Assembly (NCBI RefSeq): GCF_000299355.1
Contig: NC_018664.1
Coordinates: 741,115-805,114 of the forward strand
DNA: 64,000 nt
Source: Gottschalkia acidurici 9a
GTDB lineage: Bacteria; Bacillota; Clostridia; Tissierellales; Gottschalkiaceae
Reading direction: 5' to 3'
The notes beneath the pieces were generated by a model. The model was given only the letters and a program-made list of their open reading frames with translations. It did no database searches and was not told the DNA's origin. Below, one piece after another: positions 1-64,000 of this stretch. Made by a program: the position numbers and the translations under genes. How positions within the stretch are numbered: position 1 is the stretch's first letter; each line of letters starts with the position of its first letter.

Positions 1-205
1 CAATGAAATTTAACAATGTCTTATAGGCAGAATCAACCTCTTACGTGGAATAGTTAATTCTGACAGATGTTGTTTACCAAGAATGACAAATTACAAATAA
101 ATGACAATAGTTTGTGAAAATTCATTCAATTTTACATAAACGGGTCTCTAATAGGCATCTAAGGTTAATCTTGGACACTAAAAAATACTATTGGAGGGAT
201 TTTAG
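1..205 (+). other. 5' leader of the nucleobase permease gene, unassigned
   Basis: This gene-free stretch precedes the permease. It contains a 10-bp inverted repeat, 28-37 against 53-62, with one G-U pair. The Shine-Dalgarno GGAGGGA at 193-199 sits 6 bases before the ATG. Purine-family riboswitches often precede such permeases, but their conserved joining sequences are not visible here. The leader may be cut by the window edge. Confidence 0.3.
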
Positions 206-1768
206 ATGAGTAAAAACACATCAGTATTTGATGTAGATGGAAAACCGTCTATAGGCACGTCGTTGCCACTAGCAATTCAGCACTTATTAGCTATGATTAT
301 AGGTAACATTACTCCATGTATCGTAGTAGCTAACCTTAATCTACCAGACATGGGAGGACCATTAAGCGGAGCAGATACTACTTTACTTATTCAAAGTGGT
401 CTGCTTATAGCAGGATTAGCAACATTAATTCAATTATATCCAGTTTGGAAATTTGGGGCTAGACTTCCTATGATAATGGGTGTAAGTTTTGGATATATTC
501 CTACACTAATTTCTATAGGTAGCGCATACGGAATAGCAGCAATGTTTGGAGCACAACTTGTAGGTGGTATAACAGCTATACTAGTTGGTATGTTCATAAA
601 ACCACTTAGAAAGTATTTCCCACCAGTTGTTGCAGGAACAGTTGTTTTAACTATAGGTCTATCATTATATACAGTAGCTTTAGGCTATGTAGGTGGAGGA
701 AACCCATCAAAAGGAAACTTAGCTTTAATAGAACAAATTCAAACTGAAGTTAAAGATAGTACTTTAACAGATGAGCTTAAAACAAATATTATGAAAAACA
801 GTTTTATAAAATCGGATGTTAAAGAATTAGTTTCAGAAAGTAAAGAAATGACTCCAGAAATTCAAGATAAATTAGAAGGATCAGTACCTTACCTTCAAAA
901 AACATCATTCGGTTCAGTACAAAACTGGATATTAGCAGCAGTAACTCTTTTAGTAGTTCTTGTATGTAACCAATTTGGTAAAGGATACTTTAAGCTTGCT
1001 AATATACTTATAGGTATACTAGCAGGATATGCAGTAGCTTTAGCAATGGGTATGGTAAGTTTTGAAACAGTTACAAATGCAAGTCGGATAGCTTTACCTA
1101 AATTCAGACCATTCGGTATGGCTTTTCCAATACCAGCTGTAATTTCAATGGTTATTATATATATAGTTAACTCAATCCAAGCAGTTGGAGACTTCACAGG
1201 AACAACTATGGGAGGTATGGGTAGACAGGTTACTGATGATGAATTATCAGGTGGTATAATGGGAAGTGGACTATCAAGTGCTGTTTCATCATTCTTTGGA
1301 GGACTTCCAATAGCAACTTATAGTCAAAACGTTGGTATAGTTGCAACTACTAAAGTTGTAAGTAGATTTGTATTTGCAGTAGCAGCTATATTCATGTTAG
1401 TAGCAGGACTTATACCTAAATTTGGTGGTCTTATGACTACTATACCTCAAGCAGTACTTGGAGGAGCTACAATAACAGTATTTGGTTCAATCACTATGAC
1501 AGGTATAAAAGTTATAATAGAAGATGAACTTTCGTTAAGAAATACTACTATAGTAGGTCTAGCAATAGCAATAGGAATGGGTATTTCATTAGTCCCTGAA
1601 TCACTATCACAGTTCCCAGACTGGGTTAAAATCGTATTTGGTGGTTCTGCAGTTACTATAGCAACTATTATAGCATTCGTTTTAAATATAGTATTACCTC
1701 AAAAATCATTAGCAGATGAGCAAGCAGAGCGTGATGCATTAGAAGCAAGTAAAAAATCAGCAAAATAA
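206..1768 (+). CDS. NCS2 family xanthine/uracil-type permease
   Basis: This is a polytopic membrane transporter of the nucleobase:cation symporter-2 family, probably importing xanthine, uric acid or uracil. It has the helix-1 QH pair near residues 25-26 and the family signature QNVGIVATTKV near residue 374, with long hydrophobic helices throughout. At 520 residues it is longer than the usual 430-460. The excess is a hydrophilic, Lys/Glu-rich insertion at about residues 168-230 between two helices. The start has a good GGAGGGA site. It is monocistronic, ending at a strong terminator. The substrate cannot be decided from sequence alone. Confidence 0.9.
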   Translation: MSKNTSVFDVDGKPSIGTSLPLAIQHLLAMIIGNITPCIVVANLNLPDMGGPLSGADTTLLIQSGLLIAGLATLIQLYPVWKFGARLPMIMGVSFGYIPTLISIGSAYGIAAMFGAQLVGGITAILVGMFIKPLRKYFPPVVAGTVVLTIGLSLYTVALGYVGGGNPSKGNLALIEQIQTEVKDSTLTDELKTNIMKNSFIKSDVKELVSESKEMTPEIQDKLEGSVPYLQKTSFGSVQNWILAAVTLLVVLVCNQFGKGYFKLANILIGILAGYAVALAMGMVSFETVTNASRIALPKFRPFGMAFPIPAVISMVIIYIVNSIQAVGDFTGTTMGGMGRQVTDDELSGGIMGSGLSSAVSSFFGGLPIATYSQNVGIVATTKVVSRFVFAVAAIFMLVAGLIPKFGGLMTTIPQAVLGGATITVFGSITMTGIKVIIEDELSLRNTTIVGLAIAIGMGISLVPESLSQFPDWVKIVFGGSAVTIATIIAFVLNIVLPQKSLADEQAERDALEASKKSAK

Positions 1769-1792
1769 TAATTTATTTAAGTATATATGAGG

Positions 1793-1830
1793 AAGGTATG
1801 TGTCGTTTAAAATTGACACATACCTTTTTT
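1793..1830 (+). terminator. Rho-independent terminator after the permease
   Basis: A perfect 12-bp stem (1793-1804 with 1815-1826) with a 10-base loop runs directly into a T tract. Confidence 0.9.
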
Positions 1831-1913
1831 AATAATAATTAAGAGGAATAAGTTGTATCATATCAAATTATATAGTATGAGGTTAAAGATAATGAATGAC
1901 TGGAGTTGAGAAT

Positions 1914-3017
1914 ATGCAGAAGATAAAAGTGATTCATACGGGGGATATACACTTAGGGCTAGAATTTAAGAATACGAATTTTGACCCTAATTTTTCAAGA
2001 CAAAGAAGACTAGAAATATGGAATACGTTTGAAAAGATACTAGATAGATGTGATGAAAAAGAAATAGACTTATTACTTATAGCTGGTGATTTATTTGAAG
2101 AAGATTACTTTACAATTGGGGATATAAAAAGGATAGAGAGCAGATTTAGAACATTAAAGATGACTAAAGTAGTAATAGTTACTGGAAATCATGACCCTAT
2201 AAATAAAGGTTCGTTATATAACTTAGTAGAATGGCCTAACAATGTATATATAATAAAAGAGAATTCTTATACAAAAATAGAATTAGAAGACATAAATATC
2301 ACAGTATGGGGATTAAGTTGGGATAAAAAAGAAGAAAAAAGAAATTTATTAGAAGATATCCACATAGATAATACTGAAAATATAAATATACTATTAGCCC
2401 ATGGAGATATATATAATAAAAATTCAAACTATATGCCTATAGATTTATATAATATTAAAAAAGTTAAATTCAACTATGTGGCATTGGGACATATACATAA
2501 GCATGAATTTATAGACGACAAAATTGCTTATTGTGGAAGTCCAGAAGCTTTAGACTTTGGAGAAACTGGTAGTCATGGCATAATTGAAGGCGAAATAAGT
2601 ACAAGAGAAACTAGAATGACTTTCGTTCCTTTTAGTGAAAGACAATTTGTACAAAAAGAAATTACTTTAAATGAAAATATGAACTATCAGGATATTATAA
2701 ACAGTATAGTATATAGCGAATCAGAAGAAGAAAGATTTAAAAACTTATATAAACTAAATATAAGTGGAGTTATAGATAAAGACTTGTCTATAAATGAAGA
2801 TGTAATAAATGAAATAAAGAGTATGTTCACACATATAGAAATAATAGATAATACTGTACCAGACTATGATATAGAAACGATATATAAAGAAAATGAAAAT
2901 AACATAATAGGATACTTTATAAGAGAGATGAAAGGAAAAGATCTAGAAAATAAGGTGATAAGAAGGGCACTATACTTAGGATTAGAATCACTATTAAGTG
3001 AGAAGGTGAAGCTATGA
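1914..3017 (+). CDS. SbcD/Mre11-like DNA repair exonuclease (YhaO type)
   Basis: This is a calcineurin-like metallophosphoesterase of the SbcD/Mre11/YhaO group, the nuclease subunit of an SMC-like DNA end-processing complex. The metal-binding motifs appear in order: GDIHLG (10-15), AGDLFEED (57-64), GNHDP (91-95), AHGD (162-165) and GHIH (192-195). An upstream in-frame ATG exists at 1896. The ATG at 1914 is preferred because GGAG lies 8 bases before it and the protein then begins directly with the fold. The stop overlaps the start of the ATPase partner by 4 bases, so translation is coupled. The protein has 367 residues. Confidence 0.88.
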   Translation: MQKIKVIHTGDIHLGLEFKNTNFDPNFSRQRRLEIWNTFEKILDRCDEKEIDLLLIAGDLFEEDYFTIGDIKRIESRFRTLKMTKVVIVTGNHDPINKGSLYNLVEWPNNVYIIKENSYTKIELEDINITVWGLSWDKKEEKRNLLEDIHIDNTENINILLAHGDIYNKNSNYMPIDLYNIKKVKFNYVALGHIHKHEFIDDKIAYCGSPEALDFGETGSHGIIEGEISTRETRMTFVPFSERQFVQKEITLNENMNYQDIINSIVYSESEEERFKNLYKLNISGVIDKDLSINEDVINEIKSMFTHIEIIDNTVPDYDIETIYKENENNIIGYFIREMKGKDLENKVIRRALYLGLESLLSEKVKL

Positions 3018-5443
3018 TAATAAAAGGGCTTATATTATCTTCATTTGGAAAATTTAAAGGGAAGAAATTAGTACTAGACGAAGGTCTAAATGTAGTATAT
3101 GGTGAAAATGAAGCAGGAAAAACCACTATACACAAATTTATAGAGGGAATGTTCTTTGGTTTTTTCAAACCTTACTCTAAAAGAAGAACATATACTGAAG
3201 AATATAACAAATACTTTCCAATGGATCAGAATGAATACTATGGAATCCTAAAATATAAATATAATGAAAAAACATATAGAATAGAAAGAAATTTCACTAA
3301 GGAAAATAGCGATTTAAAAGTCTTTGATGATGAAACAGGAGAAGATCTAACTCATATGTTTGAATACGATAGTGTATCTAGACTACACAATCCAGCATCT
3401 ATACATATGAACCTAAATAGAATAGTATTTAAAAATACTATAAGTGTAGGTCAGTTGGATAGTAAGACAGACAAAGAACTAGTAAAAGAAGTAAAGGATA
3501 GTCTGATAAATCTTGGAGGTAGTTTAGATGAAGATATATCAGTAAAGAAAGTACTAGAAAAGCTAGAAAAACAGATAAATGATATAGGAACAGAGAAAAG
3601 AGTAAAGACTTCTCCATATGGAAAAATAGCAGATGAAATAGCTATTTTAGAGAATGAAAAGAGGAGCGCACTGTTAACTTTGAATGAAATAGATAAGTTT
3701 TTAGATGAACTCAGTATTATTAAAATAGATATGGAATCTAATATAAATAAAAAAAATGAATTAAAAGAAGAACTCAAGAAGTTAGGAAGAGAAGAACGAT
3801 ATAGAAACTATATAGATATAAAAAAACTTTTACAAGAAATTGATGAACTAGAAAGAGAAACTAGTCTGCTTTCAAAATATAATGAAATATCAACAGAAGA
3901 CTATACTGAAATTATAAAATTAAACAGCTCTATAGAATCATTAAAAGAAAGAAGAGAATCTTTAGTAAATAAAGAAAGAGCACTGCAAAAAGAAATAAAT
4001 TTATTAAATGGTAGATTTGGAGAATTGTCAGAAAAGGCTATAGACAATAATATAAAACTTGATTTATATACTTATGAAGAAATAGAAAGAGAACTAAAAG
4101 ACTTAAAAGAAAATAATAAAACAACCGACTTAACGAATTATAAAGAAGAGTTAAAATGTGTAGAAATAGAAAAGAAAAAGTTAAAAGGTCTTAAGATAGC
4201 TTCTTTAGTAATATTGGTGGCAGTATTAGCACTAGGAATAATAAACTGGAAGATATCAATGATAGGAATTTTATTTATACTATTAACTATATATTGTTTT
4301 AAAAAAGAAAAAGAGCTAGATTTAAAAGCAGCAAATACTAATAGATGTATAATGGATATAGAGACTAAAGAAAAAGAAGTGAATACTAGAATTGAAAATG
4401 CAGAGTCAGAGATGACATCTATACTCCGTAAATATAATACTAGCTCAAAGATAGACTTAAAAATGAAAATTGATGAATATGATAATGACTATGAACTAAG
4501 ATATAAATATAATGAGGTTAAAAAGCAAAAAGAAGAATTAAAAGTAGAAATAGCAGAAATAAATGATATTTATGAAGGAACAGAGGAAAATAGAGATTAT
4601 ATTTTAGGGAAAAACAAATTAAAAGATATACAAGAGTTTAAAGATGCATTAGAAAAAAGAAATGAATATAAAAATTTAATAACTATATTAGATAGTAAAA
4701 TGCTTATATTAAAAAATATGAAAGAAAATAAAGACATAAATGAGTTAGAAAAGGAATTTAGAAACTTTGACATTGAAGAAACTAGTATAAATAAAATAAC
4801 ATTAAGAGAAAAAGAAGATATAAATAAAGAAATAAGTATATTAGAAGAAGATATTGAAGAAAAAAAAGATAAAAGTGCTAGATTAGAAGAAAAAATAAAA
4901 AATTTACAGCAAAGTGCAAGAAACATCTTATATATAGAAGAAGATATTAATAAAAAGGAAAACGAAAAGCAGAAATATGAAGAAGAGTTAACGGCATTAA
5001 ACTTGGCAAAGGATACTATAAATAAAGTATCTGTAAATATCCAAAGAGATTTCTCTCCAAAATTAAATAATATAGTATCTAATATATTAAGCTCAATAAC
5101 TAATGATAAATATAAAGATGTAAAGATAGATGAAAATTTAAATATAAAAGTAGTAGATACTAACGATAAACTTGTAAGTATTGAAAATCTAAGTGGTGGA
5201 ACAATAGAACAAATCTATCTTTCGATTAGACTAGGAATAAATGATGTTATAAATGGGGACGAAAAGTTACCATTAATACTAGATGATTCATTTATACAAT
5301 ATGATGAAACTAGACTTACGAATATATTGAATTTTTTATATAGAGAAAGCCAAACTAGACAAATTATAATATTTACATGCCAAAAAAGAGAAAAAGAAGT
5401 TATAGATAGATTAAAAATAAAGCATTCATTTATAGAAATATAG
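3014..5443 (+). CDS. SbcC/Rad50-like ATPase with central membrane segment (YhaN type)
   Basis: This is an 809-residue SMC/Rad50-type ATPase, partner of the preceding nuclease. The P-loop GENEAGKTT lies at residues 30-38. Very long charged coiled-coil stretches flank a hydrophobic hairpin at about residues 395-430, the membrane-associated region typical of YhaN rather than SbcC. The C-terminal half carries the signature LSGGTIEQ, the Walker B LPLILDDSF and a switch segment IIIFTC. It overlaps the nuclease gene by 4 bases. The complex is expected to process DNA ends or blocked replication intermediates at the membrane. Its A8 runs (for example near 3749) are in frame, which matters for the homopolymer pattern described elsewhere. 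Confidence 0.87.
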   Translation: MIIKGLILSSFGKFKGKKLVLDEGLNVVYGENEAGKTTIHKFIEGMFFGFFKPYSKRRTYTEEYNKYFPMDQNEYYGILKYKYNEKTYRIERNFTKENSDLKVFDDETGEDLTHMFEYDSVSRLHNPASIHMNLNRIVFKNTISVGQLDSKTDKELVKEVKDSLINLGGSLDEDISVKKVLEKLEKQINDIGTEKRVKTSPYGKIADEIAILENEKRSALLTLNEIDKFLDELSIIKIDMESNINKKNELKEELKKLGREERYRNYIDIKKLLQEIDELERETSLLSKYNEISTEDYTEIIKLNSSIESLKERRESLVNKERALQKEINLLNGRFGELSEKAIDNNIKLDLYTYEEIERELKDLKENNKTTDLTNYKEELKCVEIEKKKLKGLKIASLVILVAVLALGIINWKISMIGILFILLTIYCFKKEKELDLKAANTNRCIMDIETKEKEVNTRIENAESEMTSILRKYNTSSKIDLKMKIDEYDNDYELRYKYNEVKKQKEELKVEIAEINDIYEGTEENRDYILGKNKLKDIQEFKDALEKRNEYKNLITILDSKMLILKNMKENKDINELEKEFRNFDIEETSINKITLREKEDINKEISILEEDIEEKKDKSARLEEKIKNLQQSARNILYIEEDINKKENEKQKYEEELTALNLAKDTINKVSVNIQRDFSPKLNNIVSNILSSITNDKYKDVKIDENLNIKVVDTNDKLVSIENLSGGTIEQIYLSIRLGINDVINGDEKLPLILDDSFIQYDETRLTNILNFLYRESQTRQIIIFTCQKREKEVIDRLKIKHSFIEI

Positions 5444-5466
5444 GCTTTAAAACTGGAGGTAACAAA

Positions 5467-6156
5467 ATGTCAGTATATGCAATATCAGATCTGCACTTGG
5501 ATTTTTCGAAAGAAAAGCCAATGGATGTGTTTGGTGAGAATTGGATTAAACATGAAGAAAAGATATTTGAAAGTTGGAAAAGTAAAGTTAAAGAAGATGA
5601 TTTAGTACTTATATGTGGAGATATATCCTGGGGACTAAAGTTAGAAGAAGCATATAAAGACTTATTAAGAATAGATAATCTGCCTGGCAAGAAGATTATA
5701 AGTAAGGGAAATCATGATTTATGGTGGCAAACTAAAGCTAAGTTAAAAGAGCTTGAATTAAAATCTATATATTTTCTTCAAAATGATAATTATCAATATG
5801 AAAATATAGCGATATGTGGTACTAGAGGATGGGCATCTAAAGATAGTGATGAATTCAGTGAACATGATGAGAAAATATTTGCCAGAGAAGTTAATAGATT
5901 AGATATTTCACTCAGAACTGTGGAAAAAGGTGTTGATAAGAAGATAGTTATGATACATTATCCACCGTTTAATTTTAAAGATAGTTCACCTAATGAATTT
6001 GTAGATGTAATGAAAAAGTATAATACAGATATATGTATTTATGGACATTTACATGGCGAAGGGCATAAGTTTGTAGTAGAAGGTGAAATAGAAGGTATAA
6101 ACTTTTACTGCACATCTAGTGATCATTTAAATTTTGATTTAAAAAAGATAATTTGA
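5467..6156 (+). CDS. Metallophosphoesterase (predicted phosphohydrolase)
   Basis: This 229-residue calcineurin-like phosphoesterase has the motifs SDLHLDF near the N-terminus, CGDISWG, KGNHDLWW, an HYPPF block and YGHLHG. It lies 23 bases after the YhaN-like gene with a good GGAGG site, so it is probably in the same transcript. The family is widespread in clostridia and its substrate is unknown. There is no signal peptide, so it is cytoplasmic. It is too short to be another Mre11 nuclease. Confidence 0.8.
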   Translation: MSVYAISDLHLDFSKEKPMDVFGENWIKHEEKIFESWKSKVKEDDLVLICGDISWGLKLEEAYKDLLRIDNLPGKKIISKGNHDLWWQTKAKLKELELKSIYFLQNDNYQYENIAICGTRGWASKDSDEFSEHDEKIFAREVNRLDISLRTVEKGVDKKIVMIHYPPFNFKDSSPNEFVDVMKKYNTDICIYGHLHGEGHKFVVEGEIEGINFYCTSSDHLNFDLKKII

Positions 6157-6193
6157 AATTATATGATATAATATAAAGAAAGGGGTGTTTATC

Positions 6194-6649
6194 TTGTCGA
6201 TTGATATAACAGAAGGAATTGTATGGTTATCAATAGCAGTAGCATGTGGTATAGTTGAGGCTATAACATTAGGAATAACGAGTATATGGTTCGTATTCGG
6301 AGCATTGGCAGCATGGCTATTAGCCGAAATTAACGCTCCTCTTCCGCTACAAATACTAACTTTTTTAGTGGTATCTAGCATTTTACTATACTTTACTAAG
6401 CCATTGCTAAAAAATAAATTAAAAGTAGGCAAAGAAAAGACTAATACAGATTTACTAATAGGCGAAATTGGAGTAGTTATAAAGAACATAGACATGATGA
6501 GACAAGAAGGTCAAGTAAACGTAAAAGGTCAAATCTGGTCTGCTAAAACTAAAGATGAAGAAATTATAAGAGCAAATGAAAAAGTAGAAATTCTAGGAAT
6601 AGAAGGAGTAAAATTAGTGGTAAAGAAAATAAATAAGGAGGAGATTTAA
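6194..6649 (+). CDS. NfeD family membrane protein
   Basis: This is a short NfeD protein: three or four N-terminal transmembrane segments (about residues 5-75) followed by a soluble OB-fold domain containing GEIGVV and VNVKGQIWSA. NfeD proteins partner with stomatin/flotillin proteins, and the stomatin gene follows with no gap. The TTG at 6194 is preferred over the GTG at 6185, because AAAGGGG ends at 6185 and overlaps the GTG, leaving the normal 8-base spacing only for the TTG. This short form has no ClpP-like protease domain. Confidence 0.85.
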   Translation: MSIDITEGIVWLSIAVACGIVEAITLGITSIWFVFGALAAWLLAEINAPLPLQILTFLVVSSILLYFTKPLLKNKLKVGKEKTNTDLLIGEIGVVIKNIDMMRQEGQVNVKGQIWSAKTKDEEIIRANEKVEILGIEGVKLVVKKINKEEI

Positions 6650-7621
6650 ATGGAAGGACTATTAACTTTTTTATTAATTTTTTTAATCGTCATCATTGTT
6701 GTATCTAGAAATATCAGAATAGTACCACAAGCCACAGCATACGTTATTGAAAGATTAGGTGCGTATCAAGGAACATGGGATGTTGGACTTCATGTGAAAA
6801 TTCCACTAATAGACAGAGTGGCTAATAAAGTTTCATTAAAAGAACAAGTTGTGGATTTTCCACCGCAACCAGTTATAACTAAAGACAACGTAACTATGAA
6901 GATAGATACAGTAGTATACTACCAAATAACAGACTCAAAGCTTTACACTTATGGGGTAGAGCAACCTATATCAGCTATAGAAAATATAACAGCTACAACA
7001 CTTAGAAATATAATAGGGGATTTGGAGCTAGACGAAACACTTACATCAAGAGATACTATAAATACTAAAATGAGAAGTATACTAGACATTGCTACAGATC
7101 CTTGGGGCATTAAAGTAAATAGGGTAGAACTTAAAAATATAATACCACCTTCAGAAATTCAAGATGCAATGGAAAGACAGATGAAGGCAGAGAGAGAAAG
7201 AAGAGAATCTATATTAAGAGCAGAAGGAGAAAAGAAATCTTCAATACTAGTTTCAGAAGGTAGAAAAGAATCTGCTATATTAGAAGCTGAGGCTGAAAAA
7301 GAGTCAGCAATTCTTAGAGCAGAAGCTAAAAAAGAAGCAACTATAAGAGAAGCAGAAGGTCAGGCTGAAGCTATTTTAAAAGTACAACAAGCAACAGCAG
7401 AAGGTCTTAGAATGTTAAATGAAGCAAAACCAACTAAAGAAGTTATATCATTAAAAAGTTTAGAGGCATTCGAAAAGGCTGCAGATGGAAAAGCAACTAA
7501 GATTATAATACCATCTGAGATACAAGGGTTAGCAGGGCTTGCTACTTCACTTAGTGAGATTGTGAAAGAGGAAAAAGAAGAAAGTGTAGTAGAAGAAAGT
7601 AAAAAGGATAAAAAACAATAA
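6650..7621 (+). CDS. SPFH/stomatin-like membrane protein (QmcA type)
   Basis: This protein has one N-terminal transmembrane helix (about residues 4-19), then a PHB/SPFH domain with IVPQATAYVIERLG and KIPLIDRV, then a long Glu/Ala/Lys coiled coil made of repeated AEGEKKSAIL-like units (about 190-250). The C-terminal tail is charged. Members oligomerise as membrane-microdomain scaffolds, and the adjacent NfeD protein is the usual partner. The ATG directly follows the nfeD stop and uses the GGAGG at the end of nfeD. The 323-residue length is normal. Confidence 0.9.
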   Translation: MEGLLTFLLIFLIVIIVVSRNIRIVPQATAYVIERLGAYQGTWDVGLHVKIPLIDRVANKVSLKEQVVDFPPQPVITKDNVTMKIDTVVYYQITDSKLYTYGVEQPISAIENITATTLRNIIGDLELDETLTSRDTINTKMRSILDIATDPWGIKVNRVELKNIIPPSEIQDAMERQMKAERERRESILRAEGEKKSSILVSEGRKESAILEAEAEKESAILRAEAKKEATIREAEGQAEAILKVQQATAEGLRMLNEAKPTKEVISLKSLEAFEKAADGKATKIIIPSEIQGLAGLATSLSEIVKEEKEESVVEESKKDKKQ

Positions 7622-7649
7622 ATTTATAAATATATGATGTAATTAAGAA

Positions 7650-7699
7650 AATGCCCTATAAGATATACAATATAAAATAGTATATTTTATGGGGTATTT
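7650..7699. repeat. Imperfect hairpin in repeated agr intergenic unit, copy A
   Basis: The sequence beginning ATGCCCTATAAG folds imperfectly with GTATATTTTATGGGGTAT. The bases before it match the bases before the perfect hairpin at 10241, both being TATATGAT followed by TAATTA and an A-rich step. The intergenic unit therefore seems to have been duplicated with the neighbouring genes. It may end the stomatin transcript. Confidence 0.55.
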
Positions 7700-7741
7700 A
7701 TATGTATATTGTCAATAAAAGAAGAATTTTGACTATAATAA

Positions 7742-7770
7742 TTGTGTTTAGAATACTTTTCCAATATAAT
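7742..7770 (+). promoter_or_regulatory. Promoter of the first agrA-like gene
   Basis: TTGTGT, 17 bases, then TATAAT, followed by TAGAA. The same -10 block recurs at 10352 and 12477 in this island. Confidence 0.65.
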
Positions 7771-7807
7771 TAGAATTATAGATGCACTAATATATAGAGG
7801 TGATTTA

Positions 7808-8521
7808 ATGGCTAGAATATTAATTGTAGAAGATGAAAGTATAATTGCAAAAGGATTAGCAAGAATTATAGAAAGTATCGATGATGAACTGGAGGTAGAT
7901 ATAACAGGTTATGCTGAAGAAGCTCTAAAGTACACTAAGATAAATGAATACGATGCATTTTTAATAGATATTCAGCTTAAAGATTACTCAGGATTTGAAC
8001 TATCTAAGGAAATAAGAAATATAGACATATATAAAATGACCCCTATTATATTTATTACTGCAATTCCATCAAGAGAACTTATGGCTTTTAAAGAAATACA
8101 TTGTTATGACTATATAGTAAAACCTTTTTCAGAAGAACAAGTAAGAGCAGCACTAGAAACAGTAATTAATTATGGAATTAGGAATGAAGATAAAAAAGAG
8201 AGCCTTAAGTTAGATCAAGGTGGATATTCTTACATTGTGGAGCAAGATGAAATCGTCTATGTTGAAGCTAAGAATAGAAAACTAGTAATTACAACTATTA
8301 ATGAAACTATAGATATATCTGGGTATACATTGTACAAGCTCATAGAAGAATTAACAGATGATTTTATACAGTGCCATAGAGGATATATAGTTAATGTAAA
8401 TTATATTACAAAAGTAGATACGGCAAACAATCTTATAGATCTTAAGCATACAGACCTACCAATACCTATAGGAAGAAAATATAAAGATTGTCTGAGAGGT
8501 AAAATAAATGAGTATAATTGA
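7808..8521 (+). CDS. agrA: AgrA-like LytTR response regulator, copy 1
   Basis: This is a two-domain response regulator: a receiver domain (about 1-120) with phosphoacceptor Asp54 in FLIDIQL and the conserved Lys105 in VKPF, then a LytTR DNA-binding domain (about 140-235) ending in PIGRKYKDCLRGK. It would be phosphorylated by an AgrC-type kinase and bind paired 9-bp repeats. Translation is taken from the ATG at 7808, which has AGAGGTGA upstream. An open frame extends back to 7742, but that lies inside the promoter. The end overlaps the start of the decayed receptor gene by 14 bases. It is closely similar to the second regulator at 12520. Confidence 0.85.
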   Translation: MARILIVEDESIIAKGLARIIESIDDELEVDITGYAEEALKYTKINEYDAFLIDIQLKDYSGFELSKEIRNIDIYKMTPIIFITAIPSRELMAFKEIHCYDYIVKPFSEEQVRAALETVINYGIRNEDKKESLKLDQGGYSYIVEQDEIVYVEAKNRKLVITTINETIDISGYTLYKLIEELTDDFIQCHRGYIVNVNYITKVDTANNLIDLKHTDLPIPIGRKYKDCLRGKINEYN

Positions 8522-9312
8522 TGGAATTATATTTTCAATACTAGATAATATAGAATATGTAATTATCTCCCATAAATTAATAAGTGGAGATAAAAAAATT
8601 AAACTTAAAACGAAAAAACCCTAATTATATAGTGTAGTTATATTAATACAAGCAATAATGATGGGGACTTCAAGTGAATATCTAATAAGCGTATATAGTC
8701 AAAGGATATTATCAGCAACTTTGTTGATATGTATGACATTTTTATTATATAGAAGAAAGCTAAAAGAAACTATATACATATATGTTATTACAACAATAAT
8801 TATGATGTTAATTCAGTTTGGTGTTTTTGTAACATTCAATCATTTAGGAAAAGATTTAATGCTTAATTTTAAAGATGGAATGACTGCTCATTCTATGATA
8901 TTGCCGTTAAGTATCATGGTCAAAAAGTACATACCGATTGATGTCATGTTTAATTACATAAACAAAAAAATAAAATATTTGACTGTTTAGTATTAAATGC
9001 ATTCATTATGCTAATATCTTTATTAGCATACTGGTATATAGATATTGATGGTATTTTTGAAAATGTAGCTGCTATAACTATTATTCTTATATTTATTGTT
9101 GTAGTTAATTTTATAATTATAAAGAATGGGCTAAAGAATAAGCTAGAAGAGGAAAAACTTAAAACTTATGAAGGATACCTACCTTCTGTAGATAAAACTG
9201 TAAAGAAACTTAGAAAAAACAACATGAGTGTGACAATCATATTCAAAAGTTAAGAATGCTTGCACTCACAAATCAAGAAAATGAGAAGATAGAAGAAAGT
9301 AGTGATGATTAA
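8508..9312 (+). pseudogene. Decayed AgrC-like receptor lacking an ATPase domain
   Basis: Translation from the ATG at 8508 gives MSIIDGIIFSILDNIEY, matching the other receptors, then an in-frame TAA near 8624. The membrane domain resumes in the same frame and breaks at an A7 run (8964-8970), where one more A would restore NKNKIFDCLVLNAF. It breaks again at an A6 run (9214-9219), where the paralogue at 11510 has A7 and reads RKKQHECDN. After correction the protein would end about 25 residues past the histidine, at 9312, without an ATPase domain, like the three intact short receptors. It overlaps the regulator as the full-length receptor overlaps its own regulator. Confidence 0.8.
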
Positions 9313-9375
9313 TTTTTAATATAATTTAATGAATCATTAAGGTAAAAATATAAGGGAGTATACGAGATTAAATAA

Positions 9376-10209
9376 ATGGGACTAATAGAATCTATTATAA
9401 TGAGTACACTTGATGTCTTAGAATACATAATTATATCAAGTAAATTAATACAAAAAGATAATATATGTAATCATAAAAATAGTAAAGTAATACTGGGTAT
9501 ATATATTCTAGGATTTGCTTTAGCTATATCATTCTTTGCTAAATACATAGCTGGAAAGTATAGTATAGTTACGTCAGGAATCTTACTTGTAACTATGACT
9601 TTTTTTGTATACAGAAGAAAAATAAAAGAGACTATATATACATATATAATTACTATGATAGTAATTATATCAATACAATTTTCTTCGATAGTATTACTTA
9701 GAATCTTTATAGTAGACCTAGATTATAGTTTTACAAGTGGAATTTTCGTTCATATTGTTACATTGTTTTTGACTAGTATTATATACATGTATGTACCTAT
9801 TGACATGATATTTAAATATGTAAATAGAGATAATAAAGTTTTTAAATTATTAGTGCTAAATATGTTCATTATATCTATTTCAATATTACTATACTGGTAT
9901 GTAGATGTTAATGGAGTATTCCAAAATATAGCCTTTTTAGCAGCTATTTGTTCAGTGATATTTGTTATAAACCTTATATTGTTGAAGAATGGACTTAAAA
10001 ATGACATAGGGGAACAAAAACTCAAATCTTATGAAGGATATTTACCAGTCGTTGATAAAGACCTTAGAAAGAAACAACATCAGTGTGATAACTACATTCA
10101 AAAGTTAAGAATGCTTATAATTACAAGTGAAGAGAAAGGAAAAATTATCGATATTGATGCTATAAATAAAAAAGATATAAAAGAGGAAAATAAAGAAATT
10201 GAGAATTAA
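9376..10209 (+). CDS. AgrC-like receptor without kinase ATPase domain, copy 2
   Basis: This 277-residue protein has about six transmembrane segments across residues 1-205, including an LYWYVDVNG stretch shared by all paralogues. A helix follows with the histidine-box sequence RKKQHQCDNYIQ (His about 235), then a short charged tail. The N, G1 and G2 boxes of a HATPase domain are absent and no remnant of them follows the stop. It should sense or bind a ligand at the membrane and keep the phosphoacceptor/dimerisation helix, but it cannot phosphorylate itself. The final 40 residues are rich in Ile, Lys and Glu. The function is inferred from its likeness to the full-length receptor at 13221. Confidence 0.8.
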   Translation: MGLIESIIMSTLDVLEYIIISSKLIQKDNICNHKNSKVILGIYILGFALAISFFAKYIAGKYSIVTSGILLVTMTFFVYRRKIKETIYTYIITMIVIISIQFSSIVLLRIFIVDLDYSFTSGIFVHIVTLFLTSIIYMYVPIDMIFKYVNRDNKVFKLLVLNMFIISISILLYWYVDVNGVFQNIAFLAAICSVIFVINLILLKNGLKNDIGEQKLKSYEGYLPVVDKDLRKKQHQCDNYIQKLRMLIITSEEKGKIIDIDAINKKDIKEENKEIEN

Positions 10210-10240
10210 TAAACTAACAATTATATGATATAATTAGAAA

Positions 10241-10287
10241 AATGCCCCTTAATATGATATTTTTATAATATCATATTAAGGGGCATT
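10241..10287. terminator. Perfect 20-bp inverted repeat between receptor genes
   Basis: 10241-10260 pairs perfectly with 10268-10287 around a 7-base loop. It lies after the copy-2 receptor and before the copy-3 promoter. The T-rich side is weak on the plus strand (TTTACG), so it may act as a terminator or an RNA-stability element. Confidence 0.6.
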
Positions 10288-10328
10288 TACGTTTACATGA
10301 TATAAAAAATTTTATATTGCTATCTTGA

Positions 10329-10357
10329 TTGCATTTTTAGCCTTTCTTAAATATAAT
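10329..10357 (+). promoter_or_regulatory. Promoter of the copy-3 receptor
   Basis: TTGCAT, 17 bases, then TATAAT. The whole segment closely matches the promoter of the second agrA-like gene (12454-12482), including TTAAATATAATTAGAA. Confidence 0.65.
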
Positions 10358-10444
10358 TAGAATCATGATAGATAATTTTGTCTAAATAAAAGTTCAAGAA
10401 TTTTTGTAAGAAAAAATGAAAAAAATTATAAAAAAGGAGAAACT

Positions 10445-11278
10445 ATGGGATTAATAGAGTTAATTGTAATGGCTATGTTTGATGTAGTTCAATACATTAT
10501 TTTATCAGGTAAACTAGTACATGATAGGGATGTATATACTTCTAAATTAAATAGACTGTTACTTTGTATATGTTTTTTAGGATTTTCACTATCTATAGGA
10601 TTTTCTTCATACCTTTTAGATGGCAAATATAATATCTTTGTTTCAGGACCTTTGCTTATGTTTATGACTTTTTTAATATATAGAAGGAAGATAAGGGACA
10701 CAATTTACGTATATGGAATTACTTCGATAATGATGATAATAATTCAATTATCCGTTCCAGTTTTACTTAGAATGGTTAGCGTAGAGCTAGAATTTAACTT
10801 TAAATCTGGTCTTCTTGCTCAAACTGTTACGTTGTTTTTAGCTATCATTATAGCTTTATATGTACCAGTTAACTCTATGTTTAAATATGTAATCAAAGGG
10901 AATAAAGTCTTCAAGTTTTTAGGATTAAATGTATTTATCATATTAGTATCACTATTGATGTACTGGTATATAGATATAGATACTATACTAAAAAATATAG
11001 CTATAGTATCTATTGTTCTTATATGGACTATCCTAGTCAATTTTATAATATTAAAGAATAGTCTTAAAAATGAAATAAAAGAACACAATCTCAAAGCTTA
11101 TGAGTCATACTTACCAGCTATAGATGAATTAATAAAGGATGTTAGAAAGAAGCAACATGAATGTGACAATCATATTCAAAAGTTAAGAATGCTTGCAATC
11201 ACAGGTGAGGAGAATGAAGAAATTATCGACAGTGATATTATAAAGAAAGAAGATATGAAAAGAAATTCAATAGAGTAA
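10445..11278 (+). CDS. AgrC-like receptor without kinase ATPase domain, copy 3
   Basis: This 277-residue paralogue has the same plan: multiple membrane helices, the conserved LMYWYIDIDT segment, and the histidine helix RKKQHECDNHIQKLRML with His about 238, then a 35-residue charged tail and stop. No ATPase domain is present. It starts MGLIELIVMAMFDV behind AAAAAGGAG. It has its own promoter about 90 bases upstream, so it can be expressed independently of copy 2. Its membrane domain is the closest relative of copy 4, consistent with recent tandem duplication. Confidence 0.8.
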   Translation: MGLIELIVMAMFDVVQYIILSGKLVHDRDVYTSKLNRLLLCICFLGFSLSIGFSSYLLDGKYNIFVSGPLLMFMTFLIYRRKIRDTIYVYGITSIMMIIIQLSVPVLLRMVSVELEFNFKSGLLAQTVTLFLAIIIALYVPVNSMFKYVIKGNKVFKFLGLNVFIILVSLLMYWYIDIDTILKNIAIVSIVLIWTILVNFIILKNSLKNEIKEHNLKAYESYLPAIDELIKDVRKKQHECDNHIQKLRMLAITGEENEEIIDSDIIKKEDMKRNSIE

Positions 11279-11509
11279 GATAAAAAGTTGATGAGAAATA
11301 AATTAAGAAGTATATAGCGGACTAGACGACTACCATTAATATAAGTCAGAAATATATACTAACTCTACAGATTTGATTTAGTATTCTAAATACTAGACTT
11401 ATAGAATAAAAGGTTTACTACAGCTGAATATTCTAGAAAACTTTATCTGAGTGGCGCTTTAAGGTTTCTACCAAGATGAAAGTAAAAAGTTTTATCAAAG
11501 GGTGAAGTT
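11279..11509. other. Intergenic region between receptor copies 3 and 4
   Basis: This 231-base gap holds no open frame of useful size, no clear terminator and no agrD-like peptide. The only clear signal is the site before the copy-4 ATG (AAAGGGTGAAG). Confidence 0.3.
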
Positions 11510-12328
11510 ATGGGATTATTAGAATTAATTATAATGGCTATGTTTGATGTAGCTGAATACACAATTGTATCATATAAACTAATATATGATGATATGCATA
11601 GTTATAAATTAAATAAATTATTGCTTGGCTTATATTTTATTGGGTTTTCGCTAGCTATAGGATTTTCTTCGTATCTTTTAAACGGTAAATATAATATATT
11701 TGCATCATGTCCGTTAATTATTATTATGTTTTTCTTTATATATAGAAGAAAAATAAAAGAGATAATATATTTATATGGAATTTCTACTGTAATGATGATT
11801 ATTATTCAATTTGCCTCTATAATTCTATTTAGAATTTTTAGCGTCGAGATTGGGTTTAATTTTAAATCTGGACTTCTTGCTCATACAGTTACATTACTCA
11901 TAATTTTTACTATAGTTTTATATGTACCTATTAACTCTATATTTAGATATGTAAGAGAAGGTAACAGGGTCTTTAAACTTTTAGTATTAAATATTTTTAT
12001 TATAATAGTGTCATTATTATTCTATTGGTATGTAGATATTGATAGTATATTAAAAAATGTAGCCATAGTAGCCATCATTCTTGTTTGGACTATTTTAGTT
12101 AATTTTATAATATTAAGGAATGGATATAAAAATCAAGTAGAGGGTGAGAAGCTTAAGGCCTATGAGGGATACTTACCAACTATAAATGAACTCATAAAAA
12201 ATCTTAGAAAAAAACAACATGAGTGTGATAATAACATACAAGTATTAAGAATGACAATAACTGAAAATGAAGATTATAAAAAGTCTGATTATAGTGAAGC
12301 TAAAAAAGAAAATGGAAAATTTAAGTAG
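11510..12328 (+). CDS. AgrC-like receptor without kinase ATPase domain, copy 4
   Basis: This 272-residue receptor keeps about six membrane helices and the histidine helix RKKQHECDNNIQVLRM (His about 237), then a charged tail ending in KENGKFK. Its A7 run before the histidine box is intact and shows what the decayed first copy lost. It is not followed by any kinase-like sequence; the next gene is the second agrA-like regulator with its own promoter. The role is inferred to be peptide binding or heterodimerisation with the full-length kinase. Confidence 0.8.
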   Translation: MGLLELIIMAMFDVAEYTIVSYKLIYDDMHSYKLNKLLLGLYFIGFSLAIGFSSYLLNGKYNIFASCPLIIIMFFFIYRRKIKEIIYLYGISTVMMIIIQFASIILFRIFSVEIGFNFKSGLLAHTVTLLIIFTIVLYVPINSIFRYVREGNRVFKLLVLNIFIIIVSLLFYWYVDIDSILKNVAIVAIILVWTILVNFIILRNGYKNQVEGEKLKAYEGYLPTINELIKNLRKKQHECDNNIQVLRMTITENEDYKKSDYSEAKKENGKFK

Positions 12329-12453
12329 TAATAAGCTAAAGTATAAATAATAAAATTAGAATTATTTATCTAATATTGAGAGCATAAAAAGTCTATTTTT
12401 AAAAGTATTTGTTCATATTTGACATAAAAAGAACCTTTTTATCGAGATATTAA

Positions 12454-12482
12454 TTGCATTTATAATGTTTTTTAAATATAAT
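12454..12482 (+). promoter_or_regulatory. Promoter of the second agrA-like gene
   Basis: TTGCAT, 17 bases, then TATAAT, followed by TAGAA. It is nearly identical to the block at 10329-10357. Confidence 0.65.
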
Positions 12483-12519
12483 TAGAACTGCAAGTGCTAT
12501 AAGATATAGAGGTGATTTA

Positions 12520-13230
12520 ATGGCTAAGGTACTAGTCGTAGAAGATGAGAGCATAGTAGCAAAAGGATTAGCAACTATTGTTAGAAGTATTGATGATACA
12601 TTAGAGGTCAATATAACTGGATATGCTGAAGAGGCTTTAAAGTACGCGAATATGGAGTATTATGATATGTTTTTACTAGATATTCAACTTAAAGACTATT
12701 CGGGGCTTGAATTAGCTAAAGAGATAAGGAACATAGATATCTATAAAATGACCCCTATTATATTTATTACTGCAATTCCTACAAATGAGATTATGGCTTT
12801 TAAGGAAATACACTGTTATGATTATATAATAAAACCTTTTAGAGAAGAACAAGTAAGAACAGCATTAGAAACTGTAATCAATTATGGAATTAAGAATGAA
12901 GATAAAAAAGAATATCTTAGACTAGATCAAGGAAGGTATTCTTATAGTATAGATCAAAATGAAATTATTTATGTCGAAAGTAAAAGCAGAAAGTTAATAA
13001 TTACAACTATTAATGAAGCTTTTAAAATATCTACGTACACACTATATAAGCTTTTAGATGAGTTATCAGAAAGTTTTATTCAGTGCCATAAGAGCTATAT
13101 AATTAACATGAATTATATTGAAAAGATAGATACAGTAGATAATTTAGTAACGCTTAAAGATATAGAAACATCAATACCAATAGGAAGAAAATATAAGGAT
13201 AGCTTGAGAGGGAAGACACAATGTCAATAA
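12520..13230 (+). CDS. agrA: AgrA-like LytTR response regulator, copy 2
   Basis: This 236-residue response regulator has a receiver domain (MAKVLVVEDES, phospho-Asp about 54 in LLDIQL, Lys about 105 in IKPF) and a LytTR domain ending PIGRKYKDSLRGK. It is strongly similar to the regulator at 7808 and uses the same AGAGGTGATTTA ribosome site. Its last 10 bases overlap the start of the full-length AgrC-like kinase, the classic coupled pair. It is the best candidate for driving the repeats upstream of agrB. Having two regulators suggests the regulator-receptor unit was duplicated. Confidence 0.87.
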   Translation: MAKVLVVEDESIVAKGLATIVRSIDDTLEVNITGYAEEALKYANMEYYDMFLLDIQLKDYSGLELAKEIRNIDIYKMTPIIFITAIPTNEIMAFKEIHCYDYIIKPFREEQVRTALETVINYGIKNEDKKEYLRLDQGRYSYSIDQNEIIYVESKSRKLIITTINEAFKISTYTLYKLLDELSESFIQCHKSYIINMNYIEKIDTVDNLVTLKDIETSIPIGRKYKDSLRGKTQCQ

Positions 13231-14512
13231 TTGAATCAATTATAATGACAATGCTTGATGCGATAGAGTATATAATTATATCAGGTAAGTTAATAAGTGG
13301 TAACAAGGTATATGACCTTGAAAAAGGGAAAATACTGTTCTATATTAAAAATATTTTAGTATTATCAATCATAGTGGGAATATTGGGTGAATTTCTACCC
13401 GGTAAATATAGTATGGTGGTAATATCAGTGATATCAACGGTACTTATTACATTTGTACTTTATAGGAAAAAATAAAAGAAACTATTTATATATATTTGAT
13501 TAGTATGATAATTTTTTTACTGATTCAATTTGTAGTCTTAATAACTTTAAATCATTTAGGCATAGAATTAGATAATAGTTTTAATGATGGACTTACAGCA
13601 CATACTATTATATTGCCAATAACTATTGCTATAAGTAGACTTTTACCAATTAATATAGTGTTTAATTATGTCAATAAAGATAATAGAGTATTTAAGTATT
13701 TGTCCCTAAACATATTTATTATACTAATATCTTTACTTGCATATTGGTATATAGACGTTAATGGAGTCTTGAAAAATATCATTGCTATAGCTGTTGTGCT
13801 GACATGGGTTATTTTAGTAAACTTTGTGTTACTGAAGAATGGACTTAAAAATGAGTTGGAAGAACAGCAATTAAGGATTTATGAAGAGTACTTGCCAGTT
13901 ATTGATGAACTTATAAGTGAAATCAGAAAAAGACAGCATGAATTCGATAATCATATACAGGCACTAAAGATGATTACAGTAACAAGTGAAGATTATGAAA
14001 GTGTTATCGGATCTATGAAACATTACATGAGAGATTTAGAAGTTACTAATGACTTAAAAGATTTAATTAAAATTGATAATAAAATATTAGCTGGATTTTT
14101 ATATAATAAAATTAAAAATGCTGAGAAACTGGACATTCAATTTGATATTATAATACAAGACTATGAATTTAATACTGGTCTAAAAGATTATGAGGTAGTT
14201 GAAGTTATGGGGAATTTAATTAATAATGCATTTGAAACTAACATAGAAAATAACTCTGTTATACTTATAATATCAAAAGAAAAAGATATGAATGTTATTG
14301 AAATTAGAAATAAACATCCATATCTAAAAAAAGAAAATCTAGATAAAATTTTTAGTAAAGGATTTTCTACTAAATCCTCTACTGGAAGAGGATATGGCTT
14401 GTACAATGTAAAGAAAATAGTTGAAAAATATAATGGGAAAATTGAGATATTAAACAAATCATATCGTGATGAAAATTATGTTGTTTTTAAGGTGCTATTT
14501 GTTAGAAAATGA
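13221..14512 (+). pseudogene. agrC: Full-length AgrC-like sensor histidine kinase, interrupted by a one-base frameshift
   Basis: Two open frames, 13221-13475 and one resuming from about 13473 (first listed start 13496), together encode a roughly 430-residue AgrC-type kinase if one A is added to the A6 run at 13467-13472. A TAA follows the run immediately. The joined protein has the membrane domain, the histidine box RKRQHEFDNHIQ (His about 240), an N box NLINNAFE and a G box GRGYGLYN. It is the only receptor in the island with an ATPase domain. It overlaps agrA copy 2 by 10 bases. It may be a true mutation, a phase-variable or slippery tract, or a sequence error. Confidence 0.82.
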
Positions 14513-14653
14513 GTTTTTTAATAGATCAGGATACTCTGGCTCACCCCATAAACCAAGACAATTTACGTAAGTAGTTATTAAAGGTACCATTAAAATTAAA
14601 AAGCTACATATAGTTCTTAAAATTTTTTTAAACATTGGGTTTAAACTTTTCAT
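14495..14653 (-). CDS. agrD: AgrD-like autoinducing peptide precursor
   Basis: This 52-codon gene begins MKSLNPMFKKILRTIC and overlaps the end of agrB, with GGAGG six bases before its ATG. It has the three AgrD parts: an amphipathic, basic N-terminal leader (about 1-23), a core around TTYVNCLGLW (27-36), and an acidic proline-containing tail GEPEYPDLL (37-45) resembling the conserved AgrD recognition tail. By family analogy AgrB cuts after Trp36 and joins it to Cys32, giving a five-residue CLGLW thiolactone ring, possibly with a short N-terminal tail. It is convergent with the kinase gene, overlapping its last 18 bases on the opposite strand. Confidence 0.82.
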   Translation of the reverse strand: MKSLNPMFKKILRTICSFLILMVPLITTYVNCLGLWGEPEYPDLLKNSFSNK

Positions 14654-15206
14654 AAACAATGCCTCCTTTTGCTATCAATATTTGAATACACTGTAAAGAC
14701 ATAGCCCATATAGCATTAATAAAATATGAATTATTACTTTTAAAAAAGTACATTAAAAAATGAATAAGGATAAATGATATACCTGTTATTTTAAATTGCA
14801 TCCTCTTCGCATAAGAATAATCAGGTCTAGATTTTCCACACACTGGAGCCATAGTTATAGTTATAAGTATAGATAATATAAATAAAATAGTTACTATTGA
14901 ATGATTAAGAGCAATGTTATTCTTTAAGAATATAGATATGCAAAAGAAAAAGGCAGAGAATATTAAGCATCCAGTATATGTTTTTAAATGTAATCCTCCT
15001 GTAAATATCCTTATTGATAATAAAGATAAGAAAGAATAAATAAAATCTTTTCTGTATCCTAATACTGAGAATAAAAAAAACAGTATTAGAAGTTTAGATA
15101 GATTACCGGTTATAAGTTGCAATGAATATTTTAACTTAGCACTGTCAAGTTCAGAAAGATTAAACTCATTTTCGCAGTATTTATGAAATTTATCTACAAT
15201 AATCAC
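14628..15206 (-). CDS. agrB: AgrB-like peptide-processing cysteine protease
   Basis: This is a roughly 192-residue integral membrane protease of the AgrB family. The catalytic pair lies in RIFTGGLHLKTYTGC, the His and Cys being seven residues apart as in AgrB. Several hydrophobic helices follow. It cleaves the AgrD tail and forms the thiolactone. The GTG at 15206 is preferred, with GGGTGA about 6 bases upstream; the open frame extends to a GTG at 15215 without a good site. It is co-transcribed with agrD, which overlaps its 3' end, and faces the receptor cluster convergently. Confidence 0.88.
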   Translation of the reverse strand: MIIVDKFHKYCENEFNLSELDSAKLKYSLQLITGNLSKLLILFFLFSVLGYRKDFIYSFLSLLSIRIFTGGLHLKTYTGCLIFSAFFFCISIFLKNNIALNHSIVTILFILSILITITMAPVCGKSRPDYSYAKRMQFKITGISFILIHFLMYFFKSNNSYFINAIWAMSLQCIQILIAKGGIVYEKFKPNV

Positions 15207-15279
15207 TAAAATCACCCATTATCTATTGTATTTTTATTATCAATATACCATAGAATATAGGGTTATAAACACAAACGGG

Positions 15280-15347
15280 ATGAACGACACGTTTAGACGT
15301 ATGAATGACATGTATGAACGACATGTTTAGATGTATGAACGACAAAA
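15280..15347 (-). promoter_or_regulatory. LytTR-like (AgrA-type) direct repeats upstream of agrB
   Basis: Two 34-base units (15280-15313 and 15314-15347, about 28 of 34 identical) each carry two TGAAYGACA elements. The four elements start at 15281, 15302, 15315 and 15336, so each pair is spaced 21 bases start to start, matching AgrA-type 9-bp repeats separated by 12. On the agrB strand they read TGTCGTTCA or TGTCATTCA. A weak promoter (TATATT at about 15243-15248, poor -35) lies downstream, as expected for an activator-dependent promoter. Confidence 0.65.
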
Positions 15348-15520
15348 AATAAAAAATAAAATGTTATTCATACTGTTTTAAATGCTGTTTGTCCAAATGT
15401 ATTGTAAAAATAGTCACTAAAGTGTTAAAGTACTAATTGAGGGGATGAATATTTAATCTTTCAAGTTAAGTAATATTTGTTACTTACATGAAAACGTCAA
15501 GGGGATATTGGGAATTTAAG

Positions 15521-15585
15521 AACATTATAAAAAGCGTAGAGTATTGGGGAAGTAAATTTTACGCTTTTTATAATGTTTTATTTTA
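15521..15585 (+). terminator. Strong orphan terminator divergent from agrB
   Basis: An 18-bp perfect stem (15521-15538 with 15560-15577) is followed on the plus strand by TTTATTTTATTTTA. No protein gene on the plus strand ends here. The terminator therefore implies a short RNA starting downstream of the agrB repeats and ending before the trp promoter. Confidence 0.75.
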
Positions 15586-15601
15586 TTTTATTAAAAAAGT
15601 G

Positions 15602-15630
15602 TTGACACAAATAATATAGCTGTATATAAT
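15602..15630 (+). promoter_or_regulatory. Trp operon promoter
   Basis: TTGACA (15602-15607), a 17-base spacer and TATAAT (15625-15630): a consensus housekeeping promoter just before the T-box leader. Confidence 0.9.
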
Positions 15631-15636
15631 GATAAG

Positions 15637-16007
15637 AAATAAAGTTGTTAAGTAATTAAAATCTATGAAACAGAGAGAGTAAATATGGATGTTTAGTCGA
15701 AGCGAGTCTAGGGTGGTGAAAGCTAGATACTGTAGTCTATATTGAATGGGTCTGTGAGATGGTGTGTGAATTATAGTAGCATTACCCGGAGGTCTACCGT
15801 TAACAAGACAGGGTATCGATATGTATCTGTACCTGATAGAGATAAGTTTGTACTTAGGTGGCATAACGAATGTATAGCATTTCGTCCTAAAAAAGGGTGA
15901 AGTGCTTTTTTTTATAGAAATATGCTATTTAAATACAAATAAAATATGGGTGGCACCACGAGTCACTTCGTCCCATGAACTATGGACGAAGTGGCTCTTT
16001 TTGTATA
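15637..16007 (+). promoter_or_regulatory. Trp-type T-box leader with two terminator modules
   Basis: The leader has AGAGAGTA, then GGTGGTGAAAGC, then a specifier-loop candidate GAATGGGT whose codon TGG (15747-15749) is Trp, and CCGTTA in the later stem. Two decision modules follow. Module 1 has TGGC at 15859-15862, TTAGG (15854-15858) able to pair with CCTAA (15886-15890), and a terminator at 15877-15913. Module 2 has TGGC at 15951-15954, ATGGG (15946-15950) pairing with CCCAT (15972-15976), and a 14-bp terminator at 15960-15997 plus T5. TGGC fits a tRNA with discriminator G, as expected of bacterial tRNA-Trp. Uncharged tRNA-Trp would favour readthrough into trpE. Confidence 0.9.
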
Positions 16008-16083
16008 TCCAATTATCTGATTATCAGAAGCTTGTCGATTCCTAAAATCATATAAAATTAAATTTGATTTGGGGGGAATTATA

Positions 16084-17514
16084 ATGATTAATTTATCGAG
16101 AGATCAGTTTGAAGGTTTAAAAGCAAGTGGAAAGGTGTTCCCGGTAATAGTTGACTACAGTGGAGATCAGACAACGCCTATAAATATCTTTTACAACTTA
16201 GACGGAAAATACAAATTTTTATTAGAAAGTGCTGGGACTGGTGAAAAACAGGGGAGATATTCATTTTTAGGTCAGGATCCTATAACTACTATAAAAAGTG
16301 ATAAAACAAACATAATTGTAAGTAGTTCAGACGGTGAAAAAAGTAACCAAGGAAATATACTAAACTTTATAAAAGATTATTTAAAAGTAGATTATGAAGA
16401 CTGTAATTCAGAAATTCCTTTTGTAGGTGGTTTAGTAGGATATATAGGTTATGACGTTATAAGACAAATAGAAGATATAGATGATAACAATTCAAGAGAA
16501 ATAAATGTTCCAGAGACTTATTTGCTAAAGTACAAAATAGTTATATGCTACGATCATCTTAAAAGAAATATTTCTATAATATACAATGTTTATCCTGAAG
16601 ATAGTAAAAATTATGAAGAAATATTAAGAGGGATAGAAGAGACTTATGAAAATATAACAAAGTTACAGGAAGCAAGAAAGTTAGAAATAGTAGGCAAAGA
16701 GAAGTCGTTTAAATCTAACTTTACTAAAAAGGAGTTTTGTAGTGCAGTAGATAAAGTAAGGGATTATATAAAAAGTGGGGAAGCATCTCAAATAGTAATT
16801 TCACAAAGATTTACTATAGATTCAAACTCAGAACCATTTGATGTTTATAGAAGACTTAGAAGTTTAAATCCATCACCATATTTATTCTATATAGATTATG
16901 AAGATTTTCAAGTTGTTGGAGCTTCACCAGAGAGCTTAGTAAGTTTAAGTGGAGATAAAGTTATTACAAATCCAATAGCAGGTACCAGAAAAAGAGGGAA
17001 AACAAGAGAAGAAGATATAGCATTAAGAGAAGAACTTATAAATGATCCTAAAGAAAAGTCAGAGCACGACATGTTAGTAGAGCTTGGAAAAGAAGACTTA
17101 GCTACAGTAAGTAAAGAAGGAAGCATAGAAGTAGAAAGATATATGGAAATAGAAAACTATTCACATGTAATGCACTTAGTAGCAACTGTATCTGGAAAGC
17201 TAAAAGAAGGGTTAGATTCAGTAGATGCATTTAAATCATGTTTTCCAGCTGGAACAGTATCTGGATCGCCTAGAAGAAGATCAATGGAAATAATAGAGGA
17301 ACTTGAAAATGTTAAAAGAGAAATATATTCAGGAGCAGTAGGATACTTTTCTCTAAATGGAGATATGGACTTCTGTATAGGAATAAGAAGTATAGTATTT
17401 AAAGACAACAAGGCATATATACAAGCGGGGGCAGGCATAGTACTAGACTCTAAGCCAGAAAATGAGTATGAAGAGACTATAAATAAAGCTAAAGCTTTAA
17501 TAGAAGTTATATAA
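16084..17514 (+). CDS. trpE: Anthranilate synthase component I
   Basis: TrpE converts chorismate to anthranilate in tryptophan synthesis. The feedback-site LLES motif is seen in FLLESAGTGEKQGRYSF, and the chorismate-binding domain carries PIAGTRKRGKT and SGSPRRRSMEIIEEL. The ATG at 16084 lies 7 bases after GGGGGGA; an in-frame TTG at 16069 is too early. The 476-residue length fits a stand-alone large subunit. It is first in the operon behind the T-box. The amidotransferase trpG, which usually follows, is absent: 116 non-coding bases lead to trpD. Confidence 0.95.
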   Translation: MINLSRDQFEGLKASGKVFPVIVDYSGDQTTPINIFYNLDGKYKFLLESAGTGEKQGRYSFLGQDPITTIKSDKTNIIVSSSDGEKSNQGNILNFIKDYLKVDYEDCNSEIPFVGGLVGYIGYDVIRQIEDIDDNNSREINVPETYLLKYKIVICYDHLKRNISIIYNVYPEDSKNYEEILRGIEETYENITKLQEARKLEIVGKEKSFKSNFTKKEFCSAVDKVRDYIKSGEASQIVISQRFTIDSNSEPFDVYRRLRSLNPSPYLFYIDYEDFQVVGASPESLVSLSGDKVITNPIAGTRKRGKTREEDIALREELINDPKEKSEHDMLVELGKEDLATVSKEGSIEVERYMEIENYSHVMHLVATVSGKLKEGLDSVDAFKSCFPAGTVSGSPRRRSMEIIEELENVKREIYSGAVGYFSLNGDMDFCIGIRSIVFKDNKAYIQAGAGIVLDSKPENEYEETINKAKALIEVI

Positions 17515-17630
17515 ATAAAGAATTATTTACTCAGTGAAAGGTAGAAGGCTGAAATTTCTTATAAACAGAGTTAGAGTAATTGACCAAAAATCAATTTTAA
17601 TACAAATACTTTGCTTAAGGGGGAAGATAT

Positions 17631-18653
17631 ATGTTTAGTAAGTCTTTAAATGATATATTAGATGGGAAAAATTTAACGGAAGAAAATGCACAACTAATAA
17701 TGCATTCAATAATGCAAGGAGAACTATCAGAATCACAAATATCTGCACTACTAATAGGGTTAAGAATGAAAGGTGAAACGGTAGAAGAAATAACAGGGTT
17801 TGCTAGAGGTATGAAAAACAATGCTAGAAGAGTAAGTGTAGATAGCTATAGTATAGATACTTGTGGAACTGGTGGAGACGGAGGAAAGACTTTCAATATA
17901 TCAACAGCAGTATCTATAGTAGCATCCGCTGCGGGGGTTTCAGTAGCAAAGCATGGAAACAGGGCGGTATCTAGTAAAAGTGGAAGTGCTGATGTATTAG
18001 TAGAATTAGGCTTTAATATAGATATAGATCCACATATAGCTGAAAGTTGCTTGAAAGAAAAAGGTATGGCATTTTTATTTGCACCAAACTATCATACAGC
18101 TATGAAGAATGTAGCACCAGTAAGACGTGACTTAGGAATAAGAACAATATTTAATATGCTGGGTCCATTAAGTAATCCAGTAGATATAAAAGGTCAAGTT
18201 CTAGGAATTTATGATGGAAGGCTTACTAACACTATAGCAAATGTGTTGCTAAAGTTAGGAATGGAAAGAGCATTAGTGGTACATGGAGATGATGGGCTAG
18301 ACGAAATAACAACGACAACGACTACTACAGTAAGTGAAGTTAGAGATGGAAGAGTAATAGATTACAAGATAAGTCCAGAGGAATTCGGAATGAGTCTTGC
18401 AGATCCAAAAGACATATCTGGTGGAGATGCAAAAGAAAATGCAGAGATAATACTAAACATCTTAAAAGGAAAAAAAGGTCCAGAAAGAGATATAGTAGTT
18501 CTTAATGCTGGAGCAGCATTATATGTAGGAAAGATGGCTAGTAACTTAAAGGAAGGAATAAAGTTAGCAGAGGAAGTAATAGATTCAGGAAAAGCACTAG
18601 ATAAATTAAATGAACTAATAGAGTACAATAGGAGGATATTATGTTTATCTTAG
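17631..18653 (+). CDS. trpD: Anthranilate phosphoribosyltransferase
   Basis: TrpD joins anthranilate and PRPP to give phosphoribosylanthranilate. The 340-residue protein shows the PRPP site [14 protein letters not shown] (about 80-93), [15 protein letters not shown], and a conserved RRDLGIRT after the helical N-terminal domain. The start is behind AAGGGGGAAG. Its 3' end overlaps trpC by 13 bases, implying coupled translation. A run of threonine codons near residues 224-231 is a minor low-complexity patch in a loop. No glutamine amidotransferase domain is fused. Confidence 0.95.
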
Positions 18654-19423
18654 ATAAAATAGTTGAGGTTAAAAAGAAGCAGCTAGAGATTGAAAAGCAA
18701 GAAATTAGTCTAGAAGAAATGATAGAAAAATCTAAGGAAGATAGAATTATAAGAGATTTTGAAGATGCACTAGACAATGATGATATATCAGTTATATCTG
18801 AAATAAAAAAGGCATCACCTTCTAGAGGAATAATAAAAGAAGATTTTAACCCAGTTTTTACAGCAAAAATATATGAAGAAAGTCCATTCAATGCTATATC
18901 AGTTTTAACAGAAAGAGAGTTTTTTCTAGGTGATGATAAGTATATAAATATGGTTAAAGAAGTAACTACTAAGCCTATATTAAGAAAAGACTTTATAATA
19001 GATGAATATCAAATATATCAATCAAAGGTGATAGGAGCAGATGCAATACTTTTAATAGCAGCTATATTAAAAGGAAAACTTAAAAGCTATTATGATTTAG
19101 CTAAAAGTCTAGGACTTCATGTGTTAGTAGAGGTTCATGGAGAAGATGAAATAGAAGAAGCTATAGAAAGTGGATGTAGATTAATAGGAATAAACAACAG
19201 AAATCTAAAAACCTTTGATGTAGATTTAAAGCATACTGAGAAGCTAATAAAACTACTACCTAGTGATAAAATAGTTATTTCAGAAAGTGGAATTAAGGGT
19301 TATGAGGATATGGAATACTTAAAATACTTAGGAGTAAAAGGAGTACTTGTAGGAGAAACACTTATGAGAAATTTAAGTAATGAACCAAAGTCTATAATTT
19401 TAGGCGATATACTTACTCCATAA
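18641..19423 (+). CDS. trpC: Indole-3-glycerol phosphate synthase
   Basis: TrpC closes the indole ring from CdRP. The (beta/alpha)8 barrel shows [11 protein letters not shown] near residue 52, the [10 protein letters not shown] strand, LVEVH and GINNRNL, and the phosphate-binding end SESGI and GVLVGETLM. At 260 residues the length is normal, and it is not fused to TrpF. Its start lies within the last codons of trpD, behind AGGAGG. It is separated from trpF by 56 bases. Confidence 0.95.
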
Positions 19424-19479
19424 TCATAAGGAATTTAGTATCTTTACAATACAGCATATAAAAAGGATGTAATTATATT

Positions 19480-20100
19480 ATGGTTAAAATAAAAGTTTGT
19501 GGGATAAGAAGAAATCAAGATATAGAGTATGTAAATACTTTAAGGCCAGAATATATAGGATTTATATTTGCAGAAAGTAAGAGAAAAGTGACTAAAGAGG
19601 AAGCTTTTACTCTAAAAGAATTACTAAATAAAGATATTAAAACTGTGGGTATATTTGTAAATGAAGATTTAAAAAATGTAAAAGACATAGCTAACTTTGT
19701 AGGTTTAGACATAGTACAATTACATGGAGATGAAGATGCAAGATATATAGATAGTCTTAAAAGCGAACTTATAAATAAAAGTATTTGGAAAGCTGTTAGA
19801 ATAAAAGATGAAAATAGTTTAAAAGATATAGAACAGTTCAATGTAGATGGAATACTTTTAGATACTTACTCTAAAGAAGCATATGGTGGACTTGGAGAAT
19901 CATTTGATTGGAATATAGTGAGGAACTTAAAGACAAACAAAAAAGTTATTTTAGCGGGTGGACTTAATTCTGATAATGTAGAAAGAGGCATAAACAAGGT
20001 GCGCCCTGATATAATAGATGTTTCTAGTGGTGTAGAAACAGATGGATATAAAGATTTTAATAAAATGAAAAGTTTCATAAAAAAAGGGAGGAAGTTATAA
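19480..20100 (+). CDS. trpF: Phosphoribosylanthranilate isomerase
   Basis: TrpF performs the Amadori rearrangement of phosphoribosylanthranilate. The 206-residue barrel has KVCGI with the catalytic Cys at the first strand, QLHGDE in the middle, [12 protein letters not shown] with the catalytic Asp, LAGGL, and VSSGVET for phosphate binding. It overlaps the trpB start by one base (TAATG), so the two are translationally coupled. Confidence 0.94.
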
Positions 20101-21302
20101 TGACAAATACGATAGTTAAGGGTAAGTTTGGAAAATTCGGAGGACAATATGTAGCAGAATCAGTAATGAATGTTTTAGGAGAATTAGAGGTAGCATTTGA
20201 GGAAGCTAAGAACGACCAAAGCTTTGCAGATGAATTTAATTACTATATGAAAGATTATGTAGGAAGAGAAAATCCATTATACTATGCAGAAAATCTTTCA
20301 AAAAAATATGGAAAAGCAAAAATATACTTAAAAAGAGAAGATTTAAACCATACAGGAGCACACAAAATAAATAACGCTATAGGTCAAGTACTTCTAGCTA
20401 AAAGAATGGGTAAAAAAAGAATAATCGCAGAAACAGGAGCAGGTCAACATGGAGTTGCAACAGCTACAGCGGCAGCACTATTTGGTATGGAATGTGAAAT
20501 ATTTATGGGAGAAGAAGATACAAAAAGACAGGCACTTAACGTATTTAAAATGGAAGCTCTAGGAGCTAAAGTTAACTCTGTAACTACAGGAAGTAAAACT
20601 CTAGCAGATGCTGTAGACGCAGCATTACAAGATTGGGTAGAAAATATAGATACTACATTCTATATCTTAGGTTCAGCAGTAGGACCACATCCATATCCAA
20701 CTATAGTGAAATACTTCCAAAGTATTATCTCTAAAGAAGCTAAAAAACAAATATTAGAGAAAGAAAACAGATTACCAGACTATGTAGTAGCTTGTGTAGG
20801 TGGAGGAAGTAATGCTATTGGAATGTTTAGTGAATTTATAGAAGATGAAGAAGTAAAATTAATAGGGGTAGAACCAGCAGGTCTTGGATTAGACACTGAT
20901 AAACATGCAGCTACAATGACAAAAGGAAGTGTTGGAATATTACACGGAATGAAGACATACGTACTTCAAGATGAAGATGGTCAAATATTACCAGTACACT
21001 CTATATCAGCAGGATTAGACTATCCAGGAGTAGGACCTGAGCATTCTCACTTAAAAGATATCGGAAGAGCAGAATATGTTAGCGTAACAGATGATGAATC
21101 AGTTGATGCTCTTATGGAATTAACTAAAGTAGAAGGTATAATACCAGCTATTGAAAGTGCGCATGCAGTAGCACATGTATTAAAACTTGCAAAATCATTA
21201 GAAGAAGAAAAGATAATAATAATCTCACTTTCAGGTAGAGGAGATAAAGATATAGCTAGAATAGCAAGATTAAAGGGAGTAAATGTAACAGACGAAGAAT
21301 AA
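20100..21302 (+). CDS. trpB: Tryptophan synthase beta chain
   Basis: TrpB is the PLP enzyme joining indole and serine. It has [11 protein letters not shown] at the start, the PLP lysine in [11 protein letters not shown] (about residue 87), [12 protein letters not shown], and the phosphate cup [10 protein letters not shown]. The 400-residue length and these motifs define the classical trpB1 type, which works with TrpA. An internal hairpin region follows before trpA rather than direct coupling, which is unusual for these two interacting subunits. Confidence 0.96.
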
Positions 21303-21312
21303 GAAACGAGTT

Positions 21313-21361
21313 AATTAAGCAGATGACCCAACATATTCTTGTTGGTGTCAATTGCTTAATT
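21313..21361 (+). other. Hairpin between trpB and trpA
   Basis: AATTAAGCA (21313-21321) pairs with TGCTTAATT (21353-21361), and an inner CCAAC/GTTGG pair forms a two-part stem. No T tract follows, so it is more likely an RNA processing or partial-attenuation element than a full terminator. Confidence 0.45.
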
Positions 21362-21449
21362 TTAAATATTTAGTGGTTAAGGGGAGGTTAGTTTACTTAA
21401 AGAACAATAAAAGTGGTATTTTGAGTGAGCAAATATAAAGGGGCTGAAG

Positions 21450-22250
21450 GTGTTGAATAGATTAGATAAAAGATTTAAGGATTTAAAGGAAAGAAATGAA
21501 AAAGCTCTTATTACATTTATAACTAGTGGAGTTCCAGATCTTGAAACTACAGAAGAACTAGTTCTCGAAATGGAAAAGGCAGGAGCAGATGTAGTGGAAC
21601 TTGGTATTCCATATTCTCGCCCTATAGCTGACGGTAAAATTATAGCAGAAGCATCTAAAAGAGCTTTAGAAAACGGAATTAAGACATCTAAAGTTATGGA
21701 AATGGTAAAGAATTTAAGAGAGAAAACAGAATTACCACTAGTTTACCTAGTATATTTTAATACTGTATTTGCTTACGGTGTAGATAGATTTCTAAGTAAA
21801 TGCAATGAGGTAGGAATAGATGGAATAATCATACCTGATCTTCCGATAGAAGAAAGGGATGAAGTGCTAGAAGCTTGTAAAGAAAACTATGTTCACTTAA
21901 TACCGTTAGTAGCACCTACATCTAAAGATAGAATAAAAGAAATAACTGAAGGTACAGGTGGATTTGTTTACTGTGTAGCAGTGAATGGGGTTACTGGAAC
22001 TAGAGATAGTATAAATGAAAATATTCAAGAATATATGGACACGGTATCAAAATTTACAGACACACCAAAAGCTATAGGATTTGGTATATCAAGTCCAGAA
22101 ATGGCTAAGGAGTATAAGGACTACTCAGATGGAGTAATAGTAGGAAGTGCAATAGTTAGAAAAATACTAGAGGGAAATAGTAGAGAAGAGATAGTGAAAA
22201 GTATAAGCAGTTTTGTAAAAGAATTAAAAGATGCTGTATTAGATAAATAG
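21450..22250 (+). CDS. trpA: Tryptophan synthase alpha chain
   Basis: TrpA cleaves indole-3-glycerol phosphate to indole, which is channelled to TrpB. The catalytic Glu in VELGIPYS and the catalytic Asp in the next segment (IADG) are both present. However, the normally conserved SDPxADGP reads SRPIADGK here, with Arg replacing Asp and Lys replacing Pro. Later motifs (IIPDLPIEE, GFGISSPE, VIVGSAIV) are normal. The GTG at 21450 or the adjacent TTG at 21453 are both possible starts behind AAAGGGG. The 266-residue length is usual. Confidence 0.93.
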   Translation: MLNRLDKRFKDLKERNEKALITFITSGVPDLETTEELVLEMEKAGADVVELGIPYSRPIADGKIIAEASKRALENGIKTSKVMEMVKNLREKTELPLVYLVYFNTVFAYGVDRFLSKCNEVGIDGIIIPDLPIEERDEVLEACKENYVHLIPLVAPTSKDRIKEITEGTGGFVYCVAVNGVTGTRDSINENIQEYMDTVSKFTDTPKAIGFGISSPEMAKEYKDYSDGVIVGSAIVRKILEGNSREEIVKSISSFVKELKDAVLDK

Positions 22251-22299
22251 TATACTTGTACGATATATTCATGTAGTCATAAAAAGGAAGGTGGATCAA

Positions 22300-23331
22300 A
22301 TGTTAAAAAGAAAAGGTATAATATTAACGTTAGTAACTGTAATGATATTGACTTTACTATCAGGATGTGGAACTCAGAAAAACAATAGTGATGGTAGTGT
22401 TAATTCAAGTACAGGTAAAGATAAAAAAGACATTATAAAGATAGGTGAAGTTCAGGTTACAGAATACTTTGGACTTGATTTAAGTCGTGAGGGATTTAGA
22501 GCAGCCCTGGCATCTAGAGGCTACAAAGAGGGAGAAAATATTGAAATTGAGTATGCAAATGCGCAAAGTGACCAGAGTGTAGGACAAAATATAGCTCAAA
22601 GTTTTGCAAATAGTAATAAAGATCTTATACATGCTGTAGCAACACCTGTTGCACAGGCATCATATAATGCAACTAAAGATATACCAATAGTATTTACAGC
22701 AGTTACAGATCCTGTAGATGCGGGAATAGTTAAAAATCTAGACAAATCAGGTACTAATGTTGTAGGAATGTCAGATATGGTTCCTATGAAAGCACAATTT
22801 AACTTAATTAAAAAATTCTTTCCAGAAGCAAAAAAACTAGGGATAGTTTATAGTTCTAGTGATGCAAATTCATCAGTAAAAGTAAAGGAAGCAAAATCTA
22901 TAGCTAGTGAATATGGACTTGAAATAATAGCACAAGGAGCTGCAACTACTAATGATGTAGGTCAAACAGTGGAATCGCTGTTAGGAAAAATAGATATATT
23001 ATATGTACCAACAGATAGCACAGTGGTTCCAGCAATGCCTATTATCATAACAAAAGCATTAGAAAAGAAAATTCCAATAATACCAGAGGAAAAAGGTCAA
23101 GTAGAGCTTGGAGCTTTAGCAGCGGAAGGAATAGATTTTTATAAGTTAGGATATGAAAGTGGTCTTATGGCAGCAGATATATTAGATGGTAAAAGTAAAC
23201 CTCAAGATATGCCATCTAAGATATTAGAAGATAGGGATATATATGTAAATAAAGAAACACTAGAGAAGTTAGGATTGACTATACCGGAGGATATAAAAGA
23301 TAAAGTTAAATTTGTAGAAGTTAAAAAGTAG
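22300..23331 (+). CDS. trpX: TrpX-like ABC transporter substrate-binding lipoprotein
   Basis: This extracellular ligand-binding lipoprotein has the lipobox LLSGCG, with the Cys near residue 24, followed by a Ser/Asn/Lys linker. The body matches the TrpX/ABC_sub_bind family, with segments such as VFTAVTDPVDAG and PTDST. The family is linked to tryptophan or tyrosine import and is often T-box controlled. It follows trpA by 49 bases, so it likely shares the T-box. The permease and ATPase genes normally next to it are missing. The ATG at 22300 is used, with AAGGAAGGTGG upstream. The ligand is inferred from context. Confidence 0.85.
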   Translation: MLKRKGIILTLVTVMILTLLSGCGTQKNNSDGSVNSSTGKDKKDIIKIGEVQVTEYFGLDLSREGFRAALASRGYKEGENIEIEYANAQSDQSVGQNIAQSFANSNKDLIHAVATPVAQASYNATKDIPIVFTAVTDPVDAGIVKNLDKSGTNVVGMSDMVPMKAQFNLIKKFFPEAKKLGIVYSSSDANSSVKVKEAKSIASEYGLEIIAQGAATTNDVGQTVESLLGKIDILYVPTDSTVVPAMPIIITKALEKKIPIIPEEKGQVELGALAAEGIDFYKLGYESGLMAADILDGKSKPQDMPSKILEDRDIYVNKETLEKLGLTIPEDIKDKVKFVEVKK

Positions 23332-23439
23332 TTTTATATTATGTTAAAATTATGTTACAAATAAAAAAGTAGTTGAATTAGGAAATTATATATGCTAACA
23401 TTAGTTAGAAATGAAAAACCAATAAAAGGAGGTCGTGTT

Positions 23440-23535
23440 ATGTTTAGGTTAACACTTGTTAAATCTATCAAAGGCAAATTAAATAAATATAATAACTTAA
23501 AAAATTATATAATTATACACGACCTTTATCGTTAA
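23440..23535 (+). CDS. Small basic peptide, 31 codons, unknown
   Basis: The ORF begins MFRLTLVKSIKGKLN behind an excellent AAAGGAGG site. The frame is also open from an ATG at 23392, giving 47 codons. AGGTCGTGT at 23430-23438, overlapping the ribosome site, is perfectly complementary to ACACGACCT at 23516-23524 at the end of the ORF, so the mRNA can hide its own start. It resembles no protein I recognise. It could be a leader peptide or a small regulatory protein. Confidence 0.4.
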   Translation: MFRLTLVKSIKGKLNKYNNLKNYIIIHDLYR

Positions 23536-23642
23536 TTAATTAGAATAGTTAAATATGATAAATTTATAAAGAATTATAAAGGACATATTTTTATTTTGTT
23601 TGCTATTTTACTATTATAACTGTTTTAAAATACTGATAATAG

Positions 23643-23679
23643 AGCCATAGGTTTGTGTATATACCTATGGCTTTTTTTA
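23643..23679 (+). terminator. Terminator, first of a twin pair
   Basis: AGCCATAGGT (23643-23652) pairs with ACCTATGGCT (23663-23672) and is followed by a run of T. The same stem recurs at 23823. It would end the trp-trpX transcript and the small ORF. Confidence 0.85.
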
Positions 23680-23822
23680 TTGATAGTTTACAGTCTAAAA
23701 CTCTAATGTATAGATAATATATAGTTTCTGGATAGAACTGAGATAGGCAGTAAGTAAGAATATATAGTTATCAACTATTATCTTATTCTGTGCAGAAATT
23801 CAGGTGGATAAATAACTTTAAT

Positions 23823-23860
23823 AAAAGCCATAGGTAAAAGTATACCTATGGCTTTTATTA
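23823..23860 (+). terminator. Hairpin, second of a twin pair, before the ABC exporter
   Basis: AAAAGCCATAGGT (23823-23835) pairs with ACCTATGGCTTTT (23844-23856), with the same stem sequence as the hairpin at 23643. It lies about 30 bases before the small ORF at 23889 and may act as a leader terminator. Confidence 0.65.
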
Positions 23861-23888
23861 TATAAAAAATAAATAAGGAGGAGTAGTT

Positions 23889-23939
23889 ATGGCAAGAAAC
23901 AACATCAGAAGTAAAACTTTTAGAGGTGGAACAGGGTAG
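23889..23939 (+). CDS. Possible 16-codon leader peptide of the ABC exporter
   Basis: A very good ribosome site (AAGGAGGAG) precedes an ATG encoding MARNNIRSKTFRGGTG and a TAG. The exporter gene starts 40 bases later. A short, basic, well-initiated ORF directly ahead of an exporter, with a hairpin next to it, resembles ribosome-mediated attenuation leaders. No function is proven. Confidence 0.45.
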   Translation: MARNNIRSKTFRGGTG

Positions 23940-23979
23940 CTTTAATTAAAACTCAAATATACAAAAGGAGTTGAAGTCT

Positions 23980-25770
23980 TTGGAGAGTTGTAAATTATTA
24001 ATTAAATTTATGAGAGGTAAATTACTGAAATATATAGCTTCTATTATATGTGTCGGGCTAAATATAGCATTTACTATGCTAGTACCAATAGTTATAAGTA
24101 TAACTATTGACTCTATAATAGGTAACAAGCCTATAGATGCACCAATGATTATCATGAAAGGAATAGAATATATTGGCGGAAAAAGTGTAATGGCTAAAAA
24201 TATTTGGATATGTAGTTTGGCTATTGTACTTATCACAATTTTTAGAGGAATATCTATATATTTAGGTGGAAAGTGGTCAGCAGAAGCTTCAGAGTCAACA
24301 GCAAAAAATATGAGAGATGAGCTATATAAGCACTTACAATTGCTTTCATATGACTATCATATTAAATCTGAAACTGGTGATCTTATACAAAGATGCACTT
24401 CGGATATAGAAACTGTGAAAAAATTCTTAACTACACAACTCGTTGAGATAGGATATGCAGTATTTATGTTAACAGGTGTACTAACTGTTATGCTTTCACT
24501 AAATATAAAACTAACTCTTGTTGCTATGGCAGTAGTTCCAATAATATTTATATTTTCTATAATATTTTTTAACGTTGTTAAACGGACGTTTAAAGTTGCA
24601 GACGAAGCAGAAGGAAAATTATCAAATGTATTGCAAGAAAATCTTACCGCAATGAGAGTAGTAAGAGCTTTCGGAAGACAATCTTATGAAATAGATAAGT
24701 TTGATAAGAGTAATAAGTTGTTTAAAGACCTTACGTATAAACTTATGAGACAGTTAGCATGGTACTGGTCACTGTCGGATTTTATATGTTTACTTCAAAT
24801 AGCATTTGTGTTAATCATAGGTTCATACTTATCTGCTAAAGGAGAGATTACATTAGGAACTTTAGTTGTGTTTATTACTTATGAAGGTCTACTTTTATGG
24901 CCAGTAAGACAAATGGGTAGAATACTTTCAGATATGGGAAAGACGATAGTTGCTACAAGTCGTATAAAAGAGATATTAGACGAAAATACAGAGTATGAAA
25001 AGATTGAACAACTTAAACCTGAAATATTAGGAAATATTGAATTTAAAAATGTGACATTTCAATATGATGAAGGTAAAGAGGCACTTAAAGATATATCTTT
25101 CACAGTAGGAAAAGGTCAAACGATAGCAATATTAGGTCCTACCGGATCAGGGAAAACATCTTTGGTAAATCTATTGGGAAGACTTTATGACTATCAGAAA
25201 GGTTCTATAAAGATAGATGGTGTTGAACTTAAAAACATAGATAAGAAGTGGGTAAGAAGTCATATCGGAATAGTACTTCAGGAACCATTCTTATATGGGA
25301 AAACTATAAAAGCAAATATAGGAATAGCCAAAGAGAATGTAGAAGATGAAGAAATATTTAATGTAGCTAAGGATACATCTATTCATGATGTAATAATGGG
25401 ATTTAAAAATGGATATGACACATTAGTCGGGGAGCGTGGAGTTACTCTATCTGGAGGTCAAAAGCAAAGATCGGCTATTGCTAGAATCTTAATAAATAAC
25501 TATCCAATACTAGCATTTGATGACTCATTAAGTGCAGTAGATACAGAAACAGATGCTCATATTCGTAAAGCTTTAAAAGAGAGAAATGGAGATACTACTA
25601 CATTTATAATATCTCATAGAATTGGTACTATTGCCGAAGCTGATTTAATCTTGGTTTTAGAGCAGGGAAAATTAACTCAAATAGGAAAACATGAAGAATT
25701 ATTAAATGAGCATGGATTATATAAAAGAATATGGGATATGCAAAATTCTTTAGAAGAAAAACTAGGTTAA
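23980..25770 (+). CDS. Heterodimeric ABC exporter subunit with degenerate catalytic site
   Basis: This half-transporter has six transmembrane helices followed by an ATPase domain with GPTGSGKT, QEPFLYG, LSGGQKQR and HRIGT. The Walker B segment reads ILAFDDSLSAVD, with Asp in place of the catalytic Glu. That is the usual degenerate half of LmrCD/TM287-288-type heterodimers. The TTG at 23980 is preferred because AAAAGGAG ends 9 bases before it; another TTG at 23971 abuts the site. The next gene, 15 bases on, supplies the other half. The likely substrate is a drug or peptide, but this cannot be specified. Confidence 0.9.
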   Translation: MESCKLLIKFMRGKLLKYIASIICVGLNIAFTMLVPIVISITIDSIIGNKPIDAPMIIMKGIEYIGGKSVMAKNIWICSLAIVLITIFRGISIYLGGKWSAEASESTAKNMRDELYKHLQLLSYDYHIKSETGDLIQRCTSDIETVKKFLTTQLVEIGYAVFMLTGVLTVMLSLNIKLTLVAMAVVPIIFIFSIIFFNVVKRTFKVADEAEGKLSNVLQENLTAMRVVRAFGRQSYEIDKFDKSNKLFKDLTYKLMRQLAWYWSLSDFICLLQIAFVLIIGSYLSAKGEITLGTLVVFITYEGLLLWPVRQMGRILSDMGKTIVATSRIKEILDENTEYEKIEQLKPEILGNIEFKNVTFQYDEGKEALKDISFTVGKGQTIAILGPTGSGKTSLVNLLGRLYDYQKGSIKIDGVELKNIDKKWVRSHIGIVLQEPFLYGKTIKANIGIAKENVEDEEIFNVAKDTSIHDVIMGFKNGYDTLVGERGVTLSGGQKQRSAIARILINNYPILAFDDSLSAVDTETDAHIRKALKERNGDTTTFIISHRIGTIAEADLILVLEQGKLTQIGKHEELLNEHGLYKRIWDMQNSLEEKLG

Positions 25771-25785
25771 AAGGAGGGAAAAATT

Positions 25786-27612
25786 ATGACTAATTTAGAA
25801 GAAGAAGAATTTAAGCGGAAATTTAACTTGAAACTATGGAAAGAAATATTACTATACGGAATGCCTTCTAAAAAGCTACTAGTATTCTTAGCTATAATAA
25901 TGGTAGGGGTAGGAGGAATAGATGCCATATTTCCACTTATGAATAAATATGCTATAGATAACTTTGTAACTACCGGAAATATAAAAGGATTATATTCTTT
26001 TGGAGCTATATATTTTATATTAGTGCTATTACAAGCTATAAATGTATGGTTACTAATAGACACATCTGGAAAAATACAGACACAGATAACATATAATATA
26101 AGAAAAAAGGCATTTAAACATTTACAAGAGTTGTCATTTTCTTATTTTGATACTACTCAGGTTGGATGGATAATGTCTCGTATGACATTGGATACACAAA
26201 AATTAGGAGATATTGTAGCTTGGGGACTTGTAGACATGATCTGGGGACTTACTATGATGGTAGTTATAATATGTGCAATGCTTTACTTAAACCTAAAGCT
26301 AGCTATTATAACTCTGTCAGTAGTTCCAGTGGTTATAGTCGTGAGTATGTATTTTCAGAAAAAAATGCTGAAATCTCATCGTCAAGTTAGAAAAATAAAT
26401 TCAAAAATTACAGGTGCGTTTAATGAGGGAATAATGGGTGCTAGAACTACTAAAACTCTAAGTAGAGAAGAAAAAAATCTAGAAGAGTTTAAAGAACACA
26501 CTAGTGAGATGAAACTTTATTCAATAAGAGCAACTGTTTTATCGTCTCTTTATCAGCCTATAGTTATTACACTTGGGAGTATCGGAACGGGTATAGCTCT
26601 TTGGTTTGGAGGAAAATCTGTATTGATGGAGGTTATAGGATATGGTACATTAGTAGCATTTATATCTTATACAGTCCAATTTTTTGAACCATTAAGAGAA
26701 TTAGCTCGTGTATTTTCAGACTTACAATCTGCTCAAGCTTCAGCAGAAAGAATACTATCTCTTCTAAATACAGAACTAGAAATAAAAGATAAACATGAAG
26801 TGATAGAGAAATATGGAGATACATTTAATCCTAAGAAAGAAAATTGGCCTCAAATTGAAGGGAATATAAGTTTTAAAAATGTATCATTTTCATATAAGAC
26901 AGGGGAGAAGATATTAGAAAACTTTAATTTTGAAGTTAAGTCAGGTCAAACAGTAGCATTAGTAGGAGAGACTGGATCTGGAAAAAGTACTATAGTTAAC
27001 CTAGCATGTAGATTCTACGAGCCAACAAAGGGAGAAATATTAATAGATGGGGTAGATTACAGGGAAAGATCACAACTTTGGCTTCACTCTAACTTGGGTT
27101 ACGTACTACAGTCACCAGAGCTTTTTAGTGGAACCATTAAGGAAAATATAGTCTATGGAAATTTGGATGCAAGTGAGTTAGACATTATAAAAGCTGCTAA
27201 ATTAGTAAATGCCCATGAATTTATAAAAGATTTAGAAAAAGGCTATGACACAGAGGTAGGTGAAGGTGGAAGTAGACTTTCTACGGGACAAAAACAACTA
27301 ATATCTTTTGCAAGAGCAGTACTTGGTGATCCTAAGATATTTGTACTAGATGAAGCTACTTCATCAATAGATACGGAAACAGAGAAAATAATACAAGATG
27401 CACTTCAGAAAGTATTAAAAGGAAGAACTAGCTTTATAATAGCTCATAGATTATCTACCATAAAATCTTCAGACTGCATATTAGTAATAAAAAAAGGTAA
27501 AGTTGTGGAGCAAGGAACACATCAAGAGCTGTTAAAGCTTAAAGGATATTACTATAGACTATATACTAATCAATTTAAAGAAGAGCAAGAAGCAAAAATC
27601 TTACACTCGTAA
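25786..27612 (+). CDS. Heterodimeric ABC exporter subunit with catalytic Glu
   Basis: This is the 608-residue partner of the preceding exporter. The membrane domain is followed by GETGSGKST, QSPELFSG, the signature LSTGQKQ (degenerate, Thr for Gly) and FVLDEATSSID with the catalytic Glu, then AHRLS. The two subunits are complementary: this one brings the Glu and the imperfect signature, the other brings the perfect signature. Hence one of the two ATP sites is consensus. The 15-base spacing and the AAGGAGG site show co-expression. Confidence 0.92.
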   Translation: MTNLEEEEFKRKFNLKLWKEILLYGMPSKKLLVFLAIIMVGVGGIDAIFPLMNKYAIDNFVTTGNIKGLYSFGAIYFILVLLQAINVWLLIDTSGKIQTQITYNIRKKAFKHLQELSFSYFDTTQVGWIMSRMTLDTQKLGDIVAWGLVDMIWGLTMMVVIICAMLYLNLKLAIITLSVVPVVIVVSMYFQKKMLKSHRQVRKINSKITGAFNEGIMGARTTKTLSREEKNLEEFKEHTSEMKLYSIRATVLSSLYQPIVITLGSIGTGIALWFGGKSVLMEVIGYGTLVAFISYTVQFFEPLRELARVFSDLQSAQASAERILSLLNTELEIKDKHEVIEKYGDTFNPKKENWPQIEGNISFKNVSFSYKTGEKILENFNFEVKSGQTVALVGETGSGKSTIVNLACRFYEPTKGEILIDGVDYRERSQLWLHSNLGYVLQSPELFSGTIKENIVYGNLDASELDIIKAAKLVNAHEFIKDLEKGYDTEVGEGGSRLSTGQKQLISFARAVLGDPKIFVLDEATSSIDTETEKIIQDALQKVLKGRTSFIIAHRLSTIKSSDCILVIKKGKVVEQGTHQELLKLKGYYYRLYTNQFKEEQEAKILHS

Positions 27613-27694
27613 TGTATATTATTTGGATAAAAATCATCAAAAGGAAAATAATATAGCTTAAGTAGTTATATTATAAGAGTAAAGGGTGTATGAT

Positions 27695-27786
27695 TTGGAG
27701 CTAAAAAAATTAAAAACAGATACAGAGCTTTAGTTTTAAGTATTACAGCTGTATGTTTAACATTATTAGTGTTAAATATATATTAG
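27695..27786 (+). pseudogene. Small single-span membrane peptide, frameshifted
   Basis: A TTG at 27695, seven bases after AAAGGGTG, starts MELKK and then meets an A7 run (27703-27709). One extra A would give MELKKIKNRYRALVLSITAV and a further hydrophobic stretch to a stop at 27786, a sensible 30-residue basic plus transmembrane peptide. As written the frame ends after 12 codons. It may be a slippery tract, a mutation or an error. The family is not recognised. Confidence 0.4.
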
Positions 27787-27813
27787 ATTTAATAAAATAA
27801 ATAATAGTAATTA

Positions 27814-27850
27814 AAAAAGTGGAGATTTAAATTTTGAGTCTCCACTTTTT
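27814..27850 (+). terminator. Terminator before the flavin oxidoreductase
   Basis: AAAAAGTGGAGA and TCTCCACTTTTT form a perfect stem with a T tract. It closes the exporter/small-peptide transcript. Confidence 0.85.
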
Positions 27851-27943
27851 ATAGTATTTATACAATTTAGTATTTAAAAAAACAAATAAAATGATATAAT
27901 GAATTATTAAGAAAAAATATAAATTAAGTTAAGGGGGACGGAA

Positions 27944-28876
27944 ATGATCAGTATAGGAAGTTTAAATATCAAATACCCTATAATTCAAGGTGGAATGGCA
28001 ATAAAAGTTTCCATGGCAAAATTAGCAGGTGCAGTAGCTAAAGAAGGCGGAATGGGAGTAATAGCAGGAACATCTATAACTACTAAGAAGCTAAGAGAAG
28101 AAATAAAAAAAGCTAAAGAAATAGCATCAGGCAATGGAGCTATTGGAGTTAATATAATGTTCGCTGTAACAAACTTTTTTGAATTAGTAGAGGCTGCTAT
28201 TGAAGCTAAAGTAGACTTTATTACATTTGGAGCAGGATTTTCAAGAGATATATTTGATATAGGTAAAAAACACAACACTCCAATAATACCTATAGTATCA
28301 TCAGTAAGATTAGCTAAAATATCAGAAAGATTAGGAGCAAGTGCAGTAGTTGCAGAAGGTTCAAATGCTGGAGGACACTTAGGTACAGACTTAACTTCTT
28401 GGGATATAATAAAAGGAATTAAAGAAGCAGTAAAGATACCTGTATTTGGAGCGGGAGGTATAGTAACTCCGGAAGATGCTAAGAAAATGCTAGATCTCGG
28501 AGCTGATGGAATACAAATGGGAACTAGATTTGTGGCAACAGAAGAGTGTGAAGTTGATGATAAATTTAAGCAAATGTATATAGAAGCAAAAGAAGATGAT
28601 GTAGTAGAAATAATGAGTTCAGCAGGATTACTAGCAAATGCTTTAAAGTCACCGTTTGTGGAAAAAATATTAAATGGAAATCCAGATAAACCTAGCGAGT
28701 GTAATAATTGTTTAAAAAAATGTACTCATAAATTTTGTGTAAATGATAGATTAGTTCGTGGTCATTCAGGGGATCATGAAGGTGGAATAATGTTTGCAGG
28801 AAAAGATGTGTGGAAAATAGACAGTATATTATCAGTTAAAGAAGTATTTGAAAGATTTAAACCTATATTTGAATAA
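27944..28876 (+). CDS. NAD(P)H-dependent flavin oxidoreductase (2-nitropropane dioxygenase/FabK-like)
   Basis: This FMN-binding TIM barrel begins PIIQGGMAIKVSMAKLAGAV. It has GVNIMF, EGSNAGGHLG with the His expected near the flavin, FGAGGI and ADGIQMGTRF. A Cys-rich tail, CNNCLKKCTHKFC (about 262-274), is typical of the clostridial YrpB-like branch. The 310-residue length is normal. It could be a nitronate monooxygenase or an enoyl-ACP reductase. No fatty-acid genes adjoin it, so FabK is unlikely. It is monocistronic, with terminators on both sides. Confidence 0.82.
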   Translation: MISIGSLNIKYPIIQGGMAIKVSMAKLAGAVAKEGGMGVIAGTSITTKKLREEIKKAKEIASGNGAIGVNIMFAVTNFFELVEAAIEAKVDFITFGAGFSRDIFDIGKKHNTPIIPIVSSVRLAKISERLGASAVVAEGSNAGGHLGTDLTSWDIIKGIKEAVKIPVFGAGGIVTPEDAKKMLDLGADGIQMGTRFVATEECEVDDKFKQMYIEAKEDDVVEIMSSAGLLANALKSPFVEKILNGNPDKPSECNNCLKKCTHKFCVNDRLVRGHSGDHEGGIMFAGKDVWKIDSILSVKEVFERFKPIFE

Positions 28877-28899
28877 GACGAGTCTCTTTAAGAACATAA

Positions 28900-28950
28900 G
28901 CACTATCAAAATTATTGTATAAATATAATAATCTGATAGTGTTTATTTTA
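28900..28950 (+). terminator. Terminator after the flavin oxidoreductase
   Basis: GCACTATCA and TGATAGTGT form the outer stem with an AT-rich interior, followed by TTTATTTTATT. Confidence 0.7.
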
Positions 28951-28987
28951 TTATAGCTAAAATATATTTTAATAAGGGAGAAATAAT

Positions 28988-29533
28988 ATGGCTAAAGAAT
29001 TAGAAGTAAAAGTTTTAAATATAGATAAAAAAGAGCTAGAGGAAAAGCTACTAAAATTAGGAGCTACATTAATTAAGAAAGAGCATCAGATAAACACTGT
29101 ACTAGATACTAAAGAAGGAAATATAGAGAACTCTGGAAAAGGATATTTGAGAATAAGAGAGAGTAAAGATTTAGCTAATAACAAAGTAGAATATATATTA
29201 ACTTTTAAAAAAAATATAAATAATAATGGTATAAGAGAAAACAAAGAGATAGAAACTAAGTTTACAGACAAAAAAGCAATGATTGAAATATTAGAAAACT
29301 TAGACGTATATATAAAAAATGAAGGCAGTAAAGAAAGAATAAGTTATGAATATGAAGCTATAAGATTTGATATAGATACATGGGATAAAGATACGTATCC
29401 ATATCCTTATTTAGAAATAGAAGTTACTAAAAAAGAAGATATAGATAAAGCTATAAGACTACTTAATGTAGATGAGAAAGATATAACCTTGAAGTCACTA
29501 AAACAATTAAGGCAAGAAGCAGGATTAGAATAA
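28988..29533 (+). CDS. CYTH domain protein
   Basis: This 181-residue CYTH (CyaB/thiamine-triphosphatase) tunnel-fold protein has the N-terminal ELEVKV (ExExK) and alternating charged strands, for example GYLRIRES, KEIETKF and YLEIEV. Members hydrolyse triphosphates such as inorganic triphosphate or thiamine triphosphate, or act as class IV adenylate cyclases. The substrate cannot be told here. The start has AAGGGAG. It has its own terminator and no obvious partner. Confidence 0.85.
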   Translation: MAKELEVKVLNIDKKELEEKLLKLGATLIKKEHQINTVLDTKEGNIENSGKGYLRIRESKDLANNKVEYILTFKKNINNNGIRENKEIETKFTDKKAMIEILENLDVYIKNEGSKERISYEYEAIRFDIDTWDKDTYPYPYLEIEVTKKEDIDKAIRLLNVDEKDITLKSLKQLRQEAGLE

Positions 29534-29552
29534 AGAGAATACATACTAGAAA

Positions 29553-29585
29553 CCTATCTAAACTATAATAGATAGATTTTCTTGT
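29553..29585 (+). terminator. Weak terminator after the CYTH gene
   Basis: CTATCT and AGATAG form a short stem followed by ATTTTCTTGTTTTT. Confidence 0.5.
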
Positions 29586-29664
29586 TTTTAAAATTATAAA
29601 GGGATATAAAGTTGCTAAATAGAATAAACTAAGAAAGGATATTTTAATAAGAGGAGGGGAATAT

Positions 29665-31053
29665 ATGCTAAGCAAAAGTTTATTAGAGGACATTATAAAT
29701 ACAGCAATGTCTACCGGTGGAGACTTTGCAGAGGTATTTGTAGAAGATAGATATAGTACTTCACTATATTTAATAGGTGGAAAAGTAGAAGATGGTATGG
29801 CTGGTAGAGACTTCGGAGTAGGAATAAGGATATTTAATGGATTAAATAGCATATATGTTTATACTAACAATTGCAATAGAGACAATCTATTAAAAGTAGC
29901 AAAAGAGGGAGCTATGGCAATAAAAAAAGCCAAGAAAGATTTAATACTAGATCTAACTAAAGGAGAAGTATTAAACTTAAATCCTATAAAAATAATGCCT
30001 AATACAGTGAAAAGTACTACTAAGGTAGATTTGATGAAAAGAGCTTATTATGCTGCTAAAAATTATGATGAAATAATATCTCAAGTTTCAGTTTCATATG
30101 GAGATTATGAACAGAATATATTAGTAGCAAATTCAGAAGGACTTCTTGTGGAAGATAAAAGAATTAGAACAAGAACGTCTATATCATCAGTAGCGTCTAA
30201 AAATGGAGAAATGCAGACTGGGTTCTTTGGACCAGGAGCTCATATGGGCTTCGAGTTCTACGATACTTTTAATATAGAAGATTATGCAAAAGAAGCATCT
30301 AGAATTGCAAAAACTATGATAAATGCAGAGCATTGTCAAAGTGGAAAAATGCCTGTAATTATAGACAATGGATTTGGTGGAGTAATATTTCATGAGGCTT
30401 GTGGTCATGGACTAGAAGCTACATCAGTTGCAAAGAAGTTGTCAGTATATACAGATAAAATAGGTCAAAAAGTAGCATCAGATTTAGTAACTGCAATAGA
30501 TGATGGAACTATGGTAAATGAATGGGGATCTTCTAATATAGACGATGAGGGGCACAAAACTCAGAAAAATGTTCTAATAGAAAATGGTATCCTTAAAGGA
30601 TATATGGTAGATAAATTAAATGGAATAAAAATGGGGATGAAGTCAACTGGTTCAGGAAGAAGACAATCATATAGATATCCGCCTACTTCAAGAATGACTA
30701 ATACCTATATAGCAAATGGAAAGTCTACAAAAGAGGAAATAATAGCTAATACAGAAAATGGACTTTACGCAAGGTACATGGGTGGAGGGTCTGTAAATCC
30801 AACTACAGGTGAATTTAACTTTGCTGTTACAGAAGGATATATGATTAAAAATGGTAAAATAGATAAACCAGTTAGAGGAGCAACTCTTATAGGAAATGGA
30901 TTAGAAGTATTAAACAAAATAGATATGGTAGGAAATAACTTGTTATATGGTCAAGGAATGTGCGGTTCAGTAAGTGGATCTGTTCCTACTAACGTAGGTC
31001 AACCTATAATTAGAGTTTCATCTATCACAGTTGGTGGAAGAAAGGAGGACTAG
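29665..31053 (+). CDS. tldD: TldD metalloprotease subunit
   Basis: This is the catalytic half of the TldD/TldE peptidase. The zinc motif HEACGHGLEA (HExxxH) is present near residue 242. The C-terminal barrel has VRGATLIGNG and GQGMCGSVSGSVP. The 462-residue length is typical. TldE follows 3 bases later. In other bacteria the heterodimer trims unfolded or modified peptides such as microcin B17 and degrades CcdA. Its natural substrate here is unknown. Confidence 0.93.
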   Translation: MLSKSLLEDIINTAMSTGGDFAEVFVEDRYSTSLYLIGGKVEDGMAGRDFGVGIRIFNGLNSIYVYTNNCNRDNLLKVAKEGAMAIKKAKKDLILDLTKGEVLNLNPIKIMPNTVKSTTKVDLMKRAYYAAKNYDEIISQVSVSYGDYEQNILVANSEGLLVEDKRIRTRTSISSVASKNGEMQTGFFGPGAHMGFEFYDTFNIEDYAKEASRIAKTMINAEHCQSGKMPVIIDNGFGGVIFHEACGHGLEATSVAKKLSVYTDKIGQKVASDLVTAIDDGTMVNEWGSSNIDDEGHKTQKNVLIENGILKGYMVDKLNGIKMGMKSTGSGRRQSYRYPPTSRMTNTYIANGKSTKEEIIANTENGLYARYMGGGSVNPTTGEFNFAVTEGYMIKNGKIDKPVRGATLIGNGLEVLNKIDMVGNNLLYGQGMCGSVSGSVPTNVGQPIIRVSSITVGGRKED

Positions 31054-31056
31054 TAA

Positions 31057-32397
31057 ATGAAATTAGCTGAAATATTATTTCAAAAAGGAAAAGAAGCAGG
31101 ATTTGAAGATATGGAAGTATATTTTCAAAGTAATAATAGCTTCAATTTGAAAATATTCGAAGGTGAAATAGTTAATTATTCGATATCTGATGAACAAGGG
31201 CTTTCATTTAGAGGAATATATAATCAGAAAATGGGATATTCATATACTGAAAAAGTGGACGAAACTTCTGTAGATATGCTTATAAAAGAGGCTAAAGCAA
31301 ATGCTACTATAATAGATAGTGATGATGAAGAATTCATATATGAAGGATCGAAGGAATACAAAGAAGTTAATAACTATAATAAAGCTCTAGAAGATATATC
31401 TAATGAAGAAAAGATAAAGTTGGCATTTGAATTAGAGAAAGAAGCATTAAGCTTAGACAAGAGAGTAGAAGCAGTTGATCCTTGTATATTTAGTGAGTCA
31501 TCAAGTGAAAGTATAGTTATAAATTCTAAAGGGTTAAGACTTGAAGATAAGTCTAACTTAGCTTTTGCTTACTTAGGAGTAAAAGTAAAAGACGGAGAAG
31601 ATATAAAAACTTCAGCTAAATATGCTATTTCTAATGATTTTAATAAGTTTGATACTAAAACCTTAGCAAAAGGAGCCGTTGATGAGGCTGTATCTATGTT
31701 AGGTGCAAAACCTGTAAAATCAGGACAATATGAAATAATTTTAAGAAATGATATATCTGCGAATATACTTGAAGCATTTTCTTCAATATTCTCAGCGGAA
31801 GCAGTTCAAAAAGATTTATCTTTATTAAAAGGAAAAATTGGAGAGAAAATAGCTAATAATCTAATAACTATAGTAGATGATCCTTTTCTGAAGGATGGAA
31901 TAGCGTCTACTGGATTTGATAGTGAGGGAGTAGCTACAAAGCATAAAAAGTTAATAGATGGTGGAGTACTAAAAACATTCCTTCATAGTCTGAAAACAGC
32001 TAAGAAAGATGGAGTGGAACCAACTGGAAATGGGTTTAAAGGATATAAATCATCTATATCTATATCGCCGACAAACATGTATATAGAAAATGGGGATACA
32101 AAATTAGAAGATATGATAAGAAGTATAGATAGAGGATTACTGATTGTAGATGTTCAAGGGTTACACTCAGGGCTTAACACTATATCAGGTGATTTTTCAC
32201 TATCTGCATACGGTTTTTTAATAGAAGGAGGAAGGGTCTTAAGACCAGTTAATCAAATAACTATAGCAGGAAACTATTTTGAAGTTTTAAATGATGTAGA
32301 AATAGTAGGAAGCGACTTAGAGTTCGCATTACCTGGAGCTGGTTATATAGGGTCACCTTCGTTAAAGATAAAAAAATTATCAGTTGCTGGAGAATAG
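31057..32397 (+). CDS. pmbA: TldE/PmbA subunit of the TldD/TldE protease
   Basis: This 446-residue paralogue of TldD lacks the HExxxH zinc site, as expected for TldE. It shares the fold: an N-terminal domain with ISDEQGLSFRG, a long linker, and a C-terminal barrel with GNYFEVLNDVEIVGSDLEF. It follows tldD with the ribosome site AAGGAGG inside the end of tldD. It ends at a two-way terminator. Confidence 0.92.
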   Translation: MKLAEILFQKGKEAGFEDMEVYFQSNNSFNLKIFEGEIVNYSISDEQGLSFRGIYNQKMGYSYTEKVDETSVDMLIKEAKANATIIDSDDEEFIYEGSKEYKEVNNYNKALEDISNEEKIKLAFELEKEALSLDKRVEAVDPCIFSESSSESIVINSKGLRLEDKSNLAFAYLGVKVKDGEDIKTSAKYAISNDFNKFDTKTLAKGAVDEAVSMLGAKPVKSGQYEIILRNDISANILEAFSSIFSAEAVQKDLSLLKGKIGEKIANNLITIVDDPFLKDGIASTGFDSEGVATKHKKLIDGGVLKTFLHSLKTAKKDGVEPTGNGFKGYKSSISISPTNMYIENGDTKLEDMIRSIDRGLLIVDVQGLHSGLNTISGDFSLSAYGFLIEGGRVLRPVNQITIAGNYFEVLNDVEIVGSDLEFALPGAGYIGSPSLKIKKLSVAGE

Positions 32398-32420
32398 CCA
32401 TTTAAATATAAATATAATAA

Positions 32421-32460
32421 AATATCCCCTGTAGATAATCATTTTCTACAAGGGATATTT
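32421..32460. terminator. Bidirectional terminator between tldE and the DUF378 gene
   Basis: AATATCCCCTGTAGA pairs with TCTACAAGGGATATT, with T or A tracts on both sides. It separates two convergent genes. Confidence 0.8.
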
Positions 32461-32499
32461 ATATATTAGAGCTATAAGGTATTTATATATAAACTTAGC

Positions 32500-32724
32500 T
32501 TAGATTCTATCTCTATCTCTATCCTCATCTATATATCTGTCTCTTTCTTTAAATAAGAAAGTTATACAGTAAATACCAGCTAGACCTACAAGACCATATA
32601 CTACTCTGCTTAGAAAAGCATCTTGACCACCAAATAAGTTTGCTACTAGGTCAAATTGAAATAGAGCAATTAGTCCCCAGTTTAGTGCGCCTATAATTAC
32701 TAGTACTAAAGATAATCTATCCAT
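32500..32724 (-). CDS. DUF378 family small membrane protein
   Basis: This 74-residue protein has two hydrophobic segments, beginning LVLVIIGALNWGLIALF and continuing with the VYGLVGLAGIYC segment. The NWGL motif is typical of DUF378 (YuzA-like) proteins. The C-terminus is a charged Arg/Asp tail made of DRD repeats. The function of the family is unknown. The start has AAGGAG on the minus strand. Confidence 0.85.
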   Translation of the reverse strand: MDRLSLVLVIIGALNWGLIALFQFDLVANLFGGQDAFLSRVVYGLVGLAGIYCITFLFKERDRYIDEDRDRDRI

Positions 32725-32877
32725 GAAATTAAATCACTCCTTAAAGTTGTTGTAAAAGTATTATTTCACTTAAAGCAACTTTATATACAATATTAAAAAA
32801 ATCAGTAACAATTTTCAATCTTGTGAATAGAATATGTAATATAGGTATTAATACATATTTGAAAGGGGCGAGATAAC

Positions 32878-33141
32878 ATGGCATTAGAAACTAGTGCTGG
32901 TTTTGAAGAAGAGTTTGATGCTCTTAGCTATGATTGTGAAGAAGGTGATGATTACATAACAAGCGATGACTGTATAGAAAGTGAAAATTGTGGTGAATGT
33001 GGAAGAACCAACTTTTCATTACTATTCTTTTTCCTTCTGTTAGTTATAATATTTAATCAAGGTGGATTTTCCATGCATGAATCGCATGAAAGCTTATTAT
33101 TTTTCTTCTTAATTTTAGTAGTTTTATTCAATATATTTTAA
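32878..33141 (+). CDS. Small acidic, Cys-containing membrane protein with duplicated hydrophobic segment
   Basis: This 87-residue protein is unrecognised. The N-terminal half is acidic with four cysteines (CEEGDD, DDCIESENCGECG). It then has two near-identical hydrophobic segments, SLLFFFLLLVIIFNQ and SLLFFFLILVVLFNI, separated by a His/Gly-rich turn. It starts ATG behind AAAGGGGCGAG. Short Phe/Leu-rich spans of this kind occur in spore-associated clostridial proteins, but that is only a suggestion. A strong terminator follows. Confidence 0.65.
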   Translation: MALETSAGFEEEFDALSYDCEEGDDYITSDDCIESENCGECGRTNFSLLFFFLLLVIIFNQGGFSMHESHESLLFFFLILVVLFNIF

Positions 33142-33166
33142 TAAAATCTATTATTCACATTAACTT

Positions 33167-33210
33167 AAATAGAGATAGAATATAAGATTCTATCTCTATT
33201 TAAATTTTTT
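33167..33210. terminator. Strong bidirectional terminator
   Basis: A 15-bp perfect stem (33167-33181 with 33187-33201) is followed by T tracts. It separates the small membrane protein from the convergent HD-GYP gene. Confidence 0.9.
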
Positions 33211-33213
33211 GAC

Positions 33214-34281
33214 TTAAAGCATTTCAATTATTCTATATTGACTATTTTTAGAAAGATCGCAGTAATCATTACCTATTTTTACTATGGGCTTATCTATATT
33301 TCCAGAAGGAATAAATATAATTTCTCCAATTTCACCAGTATTCATTTTTACTTTAGAGCCTATATATAAGCTGCCTATATTATTTAAAAATATTAACATT
33401 ATTTTAGTATCTAATTTATCGTATCCGATATCTATAAGTTCATTGAAAGTATCGAAAGGAGTACTTTTTTCCCTATAGGCTCTTTCAGAAGTGATAGCAT
33501 CATATACATCACAAATTCCTATTATTTTTGCAAATAAACTTATGTCTTGATCCTTTAAGCCCATAGGGTATCCAGTTCCATCTATTCTCTCATGATGCAT
33601 TAGTATTCCATTTTTAACTTCGTCACTAATATTTTCAAAGTTTTGACATATGTTATATCCATAAGTAGTATGTTTTTTTATTTCTTCAAACTCTTCATCT
33701 GAAAGAGTTCCAGGTTTGTTTAAAATACTTTCGTCTATTTTAGATTTACCTATATCGTGTAAAACAGCTGATTTAACGAGTGATTCAATACTATCTTCGC
33801 TTAAATTTAACCATTTACCTAAGAGCATAGAATACAGAGCAACATTTATGGAATGGGCATAAGTATACTCATCAATTTCTTTAAGCTCACCTATAGATTC
33901 AATAGCAGCATATATATCTTCTGAACTTTTAAAAACTTCATCTGATATATCAGTGATCTTTTCTAAGCTTACACTTTTACCATCCATAATATCGTTAAAT
34001 AGATTTTTTACATTGGAAACACTATTCTTGTATTGTTCCTTAAAGACTTCCTTTTTATTAGTTATTTTTTCACTAGAATTACCTTTAGGTTCATAGTCAT
34101 CTGTATCTTTAGAGTCAAATATTAATAGTGATCCTATGCCTAGCTCTTTTAATCTTTTTATAACGCGTTCGTTTATAACAGTACTTTTTACTACTATAGA
34201 CATATTTGCCTGATCAGTGAATATATCTTCAGCAAGTATATCTCCATCTTTAAGCTGATCTACTGTTACTAATCTTGTCAA
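33214..34281 (-). CDS. HD-GYP domain phosphodiesterase
   Basis: This 355-residue protein has an N-terminal domain of the kind found ahead of HD-GYP domains (about 1-110). The HD-GYP domain follows with HSINVALYS, VLHDIGKSKI (the HD pair), HHERIDGTGYP (the GYP motif) and DVYDAITSERAY. The C-terminal 60 residues look like a small beta domain. HD-GYP enzymes break down cyclic di-GMP, so this links to motility or biofilm control. The start is TTG, behind GAGGTAGG. It has no adjacent cyclase or flagellar gene. Confidence 0.88.
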   Translation of the reverse strand: MTRLVTVDQLKDGDILAEDIFTDQANMSIVVKSTVINERVIKRLKELGIGSLLIFDSKDTDDYEPKGNSSEKITNKKEVFKEQYKNSVSNVKNLFNDIMDGKSVSLEKITDISDEVFKSSEDIYAAIESIGELKEIDEYTYAHSINVALYSMLLGKWLNLSEDSIESLVKSAVLHDIGKSKIDESILNKPGTLSDEEFEEIKKHTTYGYNICQNFENISDEVKNGILMHHERIDGTGYPMGLKDQDISLFAKIIGICDVYDAITSERAYREKSTPFDTFNELIDIGYDKLDTKIMLIFLNNIGSLYIGSKVKMNTGEIGEIIFIPSGNIDKPIVKIGNDYCDLSKNSQYRIIEML

Positions 34282-34506
34282 AATGCAACACCTACCTCAC
34301 ATTATCTATATTTTTCTATGTCACAAAACTTTTGGTGGTTATATAATTATACTACTTAACTAGAATATTTACCCATTAAAGAATTGAGCAATCAGATATA
34401 GCATAAGCTTCACTATAAAGACCTTATTTATCAATATATGAATTAACCTTATATATATAGCTAATAATAGAATAAATATTGCTAATATAAGGAGAGATGA
34501 GAAAAG

Positions 34507-35523
34507 GTGTATGTTCCTAAAAGAGTATTGTTTGAAGAAAAGGCCCTATCTTATGAGCTAGGAGCCGAATTATATAAATCTTTTAAAGAAAAAGGAGTAG
34601 TAACTCATATATTAAAAGGAAATAGAGTATCTGGAATTCCAGGAGATAGTCCTCAAAGTTTATATTCAGAAGGGAAAAGTACATTAGTAGTTAGAGTAAG
34701 AAAAAAAGGTGAATTTCAAACTTGTAAACCATCTGCACATTATCAGTTACCACTAGTATCAGGTTGTGCTGGAAAGTGTGAATACTGTTATTTGAATACT
34801 AGATTTGGAAACAAACCGTATATAACTGTATATGCTAATATAGATGAAATACTAGAAGAAACAAAAAAATATATAGAGGAAAGAAAACCACAAGTTACTA
34901 TATTTGAAGGTGCAGCTACTTCTGATCCTATACCTTTAGAAGAATATACTGGAATGCTTGCTAAGACGATAGAATTTATAGGGAAGGAGGAATATGCTAA
35001 ATTTAGATTTGTTACTAAGTTTGATACAATAGATAGTTTACTAGGTTTAAATCATAATGGAAAAACCACTATTAGATTCAGTATAAATACAGAAAGGGTA
35101 ATAAAAACTTATGAACATGGAACTGTAGATTTATACAAAAGAATAGAGGCTTCTAAAAAAATTATAAGTAATGGATATAACCTAGGGTTCATAATAGGTC
35201 CAGTGATATTGTATGAAGGTTGGAAAAAAGAATATTTATTTATGCTACATGAACTAAGAAAAATTCTGAAAGGTTATGAAAGTGAGAAAATTCACTTTGA
35301 GGTAATATCACATAGATTTACTACAGCTGCAAAAAATAAGATAATCGAGATATTTCCTAAAACTACTTTACCTATGGTAGAAGAAGAAAGAAAATTCAAG
35401 TACGGACAATTTGGATATGGTAAGTATTTATATAAACAGGAGGAATTAAATGAAATGAAGGAGTTTTTTCAAAATAATATAAGCAGTCTTTTCCCAAGTA
35501 GTGAAGTTGACTATATTATTTAG
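34507..35523 (+). CDS. splB: Spore photoproduct lyase
   Basis: SplB is a radical-SAM enzyme that repairs spore photoproduct in UV-damaged spore DNA during germination. The cluster motif SGCAGKCEYCYLNTRF (CxxxCxxC) starts near residue 88. Family segments GAATSDPIP, RFVTKFD and SINTERVI are present, and the conserved C-terminal SHRFTTAAK follows. The 338-residue length is normal. The start is GTG with GGAG about 12 bases upstream. It is good evidence that the organism forms endospores. Confidence 0.94.
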   Translation: MYVPKRVLFEEKALSYELGAELYKSFKEKGVVTHILKGNRVSGIPGDSPQSLYSEGKSTLVVRVRKKGEFQTCKPSAHYQLPLVSGCAGKCEYCYLNTRFGNKPYITVYANIDEILEETKKYIEERKPQVTIFEGAATSDPIPLEEYTGMLAKTIEFIGKEEYAKFRFVTKFDTIDSLLGLNHNGKTTIRFSINTERVIKTYEHGTVDLYKRIEASKKIISNGYNLGFIIGPVILYEGWKKEYLFMLHELRKILKGYESEKIHFEVISHRFTTAAKNKIIEIFPKTTLPMVEEERKFKYGQFGYGKYLYKQEELNEMKEFFQNNISSLFPSSEVDYII

Positions 35524-35552
35524 AAACTCTATTTGTTTATCGGGTAAAGATA

Positions 35553-35660
35553 TTGACAATGACATCTAATTTGTTTATAATAATACATGAATATTAATAA
35601 ATATTAAAAAATAAATATTAACTATAACGATTTATAGAATGCATAAATAGTATTATAATA
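35553..35660 (+). promoter_or_regulatory. argGH promoter with probable ArgR boxes
   Basis: TTGACA (35553-35558), 17 bases, TATAAT (35576-35581). Just downstream, at 35586-35605, lies an AT-rich partly palindromic element beginning CATGAATATTAATAAAT, resembling an ArgR/AhrC box. A weaker box-like sequence is near 35640. Position after the -10 fits repression by arginine. Confidence 0.6.
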
Positions 35661-35757
35661 GTATATAGATAAAAAATTATATTTATAAGATTAGCGAATA
35701 GCTATATCATTTAAAGAAAGTCAATATTAAATGGAGATAATGGGGAGGAGACTTAAA

Positions 35758-36957
35758 ATGAAAGAAAAAGTTGTATTAGCATATTCAGGAGGACTGGATA
35801 CTTCAATAGTAATACCTTGGTTAAAAGAAAACTATAATATGGAAATAATAGCAGCTTGTATAAACGTTGGACAAGATGACGATATGGATAAAGTAAGAGA
35901 AAAGGCAATAGAGTCAGGAGCATCTAAAATATATATAGAAGATGTTAAAGAAGAGTTTGTGAAAGATTATGTGTTTAAAGCTATAAAAGCAAATGCAGTT
36001 TATGAAGATAAGTATTTAATGGGAACAGCTGTAGCAAGACCACTTATAGCTAAAAAGTTAGTTGAAATAGCTCATAAAGAAGGGGCAAAATATATTTGTC
36101 ATGGATGTACTGGTAAAGGAAATGACCAAGTAAGATTCGAAGCTGGAATAGCATCTATAGACTCAAGTATACAAATTATAGCACCTTGGAGAATTTGGGA
36201 TATAAGCTCAAGAGAAGATGCGATAGATTATGCAAATCAAAAAGGAATATCAGTTCCAGTAACAAAAGAAAAAATTTACTCAAGAGATATGAACTTAATG
36301 CACATAAGCCATGAGGGTGGACACTTAGAAGATCCTAAAAATGAGCATAAAGCAGAAGAATTATACTTAATGACTAAAACATTAGAGCAAGCTAAAGATG
36401 AACCAACTTATATAGAATTACATTTTGAAAAAGGAGTTCCTACAAAATTAGATGGAAAAGCAATGTCACCAGCTGAGCTTCTAGGTGAGCTAAACAGAAT
36501 TGGTGGAGAAAACGGTGTAGGTATAGTAGATATATTAGAGAATAGATTAGTAGGAATGAAATCAAGAGGAGTATATGAGTCACCAGGAGCTACAATATTA
36601 ATGGAAGCTCATAAGGACTTAGAAAAATTAACTTTAGATAAAATGACATATCACTTTAAACAAACTGTAGCTATAAAATACGGAGAACTTGTTTACGATG
36701 GATTATGGTTCAGTCAACTTAAGGAAGCACTAGATGCATTCATAGATTCAACACAAGAAACTGTTACAGGTTGGATAAAATTAAAACTTTATAAAGGAAA
36801 TATAATGATAGCTGGAATGGATTCACCTAATGCACTATATGATGAACAAATATCATCATTTGGAGCGAGTGATCTTTACGACCATAAAGATGCTGATGGA
36901 TTTATAAAATTATTTACATTACCATTAAAAATAAGATCTATGGCTAAAAACAAATAA
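35758..36957 (+). CDS. argG: Argininosuccinate synthase
   Basis: ArgG joins citrulline and aspartate using ATP. The pyrophosphatase P-loop [10 protein letters not shown] lies at residues 7-16. [12 protein letters not shown] and the C-terminal ESPGAT are also present. The ATG at 35758 has GGGGAGGAG upstream. An ORF start at 35731 falls before that site and is rejected. The 399-residue length is normal. It is followed by argH after 17 bases. Confidence 0.96.
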
Positions 36958-36974
36958 ATTAGGCGGTGTATTTT

Positions 36975-38288
36975 ATGAAACTTTGGGGTGGAAGATTCCA
37001 AAAAGAAGAAAACAAACTAATGGAAGACTTCAACAGCTCTCTTCCATTTGATAAAAGACTATATAAGCAAGATATAACAGGAAGTATAGCTCATGTACAG
37101 ATGCTTGCTAAAAGTGGAATACTGACAGAAGTTGAAAAAGAGCAGATCATGTCTGGACTTGAAACTATACTTAAGGATATAGAAGAAGGTAAGCTTTTAA
37201 TAGAGGGAAGCGAAGATATTCATACATTTGTAGAGTCAAACCTTATTCAAAGAATAGGAGATGTGGGAAAAAAACTACACACTTCTAGAAGTAGAAATGA
37301 CCAAGTGGCACTAGATATGAGAATGTTTGCTAAAGAAAATGGTCAAATGGTAGCAGATATGTTAGAAGATCTAGGTGAAACTATAAAAAGATTAGGTGAA
37401 GAAAATAACTATCTAATGCCAGGATATACTCATTTACAAAGAGCACAAGTAGTTACATTTAAACACCACATGATGGCTTATAATAGTATGTTTGGAAGAG
37501 ATAAAAAAAGACTTTTAAATTGTTTAGATATTTTAGACGAGTCACCACTAGGGTGTGGAGCATTAGCTGGAACTACTCACTCTATAGATAGAGCATATAC
37601 AGCAGAAAAATTAGGATTTAAAAAACCAGTAGATAATTTTATGGATGGGGTAAGTGACAGAGATTATTTACTAGAAATGCTTTCATCATTTTCAATTATA
37701 ATGATGCACTTAAGTAGATTAAGTGAAGAACTTATAATATGGAGTAGTCAAGAATTTAGATTTGTCCAAATAGATGATGCTTATGCAACTGGAAGCAGCA
37801 TAATGCCACAAAAGAAAAACCCAGATGCAGCTGAGCTTATAAGAGGAAAAACAGGTAGAGTATATGGTGCACTTATGGGAATGCTTACTACTATGAAAGG
37901 TATACCTTTAGCATATAACAAAGATATGCAAGAGGATAAGCAACAGTTTTTTGATGCACTAGATACAGTTACAGCTTGTTTATCTATAATGAACGAAATG
38001 CTGAAAACACTAAAAGTAAATAAAGATGTTTTAAGAAGTGCAGTAAAAGCAGGTTTCTTAAATGCGACAGAAGTGGCAGATTATTTAGTAAATAAAGGTG
38101 TAGCGTTTAGAGATGCTCATAAAATAGTAGGAGAAATAGTTATATTATGTGAATCTAAAGGTGTGGCTATAGAAGATTTATCTTTAGAAGAATTAAATGG
38201 AGTAGATCCTAACTTTACAGAAGACATATATGATTTCATAGATTATGATCAAGTTTTTAATAAAGGTATAAAAAGAGAATTATTATAA
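36975..38288 (+). CDS. argH: Argininosuccinate lyase
   Basis: ArgH splits argininosuccinate into arginine and fumarate. It begins MKLWGGRFQKEENKLMEDF and has TSRSRNDQVALD, GYTHLQRAQ and the superfamily signature GSSIMPQKKNPD (about residue 275). The ATG at 36975 is chosen because AGGCGGTG precedes it. The GTG at 36966 lies inside that site. The 437-residue length is slightly shorter than usual. It forms an operon with argG and ends at a terminator. Confidence 0.96.
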   Translation: MKLWGGRFQKEENKLMEDFNSSLPFDKRLYKQDITGSIAHVQMLAKSGILTEVEKEQIMSGLETILKDIEEGKLLIEGSEDIHTFVESNLIQRIGDVGKKLHTSRSRNDQVALDMRMFAKENGQMVADMLEDLGETIKRLGEENNYLMPGYTHLQRAQVVTFKHHMMAYNSMFGRDKKRLLNCLDILDESPLGCGALAGTTHSIDRAYTAEKLGFKKPVDNFMDGVSDRDYLLEMLSSFSIIMMHLSRLSEELIIWSSQEFRFVQIDDAYATGSSIMPQKKNPDAAELIRGKTGRVYGALMGMLTTMKGIPLAYNKDMQEDKQQFFDALDTVTACLSIMNEMLKTLKVNKDVLRSAVKAGFLNATEVADYLVNKGVAFRDAHKIVGEIVILCESKGVAIEDLSLEELNGVDPNFTEDIYDFIDYDQVFNKGIKRELL

Positions 38289-38291
38289 ATA

Positions 38292-38338
38292 AAAAGCAGT
38301 TATATTTATCAAAAAGGATAAATATAACTGTTTTTTAT
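38292..38338 (+). terminator. Terminator after argH
   Basis: A 14-bp stem (38296-38309 with 38316-38329) is followed by T6 and further T-rich sequence. Confidence 0.9.
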
Positions 38339-38410
38339 TTGAAATAACAGTAAAAATACGACTACAAAATATGCTATAATATAAGCTGTACAGAAAGAAG
38401 GTGCAGAAAT

Positions 38411-39142
38411 TTGATTGGAATAAAAGACAAGATAGTGTTTATCCTGATTTGTATAGTTTTGGGGGTAATACTTTCTATCCAATTTAAAACAGTGGTAAGC
38501 ACAGTTGGAGAAGGTGTTAATCCAAATCAAAGGGGAAAGCAATTATCATTAGAATATGAAAAGCTACAAGATCAAAAAGAAGAATTAAAAAGTAAACTAG
38601 ATGATGTAGAAAAAGAAATAAAAAAGCACGTAGATATTGAAAAGGATAAAGATGCTCATGTTGAAAAATTATATAGTGAATTAGAAAAATATAAGATGTT
38701 TGTTGGATACAGTACCATAAAAGGGCCAGGAATTAGTATAGAAATAAATGAGCCATCTATGCAAATGAAAATGGGAGAAGAAAGTAGTATACTAATTGCA
38801 AACTATGATCTTATATTACAATTAATAAGCAGATTAAATGACTTAGGAGCAGAAGCTATATCTATAAATGATCAAAGATATACTAACTACACTAGCTTAC
38901 AGCCAGATGTTAATCGTATAAAGATAAATGGCATATCAGTTTCACCACCATTTATAATTAATGTAATAGGAAATGCTGAGGAACTTCAAAGAGGATTAAA
39001 GGTTAAAGGAAATGTAATGTGGGATATGGAGCATAGATACTTATATGGTGTTAAAATTAAAGAATCTGGAAATATAATCATACCTAAGTATACAAAAATA
39101 GAAAAACTAAAGTATGCTAAGCCTAGCAAAGGTAATAACTAA
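38411..39142 (+). CDS. DUF881 family protein, single-span with coiled coil
   Basis: This 243-residue protein has an N-terminal transmembrane helix (about 8-28), a coiled coil (about 50-100) and a DUF881 domain with TIKGPGISIEI, LIANYDLILQLISRLN and GNAEELQRGL. The family is often near cell-division or sporulation genes. The start is TTG, behind AAGAAGGTG. It is alone between two terminators, so its context gives no further clue. It is probably extracytoplasmic. Confidence 0.82.
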   Translation: MIGIKDKIVFILICIVLGVILSIQFKTVVSTVGEGVNPNQRGKQLSLEYEKLQDQKEELKSKLDDVEKEIKKHVDIEKDKDAHVEKLYSELEKYKMFVGYSTIKGPGISIEINEPSMQMKMGEESSILIANYDLILQLISRLNDLGAEAISINDQRYTNYTSLQPDVNRIKINGISVSPPFIINVIGNAEELQRGLKVKGNVMWDMEHRYLYGVKIKESGNIIIPKYTKIEKLKYAKPSKGNN

Positions 39143-39143
39143 T

Positions 39144-39187
39144 AATAAAGTATAAAAAGAAAAAATTCTTTTTATACTTTATTATTT
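39144..39187 (+). terminator. Terminator after the DUF881 gene
   Basis: AATAAAGTATAAAAAG and CTTTTTATACTTTATT form a 16-bp perfect stem, followed by ATTTTAA. Confidence 0.85.
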
Positions 39188-39221
39188 TAAGGTTAAACTA
39201 TGTTTAACTGGAGGTATGAAA

Positions 39222-40574
39222 ATGAAAAAGATATTAATAATGATAGTTGTGTTATCCGTTATCGCAACTTCTTGCAACAATAAACAGAATAAAAAGATAA
39301 AACAAAATGAGCTAAATGAAGAAAATAAAAAACTGGTAGAAGATATAAGAAATTATACTGGGCAAGAATTAGAGCCTAATGTAAACTATATTCCAATAAA
39401 AGATGATAATAGAATTACTAAAAATATGGTTAAAAATATTTATGACATAACATTAAATAAGTTAAAGAATTTCGATAAAAACACTCTAACAGGAAAATTA
39501 AATTATCTAAGATTAGTAGAAGTATATGATACACAAATACCAAATAATATAAATGTAGATATACTATATGATAAATATAATATACCTTTTGACTATATGC
39601 TCATAACTAGCCAAGATGGACAAATTTATGAGAAACCTAATACTAATTCTAGTATTGCATATAAAGCAGAGTATCTATCTAAGATAAAGCTAGAAGGAAA
39701 ATTAATTGGAGACGATAATAAAGAATGGTATATAGTATCTTGGACAGAAGATAATGATACTTTATATGGATATGCACCAACAAGCATAGGAGAATTTAGA
39801 ACCTTCAAATTTCAAAAAATGATAGAGGAAATAGAAAGACTAGATCAAGAGATGGCTATTATGAATTACGGGTATATTTCTAACTATAAAAATAAAAATG
39901 GAACAGCACCATTATTAAATGGAGAGTCTATAGATCAATATGGAATACAAGCATATCAAAGTGCTGACGCATACCCTAATCTAGAAAATAGAAGTGAATT
40001 TAGATATATTCCAGATGGAATGATAGTATTTATATTAGAGGAAAAAGGAGATTTTTATAAAGTATCCAATTTTGAATATGAAGGTGAGTATTGGGTACAC
40101 AAGAAATATGTGTCTTTTGAAAATAACATATCTAGTCTGACAAAAGCAGTTGTTATAGATACTACTAATCAAAATGAAGCTGTATTTGAAAAGAGAGATA
40201 ATGTATGGACTATAATTTCATATACTCTAGCAACTACTGGAGCAAAAGAAAAATATAAATATGAAACTCCTAAAGGAAGATTCAAGGTTCAAGAGAAAAG
40301 AGATAAGTTCTACTATATAAATGATGAAACTAAGGAATTAGCTGGATATGGCCCTTATGGCACTAGATTTACAGCTGGAGCATATATACATGGAGTACCA
40401 ATAGATTTTCAAAAGAAAGATGGTAAAAATATAGACCCAGGTATGAAAGAATACTTAGCTACCATAGGAACTACTCCAAGGTCTCATAAGTGTGTTAGAA
40501 ACTATACTAGTCATGCTAAATTTGTATATGATTGGGCAGATCTTACAAGTACATCAGTTATAGTTATAGATTAG
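39222..40574 (+). CDS. Lipoprotein L,D-transpeptidase (YkuD domain)
   Basis: A signal peptide ends in a lipobox-like VIATSC, with the Cys near residue 18. A charged linker and SH3-like beta domains follow (about 110-290), then a C-terminal YkuD domain. There AYIHGVPI provides the conserved His, and SHKCVRNY provides the nucleophile Cys. The usual SHGC is SHKC here. It probably forms 3-3 peptidoglycan crosslinks or attaches to wall peptides. The ATG at 39222 is chosen, since GGAGG overlaps the vicinity of the ATG at 39216 too closely. Confidence 0.83.
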   Translation: MKKILIMIVVLSVIATSCNNKQNKKIKQNELNEENKKLVEDIRNYTGQELEPNVNYIPIKDDNRITKNMVKNIYDITLNKLKNFDKNTLTGKLNYLRLVEVYDTQIPNNINVDILYDKYNIPFDYMLITSQDGQIYEKPNTNSSIAYKAEYLSKIKLEGKLIGDDNKEWYIVSWTEDNDTLYGYAPTSIGEFRTFKFQKMIEEIERLDQEMAIMNYGYISNYKNKNGTAPLLNGESIDQYGIQAYQSADAYPNLENRSEFRYIPDGMIVFILEEKGDFYKVSNFEYEGEYWVHKKYVSFENNISSLTKAVVIDTTNQNEAVFEKRDNVWTIISYTLATTGAKEKYKYETPKGRFKVQEKRDKFYYINDETKELAGYGPYGTRFTAGAYIHGVPIDFQKKDGKNIDPGMKEYLATIGTTPRSHKCVRNYTSHAKFVYDWADLTSTSVIVID

Positions 40575-40673
40575 GTTAAAAAATAAATTAATATAAAAAT
40601 AAAAATAAGTATAGCACATTTAAATATATGTGTTATAATGTATAATATAATAATTCGAAAAAGGGGAGATATT

Positions 40674-43031
40674 ATGGCTTTCAAATATATAAAATGGTTT
40701 GATGAAGTAGATAAAGAAGATATACCACTAGTAGGTGGTAAAGGAGCAAACTTAGGAGAGTTAACTACAAAAGGTGTAAAAGTTCCTCCAGGATTTTGCG
40801 TTACTGCATCAGCATATTCAGATTTTATAGAAAAAGCAAACTTACAAGATAAAATATTAGACATACTAAAAGATTTAGATACAGAAGATACTACTGAATT
40901 AGAAACAAAAAGTGCAGAAGTAAGAATGTTAATAATACAAGCAGAAATCCCTGAAGACATTAAAAAAGACATAATAGATGCTTATGAAGAATTTAGTAAA
41001 AAAGTAAATGTTAAAGATCCAGAAGTAGCTATCAGAAGTTCAGCTACAGCAGAAGATTTACCAGATGCATCTTTTGCAGGACAACAAGATACTTACTTAC
41101 ACATAAATGGAACAGAAGAAGTTATAACTCATATAAAAAGATGCTGGGCATCACTTTGGACAGGTAGAGCTATATACTACAGACAAGACCAAGGATTTAA
41201 ACATGAAGAAGTGGCACTAAGTGTTGTAGTTCAAAAAATGGTAAATAGTAAAGTAGCAGGGGTTATGTTCACTGCAAACCCTATAACAAGTGCTCCAGAT
41301 GAAATATTAATAAATGCTAGCTGGGGATTAGGAGAAGCTGTAGTATCAGGAATGGTTACTCCAGACGACTTTGTGTTAAGCAAATCTCCACTATCAATAA
41401 TAGAGAGAAACGTAGCAGAAAAAAATATAATGGTAATAAAAAACAATGATGATGTAGGAACTATAGAAGTTCATGTATCAGAATTCTTAGGTGAAGAATT
41501 TGTAAATAAACAATGTTTAACGGATATAGAAGTAGCTGATTTAGCTAGAAATGGTATGGCAATAGAAAACCTATACAAATCACCTCAAGATATAGAGTGG
41601 GGACTAGATTCAGATACAGGAGAATTATATATACTACAATCAAGACCAATAACTACTTTAAAAGAGACAAAAGCTCAAGAAACTAATGTTCAAGTAGAAG
41701 AATTAAAATCATTAGTTAGAGGATTAGGAGCTTCACCAGGAATCGGTAGTGGTAAAGTTAAAAACATAAAAGATATATCTGAAATAGATAGAATAGAAGA
41801 TGGAGATATTCTAGTAACTGTTATGACTAACCCAGATATGGTTCCAGCTATGAGAAAAGCAGCTGCTGTAGTTACAGATGAAGGTGGTAGAACTTGTCAT
41901 GCGGCTATAGTATCTAGAGAGTTAGGAATTCCATGTATAGTAGGAGCTAAAAACGGTAGCGAAATACTTACAGAAGGAATGGAAGTTACAGTAGATTCAA
42001 CTCGTGGAGTAGTATATGAAGGAATAGTTATGCAACAAAAAGAAAAATCAGCTGAAAAATCTTCTGAATCTACAGTAGGAATAAGTGAAGATATAATAAG
42101 CCAACTTACAGCTCCAATAACTGCAACAAAGCTATATATGAACCTTGGAGAGCCATCAATGATAGAAAAATATAAGAACTTACCATTTGATGGAATCGGA
42201 CTTATGAGAACAGAACTTATATTTAATAATGAAATAGGAGCACATCCTATGTATTTATTAAAGACAGGTCAAGGAGATATACTAATAGAAAAAATGTCTC
42301 AAGCTATAACTAAAGTTGCTCAGGAATTATATCCAAGACCATTAGTTGTAAGATTAAGTGACTTTAGAACTAATGAGTTTAGAGGACTTAAAGGTGGAGA
42401 CGAAGTTGAGCCTATAGAAGCTAACCCAATGATTGGTTGGAGAGGTGTTTCAAGATATATCTCTGAGGAATACGAAGAAGGATTCAGACTAGAGTGTAAA
42501 GCTATAAGAAAAGTAAGAGAAGAATTTGGACTATCAAATGTATATGTAATGCTTCCATTTGTAAGAACTACATGGGAACTTATAAAAGTAAAAGAAATAA
42601 TGGCTAGTGAAGGATTAGTTCAAAGCAATGACTTTAAAATCTGGATAATGGCAGAAGTTCCATCAGTAATATTCCAAGCAGAAGAATTTGCTCAATTAGT
42701 AGACGGATTCAGTATAGGAAGTAATGACTTAACACAATTAACTTTAGGAGCAGATAGAGACTCAGGTATATTAAACAGCATGGGATACTTTGATGAAAGA
42801 AATCCAGCTATAAAAACAGCTATAAAAATGCTTATAGATGCGGCTCATAAATATGGAAAAACTGTTTCAATCTGTGGTCAAGGTCCATCAACTTACCCAG
42901 AATTTGCAGAATTCCTAGTTCAAGCTGGAATAGATAGTATCAGTGTAAATCCAGATACTGTAGCATACACTAGAAGATTAGTAGCTTCAGTTGAACAAAA
43001 AATAATATTAAACAAGTTAAGAGGATTATAA
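40674..43031 (+). CDS. ppsA: Phosphoenolpyruvate synthase
   Basis: PpsA converts pyruvate and ATP to PEP, AMP and phosphate. It starts KYIKWFDEVDKEDIPLVGGK and has an ATP-grasp domain. The phosphohistidine loop is DEGGRTCHAAIVSRELGIPC, and the PEP-utilising barrel includes SIGSNDLTQL and a Cys loop ICGQGPS. At 786 residues it matches PpsA rather than pyruvate phosphate dikinase (about 870). The ATG at 40674 sits behind AAAGGGGAG. Monocistronic. Confidence 0.93.
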   Translation: MAFKYIKWFDEVDKEDIPLVGGKGANLGELTTKGVKVPPGFCVTASAYSDFIEKANLQDKILDILKDLDTEDTTELETKSAEVRMLIIQAEIPEDIKKDIIDAYEEFSKKVNVKDPEVAIRSSATAEDLPDASFAGQQDTYLHINGTEEVITHIKRCWASLWTGRAIYYRQDQGFKHEEVALSVVVQKMVNSKVAGVMFTANPITSAPDEILINASWGLGEAVVSGMVTPDDFVLSKSPLSIIERNVAEKNIMVIKNNDDVGTIEVHVSEFLGEEFVNKQCLTDIEVADLARNGMAIENLYKSPQDIEWGLDSDTGELYILQSRPITTLKETKAQETNVQVEELKSLVRGLGASPGIGSGKVKNIKDISEIDRIEDGDILVTVMTNPDMVPAMRKAAAVVTDEGGRTCHAAIVSRELGIPCIVGAKNGSEILTEGMEVTVDSTRGVVYEGIVMQQKEKSAEKSSESTVGISEDIISQLTAPITATKLYMNLGEPSMIEKYKNLPFDGIGLMRTELIFNNEIGAHPMYLLKTGQGDILIEKMSQAITKVAQELYPRPLVVRLSDFRTNEFRGLKGGDEVEPIEANPMIGWRGVSRYISEEYEEGFRLECKAIRKVREEFGLSNVYVMLPFVRTTWELIKVKEIMASEGLVQSNDFKIWIMAEVPSVIFQAEEFAQLVDGFSIGSNDLTQLTLGADRDSGILNSMGYFDERNPAIKTAIKMLIDAAHKYGKTVSICGQGPSTYPEFAEFLVQAGIDSISVNPDTVAYTRRLVASVEQKIILNKLRGL

Positions 43032-43051
43032 TATAAAAAAATATAAATTTT

Positions 43052-43078
43052 AATAGACTACCACTAGGTAGTCTATTA
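43052..43078 (+). terminator. Terminator after ppsA
   Basis: AATAGACTACC and GGTAGTCTATT, 11-bp perfect stem with a 4-base loop, then T-rich sequence. Confidence 0.75.
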
Positions 43079-43108
43079 ATTTATATAAAAATTTAAAGGA
43101 GAATAATT

Positions 43109-43552
43109 ATGAGTAATGTTTATAATATAGAGGAAAAACATTTAATAAAATGTGGAGAACTATTTGTAAAAGCATTTAATGCTAATCCATGGAATGATAA
43201 TTGGACGGTCGATAATGCTTATAAAAGATTAAAAGATATTTACTCAACTCCTAACTTTATAGGACTAGTATATATAGAAAATGATGAAGTGAAAGGTGCA
43301 GTTCTAGGAAACTGTGAAACATGGTATGATGGAACAGACTATAATCTAAAGGAAATATTTATAGATGTAGACCATAAAGGCCGAGGAATTGGAAGTACAA
43401 TTATTGAAGAATTAGAGTCAAAACTAAATACATTAAATATAAATAAGATTATACTAAATACTTTAAGAGCTAAAGAGGTATCAAATTTCTATATAAAAAA
43501 TGAGTATAAGGAATTAGAAGATGTAGTTACTATGAGTAAATACATAAAGTAA
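43109..43552 (+). CDS. GNAT family N-acetyltransferase
   Basis: This 147-residue acetyltransferase has the acetyl-CoA pyrophosphate loop HKGRGIGSTI near residue 90. The preceding strand LKEIFIDVD and the C-terminal SNFYIKNEYKE are typical of GNAT proteins. The acceptor is unknown. The start has AAAGGAG. It stands alone between terminators. Confidence 0.85.
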   Translation: MSNVYNIEEKHLIKCGELFVKAFNANPWNDNWTVDNAYKRLKDIYSTPNFIGLVYIENDEVKGAVLGNCETWYDGTDYNLKEIFIDVDHKGRGIGSTIIEELESKLNTLNINKIILNTLRAKEVSNFYIKNEYKELEDVVTMSKYIK

Positions 43553-43585
43553 GAGAACCTCAATTTTGGGAGTTCTCTTATTTTG
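43551..43585 (+). terminator. Terminator after the GNAT gene
   Basis: AAGAGAACCTC and GAGTTCTCTT form a stem followed by ATTTTG. Confidence 0.7.
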
Positions 43586-43682
43586 CATACTTACAAGTCT
43601 TAAATAGCTCCTTATTGTGATATAGTAATATAGGCAGTAAATTAAGTGACTAAAGATAATACCTAGAAGGACATATTATGAC

Positions 43683-43742
43683 TTGACATATACGATAAGT
43701 AAACGTATACTTATATTTGTAATACATAGTACCTTGTATTAC
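43683..43742 (+). promoter_or_regulatory. Promoter with overlapping palindromic PadR-type operator
   Basis: TTGACA (43683-43688), 17 bases, TATACT (43706-43711). Immediately after, GTAATACA (43719-43726), 8 bases, TGTATTAC (43735-43742) forms a perfect palindrome at the expected start of transcription. PadR proteins bind TACA/ATGT-N8 palindromes, and a PadR gene is in this operon, so autorepression is likely. Confidence 0.7.
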
Positions 43743-43805
43743 AAAGTACCGTGTTTTATAGAAAGGTAATCAAAGTTTTAATTATTCTAATAGGAGGTAT
43801 TTACT

Positions 43806-44390
43806 TTGAATAAGAAAGAGTTCTTAAATAAACTATATATTAGCCTAAGAAATATCACTGAAGCAGAAAAAAGGGAGATAATGGAGGATTACGAAGAGCA
43901 TTTTAATGTTGGAATAGAGAGAGGCTTAAGTGAGGAAGAGATATCAAAAAAATTAGGAAATCCTGAACATATAGGTAGACAATATAAGTACAATTCTCTG
44001 GTAAACAAAGCTGAGGAAAACACAACTCCTTTAAATATAATGAGAGTTTTAATATCTGGTATAGGATTAGGTTTCTTTAATTTAGTATTAGGTCTACCAA
44101 TTGTAGCTACTATAGTTGCCTTACTTATATCAGGATTAGCAGTGGGGCTATCTATGGGAATCGCAGGAGTTAGTATTTCTATAGCAAGTTTATTAGAGCC
44201 GCTAAACTTACCATTCATTAATATGGTATACATTCCAAATATGGCTAGTAGGTTCATGTTATTTTTCTTAGGAATAGGAGTATTTTTATTAAGTATTGCA
44301 TCTACAATAGGAGTTTTTAAATTAACACAAGTATTCTTCAAAGGCATATTAAAATATATAAAGGCAAATGCAAAAATAATTACAGGATAA
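43806..44390 (+). CDS. DUF1700/HAAS domain membrane protein
   Basis: This protein has a cytosolic HAAS-like helical domain (about 1-60, with EIMEDYEEHFNVG and GNPEHIGRQ), then at least three hydrophobic segments. HAAS/DUF1700 proteins pair with PadR regulators and with DUF4097 adhesin-like proteins, which is the gene order here. The start is TTG, behind AGGAGG. It is first in the operon behind the palindromic operator. Confidence 0.85.
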   Translation: MNKKEFLNKLYISLRNITEAEKREIMEDYEEHFNVGIERGLSEEEISKKLGNPEHIGRQYKYNSLVNKAEENTTPLNIMRVLISGIGLGFFNLVLGLPIVATIVALLISGLAVGLSMGIAGVSISIASLLEPLNLPFINMVYIPNMASRFMLFFLGIGVFLLSIASTIGVFKLTQVFFKGILKYIKANAKIITG

Positions 44391-44429
44391 GCAGCTAAAA
44401 ATCTCGCTTAATGGAGAGGATGAAAATCA

Positions 44430-44744
44430 TTGAACTCACAATTTAAAAAGGGAGTCTTAGAACTATGCGTTTTGTGTGCTCTTTCTCAAAAAGACTGTTA
44501 TGGATATGAGCTAGTTGAGACTATATCTGAAAATATACAAATATCAGAGGGTACAATCTATCCACTATTAAGGAAACTAGTGAAAGAAGAGTATTGTACA
44601 ACATACTTGAAAGAATCTCAAGAGGGGCCGCCTAGAAAATATTACACTCTCACAGAACTAGGAGTAGAAACAAAGAACAAACTAATAAAAGAGTGGTACG
44701 AATTTATAGATGGAGTAGAAGGAATATTGTCTAAAGTAAAGTAA
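44430..44744 (+). CDS. PadR family transcriptional regulator
   Basis: This 104-residue winged-helix repressor has the PadR core: [36 protein letters not shown], and [13 protein letters not shown]. It likely represses its own operon at the palindrome 43719-43742. The start is TTG with GGAGAGG upstream. It is located between the two membrane-linked genes it probably controls. Confidence 0.9.
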
Positions 44745-44760
44745 AAGGAGTGATGAATTT

Positions 44761-45528
44761 ATGGAAATTAAAAGGATAGTTATAGTATGTATTATAGTAG
44801 GATTGATATCTATCTTAATAGCAGGTGCACTGTACTTGATGGGAGGATATAAAATCTTCAATACTCAGGATAACTATAGTATTGAGACTAAAGGTAGAAA
44901 AATAGCTAAAGAAGAATCTATAGAAAATGTAGAATCGATAAAGATAAAAGCTAGTATATCAAATGTTTACTTTCAGTATAGTGATGAGGACATCTTAAAA
45001 CTAGAACTTATAAACCCTCTTAAAAAGTCAGAGGATCCAATTATAATAAATAATATTAATAATACTTTAACAGTAGATATCAATAAAGTTAATAAAGGGC
45101 TAAATTTGAAAAACGACATAATGAAAGGTAAGGTTGGTTCAACTCTTAAGATATCTATACCTAATAAGTATAAAGGTGATATGGATATTACATCAGATAT
45201 AGGTGAACTTGAAGGGGAATATTCGGGTAAAAATCTAAACTTAAATACAAAACTAGGGGATATAGATGTAAAAATAAATGAAATAGAATCTGGTAAAATA
45301 GTTACAGATATAGGAGAAATAAAATTAAAAGTAAATGAAAATAATAACTTAACTTTTGATATAAAGACGAGTGTAGGAGAAATAGAAAATAAATTAAGAA
45401 GTACTAAACTTAACAGCTCTGATAATAGTTTTCCTGGAATGTCACAAAAAATGAACTTTGACATGAATGAAGGTGGAAGTTTAATAAAGTTAGAATCTAG
45501 ATTAGGAGATATAGAGGTATATAACTAA
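44761..45528 (+). CDS. DUF4097 (adhesin-like beta-repeat) membrane-anchored protein
   Basis: This 255-residue protein has one N-terminal transmembrane segment (about 5-29), then a Gly/Ile/Lys-rich region with repeated short beta strands (GDIDVKI, GEIKLKV, GEIENKL, GDIEVYN) typical of DUF4097. Such proteins sit on the outer membrane face and accompany PadR/HAAS operons, perhaps in envelope stress sensing. The start is 16 bases after padR, behind AAAGGAG. The operon ends at a two-way terminator. Confidence 0.8.
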   Translation: MEIKRIVIVCIIVGLISILIAGALYLMGGYKIFNTQDNYSIETKGRKIAKEESIENVESIKIKASISNVYFQYSDEDILKLELINPLKKSEDPIIINNINNTLTVDINKVNKGLNLKNDIMKGKVGSTLKISIPNKYKGDMDITSDIGELEGEYSGKNLNLNTKLGDIDVKINEIESGKIVTDIGEIKLKVNENNNLTFDIKTSVGEIENKLRSTKLNSSDNSFPGMSQKMNFDMNEGGSLIKLESRLGDIEVYN

Positions 45529-45537
45529 TATTAGTAT

Positions 45538-45584
45538 AAAAAACAGACTAGATATTTAAGTTTATCTAGTCTGTTTTACTTTTC
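45538..45584. terminator. Bidirectional terminator between the PadR operon and metQ
   Basis: AAACAGACTAGATA pairs with TATCTAGTCTGTTT, flanked by A and T tracts. It serves both convergent operons. Confidence 0.85.
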
Positions 45585-45615
45585 TAATAATGAGAACCCT
45601 ATTCGTGTAAATCAC

Positions 45616-46464
45616 CTAAAATCCTGCGATAACTCCACCTTTAAAGTTTTCTTCTATATACTTTTTGATTTTATCTGATTGTAATGCTTTTAAAAGAGCT
45701 TGAAGTTCTGGTCTGTTTTCATCACCTTTTCTTATAGCAATGATATTACCATAAGGAGAACTATTTTCTTCTAATATTAAAGCATCTTTCTGAGGATCAA
45801 ATCCAGCTTCTAATGCATAGTTTCCATTTATAACAGATATATCAACGTCTTTTAAAGTTCTAGGAAGTGAAGCTGAATCTAACGCTTCAAATTTTAAGTT
45901 TTTAGGATTTTCCACTATATCTTTTTCAGTAGCATTAAAGCCAGCATCTTTTTTTAATTTTATTAGTCCATTCTTTTCAAGAATTAAAAGAGCTCTAGCT
46001 CCATTAGTAGCATCTGCTGGTATAGTTACAGTAGAGCCATTCTTAAGTTCATCTATTGATTTAATTTTCTCAGAGTATACTCCCATTGGCTCAAGGTGGA
46101 TAGAACCTAACGATACTAAATTAGTACCTTTCTCTTTGTTGAAGTTTTCTAAGTAAGGTAGATGTTGAAAGAAATTAGCATCTAACTGTTTATCATTTAC
46201 TACTAAATTAGGTTGAACATAGTCACTAAATTCTTTTACTTCTAAAGTAATGCCTTCTTTTTCCAAATCTTCCTTAACTAAAGCTAACATTTTTGCATGA
46301 GGTTCAGGAGACGCTCCTACTTTTAAAGTGATTTTTTCAGTTTTATTTTGTTCAGCAATATTACCATTATCTTTTGACTGATCTGCTTGTTTTTGGCATC
46401 CTGCTAATGCCAGAGAAGATACAAGTATAAGAACAAGCAATAAAATACCTAGTGATTTTTTCAT
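45616..46464 (-). CDS. metQ: Methionine-binding lipoprotein MetQ
   Basis: This NlpA-family substrate-binding lipoprotein has an N-terminal signal with lipobox LALAGC (Cys near residue 23), then KVGASPEPHAKMLALVKEDL, ANFFQHLPYLENF and PADATNGARALLIL, which match MetQ. It delivers D/L-methionine to the MetNI transporter. It is last in the metN-metI-metQ operon. The start has AGGAGG on the minus strand. The 282-residue length is normal. Confidence 0.93.
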   Translation of the reverse strand: MKKSLGILLLVLILVSSLALAGCQKQADQSKDNGNIAEQNKTEKITLKVGASPEPHAKMLALVKEDLEKEGITLEVKEFSDYVQPNLVVNDKQLDANFFQHLPYLENFNKEKGTNLVSLGSIHLEPMGVYSEKIKSIDELKNGSTVTIPADATNGARALLILEKNGLIKLKKDAGFNATEKDIVENPKNLKFEALDSASLPRTLKDVDISVINGNYALEAGFDPQKDALILEENSSPYGNIIAIRKGDENRPELQALLKALQSDKIKKYIEENFKGGVIAGF

Positions 46465-46506
46465 TTATAAATCCTCCTTTTGAATTGTTTATTTTATATA
46501 AAAAAT

Positions 46507-47160
46507 TTATCTTCTTTTGTTAATGGCAAAAACTACTTGATTGCCTATAAACTGAACTACTTGGACTAGAACTATTATGAGTATAACAGATGCAGCCATT
46601 ATATTTGGATCAAACCTATGATATCCATATCTCATTGCTAAGTCTCCAAGACCGCCTCCTCCTATAGTACCAGCCATAGCAGAATATCCAATTAAGTTTA
46701 TAATAGTAAGAGTTATATTAGAAACTATTGAAGGCATAGCCTCAGGAATCAACACTTTAAATATTATTTCCAAATTTGTAGAGCCCATAGCTAAAGCAGC
46801 TTCGACTATTCCACCATCAACTTCTCTTAGAGAACTTTCAATAACTCTAGCAACAAAAGGTGCAGCAGCAATAGATAGTGGAACTATAGTTGCTGTAGTT
46901 CCTATAGTAGTTCCCACTATAAGACGTGCTAATGGAAACAGCAGTATCATAAGTATTAAAAATGGGAAAGATCTACTTATATTTACTACAGTACCTAATA
47001 TAGAATTTAAAATAGGTTTTTCCCACAAACCATCTTTTTCAGTAATGATTAACAATATACCTAGGGGTAGCCCTAATAATACTGATACAATAGTTGAAAC
47101 GGATACCATATATAAAGTTTCCCAAAGTGAAGGTAATAGTAATTCTAGTAAACTATCCAT
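46507..47160 (-). CDS. metI: Methionine ABC transporter permease MetI
   Basis: This 217-residue permease has five or so helices and the EAA loop segment EAALAMGSTNLEIIFKVLIP. MetI features include GTTIGTTATIVPLSIAAAPF and GYSAMAGTIGGGGLGDLA. The gene overlaps metN by 8 bases, giving coupled expression. It forms the membrane channel with the MetN ATPase. Confidence 0.94.
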   Translation of the reverse strand: MDSLLELLLPSLWETLYMVSVSTIVSVLLGLPLGILLIITEKDGLWEKPILNSILGTVVNISRSFPFLILMILLFPLARLIVGTTIGTTATIVPLSIAAAPFVARVIESSLREVDGGIVEAALAMGSTNLEIIFKVLIPEAMPSIVSNITLTIINLIGYSAMAGTIGGGGLGDLAMRYGYHRFDPNIMAASVILIIVLVQVVQFIGNQVVFAINKRR

Positions 47161-48166
47161 TCCATATCACCTCCAGCGAAATATCATGGCTTTCTAGCCA
47201 ACTCAATGCTTCATGAACTTTATTATCATCACCAGTAATTTGTATAGTTAAATTTCCTATACAAGTGCTCATGAGTTCATTTATATCTCCATCAATTATA
47301 TTAATATCTACCTCAAAGTTTCTAATTAAGTTAGACAATATAGGTTCTTTTGCAGATTCACCTAAGTAACTAAGTTTAACAACTTTGGAGCCAGGTATCT
47401 CAGGGAATACTAATTCACTTTTACTGCTTGGCTCTATATGAGAGATAAAAGCTTTAGCAGTAGCTGTTTTAGGTCTAGAAAACACTTCTTCTACAGTATC
47501 TAGCTCTATGATTTTACCATTTTCTATAATAGCGACTCTATTACATATCTCACGAATAACTTCCATTTGATGAGTTATTAAAACTATAGTAAGTTTAAAC
47601 TTATCTTGTATTTCTTTAAGAAGATTTAATATAGATTTAGTAGTTTGAGGATCAAGTGCTGAAGTAGCTTCATCACATAGTAAAACCTTAGGATTGCTAG
47701 CCAAAGCTCTAGCTATAGCAACTCTTTGCTTCTGTCCACCACTTAATTGTGAAGGATATGAACTAGACTTGTCCGACAAACCTACTAATGATAGTAGCTC
47801 TACAACTCTTTCTTTTATTGCCTTTTTATTTAACCCCAATATTTCCAATGGAAAAGCTATGTTATCAAACACAGTTCTAGAACTCAAAAGGTTGAAATGT
47901 TGAAATATCATTCCAACTTCTTTTCTAAGATTTCTTAGCTGACTTTTGTTTAACTCAGTTATATCAATTCCATCTATTATTATAGAACCACTAGTAGGCT
48001 CTTCTAATCTATTTAAAGTTCTAATGAGTGTAGACTTTCCAGCACCACTTAGACCTATAACTCCAAAAATTTCACCTTTAGATATCTCTAGATTTATATT
48101 TTTTAAAGCTTCTAGTGTAGTGTTATTAGATTTATAAACTTTATTTAGATCCTTTATAGTTATCAT
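47153..48166 (-). CDS. metN: Methionine ABC transporter ATP-binding protein MetN
   Basis: This 337-residue ATPase has the P-loop GLSGAGKST near residue 38, signature LSGGQKQR, Walker B LLCDEATSALD and the switch His in LITHQME. The C-terminal 80 residues form a NIL regulatory domain (GDINELMSTCIG, VHEALSWLE), which binds methionine and inhibits transport. It is the first gene of the operon, preceded by a short leader with a hairpin. Confidence 0.95.
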   Translation of the reverse strand: MITIKDLNKVYKSNNTTLEALKNINLEISKGEIFGVIGLSGAGKSTLIRTLNRLEEPTSGSIIIDGIDITELNKSQLRNLRKEVGMIFQHFNLLSSRTVFDNIAFPLEILGLNKKAIKERVVELLSLVGLSDKSSSYPSQLSGGQKQRVAIARALASNPKVLLCDEATSALDPQTTKSILNLLKEIQDKFKLTIVLITHQMEVIREICNRVAIIENGKIIELDTVEEVFSRPKTATAKAFISHIEPSSKSELVFPEIPGSKVVKLSYLGESAKEPILSNLIRNFEVDINIIDGDINELMSTCIGNLTIQITGDDNKVHEALSWLESHDISLEVIWNG

Positions 48167-48191
48167 TATAAGTTCACCAACTCCTTGTACT

Positions 48192-48216
48192 AAAAAACCT
48201 CTTCACTAAGAAGAGA
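48192..48216 (-). terminator. Leader terminator upstream of metN
   Basis: On the minus strand CTCTTC, a short loop, then GAAGAGG and T6. It lies only about 25 bases before the metN start and after a promoter. It therefore implies attenuation or a partial stop in the metN leader. No SAM riboswitch core is visible between them. Confidence 0.6.
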
Positions 48217-48236
48217 TAAAAGCTTTGTATCTATTT

Positions 48237-48265
48237 ATTTTAAGGTGATACCAGTAAATTGTCAA
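48237..48265 (-). promoter_or_regulatory. metNIQ promoter
   Basis: Minus strand TTGACA (48265-48260), 17 bases, TAAAAT (48242-48237). It leaves a leader of about 20 bases before the hairpin. Confidence 0.65.
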
Positions 48266-48423
48266 GGTGATTTATCTAAAAAACATACAATTCATATATG
48301 AATACATGGATTAATGTAAAAATACGCTATTAAAGCATAAAAATAAAAAGAATGGTTATAAATAAAAATAAGTGGGACATAATACTAAAAGAAGAAAATA
48401 TATCAACACTAAGGAGGATAAAC

Positions 48424-48630
48424 ATGAGTTTAAAAAATCCAGTAAGTTTAAGTCAAATCAATCAAAAAGAACTACTAACTGTGCAAGACATAGTATCATC
48501 ACATCAATTAATATCTAAAAAATTAGGTGACTACGCTAATCAATGCCAAGATGCTCAGTTAAAACAAATTTTTCAACAAGCTTCACAAGAAGCGAGCACT
48601 ACTGCTCAAAACTTAATTCAATCATTATAA
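48424..48630 (+). CDS. Small CotF-like spore coat protein
   Basis: This 68-residue helical, Gln-rich protein reads LTVQDIVSSHQLISKKLGDY, with further segments resembling the first helices of CotF/coat-F domain proteins. The ATG at 48424 is behind AAGGAGG; an open frame extends upstream to 48352 without a site. A second, longer coat-F gene follows after 16 bases. The two are probably made together in the mother cell, in a short spore-specific operon. Confidence 0.75.
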   Translation: MSLKNPVSLSQINQKELLTVQDIVSSHQLISKKLGDYANQCQDAQLKQIFQQASQEASTTAQNLIQSL

Positions 48631-48646
48631 TAGGAGGTTTTAGAAT

Positions 48647-48901
48647 ATGAGTATGCAAGAAAAAGACATCTTAATAGATGCATTATCGACTACAAAATCT
48701 AGTTTAGGAATATACAATATGGCTATAATGGAAACATCAAATATGCAACTTAGAAATACATTACAACAATTAAGAGATGGAGCAGAACAGTTCCAATATC
48801 AACTATATCAAATAGCTGAACAAAAAGGATATTATCAAGCTCCACAAGCAGCTAGTCAGCAAGAGTTACAACAAGCTAAAACTAGCTTATTACAAGGATA
48901 A
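48647..48901 (+). CDS. Spore coat protein, CotF family
   Basis: This 84-residue protein carries a coat-F domain of two helices (DILIDALSTTKSSLGIYN, TLQQLRDGAEQFQYQLYQIA) with a Gln/Ala-rich C-terminus. It follows the first coat gene with an AGGAGG site, so it is in the same operon. The family localises to the spore coat in bacilli and clostridia. Confidence 0.85.
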   Translation: MSMQEKDILIDALSTTKSSLGIYNMAIMETSNMQLRNTLQQLRDGAEQFQYQLYQIAEQKGYYQAPQAASQQELQQAKTSLLQG

Positions 48902-48920
48902 TAAGAATTAATTTAAGGTA

Positions 48921-48949
48921 TTGATTTTTAAAAATACTTATGATAAGAT
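48921..48949 (+). promoter_or_regulatory. pyr operon promoter
   Basis: TTGATT (48921-48926), 17 bases, TAAGAT (48944-48949). Confidence 0.7.
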
Positions 48950-48955
48950 ACTTAA

Positions 48956-49100
48956 AAAGAACCTTTAATTCTGATCCAGAGAGGTCAGGAAGGAAGATAT
49001 ATCGGTTGTTTAATTAAGTATCTAAAACTAATACTACTAGCACTTCTGTGTATAGTTGTATACGATAGAGCCTTCCTGTAACTAGGGAAGGCTTTTTTTA
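48956..49100 (+). promoter_or_regulatory. PyrR-binding attenuator of the pyr operon
   Basis: The PyrR recognition loop is seen as GATCCAGAGAGGTC at 48973-48986, within a short stem. Downstream, AGCCTTCC (49069-49076) and GGGAAGGCT form a terminator followed by T7 at about 49091-49098. With UMP bound, PyrR protects the loop and allows termination; otherwise an antiterminator forms. It controls pyrBICFKDE. The pyrR gene is not in this window. Confidence 0.85.
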
Positions 49101-49145
49101 TACCTTTTAAAACAGTCCAGTGAGACTTAAAAGGAGGAAAACAAT

Positions 49146-50069
49146 ATGATAAAAGGAAGACATCTTATAGAACCTATGGATTTTACAATAGAAGAACTAG
49201 AAGAAATATTTGAAGTTGCAGATGATATCATAAAGAACCCAGAAAAATATACTGATATTTGTAAGGGAAAGATATTGGCAACTCTTTTTTATGAGCCTAG
49301 TACAAGGACGAGACTTAGTTTTGAATCAGCTATGTTAAGACTAGGAGGAAATATAATTGGGTTTTCAGATGCAAACTCAAGTTCAGTGTCTAAGGGAGAA
49401 AGTATAGCAGATACTATAAGAACAGTAAGTTGCTATGCAGATATAGCTGCTATAAGACATCCTAAAGAAGGAGCTCCAAAAGTAGCATCATTTTATTCAA
49501 ACATACCTGTAATAAATGCTGGAGATGGTGGACATCAGCATCCTACACAAACACTTACAGACCTTCTAACTATAAGAACCATAAAAGGATCTTGCAATAA
49601 CCTAACTATAGGACTTTGTGGTGACTTAAGATTTGGAAGAACTGTACATTCACTTATAAAAGCTATGTCTCGATATGAAAATATAAAGTTTATACTAATT
49701 TCACCAAATGAACTTAAAATACCAGAATATATAAAAAGCGAAGTGTTAAGAAAAAATAATATAGAATTTGAAGAAGTGGAAAGCTTAGAAGATAGCATAA
49801 ACAAATTGGACATACTATACATGACTAGAGTTCAAAAAGAAAGATTTTTTAACGAAGAGGACTACGTAAGACTTAAGGATAGCTATATACTAGATAGTGA
49901 AAAAATGGCTAAGGCGAAGGATGACATGATAGTACTTCATCCATTACCGAGAGTTAATGAGATATCATACGAAATAGATAATGATCCTAGAGCATACTAT
50001 TTCAAACAAGCGAAACTTGGTATGTATGTGAGAATGGCACTAATGGTAAAGTTACTGGGGGTGTGCTAA
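49146..50069 (+). CDS. pyrB: Aspartate carbamoyltransferase catalytic chain
   Basis: PyrB condenses carbamoyl phosphate and aspartate in the first committed step of pyrimidine synthesis. The carbamoyl-phosphate motif [11 protein letters not shown] is near residue 51; [12 protein letters not shown] and the aspartate-binding HPLPRVNEI are present. The 307-residue length is normal. The start is behind AAAAGGAGG. It is first gene after the PyrR attenuator, and the regulatory subunit PyrI follows directly. Confidence 0.95.
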
Positions 50070-50501
50070 TTGGTTTCTATAAATAGTATAAAGAAGGGTA
50101 TAGTAATAGATCATATAAAAGCTGGATACGGTATAAAAATATATAATTATTTAGGACTGGATAAAGTAGATTTTACAGTAGCACTTATAAAGAATGCCGT
50201 TAGTGATAAAAGAGATAAAAAAGATATAATAAAAATTGAAAATGTTATGGATATGGATTTTACAGTATTAGGACTTATAGATCCTAATCTTACTATAAAC
50301 ATAATAGAAGACGAAGTCATAAAAGAAAAGATAAAATTGAAGATACCTGAAAGAGTAGATGATGTTATAAAGTGTAAGAATCCTAGATGTATAACTTCAG
50401 TTGAAAAATATATAACACATACTTTTTTCTTAGTAGACGAGGAAAGGGGACAATATAGATGTCAGTATTGCGATGAAATATATACTTTTCCAGAATTATA
50501 A
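50070..50501 (+). CDS. pyrI: Aspartate carbamoyltransferase regulatory chain
   Basis: PyrI forms allosteric regulatory dimers for the PyrB catalytic trimer and is found in some clostridia. The N-terminal nucleotide-binding domain starts [15 protein letters not shown]. The C-terminal zinc domain has CKNPRC and, after a gap, CQYC, the four zinc cysteines. The start is TTG directly after the pyrB stop, with TGGGGGTG upstream. The 143-residue length is typical. Confidence 0.93.
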
Positions 50502-50513
50502 GGGGGATTTAAA

Positions 50514-51698
50514 ATGGACTTACTTATAAAGAATGCTAGAATAATAGATTCATCTCAAGATTTTAAGGGTGATGTATATATAAAAGATGGAATTATAGAT
50601 AAAATAGGTAAAGATATAAATATAAACTGTGAAGTAGTAGATGCTAAAGGGCTAATATTAATGCCCTCGTTTATAGACTTACATGTACACTTTAGGGAAC
50701 CGGGATATGAATATAAAGAAGATATAAGAACTGGAAGTTTGTCAGCACTAAGAGGTGGATATACAACAGTTAATTTAATGGGAAACACAAATCCAATATG
50801 CAGTACAAAAGAAACAGTAGACTATGTATTAAAAACATCTGAAGAAGTAGGTCTTATAGACATACACCAAACAGTATCTATGACAAGAGATTTTGATGGA
50901 GAAGATATAAGTCATTTAGATAATATACCAGACTATGTAAAGTTCATATCAGATGATGGTAAGGGTGTTAAAAACAATAAAGTAATGCTAGATATAATGA
51001 TAAAATCAAAAGAAAAAGATTTAGTGAATATATCACATGCAGAGGACGAAGACATAACACCATTCTGTACAAGATTATCAGAAAATATCATTACATCTAG
51101 AGACATAGAGCTAGCGAAGTATACAGGGGCAAGACTTCATATGGCTCATGTAAGTACAATAGAAGCTATGAAATATATAATAGAAGCTAAAAGAAGTGGT
51201 GCAAATGTAACCTGCGAAGTAGCCCCACATCATATAGCATTAACAAATGAAGTAGAATACAGAGTAAATCCACCACTAAGAGAAAAAGAGGATGTAGAAT
51301 TTTTGATAGATTGTATAAAAAATAACTGGGTAGATATGATAGCAACAGATCATGCTCCACATTCAGAAGAAGACAAGAAAAATGGAGCACCAGGTATGGT
51401 TGGACTAGAAACTGCATTTTCAGTATGTCTTACTAAATTAGTAAAAGAGGGACATATAGGTTTAAATAAATTATCAGAATTAATGAGTAAAAACCCAGCT
51501 AAACTTATGAAAGTAAATAAAGGCGAGATAAAAATAGGGTTAGATGGAGATTTAGTTTTAGTAGATATAGATAAAAAAATAAAGGTAAATCCAGAAGAAT
51601 TTGCATCAAAGGGTAGAAACACAGTATTTAAAGATATGGAGTTTTTCGGAAGTGTAGAAAAGACTATAGTAAAAGGGAAAGTGCTATATTCGAGATAA
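50514..51698 (+). CDS. pyrC: Dihydroorotase
   Basis: PyrC cyclises carbamoyl aspartate. This is the class I zinc amidohydrolase type, with the HxH metal motif DLHVHFREPGYEYKEDI near residue 58, later ISHAED and APHH segments, and the essential ATDHAPHSEEDK near residue 280. The 394-residue length is typical. It begins after AAGGGGG. Note the position of the operon's carbamoyl-phosphate synthase: none is present here. Confidence 0.94.
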   Translation: MDLLIKNARIIDSSQDFKGDVYIKDGIIDKIGKDININCEVVDAKGLILMPSFIDLHVHFREPGYEYKEDIRTGSLSALRGGYTTVNLMGNTNPICSTKETVDYVLKTSEEVGLIDIHQTVSMTRDFDGEDISHLDNIPDYVKFISDDGKGVKNNKVMLDIMIKSKEKDLVNISHAEDEDITPFCTRLSENIITSRDIELAKYTGARLHMAHVSTIEAMKYIIEAKRSGANVTCEVAPHHIALTNEVEYRVNPPLREKEDVEFLIDCIKNNWVDMIATDHAPHSEEDKKNGAPGMVGLETAFSVCLTKLVKEGHIGLNKLSELMSKNPAKLMKVNKGEIKIGLDGDLVLVDIDKKIKVNPEEFASKGRNTVFKDMEFFGSVEKTIVKGKVLYSR

Positions 51699-51723
51699 AC
51701 TAAAAGAGGAGGATTTACAACTT

Positions 51724-52584
51724 ATGATTATAGATAAATTATTTGAAGCAGTAGAAAAGAAGGGACACGTATGTGTAGGGCTAGATACTGATATAAGTTA
51801 TATACCAGAAGGTCTTTTTAAAAAATTCAACTCAATATCAGATGCGATATTTGAATATAACAGAAAAATAATAGATGCAACACTAGATGCATCATCTTGT
51901 TTCAAAGTTCAAATAGCATACTATGAAGCTTATGGACTAGAGGGAATAATAGCTTACAAAAAAACACTAGAATACTTAAGATCTAAAGAAACTATTATAA
52001 TAGCGGATATAAAACGTGGAGACATATCTAAAACAGCAGAAATGTATGCTAAAGGGCACTTTGAAGGAGACTTTGAAAGTGACTTTATAACACTTAGTCC
52101 ATACATGGGAATAGACAGTATAGAGCCATATTTAGAGTATGTAAAAAACAATGAAAAGGGGCTATTTCCCCTAATCAGAACATCAAATCAAGGTGCAAAA
52201 GATATACAGTATATAAAAGATGAGAACGGAGAAAGAATATTTAACGTGGTTGGAAAGAAGATTCAACAACTTGGGGACAAATATCTAGGAAACTGTGGAT
52301 ATAGTTCAATTGGTGGAGTAGTAGGATGTACTCATAGAGAAGAAGCTGTGGAAATAAGAAATACATTAGATAGAATGTTTTTCTTAATACCAGGATATGG
52401 AGCGCAAGGTGGAGCAGCAGAAGACGTAAAAGCACTTTTAAAAGATGGAAATGGTGGAGTAGTAAATTCATCTAGAGGGATACTATTAGCATATAAAAAG
52501 CATGAAGATGGAGCAGAAAAATTCGATATATATGCAAGAGAAGAAGCTATAAGCATGAGGGAGGCAATTAGAAATGTCATCTAA
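51724..52584 (+). CDS. pyrF: Orotidine-5'-phosphate decarboxylase, type 2
   Basis: This 286-residue OMP decarboxylase makes UMP. It is the longer type-2 form (bacterial pyrF2) with GLDTDISYIP near the N-terminus and the catalytic loop IIADIKRGDISKTAEMYAKG. The C-terminal PGYGAQGG is the phosphate-binding end. The start follows AGAGGAGG. Its end overlaps the start of pyrK by 11 bases. Confidence 0.93.
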   Translation: MIIDKLFEAVEKKGHVCVGLDTDISYIPEGLFKKFNSISDAIFEYNRKIIDATLDASSCFKVQIAYYEAYGLEGIIAYKKTLEYLRSKETIIIADIKRGDISKTAEMYAKGHFEGDFESDFITLSPYMGIDSIEPYLEYVKNNEKGLFPLIRTSNQGAKDIQYIKDENGERIFNVVGKKIQQLGDKYLGNCGYSSIGGVVGCTHREEAVEIRNTLDRMFFLIPGYGAQGGAAEDVKALLKDGNGGVVNSSRGILLAYKKHEDGAEKFDIYAREEAISMREAIRNVI

Positions 52585-53296
52585 ATATACAAAAGCAAGA
52601 GTTATAGAGAATATAGAAATAGCTAAAAATATATTTAAAATGACTATAGAAGGCGACTATTCAAAAGACAAAGCAGGACAATTTTATATGTTAAGAGCAT
52701 GGGGAATAGAGCCCTTTCTTTCAAGACCAATAAGTATCCATGATGCAAATGAAAGCGGAATAGAGTTTCTTTATGAGGTTAGGGGTGAAGGAACTAGAAT
52801 CTTTAGTGAACTTGAAAATGGAGACTATATAGAATTGCTAGGACCAGTTGGAAATGGATTTTATATTGAGAATATAAGTGGAAAAGTGGCAATAGTAACT
52901 GGTGGAATAGGGATAGCACCAATGTATATGACTGCTAAAAAACTTAAAGAAAAAGGTGTAGAAGTAGATTTTTATGCAGGATTTAGAGATGAAGTATATT
53001 CACTAGACTATGTAAAAGATTATGTAAAAGAAGTTAGCATTTGTACAGACTCAGGTTGTGTGGGACATAAAGGACTTGTAATAGATGTATTCGATCCTAA
53101 AAAATATGATGTAGTATTATCATGTGGACCAACACCTATGATGGAAAGAGTAGCGAAAATGTGTGATGAAGTAGGAACTTTAAGCTATGTTTCACTAGAG
53201 AGTCATATGGCTTGTGGAGTTGGAGCTTGTTTAGGTTGTACTTGTGATACTAAAGAAGGTAAAAAAGAGTATGTAAAGAAGGCCCAGTTTTCTTAG
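52574..53296 (+). CDS. pyrK: Dihydroorotate dehydrogenase electron transfer subunit, C-terminus altered by a frameshift
   Basis: PyrK carries FAD and a [2Fe-2S] cluster and passes electrons from PyrD to NAD. It has RPISIHD for flavin binding, VTGGIGIAPM for NAD, and the first three cluster cysteines in ACGVGACLGCTC. The frame then ends KKEYVKKAQFS, without the fourth cysteine. In the next frame, directly after the A6 run 53261-53266, the sequence reads [18 protein letters not shown] and stops at 53322, which is the expected PyrK ending. One extra A restores it. This may be a sequence error, a mutation or slippage. Confidence 0.88.
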   Translation: MSSKYTKARVIENIEIAKNIFKMTIEGDYSKDKAGQFYMLRAWGIEPFLSRPISIHDANESGIEFLYEVRGEGTRIFSELENGDYIELLGPVGNGFYIENISGKVAIVTGGIGIAPMYMTAKKLKEKGVEVDFYAGFRDEVYSLDYVKDYVKEVSICTDSGCVGHKGLVIDVFDPKKYDVVLSCGPTPMMERVAKMCDEVGTLSYVSLESHMACGVGACLGCTCDTKEGKKEYVKKAQFS

Positions 53297-53314
53297 GAAA
53301 GGATGTGTTTGTAG

Positions 53315-54214
53315 ATGCTTAAGGTAAATATCTGTGGAGTAGAACTTAAAAATCCTGTGATTACGGCTTCTGGGACTTTTGGATTTGGAGAGGAATATAA
53401 CGAGTACTATGATGTATCTAAGCTTGGAGGGATATCTACAAAAGGTCTTACTATAAACCCTAAAGCAGGTAATGACGGAATTAGAATTCATGAAGTAACT
53501 GGAGGGCTTATAAACAGCATAGGACTTCAAAATCCAGGAATAGATGAATTTATAAACAGAGAATATCCTAAGATGAAAAAATTAGGGACAGTAACTCTAG
53601 CTAACTTAGGTGGAGGAACTATAGAAGATTATTTAGCAGGTATAGAAAAATTAAATAAAACAGATATAGAACTTATAGAGTTAAACATATCATGTCCAAA
53701 CGTTAAATCAGGTGGTATGGCATTTGGTATACAGTCCAACGTAGCATATGATGTAGTTAAAAAAGTAAAAGAAGTAGCTGAAAAGCCAGTAATAGTAAAG
53801 CTTTCACCAAATGCAGAAGATATAGTAGATATGGCAGTAAAATGTGTAGAAGGTGGAGCAGATGGACTTTCACTAGTAAATACTTTTAAAGCTATAGCTA
53901 TAGATATAAGAAAAAGAAAACCTGTATTTAACAATGTATTTGCAGGACTTTCAGGACCATGTATAAAGCCAATAGCACTAAGAATGGTTTATGAAGTAGC
54001 AGGAGCAGTGGATGTTCCTATAATAGGAATGGGTGGAATAATGAATTGGCAAGATGCTGTAGAGTTCATAATGGCAGGTGCTGATGCTATACAAGTAGGA
54101 AGTGCAAACTTTGCAAGACCAGATGTTGCAATAGAGATAATAGATGGAATAGAGAAGTTCATGATAGAAGAAGGAATAAAATCATTAGATGAAATTAAGG
54201 GAATAGCTAGATAA
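53315..54214 (+). CDS. pyrD: Dihydroorotate dehydrogenase, NAD-linked type 1B
   Basis: PyrD oxidises dihydroorotate using FMN. This is the B form, working with PyrK: the catalytic Cys lies in [23 protein letters not shown] is near the N-terminus, and [19 protein letters not shown] is the FMN phosphate site. The 299-residue length is typical. Its start ATG overlaps the restored pyrK ending, which is strong support for the frame interpretation of pyrK. Confidence 0.94.
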
Positions 54215-54258
54215 ACAGAGAACCAAAGTGAGAAATATATACTGGGAGGAGAATATAA

Positions 54259-54831
54259 ATGAGCGATAAAGTAATAGAAATATTTAAAGAGGTAGAAGCA
54301 TTATTAGAGGGACATTTTTTACTATCATCAGGAAAGCACAGCAATAGATACGTTCAATGTGCGAAGTTATTACAATATCCGGATAAAGCGGCGGAAGTAC
54401 TTAAAATAGCAGTAGAAAAAATAAAAGACCTAGGTATAGATCTAGTGGTAGGACCAGCTATGGGTGGAGTAGTAGTATCTTATGAACTAGGAAGACAACT
54501 TGGAAAACCAGCTATATTCACTGAAAGAGAAAATGGAGAAATGACTTTAAGAAGAGGGTTCAAAGTGGAACCTGGACAAAAAGTTATAATAGCAGAAGAT
54601 GTTGTAACTACAGGAAAATCATCTCTTGAAACTATAAAAGTAATAGAAGAAGCAGGCGGAGAAGTAGTAGGAATAGCTTGTTTAGTAGATAGACAAAGCT
54701 CAAACATAGACTATCCAATATACAGCTGTATTCAACTAAACATAGAAAGCTTCGATAAAGAAGACTGTCCTCTATGTAAAGAAGGAAAAATAGAAGTAGT
54801 AAAACCAGGAAGCAGACAAATAAAAGCATAG
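54259..54831 (+). CDS. pyrE: Orotate phosphoribosyltransferase
   Basis: PyrE converts orotate and PRPP to OMP. The PRPP-binding motif [16 protein letters not shown] is near residue 112, with [18 protein letters not shown] and LRRGFKV before it. The 190-residue length is normal. It is last in the pyr operon, behind GGGAGGAG, and ends at a strong terminator. Confidence 0.94.
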
Positions 54832-54843
54832 GTAAATACTAAC

Positions 54844-54882
54844 AAAAAGTTCTTACAACGGTTAATGTAAGAACTTTTTTTA
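54844..54882 (+). terminator. Terminator of the pyr operon
   Basis: AAAAAGTTCTTACA (54844-54857) pairs with TGTAAGAACTTTTT (54866-54879), with T7. Confidence 0.9.
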
Positions 54883-54887
54883 TTTAC

Positions 54888-54978
54888 TAAAAGAGTTCTA
54901 GAAAGTATAGATTTATAATTTGCATAGTATATAATTAATTTCAATAATTATGTTTTATATCATAAAACAATTCATGTA
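54888..54978 (+). repeat. Imperfect direct repeat, left copy, carrying a promoter
   Basis: About 85 bases starting AAAGAGTTCTAGAAAGTATA match 55883-55970 closely, through a TATAAT-like segment. It lies just upstream of the chloramphenicol-acetyltransferase-like gene. Confidence 0.7.
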
Positions 54979-55024
54979 TAATACTCTATACTGGAGAAAA
55001 TTATTATTAATAGGAGTTGAAAAT

Positions 55025-55657
55025 ATGGAAGAGTATAAAGTAGTTGATTTAAAAAAATTCTCACGTTCGGAATATTATGAATATTTCATGGCAGTAGGTA
55101 CTACCTTTGAGATGACTGTAAAAATTGATGTAACAAAAGCAGTCAAAAAGTGTAAAGGGGAAGCTTTGAGCTTTTATTCTTATTCAATTTTTAATTTAAC
55201 AAAGGCAGTGAATACAATTCAAAACTTTAAATATGATATATTAAATGGTCAATTAATTGAATGGGATAAAATTATTCCTACATTTACAAACTTTAATCAA
55301 GAGACTAAGATGTTCTATACATTGTGGCTCGATGATATGCCAGATTATCAAACATTCGATAAACAATTTAAGAAAACAGTCCAAACTTACTCATCATCAA
55401 CTGGTATTTCACCAATGGTAGAAATCCCTAGTAATGTATTTAATATTTCTTCTATTCCTTGGACTCACTTTGAGCAATTTTCATCAAATACGAGTAAAAT
55501 AGATGACAATTTAAAGCCAATGATTACAACTGGAAAATACGAAGAAATTGATTCAAAGTTATTGTTGCCTGTCACTATTAAGGTTCATCACGCTACAGTA
55601 GATGGCTATCATGTAGCTATGTTTTTTGAGCAGTTCCAAAAAGAAATGAATGCGTAA
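55025..55657 (+). CDS. Chloramphenicol acetyltransferase family protein
   Basis: This CAT-fold trimeric acetyltransferase has the catalytic HHATVDGYHV near the C-terminus (about residue 184) and internal segments such as FYSYSIFNLTKAV and SSIPWTHFEQF. The 210-residue length is typical. The ATG at 55025 follows AGGAGTTG; an open frame extends to 54950 in front of it. Isoleucine codons are mostly ATT, unlike the ATA-rich neighbours, which suggests recent transfer. It could confer chloramphenicol resistance or belong to the general CAT-like family; sequence alone does not settle this. Confidence 0.8.
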   Translation: MEEYKVVDLKKFSRSEYYEYFMAVGTTFEMTVKIDVTKAVKKCKGEALSFYSYSIFNLTKAVNTIQNFKYDILNGQLIEWDKIIPTFTNFNQETKMFYTLWLDDMPDYQTFDKQFKKTVQTYSSSTGISPMVEIPSNVFNISSIPWTHFEQFSSNTSKIDDNLKPMITTGKYEEIDSKLLLPVTIKVHHATVDGYHVAMFFEQFQKEMNA

Positions 55658-55675
55658 ATAAGACTTCAAAATTAT

Positions 55676-55858
55676 ATGGAAGTAGTTCTATTGTTTGAGA
55701 ATGAACTTGAGAAAAGAAGTTTTATAAATTATGTTGAAGAGCATTTGGAACAATACGAAGAAAGAATTTCTCGAAACTTAGAAGATTATAGTTATTTGAG
55801 TATTTTCTCTCCAGAAAAAGAGTTAGTTATTAGACGTATTAAGATGTTTCTAAAATGA
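55676..55858 (+). CDS. Small hypothetical ORF, 60 codons
   Basis: The ORF has a charged, helical composition (EELEKRSFINYVEEHLE-like) with no recognised family and no clear ribosome site, so it could be a degraded fragment. It lies inside the repeat-bounded segment with the CAT-like gene and ends within a terminator. It may be part of the same transferred segment. Confidence 0.35.
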   Translation: MEVVLLFENELEKRSFINYVEEHLEQYEERISRNLEDYSYLSIFSPEKELVIRRIKMFLK

Positions 55859-55871
55859 AACATCTTTTTTG
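55841..55871 (+). terminator. Terminator after the CAT-like segment
   Basis: AAGATGTTTC (55841-55850) pairs with GAAACATCTT (55857-55866), with T6. It overlaps the end of the small ORF. Confidence 0.8.
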
Positions 55872-55882
55872 TTATGTTTATC

Positions 55883-55970
55883 TAAAGAGTTCTAAAAAGT
55901 ATAGATTTATAATCTATATAGTATATAATTACTTTTAACAATTATTTGTATATTATAAAACAATAAATAA
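55883..55970 (+). repeat. Imperfect direct repeat, right copy, carrying a promoter
   Basis: Right copy of the repeat at 54888-54978, 995 bases apart. It lies upstream of the structured leader of the XRE-methyltransferase gene. Confidence 0.7.
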
Positions 55971-55976
55971 AAGGTA

Positions 55977-56093
55977 TCCACATGTAAGGATAGACATAAA
56001 AACCGACTTCAACCATAGGTTTAATATGGATACAGAAGTCAACTACCACTCCATTGTTTTGCAATGGGTATGTATATATACTTTACATATGGA
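55977..56093 (+). ncRNA. Candidate structured leader RNA, three-way junction
   Basis: Sequence complementarity shows a closing stem of about 12 pairs (55977-55989 with 56081-56093, one mismatch), then a stem GACTTC/GAAGTC (56005-56010 with 56035-56040) with an inner CCATA/TATGG hairpin (56013-56017, 56025-56029). A third stem is CCATTG/CAATGG (56051-56056 with 56062-56067), extended by TAC/GTA. It ends about 35 bases before the methyltransferase start. I do not match it to a known riboswitch class. The expression platform is unclear. Confidence 0.5.
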
Positions 56094-56127
56094 ATATATC
56101 AATATTTTATCAGAAAGGTGCACCTAA

Positions 56128-57036
56128 ATGAGAGAATTAAAAATAAGTGATATGATCCAAAAATTAAGAAAGTCAAAAAAACTTACGCAAAGTCAGCTAG
56201 CAGAATGCGTAGGAGTATCTATTGCAGCAGTATCAAAGTGGGAAAATGGATTATCTTATCCCGATATTACTTTATTACCAAGCTTAGCAGCTATTTTTGA
56301 AGTGTCTATAGATAAGTTATTTAGTTACAACTTAAATAGTGATGGAAGTGATATTATTACAAGAATTAAGAAAAATTTTGAAGAGGAAGCCAAGGAGTAT
56401 GATAGTAGAATACTAAAATTAATACCATGCTATGAACAGATGATAAACGCTATGATATCTGTAATACCATTTGATAAAGATACTAGCATAAATGTTATAG
56501 ATATTGGAGCTGGAACAGGAAACGTATCTAAGGCGATAAAAGACAGATTTAAAAATTCCAAAATAACTTGTCTTGATATTTCTAAAAATATGATTGGAGT
56601 GGCTAAGTTAAAATTAAAGGGATATAGTGATGTGAAGTATGAAATAGAAGACTTTTACTCATATAGTTTTAAAGAAAAATATGATGTAGTTATATCATCA
56701 CTTTCACTTCACCACTTGTCTACAGACAATGATAAAAAGAATTTCTATAAGAAAATATATGATTTTCTATATGATGAAGGTGTATTTTATAATTTAGATC
56801 TTGTTCTGGGAAGTAGTGATATAATACAGAACTTATATATTTCTCAGTGGAAAGAATTTATGTATAAATCTATAAGTAATGAAGAAATAGATAATAAGTT
56901 AATGAGAAAATATTATGAAGAAGATAATCCTTCAAAATTAATAGATCAAATTCATTGGCTGGAGAATATAGGATTTAAAAACGTAGATATAATCTTCAAA
57001 TACTTTAATTATGCTATTTATGGAGGTATGAAGTAA
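56128..57036 (+). CDS. XRE-family regulator fused to a SAM-dependent methyltransferase
   Basis: This is a 302-residue fusion. The N-terminal helix-turn-helix (about 8-65, with LTQSQLAECVGVSIAAVSKW) is Cro/C1-type. The C-terminal part (about 95-290) is a class I methyltransferase, with the SAM motif VIDIGAGTGNVSKAI near 128, DISKNMI and SSLSLHHLS. It likely regulates transcription and may methylate a small molecule. It is upstream of the first importer module, only 29 bases before the lipoprotein, suggesting a regulatory or co-expressed role. The start is behind AGAAAGGTG, inside the palindrome AGGTGCACCT. Confidence 0.82.
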   Translation: MRELKISDMIQKLRKSKKLTQSQLAECVGVSIAAVSKWENGLSYPDITLLPSLAAIFEVSIDKLFSYNLNSDGSDIITRIKKNFEEEAKEYDSRILKLIPCYEQMINAMISVIPFDKDTSINVIDIGAGTGNVSKAIKDRFKNSKITCLDISKNMIGVAKLKLKGYSDVKYEIEDFYSYSFKEKYDVVISSLSLHHLSTDNDKKNFYKKIYDFLYDEGVFYNLDLVLGSSDIIQNLYISQWKEFMYKSISNEEIDNKLMRKYYEEDNPSKLIDQIHWLENIGFKNVDIIFKYFNYAIYGGMK

Positions 57037-57065
57037 AAAATAGAAGGGAAGTGGAGTATTTTATC

Positions 57066-58064
57066 ATGAAAAAAATAGTCGCATTAACCTTAGTTACAAT
57101 AGTATTTGGAAGTCTTTTAGTAGCATGTAAGAGTAAAACCGATCTAGTTTCATTTGAAAAAGCTGAGATAAAAAAACCACAAGTAATTAAAATTGCTAGA
57201 CTAAATGCGGAAGCCGTAAATTTAGTTGCAAAAGAACAGAAATTCTTTGAAAAAGAATTTGAAAAGGATGATATAAAGATAGAATATTCAATATTTGACT
57301 CAGGTGCCCCTATAGTAGAGGGCTTTACAGCCGGAAGGATAGACATTTCACTAACAGGAGACCAACCTATATTAAACGGAATAGCAAAAGGGGTTCCGAT
57401 TAGTATAGTTGGAGCAATTGATGGTGGAGTAAAAAATCAAGGCTTAGTTGTTTCAGAAAAGTCAAATATAAAGGATTTAAAAGATCTAAAAGGAAAGAAA
57501 ATAGGGTTAGGAATAGGAACAGTAAATCAACACTTACTATCTTTATATCTGGATAAAGCGGGATTAGAAGAGAGTGATGTAAAAATGGTTAATTTAAAAC
57601 CAGGAGACGGTGTAAATGCATTAATTACAAATGATGTAGATGCAATTATTTCTATAGAACCATTTATTTCACTTGCAGAATCTAAGAATGCTGGAAAGTT
57701 ACTTTTTGATGGTACTGGATATAAAAGATCAGTAGTTACACTTACTGTCTCAAACGATTTTAGTGAAAAGTATCCTGAAATTACTTCTAGAATTTTGAAG
57801 GTATATAACGATACAACTATATGGATTGACGAGAATAAGGAAGAAGCAGCTAAAATTATAGCAAATGAAGCTAAAGTTCCTGAAGAGCTTTTAGTTAAGA
57901 TTAGTGCAAATAAAAAACCAGGGGTAACTCTATCAGAAGATGATATTAAAGAATTTAATTCAACACTTGTTTTTTTAGAGAAATCTAAGATTGTAGATAG
58001 AAAAATAGAAATAGAGTCTGTATTTAACAGAGAGTTTTTTAAAGTAGGATATATACTAAGTTGA
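57066..58064 (+). CDS. SsuA-like ABC transporter substrate-binding lipoprotein, module 1
   Basis: This NMT1/SsuA family lipoprotein has a signal and lipobox ending LLVAC (Cys near residue 21). The type-II binding fold contains SLTGDQPILNGIAKG, KGKKIGLGIGTVNQHLL and SIEPFISLAESKN. Such proteins bind sulfonates, taurine, nitrate or similar anions. The ATG at 57066 is behind GTGGAG. It heads the A-C-B-sulfotransferase module and belongs to a duplicated arrangement. The ligand is unknown. Confidence 0.85.
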   Translation: MKKIVALTLVTIVFGSLLVACKSKTDLVSFEKAEIKKPQVIKIARLNAEAVNLVAKEQKFFEKEFEKDDIKIEYSIFDSGAPIVEGFTAGRIDISLTGDQPILNGIAKGVPISIVGAIDGGVKNQGLVVSEKSNIKDLKDLKGKKIGLGIGTVNQHLLSLYLDKAGLEESDVKMVNLKPGDGVNALITNDVDAIISIEPFISLAESKNAGKLLFDGTGYKRSVVTLTVSNDFSEKYPEITSRILKVYNDTTIWIDENKEEAAKIIANEAKVPEELLVKISANKKPGVTLSEDDIKEFNSTLVFLEKSKIVDRKIEIESVFNREFFKVGYILS

Positions 58065-58134
58065 TCAATAGTTTAAAAATAATAAAGATAAATATTAAAA
58101 GTTTAAACTATTAGATTTGAAAGGGGAATTTAAG

Positions 58135-58971
58135 TTGGCTCAAAATAACACCGCGTTACAAACATATAAAATAAAAAGTAAGTTATCTAAGAAGTTTTTT
58201 AGAAAATATACTTTACTGAATAGATTATTGCCAGCCATACTGACTCCTTTAGTAATATTAATAGCATGGGAAATAGCTGTAAAATTGGGATATGTAAAAG
58301 TAATAATATTACCTTCGCCTTCTAGTATTTTTAATACACTTATAGCTATGATAAAATCTGGTGAACTTACAAGGCATCTCAGAATAAGTTTATTTAGAGT
58401 TTTAGAGGGATTTCTAATTGGATCGATATTAGGGCTAATATTTGGAATAGTTATAGCATTGTTTAAGAAGGTAGAGGAAGCATTAAGCTTTACAATAAGT
58501 TTTTTAAGGCCAATTCCAATTATTGCTTGGATACCCGTCCTGATACTTTGGATGGGAATTGATGAAGGTTCTAAAATTGCTGTGATTGCAATAGGTAGCT
58601 TCTGGCCAGTATTAATTAATACGATAGATGGTATAAAGTCTGTAGATAAAAAGTATCTTCAAGTTGCAATAGTACTTGAAAAAAGTAAAATTAATACTTT
58701 ATTCAAAGTAGTGTTACCTTCAGCACTCCCATCTATATTTACAGGAATTAGAGTCGGTATTGGAATAGCGTGGATGTGTGTAGTTGCAGCCGAGCTTGTT
58801 GCGGCTGAATCAGGAATAGGGTATCAAATAATGTATTCAAGAGAAATTATGCAGCCTAATCAAATGTTTGCCGGAGTGTTTTCAATAGGACTTGTAGGAT
58901 TTCTAATTGAAAAAATTATTGGACATATAGAATCTAAGATCTTAAAGTGGAATGTTAATATAAAAAGTTAG
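58135..58971 (+). CDS. SsuC-like ABC transporter permease, module 1
   Basis: This 278-residue permease has about six helices and the EAA-loop region with LEKSKINTLFKVVLPSALPS. It also has the typical PIIAWIPVLILWMGIDEGSK segment of SsuC/TauC permeases. The TTG at 58135 is preferred, since AAGGGG precedes it by 8 bases; the frame extends to a TTG at 58117. It is located between the lipoprotein and the ATPase. Confidence 0.87.
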   Translation: MAQNNTALQTYKIKSKLSKKFFRKYTLLNRLLPAILTPLVILIAWEIAVKLGYVKVIILPSPSSIFNTLIAMIKSGELTRHLRISLFRVLEGFLIGSILGLIFGIVIALFKKVEEALSFTISFLRPIPIIAWIPVLILWMGIDEGSKIAVIAIGSFWPVLINTIDGIKSVDKKYLQVAIVLEKSKINTLFKVVLPSALPSIFTGIRVGIGIAWMCVVAAELVAAESGIGYQIMYSREIMQPNQMFAGVFSIGLVGFLIEKIIGHIESKILKWNVNIKS

Positions 58972-58982
58972 GGGTAAGTGTT

Positions 58983-59774
58983 ATGGATAATAATAAAAAG
59001 TTAGACTTAACATTAAAAATAAGTAATTTAAGTAAGTATTTCAAAGTTGAAAGTGACAATATACTTGCCCTTGAAAATATTAATCTTACTGTTAAACAGG
59101 GGGAGTTCATTTCAATTATAGGTGCAAGTGGATGTGGAAAGAGTACTCTTCTTAAGTTAATATTAGGGCTAGAAAGAGACTATGAAGGGCAAATGCTTTT
59201 AGGAGATAAACCTATCAATGGACCAAATGTTGAGAGGGGTGTAGTGTTTCAAGAGGCAAGACTTTTTCCATGGCTTACTGTTGAAGGTAATATAAGCTTT
59301 GGACTAAGAGGCAATGTAAGTAAAAAAGACAGAAAAGATATAATAGAACATCATATAGAGTTAGTTGGATTAAATGGATTCCAAAAAGCATATCCTTATC
59401 AATTGTCAGGAGGAATGCAACAAAGAGTAAGTATAGCAAGAGCATTAGTGAATAAGCCGAAATTACTTTTGTTAGATGAACCATTTGGAGCACTAGATGC
59501 TATGACTCGTATTAGTATGCAACAGGAGATTCTTAGAATATGGGAAAAAGAAAAAACTACTATGATAATGGTTACACATGATATTGATGAAGCTATTAAC
59601 CTTGGAGATAGGGTAGTTATGATGTCAAATAGACCAGGAACTATTAAAAAAATAGTAGATATTAAGCTTACAAGACCTAGAGATAGTAGTAGTTTAAATT
59701 ATGTAAGTATAAGAAAGGCCGTTTATGAGAAATTCTTTAAAACAATAGAACCAACTATAGAGTATGAAATATAA
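58983..59774 (+). CDS. SsuB-like ABC transporter ATPase, module 1
   Basis: This 263-residue ATPase has the P-loop GASGCGKST near residue 47, signature LSGGMQQRVSIARAL, Walker B LLLLDEPFGALDA and the switch TMIMVTHDIDEA. It is of the SsuB/TauB/NrtD type. It begins 11 bases after the permease, and is followed in 11 bases by the sulfotransferase-family gene. Confidence 0.93.
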   Translation: MDNNKKLDLTLKISNLSKYFKVESDNILALENINLTVKQGEFISIIGASGCGKSTLLKLILGLERDYEGQMLLGDKPINGPNVERGVVFQEARLFPWLTVEGNISFGLRGNVSKKDRKDIIEHHIELVGLNGFQKAYPYQLSGGMQQRVSIARALVNKPKLLLLDEPFGALDAMTRISMQQEILRIWEKEKTTMIMVTHDIDEAINLGDRVVMMSNRPGTIKKIVDIKLTRPRDSSSLNYVSIRKAVYEKFFKTIEPTIEYEI

Positions 59775-59785
59775 GGGGGATTATT

Positions 59786-60922
59786 ATGTTATTAAATGAA
59801 AAAAATATAAAGGTAGATCAGCAAACACAAAGGCGTTTAAAAACTGGACTCATCGCTTATGATAAGGAAAAGGCTTTTAATGGATATACTCTTTTTACAC
59901 CTATTGCTAGTGATGGAACAGTATATTTAATAGATATGGAGGGAAATATTGTTCACAAGTGGCATTTACCATATCCACCGGGACAGTACGGATATATTTT
60001 AGAAAATGGAAATCTTTTTTATAATGCTTGGACGCTTCCAGATAGTGATGATAGACGCTTTCCATTTTGGCCACTGTATAAAGGTGGAGCTTTAGTTGAA
60101 GTCAACTGGAATAGTGAAGTTGTATGGGAGTATAAAAATACAAATCATAGTCATGATGCTCGTAGGCTTAAAAATGGTAATACAATTTTATTATCTATTG
60201 AAAAAGCACCAGAGGGCATAGTTGACAAGATAAAAGGTGGAATTCCCGGAAGTGAGGGAGAAAGTGGGTTTTGGACTGATAGGATTATAGAGATAAATCC
60301 TAAAGGAGAGATTGTGTGGGATTGGCACTCTTGGGAACATGTAGATGAGTTATTAGATCATCCTATAACAGATCAAGATTGCAGAGATCATTGGCCAATG
60401 GGAAATAGTATAGAGGTAATACCAAGTGGAGATATTTTAGTAAGCTTTAGAAACATAAGTACAGTAGTTATTATTAGTAAAGAAACTGGAAAAGTTATAT
60501 GGAAACTTGGACATGATGTGGTTTCACAGCAACATGCTCCAACATGGCTAGATAATGGAAATATTCTTATATTCGACAATGGTTCTCAGAGAAAAGCTGA
60601 TCCATCTATATATTCAAGAGTGATAGAAGTAGATCCTAAAACATCAAAAATTGTTTGGGAATATCAAGATAACCCTAAAACAAACTTCTTTAGTCCATAT
60701 GTCTCAGGAGCTAGACGATTGCCAAATGGAAATACGCTAATAACTGAAGGTTTTAAAGGAAGATTCTTTGAAGTCACCAAGTCAGGAGAAGTTGTTTGGG
60801 AATATATAAATCCATACTTTGTAGAGTATCAAGAAGGTAGGATAGAAAAGAATTTTCTAAATAATCAAGTTTTCAGATCATATCGATATGCGCCGTCAGA
60901 ATTACCACAAATCTTAAAGTAG
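59786..60922 (+). CDS. Arylsulfotransferase (ASST) family protein, module 1
   Basis: This 378-residue protein matches the arylsulfotransferase-type beta-propeller: repeated blades such as GNIVHKWHLPYP, GEIVWDWHSWEH and GEVVWEYINPY, with HDARRLKNGNTI and HAPTWLDNGNIL in the expected blade order. It has no signal peptide and is probably cytoplasmic, unlike the periplasmic AssT of Gram-negatives. It may transfer a sulfuryl group between phenols or hydrolyse an imported ligand. The catalytic His is not assigned here. Its position in the importer operon suggests that the ligand is a sulfated compound. Confidence 0.78.
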   Translation: MLLNEKNIKVDQQTQRRLKTGLIAYDKEKAFNGYTLFTPIASDGTVYLIDMEGNIVHKWHLPYPPGQYGYILENGNLFYNAWTLPDSDDRRFPFWPLYKGGALVEVNWNSEVVWEYKNTNHSHDARRLKNGNTILLSIEKAPEGIVDKIKGGIPGSEGESGFWTDRIIEINPKGEIVWDWHSWEHVDELLDHPITDQDCRDHWPMGNSIEVIPSGDILVSFRNISTVVIISKETGKVIWKLGHDVVSQQHAPTWLDNGNILIFDNGSQRKADPSIYSRVIEVDPKTSKIVWEYQDNPKTNFFSPYVSGARRLPNGNTLITEGFKGRFFEVTKSGEVVWEYINPYFVEYQEGRIEKNFLNNQVFRSYRYAPSELPQILK

Positions 60923-60926
60923 AAAG

Positions 60927-60968
60927 ATAAGGATATATTATAGAACCTACTCTATAATGTATCCTTAT
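60927..60968 (+). terminator. Terminator after module 1
   Basis: ATAAGGATATATTATAGA (60927-60944) pairs with TCTATAATGTATCCTTAT (60951-60968). TTTTATA follows. The second half can instead pair with AAAATAAGGAT at 60985-60995. Confidence 0.8.
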
Positions 60969-61011
60969 TTTATATCTTAAATCTAAAATAAGGATAATCC
61001 GTAAAACAATG

Positions 61012-61041
61012 TTGACAAAATAGATGTGTTTACAATATAAT
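61012..61041 (+). promoter_or_regulatory. Promoter of module 2
   Basis: TTGACA (61012-61017), 18 bases, TATAAT (61036-61041). It shows the second module is a separate transcript. Confidence 0.8.
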
Positions 61042-61172
61042 AATACAAACAAAACATACTGGAATAGTAGGAATATAAAAGGTGAAACTAACATACACAT
61101 AAAACTATAGTAATATTCCTTTAGAAATTGTTTTAAGATTTGAAATAATATCAATACTAGGGGGTTAAAACT

Positions 61173-62000
61173 ATGCAAACAGAAGTAATATTGTCTCCGA
61201 AGAAAAAAGAAAAGAATGGAGAAGGAGGTAAAACTAAAACAATAAAAAAATATGGTGAGTTTATCAACTATATTGCTCTTCCCATAATCATTTTAGTGGT
61301 TTGGTGGCTATTAACAACAAAAGAGCTATTTCCATCAGCCATACTTCCTTCAATTCCAACAGTAGCAAAGTCTTTTATAGCTCAATTGAAATCTGGACAG
61401 TTAATTGATGATATAAGTATAAGTCTATTTAGAGTTATTAAAGGATTTCTCATTGCATCTATACTAGGAATAACTCTTGGAGTACTGATGGGGATATCAG
61501 CAAAAATTAATCGCTTTTTTACTTTATCACTTAAAGGAATAAGACAAATACCAATGATGGCTTGGATTCCATTAATAATATTATGGGTAGGTATTGGTGA
61601 AGCTTCAAAAATAACTATTATAGTGCTAGGAGCATTCTTTCCAGTACTTGTGAACACTATAAGTGGAATACAACAAATTCCGAAAGGATATATTGAAGTT
61701 GGTAGAATGTTTAGATTAAGTAGATGGGAACTATTTAGAAAGATTTATCTACCATCAGCTATTCCTTCAATATTTGTAGGACTTAAATTAGCATTAGGAT
61801 TTTCATGGATGATTGTAGTTGCAGCAGAGTTAATATCATCCAGTTCAGGTATAGGGTATAGAATAAATGATGCCCGTAGCTTAATGCAACCCGAAGTGGT
61901 CATGGTGGGAATGTTAGTAATAGGATTTATAGGAGTACTAATGGATCTAATACTAGGAGTAATTTCAAGACATATTACTCCGTGGTCACAAACAAAGTAA
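61173..62000 (+). CDS. SsuC-like ABC transporter permease, module 2
   Basis: This 275-residue permease is similar to the module-1 permease, with QIPMMAWIPLIILWVGIGEA and the EAA-loop GYIEVGRMFRLSRWELFRK, and about six helices. It begins behind TAGGGGG. In this module the order is permease, ATPase, lipoprotein, unlike module 1. The following ATPase start lies 14 bases after the stop. Confidence 0.87.
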   Translation: MQTEVILSPKKKEKNGEGGKTKTIKKYGEFINYIALPIIILVVWWLLTTKELFPSAILPSIPTVAKSFIAQLKSGQLIDDISISLFRVIKGFLIASILGITLGVLMGISAKINRFFTLSLKGIRQIPMMAWIPLIILWVGIGEASKITIIVLGAFFPVLVNTISGIQQIPKGYIEVGRMFRLSRWELFRKIYLPSAIPSIFVGLKLALGFSWMIVVAAELISSSSGIGYRINDARSLMQPEVVMVGMLVIGFIGVLMDLILGVISRHITPWSQTK

Positions 62001-62014
62001 GGGGGATGGGACAA

Positions 62015-62788
62015 ATGGGTGCAAACAATTTAGTTGTCAAAAGTTTAAACAAGTCATTTAATGTGAACAAAGAAAAAAGGAATATACTAAATGATATAAA
62101 TCTTGATGTAAAACAAGGTGAGTTTATAAGTATAGTTGGGCATAGCGGGTGTGGTAAAAGTACTTTGCTTAAAATAATTGCAGGACTTTTAGATTATGAT
62201 TCTGGAGAAGTAACTATTGATAAAGAAGCTATTAGTGAACCTGATACTGATAGAGGAATGGTTTTTCAAGAACACAGGCTATTTCCTTGGCTAACAGTGA
62301 AAGAAAATGTATCGCTAGGATTAAAGGATCTTTCAAAAGAAGATAAAGAAAAACTCACGCTAGAGTATTTAGAACTAGTAGGACTAGAAGATTTTAAGGA
62401 TGCATATCCTCATCAAATATCTGGTGGAATGGCTCAGCGCGCGGCTATTGCAAGGGCATTAGTAAACAAACCTAAGATACTTCTACTAGATGAACCGTTT
62501 GGGGCATTAGATGCATTAACAAGAATTCAAATGCAACAAGAAGTTCTAAATATATGGGAAAAAGAGAAAACGACAATGATAATGGTAACTCATGATATTG
62601 ACGAAGCAATATTTCTAGGAGATAGAGTAGTTATAATGTCTGCTAAAACGGGACAAATTGAAGAGATTCTATCTGTAAAAATTTCAAGACCTAGAAGTAG
62701 ATCAAGCACGGAATTTTCACAACTAAAGAAAAAAGTATACTCACACTTCTTTAAAGAAGTAGAAATATTGCCGGAATATAATATTTAA
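62015..62788 (+). CDS. SsuB-like ABC transporter ATPase, module 2
   Basis: This 257-residue ATPase has P-loop GHSGCGKST near residue 43, ISGGMAQRAAIARAL as signature, LLLLDEPFGALDA and MIMVTHDIDEA. The ATG at 62015 is chosen: AAGGGGG lies 9 bases before it. The ATG at 62006 abuts that site, and 61982 is even earlier. It is closely related to the module-1 ATPase. Confidence 0.93.
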   Translation: MGANNLVVKSLNKSFNVNKEKRNILNDINLDVKQGEFISIVGHSGCGKSTLLKIIAGLLDYDSGEVTIDKEAISEPDTDRGMVFQEHRLFPWLTVKENVSLGLKDLSKEDKEKLTLEYLELVGLEDFKDAYPHQISGGMAQRAAIARALVNKPKILLLDEPFGALDALTRIQMQQEVLNIWEKEKTTMIMVTHDIDEAIFLGDRVVIMSAKTGQIEEILSVKISRPRSRSSTEFSQLKKKVYSHFFKEVEILPEYNI

Positions 62789-62823
62789 AAATTAAAATAG
62801 ACGGAGTAAAAGGGGGAATAGCT

Positions 62824-63855
62824 GTGATAAAAAATTTTTTAAGTTTTATTTTAGTAGTATTAATAGGGATTTCAATAACAGCATGTGAAAAAAAGCAAGA
62901 AGCTTCTAAGGAAACTACAAAGGCATCGACAGAAGTCAAAGGAGAAAAATTGGTAAGACTCGGCTTCCCGGGATCTCAAAATTTTTTAGGAGGAGTAGCT
63001 GGGATTGCACAAGAGAAAAAGTTTTTCGATGAAGAATTAAAAAAAGTAGGATACAAAATAGAGTATGTTCCATTTGCGGCAGCAGGTCCAGCTGTAAATG
63101 AAGCTTTAGCAGGAAAGCAAATAGATTTTGCTATATATGCAGATTTTCCAGGAGTAGTTTTGAAGTCAAAAGGTATTGATATTGATCTATTAGGAATAAC
63201 AGATAATAAAATTCATTCTACAATAGTGATTAAAAATGACTCTAAGATCAGTTCTATCAAGGATTTAAAAGGTAAGAAGATAGGATTTACAAAAGGAACA
63301 TATATGCAAAAATTTTTAATAGAGATATTAGATAAAAATGGACTTACCACTAATGATGTTGAGCTTATAAATGTAACTACAGATGCAGAATCAGCACTAA
63401 TAACAGGAAATATAGATGCACTAGTACAAACAGATACACAGGCATTACAATTAACTGTAACTAAAAAGATAGCAAAAGAACTCGATAGTACGCGTAACTA
63501 TCCTGAACTTAGTGCACAATCAGTTTTTGTAGGAGATCATAAATTTGCTAAGGATAATCCAGAAGTTCCAGTCGCAATACAAAAAGCACTTGTAAAGGCG
63601 AGAGAGTATTTTAAAAATAATACTGAGGACAGCTATAAAATCTTAACAAAGTCAGGATTAGACTTAGAGGCTATAAAAAAACAATATGATAGTGAAAGTC
63701 CTGAATTTGAGATATTTACTTTAGATATTACACAAGACTCTATTAAAAGACTTGACGAAACACAAAAGTATTTAATAGATCAGGAGTTAATTACAAATAA
63801 ATTTGATACTGAAAAATGGTCAGATAATTCTTATTATGAAAAAGCTATAAAATAA
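62824..63855 (+). CDS. SsuA-like ABC transporter substrate-binding lipoprotein, module 2
   Basis: This 343-residue lipoprotein has the lipobox SITAC (Cys near 21), then a Lys/Thr linker and the NMT1/SsuA fold: GGVAGIAQEKKFFDEELK, ALAGKQIDFAIYADFPG and KGKKIGFTKGTYMQKFL. The family binds sulfonates, nitrate or similar. The start is GTG behind AAAGGGGG. It follows the ATPase by 35 bases. The ligand specificity may differ from module 1, as the two proteins share only overall structure. Confidence 0.87.
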   Translation: MIKNFLSFILVVLIGISITACEKKQEASKETTKASTEVKGEKLVRLGFPGSQNFLGGVAGIAQEKKFFDEELKKVGYKIEYVPFAAAGPAVNEALAGKQIDFAIYADFPGVVLKSKGIDIDLLGITDNKIHSTIVIKNDSKISSIKDLKGKKIGFTKGTYMQKFLIEILDKNGLTTNDVELINVTTDAESALITGNIDALVQTDTQALQLTVTKKIAKELDSTRNYPELSAQSVFVGDHKFAKDNPEVPVAIQKALVKAREYFKNNTEDSYKILTKSGLDLEAIKKQYDSESPEFEIFTLDITQDSIKRLDETQKYLIDQELITNKFDTEKWSDNSYYEKAIK

Positions 63856-63884
63856 AAATATAATTTAAAATAGGGGGTATTATT

Positions 63885-64000
63885 ATGGGATTTCCAACAG
63901 TTTATCCAACAGGGGTAACGATATATAATCCAGAGAAAAGTTGGAGTGGATATACAATTTTTCAAGCAGCAGGAGAAGGTGCATTGTTAATAGATATGAC
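63885..64000 (+). CDS. Arylsulfotransferase family protein, module 2 (cut by the window end)
   Basis: The first 38 codons begin MGFPTVYPTGVTIYNPEK and continue with SGYTIFQAAGEGALLIDM. This is similar to the start of the module-1 protein, GYTLFTPIASDGTVYLIDM. It starts behind TAGGGGG. The rest is beyond the window. It supports a duplicated importer plus sulfotransferase module. Confidence 0.7.
   Translation, partial: MGFPTVYPTGVTIYNPEKSWSGYTIFQAAGEGALLIDM

Follow-up and report, generated by a model that had tools for sequence, protein, structure and literature searches.

Gottschalkia acidurici 9a carries an agr-like island in which a row of AgrC-like receptors has kept the membrane sensor and the histidine-bearing first DHp helix but lacks the second helix and the ATPase domain. 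Three of these short genes (S1, S2, and S3) are intact and appear to have been kept as working proteins, one (D0) has decayed, and the single gene of the row that does encode an ATPase domain (F5) is frameshifted in the available sequence. Tentatively, the three short receptors are best read as regulatory proteins that lack the kinase part and dimerize with a full AgrC, either now or until recently.

Layout of the island

The analyzed window is a stretch of 64,000 nucleotides (bases 741,115-805,114) on a contig of 3,105,335 bases, and both contigs together total 3,108,248 bases. The published replicons of Clostridium acidurici 9a (now Gottschalkia acidurici) measure 3,105,335 and 2,913 bp, and the genome was obtained by 454 pyrosequencing (454 Titanium assembly) with the gaps closed by Sanger sequencing (PMC3519856). 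The host is a soil clostridium. The plus strand carries RR1, D0, S1, S2, S3, RR2, and F5 in this order, and the minus strand carries agrB and agrD, convergent with them (Table 1). An initial annotation, made from the letters of the sequence, had described a decayed copy and three intact short AgrC-like frames in a row, placed in one island with two LytTR regulators and an agrBD pair, and this layout is borne out (Pfam E-values of 1e-18 to 1e-20 for the regulators). Of the components of an agr locus, agrB, agrD, and an AgrA-type LytTR regulator are at hand, the last represented by two Response_reg and LytTR proteins; agrB, agrD, RR1, and RR2 are all intact. The agrD-like peptide has no match in NCBIfam. 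Its WGEPECP-type motif recurs in the AgrD-like peptides that adjoin AgrC in Tissierella, Anaerovirgula, and Anaeromonas. The island is flanked on one side by what is probably an SPFH-type gene and on the other by a trp operon with a T-box leader.

Similar promoter-like elements, each with a spacer of 17 nt, lie 5' of RR1, S2, and RR2, which suggests that S2 formerly lay downstream of a copy of the regulator promoter. The duplication of this element also suggests that the units of the array may still be co-expressed.

Table 1. Features of the agr-like island, with positions counted from the first base of the window.
Feature	Position	Strand	Description
P-RR1, promoter-like element	7742..7770	+	TTGTGT - 17 nt - TATAAT; consensus match only; aligns with the elements 5' of S2 and RR2
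RR1, receiver and LytTR response regulator	7808..8521	+	Pfam Response_reg 6e-20, LytTR 2.7e-18; 73% identity with RR2
D0, decayed short AgrC-like pseudogene	8508..9312	+	Overlaps the end of RR1; nonsense codon and two A-run frameshifts
S1, short AgrC-like receptor, 277 aa	9376..10209	+	H-box RKKQHQCDNYIQ; ends at H+42
Hairpin, terminator-like, S1/S2 intergenic	10242..10286	+	20-bp perfect hairpin
P-S2, promoter-like element	10329..10357	+	TTGCAT - 17 nt - TATAAT; matches the RR1 and RR2 elements (DNA repeat D11)
S2, short AgrC-like receptor, 277 aa	10445..11278	+	H-box RKKQHECDNHIQ; ends at H+39
S3, short AgrC-like receptor, 272 aa	11510..12328	+	H-box RKKQHECDNNIQ; ends at H+35
P-RR2, promoter-like element	12454..12482	+	TTGCAT - 17 nt - TATAAT; consensus, DNA repeat
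RR2, receiver and LytTR response regulator	12520..13230	+	Pfam LytTR 1.1e-19, Response_reg 2.2e-19
F5a, N-terminal sensor part of full-length AgrC	13221..13475	+	Stop right after the A-run 13467-13472
F5b, remaining sensor, DHp, and HATPase of full-length AgrC	13496..14512	+	Frame differs from F5a; HATPase_c 8.2e-14, HATPase_c_5 4.4e-11
agrD-like peptide gene	14495..14659	-	Contains TYVNCLGLWGEPEYPDLLK; assigned by position and motif
agrB, peptide-processing protease	14628..15215	-	Pfam AgrB 1.5e-31

What the short receptors keep and what they lack

Full-length AgrC-type kinases from the same order can be aligned with S1-S3 along the whole sensor and the first DHp helix at 28-49% identity, and S1-S3 therefore possess two of the hallmarks of an AgrC kinase, the polytopic sensor homologous to AgrC and the H-box histidine. 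The other two hallmarks are absent, as there is no DHp helix 2 and the HATPase domain with its N and G boxes is found in F5b only. Searches of Pfam and NCBIfam gave no significant match for S1-S3 and none to any HATPase model. The structural model of a short receptor predicts about seven helices followed by a single helix (residues 181-256) that would run through the H-box into a tail of low confidence, and a Foldseek search against the PDB returned nothing significant.

The short proteins had been noted to stop 25-45 residues past the histidine, and they indeed end 42, 39, and 35 residues beyond it in S1, S2, and S3 and 28 residues beyond it in D0. The DHp of Staphylococcus aureus AgrC has its helix 1 from L205 to I252 and its helix 2 from M257 to N287, with the histidine at H239, which places the start of helix 2 at H+18 (coordinates from PMC6755735). 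The ends of S1-S3, set against these boundaries, indicate the loss of both helix 2 and the ATPase domain, and the short tails are poorly conserved and non-homologous to helix 2. The claimed lack of N and G boxes is confirmed both by the Pfam search and by the intergenic regions, as the ATPase region, searched by tblastn and blastn against positions 7601-13200, had chance matches only and hence no remnant, in-frame or frameshifted, between the genes. This search rules out a split kinase with its ATPase domain in a separate downstream reading frame. Likewise, an ATPase domain missed behind each short gene through sequencing error is ruled out, since there is no remnant and the tails and stops are common to the copies.

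The histidine helix had also been described as kept. The H-box histidine is in fact invariant across all aligned members, S1-S3 included, and every short receptor carries the phosphoacceptor within an invariant Q-H-x-x-D-N-x-I-Q motif, but the description does not extend to all of the helix in S1, where the H-box reads HQCDNY, the acid at H+1 is lost, and the three residues immediately N-terminal of the histidine are deleted. All four short copies have Cys at H+2 and Lys or Val at H+8, whereas full kinases have Phe or Tyr at H+2 and nearly always Ala at H+8. The deletion of three residues from helix 1 could upset the pairing of S1 with F5.

The decayed copy and the frameshifted kinase

D0 is a genuine pseudogene with one in-frame nonsense codon (8622-8624) and two A-run frameshifts (~8964-8970 and ~9214-9219); like S1-S3, it terminates in the short form. 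The fifth gene, F5, had been presented as the sole bearer of an ATPase domain. Its HATPase_c match (8e-14) agrees with this, but the gene is not intact, being split at the A-run 13467-13472 into two parts in different frames; hence the sequence does not establish one full kinase in the island, the premise of the initial annotation. The AgrC label holds, given the HATPase match and the match of the family profile to the S. aureus AgrC kinase module 6e52 (E 9.8e-12). The ATPase part of F5 shares 70% identity with Tissierella and has a dN/dS of 0.15.

A scan for split-gene junctions over 464 kb of this genome, with 20 sampled genome stretches, found four others besides F5, two of them at A-runs. 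One of these two lies in an acetyltransferase-like gene and the other in dnaX, where it may represent programmed frameshifting. The window ORFs of at least 150 aa contain 151 A/T runs of 6-8 bases, and the scan found an F5-like junction nowhere else in the window. This low background makes a random undercall at F5 unlikely beforehand, and a random mutation there is unlikely beforehand as well. The frameshift, which has the true pseudogene D0 in its neighborhood, is probably real rather than a 454 error. There is an appreciable, if smaller, chance that F5 is intact in the organism, either because a homopolymer was undercalled or because slippage at the A-run bypasses the lesion; the island would then comprise an ordinary agr circuit to which short receptors have been added, which qualifies the dimer-partner reading. 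The 454 Titanium assembly (PMC3519856), the occurrence of a single lesion, its position at an A-run, and the high conservation of the ATPase part all speak for an intact F5, while the rarity of comparable A-run junctions, despite the many A/T runs available, speaks against it.

Descent of the array

In the sensor tree, the five paralogues are recovered as one lineage-specific clade (94/93), in which S2 and S3 are sisters (99/98) joined by S1 (99/94). The D0 sensor groups with F5 (96/93), and its helix-1 region scores 64-75% to S1-S3 versus 55% to F5, so that D0 looks like a mosaic. DNA repeats (D1-D6) run across the array at 60-79% identity, which argues that it arose by duplication and not by chance, and repeat D3 extends through the short C-terminus of the copies at 60-80%. 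The common tails and the derived residues at H+2 and H+8 indicate that the truncation preceded the tandem duplication.

Selection on the short genes

S2 and S3 differ at 25.5% and S1 and S2 at 31.5% of aligned nucleotides, with zero stops or frameshifts. When neutral drift is simulated up to half of the distance between S2 and S3, about 7 stops per gene appear, and only about 1 in 1000 runs stays open (P of no stop ~0.001). The dN/dS of the sensor is 0.27-0.49 among the short receptors versus 0.29-0.64 among full kinases and F5, and that of helix 1 is 0.12-0.15 among the short receptors (bootstrap upper bounds <0.56), all of these being rough values, given nearly saturated synonymous sites and a helix 1 of only ~40 codons. 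Despite the roughness of the ratios, the short receptors, as judged from their codons, clearly resemble functional kinases. The relaxed selection and lesions that mark a pseudogene are seen in D0 and not in S1-S3, and a chance or pseudogene origin of the three open frames is ruled out by the drift simulation together with the dN/dS values. Hence, the open frames, the kinase-like dN/dS, the derived H-box residues, and the common promoter-like element support the view that the short receptors have been kept as working proteins.

Distribution and related systems

The survey covered more than 600 whole genomes with a profile built from the family alignment, and its 391-genome class sample overlaps its 249-genome order sample. 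A homologue is present in 22 of the 249 order genomes, a count that includes the window genome, and the intact ones outside the array are full-length genes. Broken copies also occur in the order, for example with one internal TAA (G052), as fragments (G245), with an internal deletion (G009), or with the frame cut off by a transposase-like gene (G240). No intact sensor-only member of this AgrC family was found outside the window genome among the 249 order genomes, the 391 class genomes, and 80 named-genome loci; the other short matches cover part of the profile only. The short array is therefore a feature of one species so far. The initial annotation had weighed its array against relatives with only a full-length kinase at the position, and this is what the relatives have; the array is not removed by it but becomes a lineage-specific derivative. 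A literature search, with most subscription journals outside it, found no description of natural AgrC arrays without ATPase domains.

The island resembles the canonical agr locus (AgrBDCA) in having AgrB, AgrD, an AgrC-type membrane sensor, and LytTR regulators. It differs in its two regulators, in four additional AgrC paralogues that lack both helix 2 and the ATPase domain, in an agrBD pair that is convergent rather than collinear, and in the frameshift of its full-length kinase. The loci of Tissierella, Anaerosalibacter, and further relatives (L063, L061, L010) share the RR2-F5-agrDB order where checked as well as a WGEPECP AgrD-like peptide, but they each encode one complete receptor, 422-427 aa long, and lack an array.

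Histidine pseudokinases such as the frameshifted CA variant of ChrS and DivL are likewise receptors without a working catalytic domain. The ChrS variant is also thought to act via another kinase, but it is a product of laboratory evolution and retains the whole DHp, whereas DivL is an unrelated cell-cycle protein, and neither case involves quorum receptors arrayed in tandem. Elsewhere in the genome, kinase-less 7TM proteins next to agrD-agrB (L177 and L178) resemble S1-S3 in their length of ~280 aa and short cytoplasmic tail. They lack an H-box and have no detectable sequence relation to S1-S3 (hhalign probability 0.1%), so that kinship between the two is unsupported.

Possible roles of the short receptors

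The combination of a conserved sensor and a conserved helix 1 with a missing helix 2 and ATPase domain is best fitted by a kinase-less dimer partner. In the G. acidurici lineage, duplication would have acted on an ancestral unit that consisted of a promoter, a LytTR regulator gene, and an AgrC gene and was convergent with agrBD; one of the AgrC copies would have lost everything beyond DHp helix 1, and D0 and S1-S3 would have arisen as this truncated form multiplied. In the membrane, about seven helices would lead into one long cytoplasmic helix with the H-box. The short proteins would bind the locus peptide or its variants and would pair with a full AgrC via their transmembrane part and helix 1, and the mixed dimers, with one or zero catalytic domains, may damp the response or retune it along with its peptide specificity. 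With a real F5 frameshift, the loss of the partner would be recent and the array newly orphaned. AgrC is known to act as a dimer (PMC6755735). As a precedent, in Corynebacterium glutamicum the effect of the CA-less pseudokinase ChrS needs its DHp domain and not its histidine; native ChrS and HrrS heterodimerize, and heterodimers were not detected for truncated ChrS (PMC9491836). Against the dimer-partner reading, F5 is the sole candidate partner and is frameshifted in the available sequence, the array comes from one genome, and the pseudogene D0 means that the island is partly decaying.

This decay could also be the whole explanation, the truncated receptors having been useful until recently and now lacking any function, with D0 dead, F5 just lost, and S1-S3 to follow. 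The lesions of D0 and F5, the broken copies of the same AgrC elsewhere in the order, and the loss of part of the S1 H-box point that way. Such an end state is unlikely, as the frames of S1-S3 (272-277 codons) have stayed open while diverging by 25-32%, their dN/dS is kinase-like, the consensus promoter-like elements persist, and both regulators and the agrBD pair are intact.

Among the mechanisms offered initially (decoys, mixed dimers, and phosphate accepted in trans), mixed dimers are still plausible, as is a dampening of the response. As decoys, the short receptors would bind peptide as homodimers or mixtures of one another, lowering the supply to F5 or shielding the cell from foreign Agr peptides without kinase contact. 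The complete sensor under purifying selection, its three diverged versions, the several copies, and the missing catalytic part would suit this role; a pure sink needs no helix 1, however, and this helix, with the histidine and its neighbors, is apparently at least as constrained as the sensor, which makes the decoy role rather doubtful.

Phosphate in trans, in which the short histidine would be phosphorylated by the ATPase domain of F5 and would pass the phosphate to RR1 or RR2, draws on the invariant histidine motif, on the low helix-1 dN/dS, and on the reported contacts of S. aureus AgrC helix-1 residues 242, 244, 245, and 248 with AgrA (PMC6755735). This proposal is weakened and now improbable, as a short chain without helix 2 cannot form a four-helix DHp alone, the H+1 acid is lost in S1, the H+2 aromatic is lost in all short receptors, and F5 is frameshifted. 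Least probable of all is kinase-free signaling, in which helix 1 would dock the LytTR regulators depending on peptide and hold or release them without phosphorylation; two intact regulators adjacent to the array, a conserved helix 1 of a kind reported to contact AgrA in S. aureus (PMC6755735), and an apparently broken F5 fit it, but no AgrC is known to work so, and the docking of regulators normally involves both DHp helices. Should F5 really be nonfunctional, the array would be newly orphaned or else signal in a kinase-free manner. Such a kinase-free form of Agr signaling, in which, given a real and stable F5 frameshift, peptide-bound short AgrCs would control both LytTR regulators via the histidine helix alone, is very improbable.

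Significance

The usual view of peptide quorum receptors is that they are complete kinases and work as homodimers. The array itself is real. The claim is bounded by a single genome and by the state of its sole full kinase, which is frameshifted as sequenced. A selected row of receptors without the catalytic half would offer a natural example of quorum sensing modulated at the level of the receptor, by dominant-negative or specificity-shifting subunits that arise via the duplication route proposed for two-component systems. The array suggests that the short receptors may tune or divert the peptide signal rather than relay it alone.

Sequence elements and interrupted genes

The T-box leader of the trp operon is an ordinary one, and the repeat ahead of agrB has the unit ATGAACGACAyGTTTAGAyGTATGAAyGACA. 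In relatives, AgrC genes of this family have been broken independently in several genomes; in Anaeromonas frigoriresistens, the start of agrB is also apparently fused to agrD.

Two further genes of G. acidurici are interrupted at A7 runs, namely an acetyltransferase-like gene (L163:6115) and dnaX (L155:3176; contig C2 near 103,176). Programmed frameshifting is known from dnaX genes elsewhere, and the dnaX interruption is possibly of this kind, or else a 454 error.

Features of the window and of other loci
Feature	Locus	Position	Remark
Imperfect direct repeat	window	15280-15344	31-base, spaced 34 bases; upstream of agrB
T-box leader	window	15656-15978	Rfam RF00230; ahead of trp operon
Kinase-less membrane protein genes	L177 (C2 237000-242000)	1040-1882; 3186-4013	
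Kinase-less membrane protein gene	L178 (C2 1509000-1515000)	1049-2023	
AgrC	L043 (G240)		ORF ended early by transposase-like gene
AgrC	L037 (G052)		internal stop
AgrC	L016 (G009)		internal deletion
AgrC	L050/L056/L060 (G245)		fragments
AgrC	L068 (A. frigoriresistens)		ORF shortened

Sensor-poor and kinase-less proteins

Many proteins of ~283 aa (loci L071-L140, mostly Lachnospiraceae) carry the H-box and ATPase with the sensor domain almost absent, a mirror image of the short receptors of the window.

The G. acidurici genome holds two further agrBD loci, L177 and L178, in which agrD-agrB is directly adjoined by kinase-less membrane proteins of 275-281 aa. This family gave no significant match in Pfam or NCBIfam, and hhalign found no relation between it and the intact short receptors S1-S3. 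It has matches in five of 391 Clostridia genomes (G. acidurici not counted), several of them near agrB-like genes. The family may possibly represent a second class of kinase-less Agr receptors.

Follow-up and report, generated by a model that had tools for sequence, protein, structure and literature searches.

In the agr system of Staphylococcus aureus, as described in PMC10482373, AgrB cleaves and cyclises the AgrD precursor, another protease trims the leader, and the AgrC-AgrA response to the peptide switches on agr. The same account gives His77/Cys84 as the AgrB pair and Cys28 as the first residue of a five-residue AgrD ring, with Glu34 and Leu41 appearing essential for processing by AgrB. 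It also describes trans-autophosphorylation of AgrC, AgrA sites of 9 bp that lie 12 bp apart and, for S. intermedius, a ring of the lactone type. Frameshifts were reported in 5.7% of the S. aureus agr operons analysed in PMC8768832, with agrC carrying the most different ones, while clostridial AgrD proteins have been described with a Pro-X-X-Pro tail (PMC8748961). Here we describe an agr locus of Gottschalkia acidurici 9a, located in a window of 64,000 nucleotides (the whole stretch of DNA that was analysed; Table 1). It reveals an arrangement in which the signal genes and the receptor genes are oriented towards one another and overlap at their ends, with a two-way AgrA-type operator.

Table 1. 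Coordinates of the agr locus features in the window and of AgrC-sensor-like genes elsewhere in the same genome (contig handles L059 and L060)
Feature	Position	Strand	Basis or remark
agrA1, LytTR response regulator	7808..8521	plus	PF00072 + PF04397; start ATG
C1, decayed kinase-less AgrC copy	8508..9310	plus	frame breaks; end approximate
Ct2, kinase-less AgrC-like receptor, 277 aa	9376..10209	plus	
Ct3, kinase-less AgrC-like receptor, 277 aa	10445..11278	plus	
Ct4, kinase-less AgrC-like receptor, 272 aa	11510..12328	plus	
agrA2, LytTR response regulator	12520..13230	plus	PF00072 + PF04397
agrC5, sole kinase-bearing AgrC gene at the locus	13221..14512	plus	HATPase_c 8.2e-14 on second piece
agrD, 52-aa AIP precursor	14495..14653	minus	ATG 14651-14653, TAG 14495-14497
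Predicted ring CLGLW codons, Cys32-Trp36	14546..14560	minus	translation, register of alignment A5 and S. aureus Cys28/Glu34/Leu41
agrB, membrane peptidase	14628..15215	minus	PF04647, E 1.5e-31
agrD ribosome-binding site GGAGG	14662..14666	minus	sequence; 8 nt ahead of ATG
AgrA-type operator pair 2, GTCATTCAT-N12-GTCGTTCAT	15280..15309	minus	pattern search; one change
AgrA-type operator pair 1, GTCGTTCAT-N12-GTCGTTCAT	15314..15343	minus	0.02 chance matches expected in window
Mirror-image operator pair, opposite facing	15362..15392	plus	1 mismatch to relaxed pattern
Candidate divergent short transcript with long T-tailed hairpin (~15522-15577)	15395..15590	plus	inferred
AgrC-sensor-like membrane proteins, own genome	L059:6028-6882, L059:8174-9013, L060:7049-8023		by eye

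A divergent agrD gene at the end of agrB

A sequence-only reading of this DNA had placed on the minus strand a 52-codon ORF, preceded by GGAGG and overlapping the end of agrB, and had identified it as agrD. The coordinates and the ribosome-binding site were confirmed, and the overlap with the 3′ end of agrB, which lies on the same strand, amounts to 26 nt. The translated product is MKSLNPMFKKILRTICSFLILMVPLITTYVNCLGLWGEPEYPDLLKNSFSNK. The adjoining gene encodes a true AgrB, which starts at GTG 15215, or at GTG 15206 if an RBS-like GGGTGA and the relatives' starts are taken as guides. Residues H74 and C81, seven residues apart, are invariant in all seven AgrB proteins of alignment A1, and their spacing equals that of the S. 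aureus His77/Cys84 pair. A profile search for a solved AgrB structure returned none at E<=1, and when viral contigs were scanned once with AgrB alignment A3 for a phage origin, none of the 52 pattern matches encoded a relative.

Relatives of the locus were sought with a profile built from five AgrBs, that of the window and those of four relatives. At E <= 1e-25 it matched 16 of the 249 genomes in the order, the own genome included. An AgrD homologue overlaps the agrB end in 14 of the 15 relatives' loci that were fetched, in line with the conservation among agrB-bearing relatives that the earlier reading expected; at the locus with the weakest AgrB match (L055) no AgrD was found. The 15 relatives' AgrDs considered below comprise these 14 and that of L069, which came from the receptor search and whose agrB is cut by the contig start. 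Alignment A5 omits the 37-aa AgrD remnant of L066, near which no agrB was found, and the AgrB-AgrD remnant fusion of L067.

The identification is complicated by the behaviour of the curated models. The AgrD Pfam model, to which the earlier reading had pointed as a check, did not bear it out: the window ORF matches neither PF05931 (Pfam) nor TIGR04223 (NCBI), and its sole Pfam match, to PF01445, is sub-threshold (E 0.07, 13.4 bits; cut-off 27). Membership of the AgrD family therefore rests on homology via the relatives: of their 15 AgrDs, 13 reach E<=1 against TIGR04223, the best of them 6.9e-9. In a smaller set, made up of eight relatives' AgrDs and an AgrD-like sequence from a different locus in the own genome, the curated TIGR04223 cut-off (19 bits) was exceeded by 6/8 relatives' AgrDs, one of these six having carried one wrong letter.

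The ORF is short, shares 18 nt with the 3′ end of agrC on the opposite strand and escapes the Pfam and NCBIfam AgrD models, all of which would be expected of a chance frame opposite the agrC end. An HMM built from the 15 relatives' AgrDs, with the window excluded, nevertheless ranks it first among the 910 six-frame segments of 25-130 aa in the window (E 3.5e-18, 60.8 bits), ahead of a runner-up with E 0.013 and 11.0 bits, while the top score in 20 first-order Markov windows was 9.8 bits. A ring-plus-tail motif likewise occurs once in the real window versus 0 times in the 20 Markov windows. Furthermore, the agrC overlap covers only 18 of the 159 nt of agrD, and the homologous ORF recurs in the relatives as described above. 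The comparison of the relatives-only HMM with random windows rules out a chance ORF, a reading to which we attach next to no probability. The window ORF is very probably an AgrD of divergent sequence, missed by the standard models. As such, it is a fresh member of an already known AgrD class. Together with its relatives it represents an additional clade of cyclic-peptide signals, in which the predicted ring begins with Cys or Ser and closes at Trp or Phe; this member evades the AgrD models of both NCBI and Pfam.

Five agrB genes are present in the own genome (C2: 69326, 239115, 755793, 886034 and 1511528), each with a nearby AgrD-like small ORF, and only two of these five small ORFs pass the TIGR04223 cut-off. 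Near the agr locus of another genome (G032), two Cys-rich small ORFs were observed (L013:2448-2840), which are perhaps precursors of modified peptides.

Predicted ring and tail of the signal peptide

The aligned AgrDs of the 15 relatives carry Cys (nine) or Ser (six) at position 32 and Trp (13) or Phe (two) at the closing position 36, while residues 33-35 between them are variable. Downstream, Glu38 and Pro42 are conserved in 15/15 relatives, and Gly37 and Leu45 in 14/15. The spacings from Cys to Glu (6) and from Glu to Leu (7) equal those of Cys28, Glu34 and Leu41 in S. aureus, which makes a five-residue CLGLW thiolactone the best prediction for the AgrD product. The ring from Cys32 to Trp36 that had been proposed from the sequence alone is thus supported by the register. 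The tail, Pro39-X-X-Pro42, fits the motif of clostridial AgrDs. The window AgrD deviates from its relatives at two conserved sites: Asn31 replaces the Ala found in most of them, and Tyr41 the Cys found in 12/15. The exocyclic tail of the predicted peptide is perhaps V-N or Y-V-N, and the AgrDs of the Ser-bearing relatives predict lactones in place of thiolactones. A Cys in the leader (Cys16, window 14606-14608) is kept in 13 of the 15 relatives, and a tail Cys, absent from the window AgrD, is present in 12.

The ends of CLGLW are read solely from the register, and the gene could be an agrD whose product has a ring of different size or closing residue. Such a ring appears improbable to us, given that Glu stands two residues past the closing residue and Trp or Phe occupies the closing place in all 15 relatives, and that the spacing matches S. 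aureus. That the ORF is agrD and that its product carries the CLGLW ring is, taken as one claim, put forward with strong confidence, which concerns the gene and its ring and does not extend to the circuit being live.

In the proposed mechanism, AgrB would cut AgrD after Trp36 and the thiol of Cys32 would join the Trp36 carbonyl, yielding the five-residue thiolactone, with the leader trimmed by a second protease. Once outside the cell, the peptide would be detected by the AgrC receptors, whose genes lie on the facing strand; AgrC would then phosphorylate AgrA, which would bind the 9-N12-9 repeats upstream of agrB and raise agrBD. This scheme starts from the observed agrD gene and its homology, and ring formation, export, sensing and feedback are added to it by analogy.

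Facing layout of the agrBD and agrCA units

The agrBD and agrCA units lie tail to tail in the window and in each of the 13 relatives for which AgrD and AgrC were both seen, and likewise in L069. The exception among the AgrB matches is L055, where agrC and agrB are on one strand; L052, whose short contig holds no agrC, falls outside this count, and L065 is missing agrBD. In nine of the 13 relatives agrD and agrC overlap at their 3′ ends; in one they abut, and in three a gap of 37-80 nt separates them. A simple scan revealed no terminator-like site between the two units of the window. If transcription continues, RNA from each facing unit would run antisense through the end of its counterpart, and agrBD and agrCA might be coupled, or subject to negative feedback, through these antisense ends. 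Among the best-ranked titles and abstract starts, mostly outside subscription journals, we found no published description of facing agrBD and agrCA units, of a two-way operator or of a kinase-less AgrC array, and literature on agr in this bacterial group, within the same best-ranked scope, describes no such layout.

A two-way AgrA-type operator upstream of agrB

Upstream of agrB, 9-bp direct repeats 12 bp apart (9-N12-9) form two operator pairs, accompanied by a mirror-image pair facing the opposite way. A genome-wide search with the strict pattern (<=3 mismatches) returned the two agrB pairs and one site with three mismatches, that is, three matches versus four in the reversed control. A wide AgrA regulon was considered and rejected, the strict matches outside the two agrB pairs being noise by this control. 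With the relaxed pattern, 14 matches were obtained genome-wide versus 28 in the control; the five with 0-1 mismatch, which were the ones inspected, fall in two places, the agr promoter and C2:1930777-1930854. The latter (L063:3778-3855) is a second two-way AgrA-type operator in the own genome, with one mismatch per side to the relaxed pattern, and is found in a 1.5-kb stretch between an argC T-box leader and glnS, surrounded by small ORFs only.

An inverted-repeat operator could be read in eight of nine upstream regions, namely the window and 7/8 relatives, and is absent from the agr upstream region of L046. The inverted arms are 16-47 nt long and 74-96% complementary, and are weakest in the window and L050. 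On the divergent side of the window's operator, a single ORF of 43 aa is found (15488-15619), beyond which Rfam places a trp T-box leader (15656-15978). The divergent stretch of ~200 nt folds better than its shuffles (z -3.9; 0/200 as good), with most of the structure contributed by the long hairpin. Searching 15395-15600 against Rfam, RNAIII included, gave no match, the sole Rfam match being the trp leader T-box. An AgrA-driven short RNA on the mirrored side of the operator is possible. In an Anaerosalibacter contig (L042:120-6370, and L008 near 520), the region beyond the operator holds, as judged by eye, an apparent ABC transporter together with a small ORF for a repetitive peptide and several larger ORFs, and is perhaps a cluster for a peptide product.

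An array of kinase-less AgrC-like receptors

The sequence-only reading had also referred to receptors, as targets for a test of the synthetic peptide. Receptor genes are found near agrD, but none of them is intact with a kinase: three are open and lack a kinase domain, one is decayed and one is frameshifted. They are accompanied by agrA1 and agrA2 which, by their domains, are AgrA-type LytTR regulators and score 55.5 and 51.5 bits against the NCBI staphylococcal-type AgrA equivalog, far below its cut-off of 400.

A Pfam search detected no HATPase domain in Ct2-Ct4. Their translated products keep the sensor part and a His-box, QH[EQ]CDN, with the phospho-acceptor His, and the frames stop 35-42 residues past this His; on these features they are AgrC-sensor-like proteins and not AgrC kinases. 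A structure model of Ct3 (13 sequences; mean pLDDT 69.4) is nearly all helical, with a long helix (185-256) that contains His238. In a receptor tree of 19 rows and 171 columns, Ct2-Ct4 form one clade (support 100/98) with agrC5 nearest (84/90), making an origin within this lineage most likely. The tree and the His-box line-up represent agrC5 by its second piece and omit L054, L066, L067, L070 and L071; the tree also omits the C1 piece. Two residues past the His, Ct2-Ct4 carry Cys, which the DNA of the decayed C1 likewise reads, while agrC5 and all 14 relatives of the line-up carry Phe or Tyr. After the His-box, Ct2 and Ct3 are identical at 63/89 nt, compared with 41/89 for Ct2 and agrC5 and 45/93 for Ct3 and agrC5; Ct4 shares 45/71 with Ct2, 40/71 with Ct3 and 29/71 with agrC5, and C1 is no nearer to the other truncated copies than to agrC5. 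A single truncation event behind the kinase-less copies is likely, though not proven. A perfect 20-bp inverted repeat, terminator-like on both strands, lies between Ct2 and Ct3 (10242-10286).

Pairwise dN/dS between Ct2-Ct4 ranges from 0.28 to 0.43, with bootstrap upper limits of 0.40-0.60, and the three copies appear to be under purifying selection. When bases of Ct3 were randomly replaced, 16 of 1000 sequences remained stop-free at 10% replacement and 0 of 1000 at 20%. The truncated copies are unlikely to be neutral debris by this stop-free simulation, although selection before the truncation is not fully separable.

Among the relatives' loci, a second agrA of this type and a kinase-less AgrC array are found in the window locus only; the 13 relatives with both AgrD and AgrC each encode a full-length AgrC (open frames of 422-436 aa) beside AgrD. 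An order-wide search with Ct3 matched 19 of the 249 genomes, the own genome included, and yielded one other kinase-less frame, a 212-aa receptor remnant in L065 that is cut short ahead of the His-box and near which no agrBD lies. At two further agr loci of the own genome, membrane proteins of ~280-320 aa next to agrD and agrB resemble, by eye, a kinase-less AgrC sensor.

Asymmetric AgrC dimers have been worked on. The likeliest roles for the kinase-less copies are those of decoy or mixed-dimer partner. We suggest only tentatively, and with more doubt than belief, that Ct2-Ct4 are working receptors as opposed to debris. In that case they would pair among themselves or with an AgrC that carries a kinase, and would act either as decoys or as exchangeable sensor halves that are phosphorylated in trans. 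Equally, they could be a stock of sensor cassettes that may recombine into agrC5. If Ct2-Ct4 work, one agr circuit could read or ignore several peptides, and natural decoy or modular receptors would exist in peptide quorum sensing. No array of truncated, tandem, kinase-less or heterodimeric AgrC was described among the best-ranked titles and abstract starts, drawn mostly from outside subscription journals.

The agrC5 frameshift and the state of the circuit

The agrC5 gene is broken by a one-base frameshift in an A run (~13466-13477), giving pieces at 13221-13475 and 13466-14512, so that no single open frame runs from sensor to kinase. Outside the receptor array, no other plainly split long gene was seen in the window when ORFs of >=130 aa were inspected by eye. 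Recent loss, slippage in expression and sequencing error would all fit a one-base break of this kind. Whether the circuit copy in the window is live is uncertain, given that its only kinase-bearing receptor gene is frameshifted.

The locus may be dead or dying, with agrD open, the receptor broken and the truncated copies left as debris, a state which is compatible with the ORF being agrD. The agrC5 frameshift and the decayed C1 point in this direction, as do the failure of the window AgrD to match an AgrD model and the dN/dS of 0.66 against L045 over the first piece of agrC5 (77 codons). In S. aureus, too, frameshifts accumulate in agr, the most different ones in agrC (PMC8768832). Decay is also seen among the relatives, where L050 has an agrB with stops, L066 and L067 retain AgrD remnants and L065 has agrC without agrBD; with these four broken in different ways, agr loss seems frequent in this order. 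Against this stand the open frames of agrD, agrB, both agrA genes and the three truncated receptors, the dN/dS values of the truncated copies given above, a ratio of 0.22 against L045 for the second piece of agrC5 and the presence of the operator, while the agrC5 break itself could be of recent date, a slippage-prone site or an error of sequencing. We consider a dead or dying locus a substantial possibility, yet the less probable state.

Comparison with known agr systems

The predicted product resembles the AgrD-type pentapeptide of Clostridium thermocellum in its five-residue ring, which was shown there by LC-MS/MS in the supernatant and is here predicted (PMC5322536). According to the same source, the C. 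thermocellum ring is a Ser lactone whose gene lies outside an apparent agr operon, whereas Cys32 in the window predicts a thiolactone, with Ser at this position in 6/15 relatives. Agr systems 1 and 2 of Clostridium autoethanogenum share the five-membered ring, described as a lactone, and the Pro-X-X-Pro tail (PMC8748961). In that description, the operons are without agrA, and two AgrDs are proposed to share a single AgrB. The locus in the window instead pairs one AgrD with a dedicated AgrB and has two regulators of AgrA type, along with five AgrC-like genes in facing orientation.

The locus of Anaerosalibacter massiliensis ND1 (L016, presumably the same contig as L042) has an AgrB of the same clade (59% identity), an AgrD, facing agrCA genes and an inverted operator. 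It differs in a ring that starts with Ser (SILFW) and in having one full-length AgrC and one AgrA, with no truncated receptors within 17 kb. With the S. aureus agrBDCA system and its P2/P3 promoters, as presented in PMC10482373, the window locus shares the AgrB peptidase, the leader-core-tail organisation of AgrD, the register of the five-residue ring, AgrC and AgrA, and 9-bp sites 12 bp apart. Unlike the single operon of S. aureus, agrBD and agrCA are here arranged tail to tail with overlapping ends. Furthermore, AgrD is without a match to the staphylococcal Pfam model, agrA is duplicated and an array of kinase-less receptors has been added. The locus is a variant by virtue of its facing layout, two-way operator and kinase-less receptor array, and is otherwise of the known agr type.
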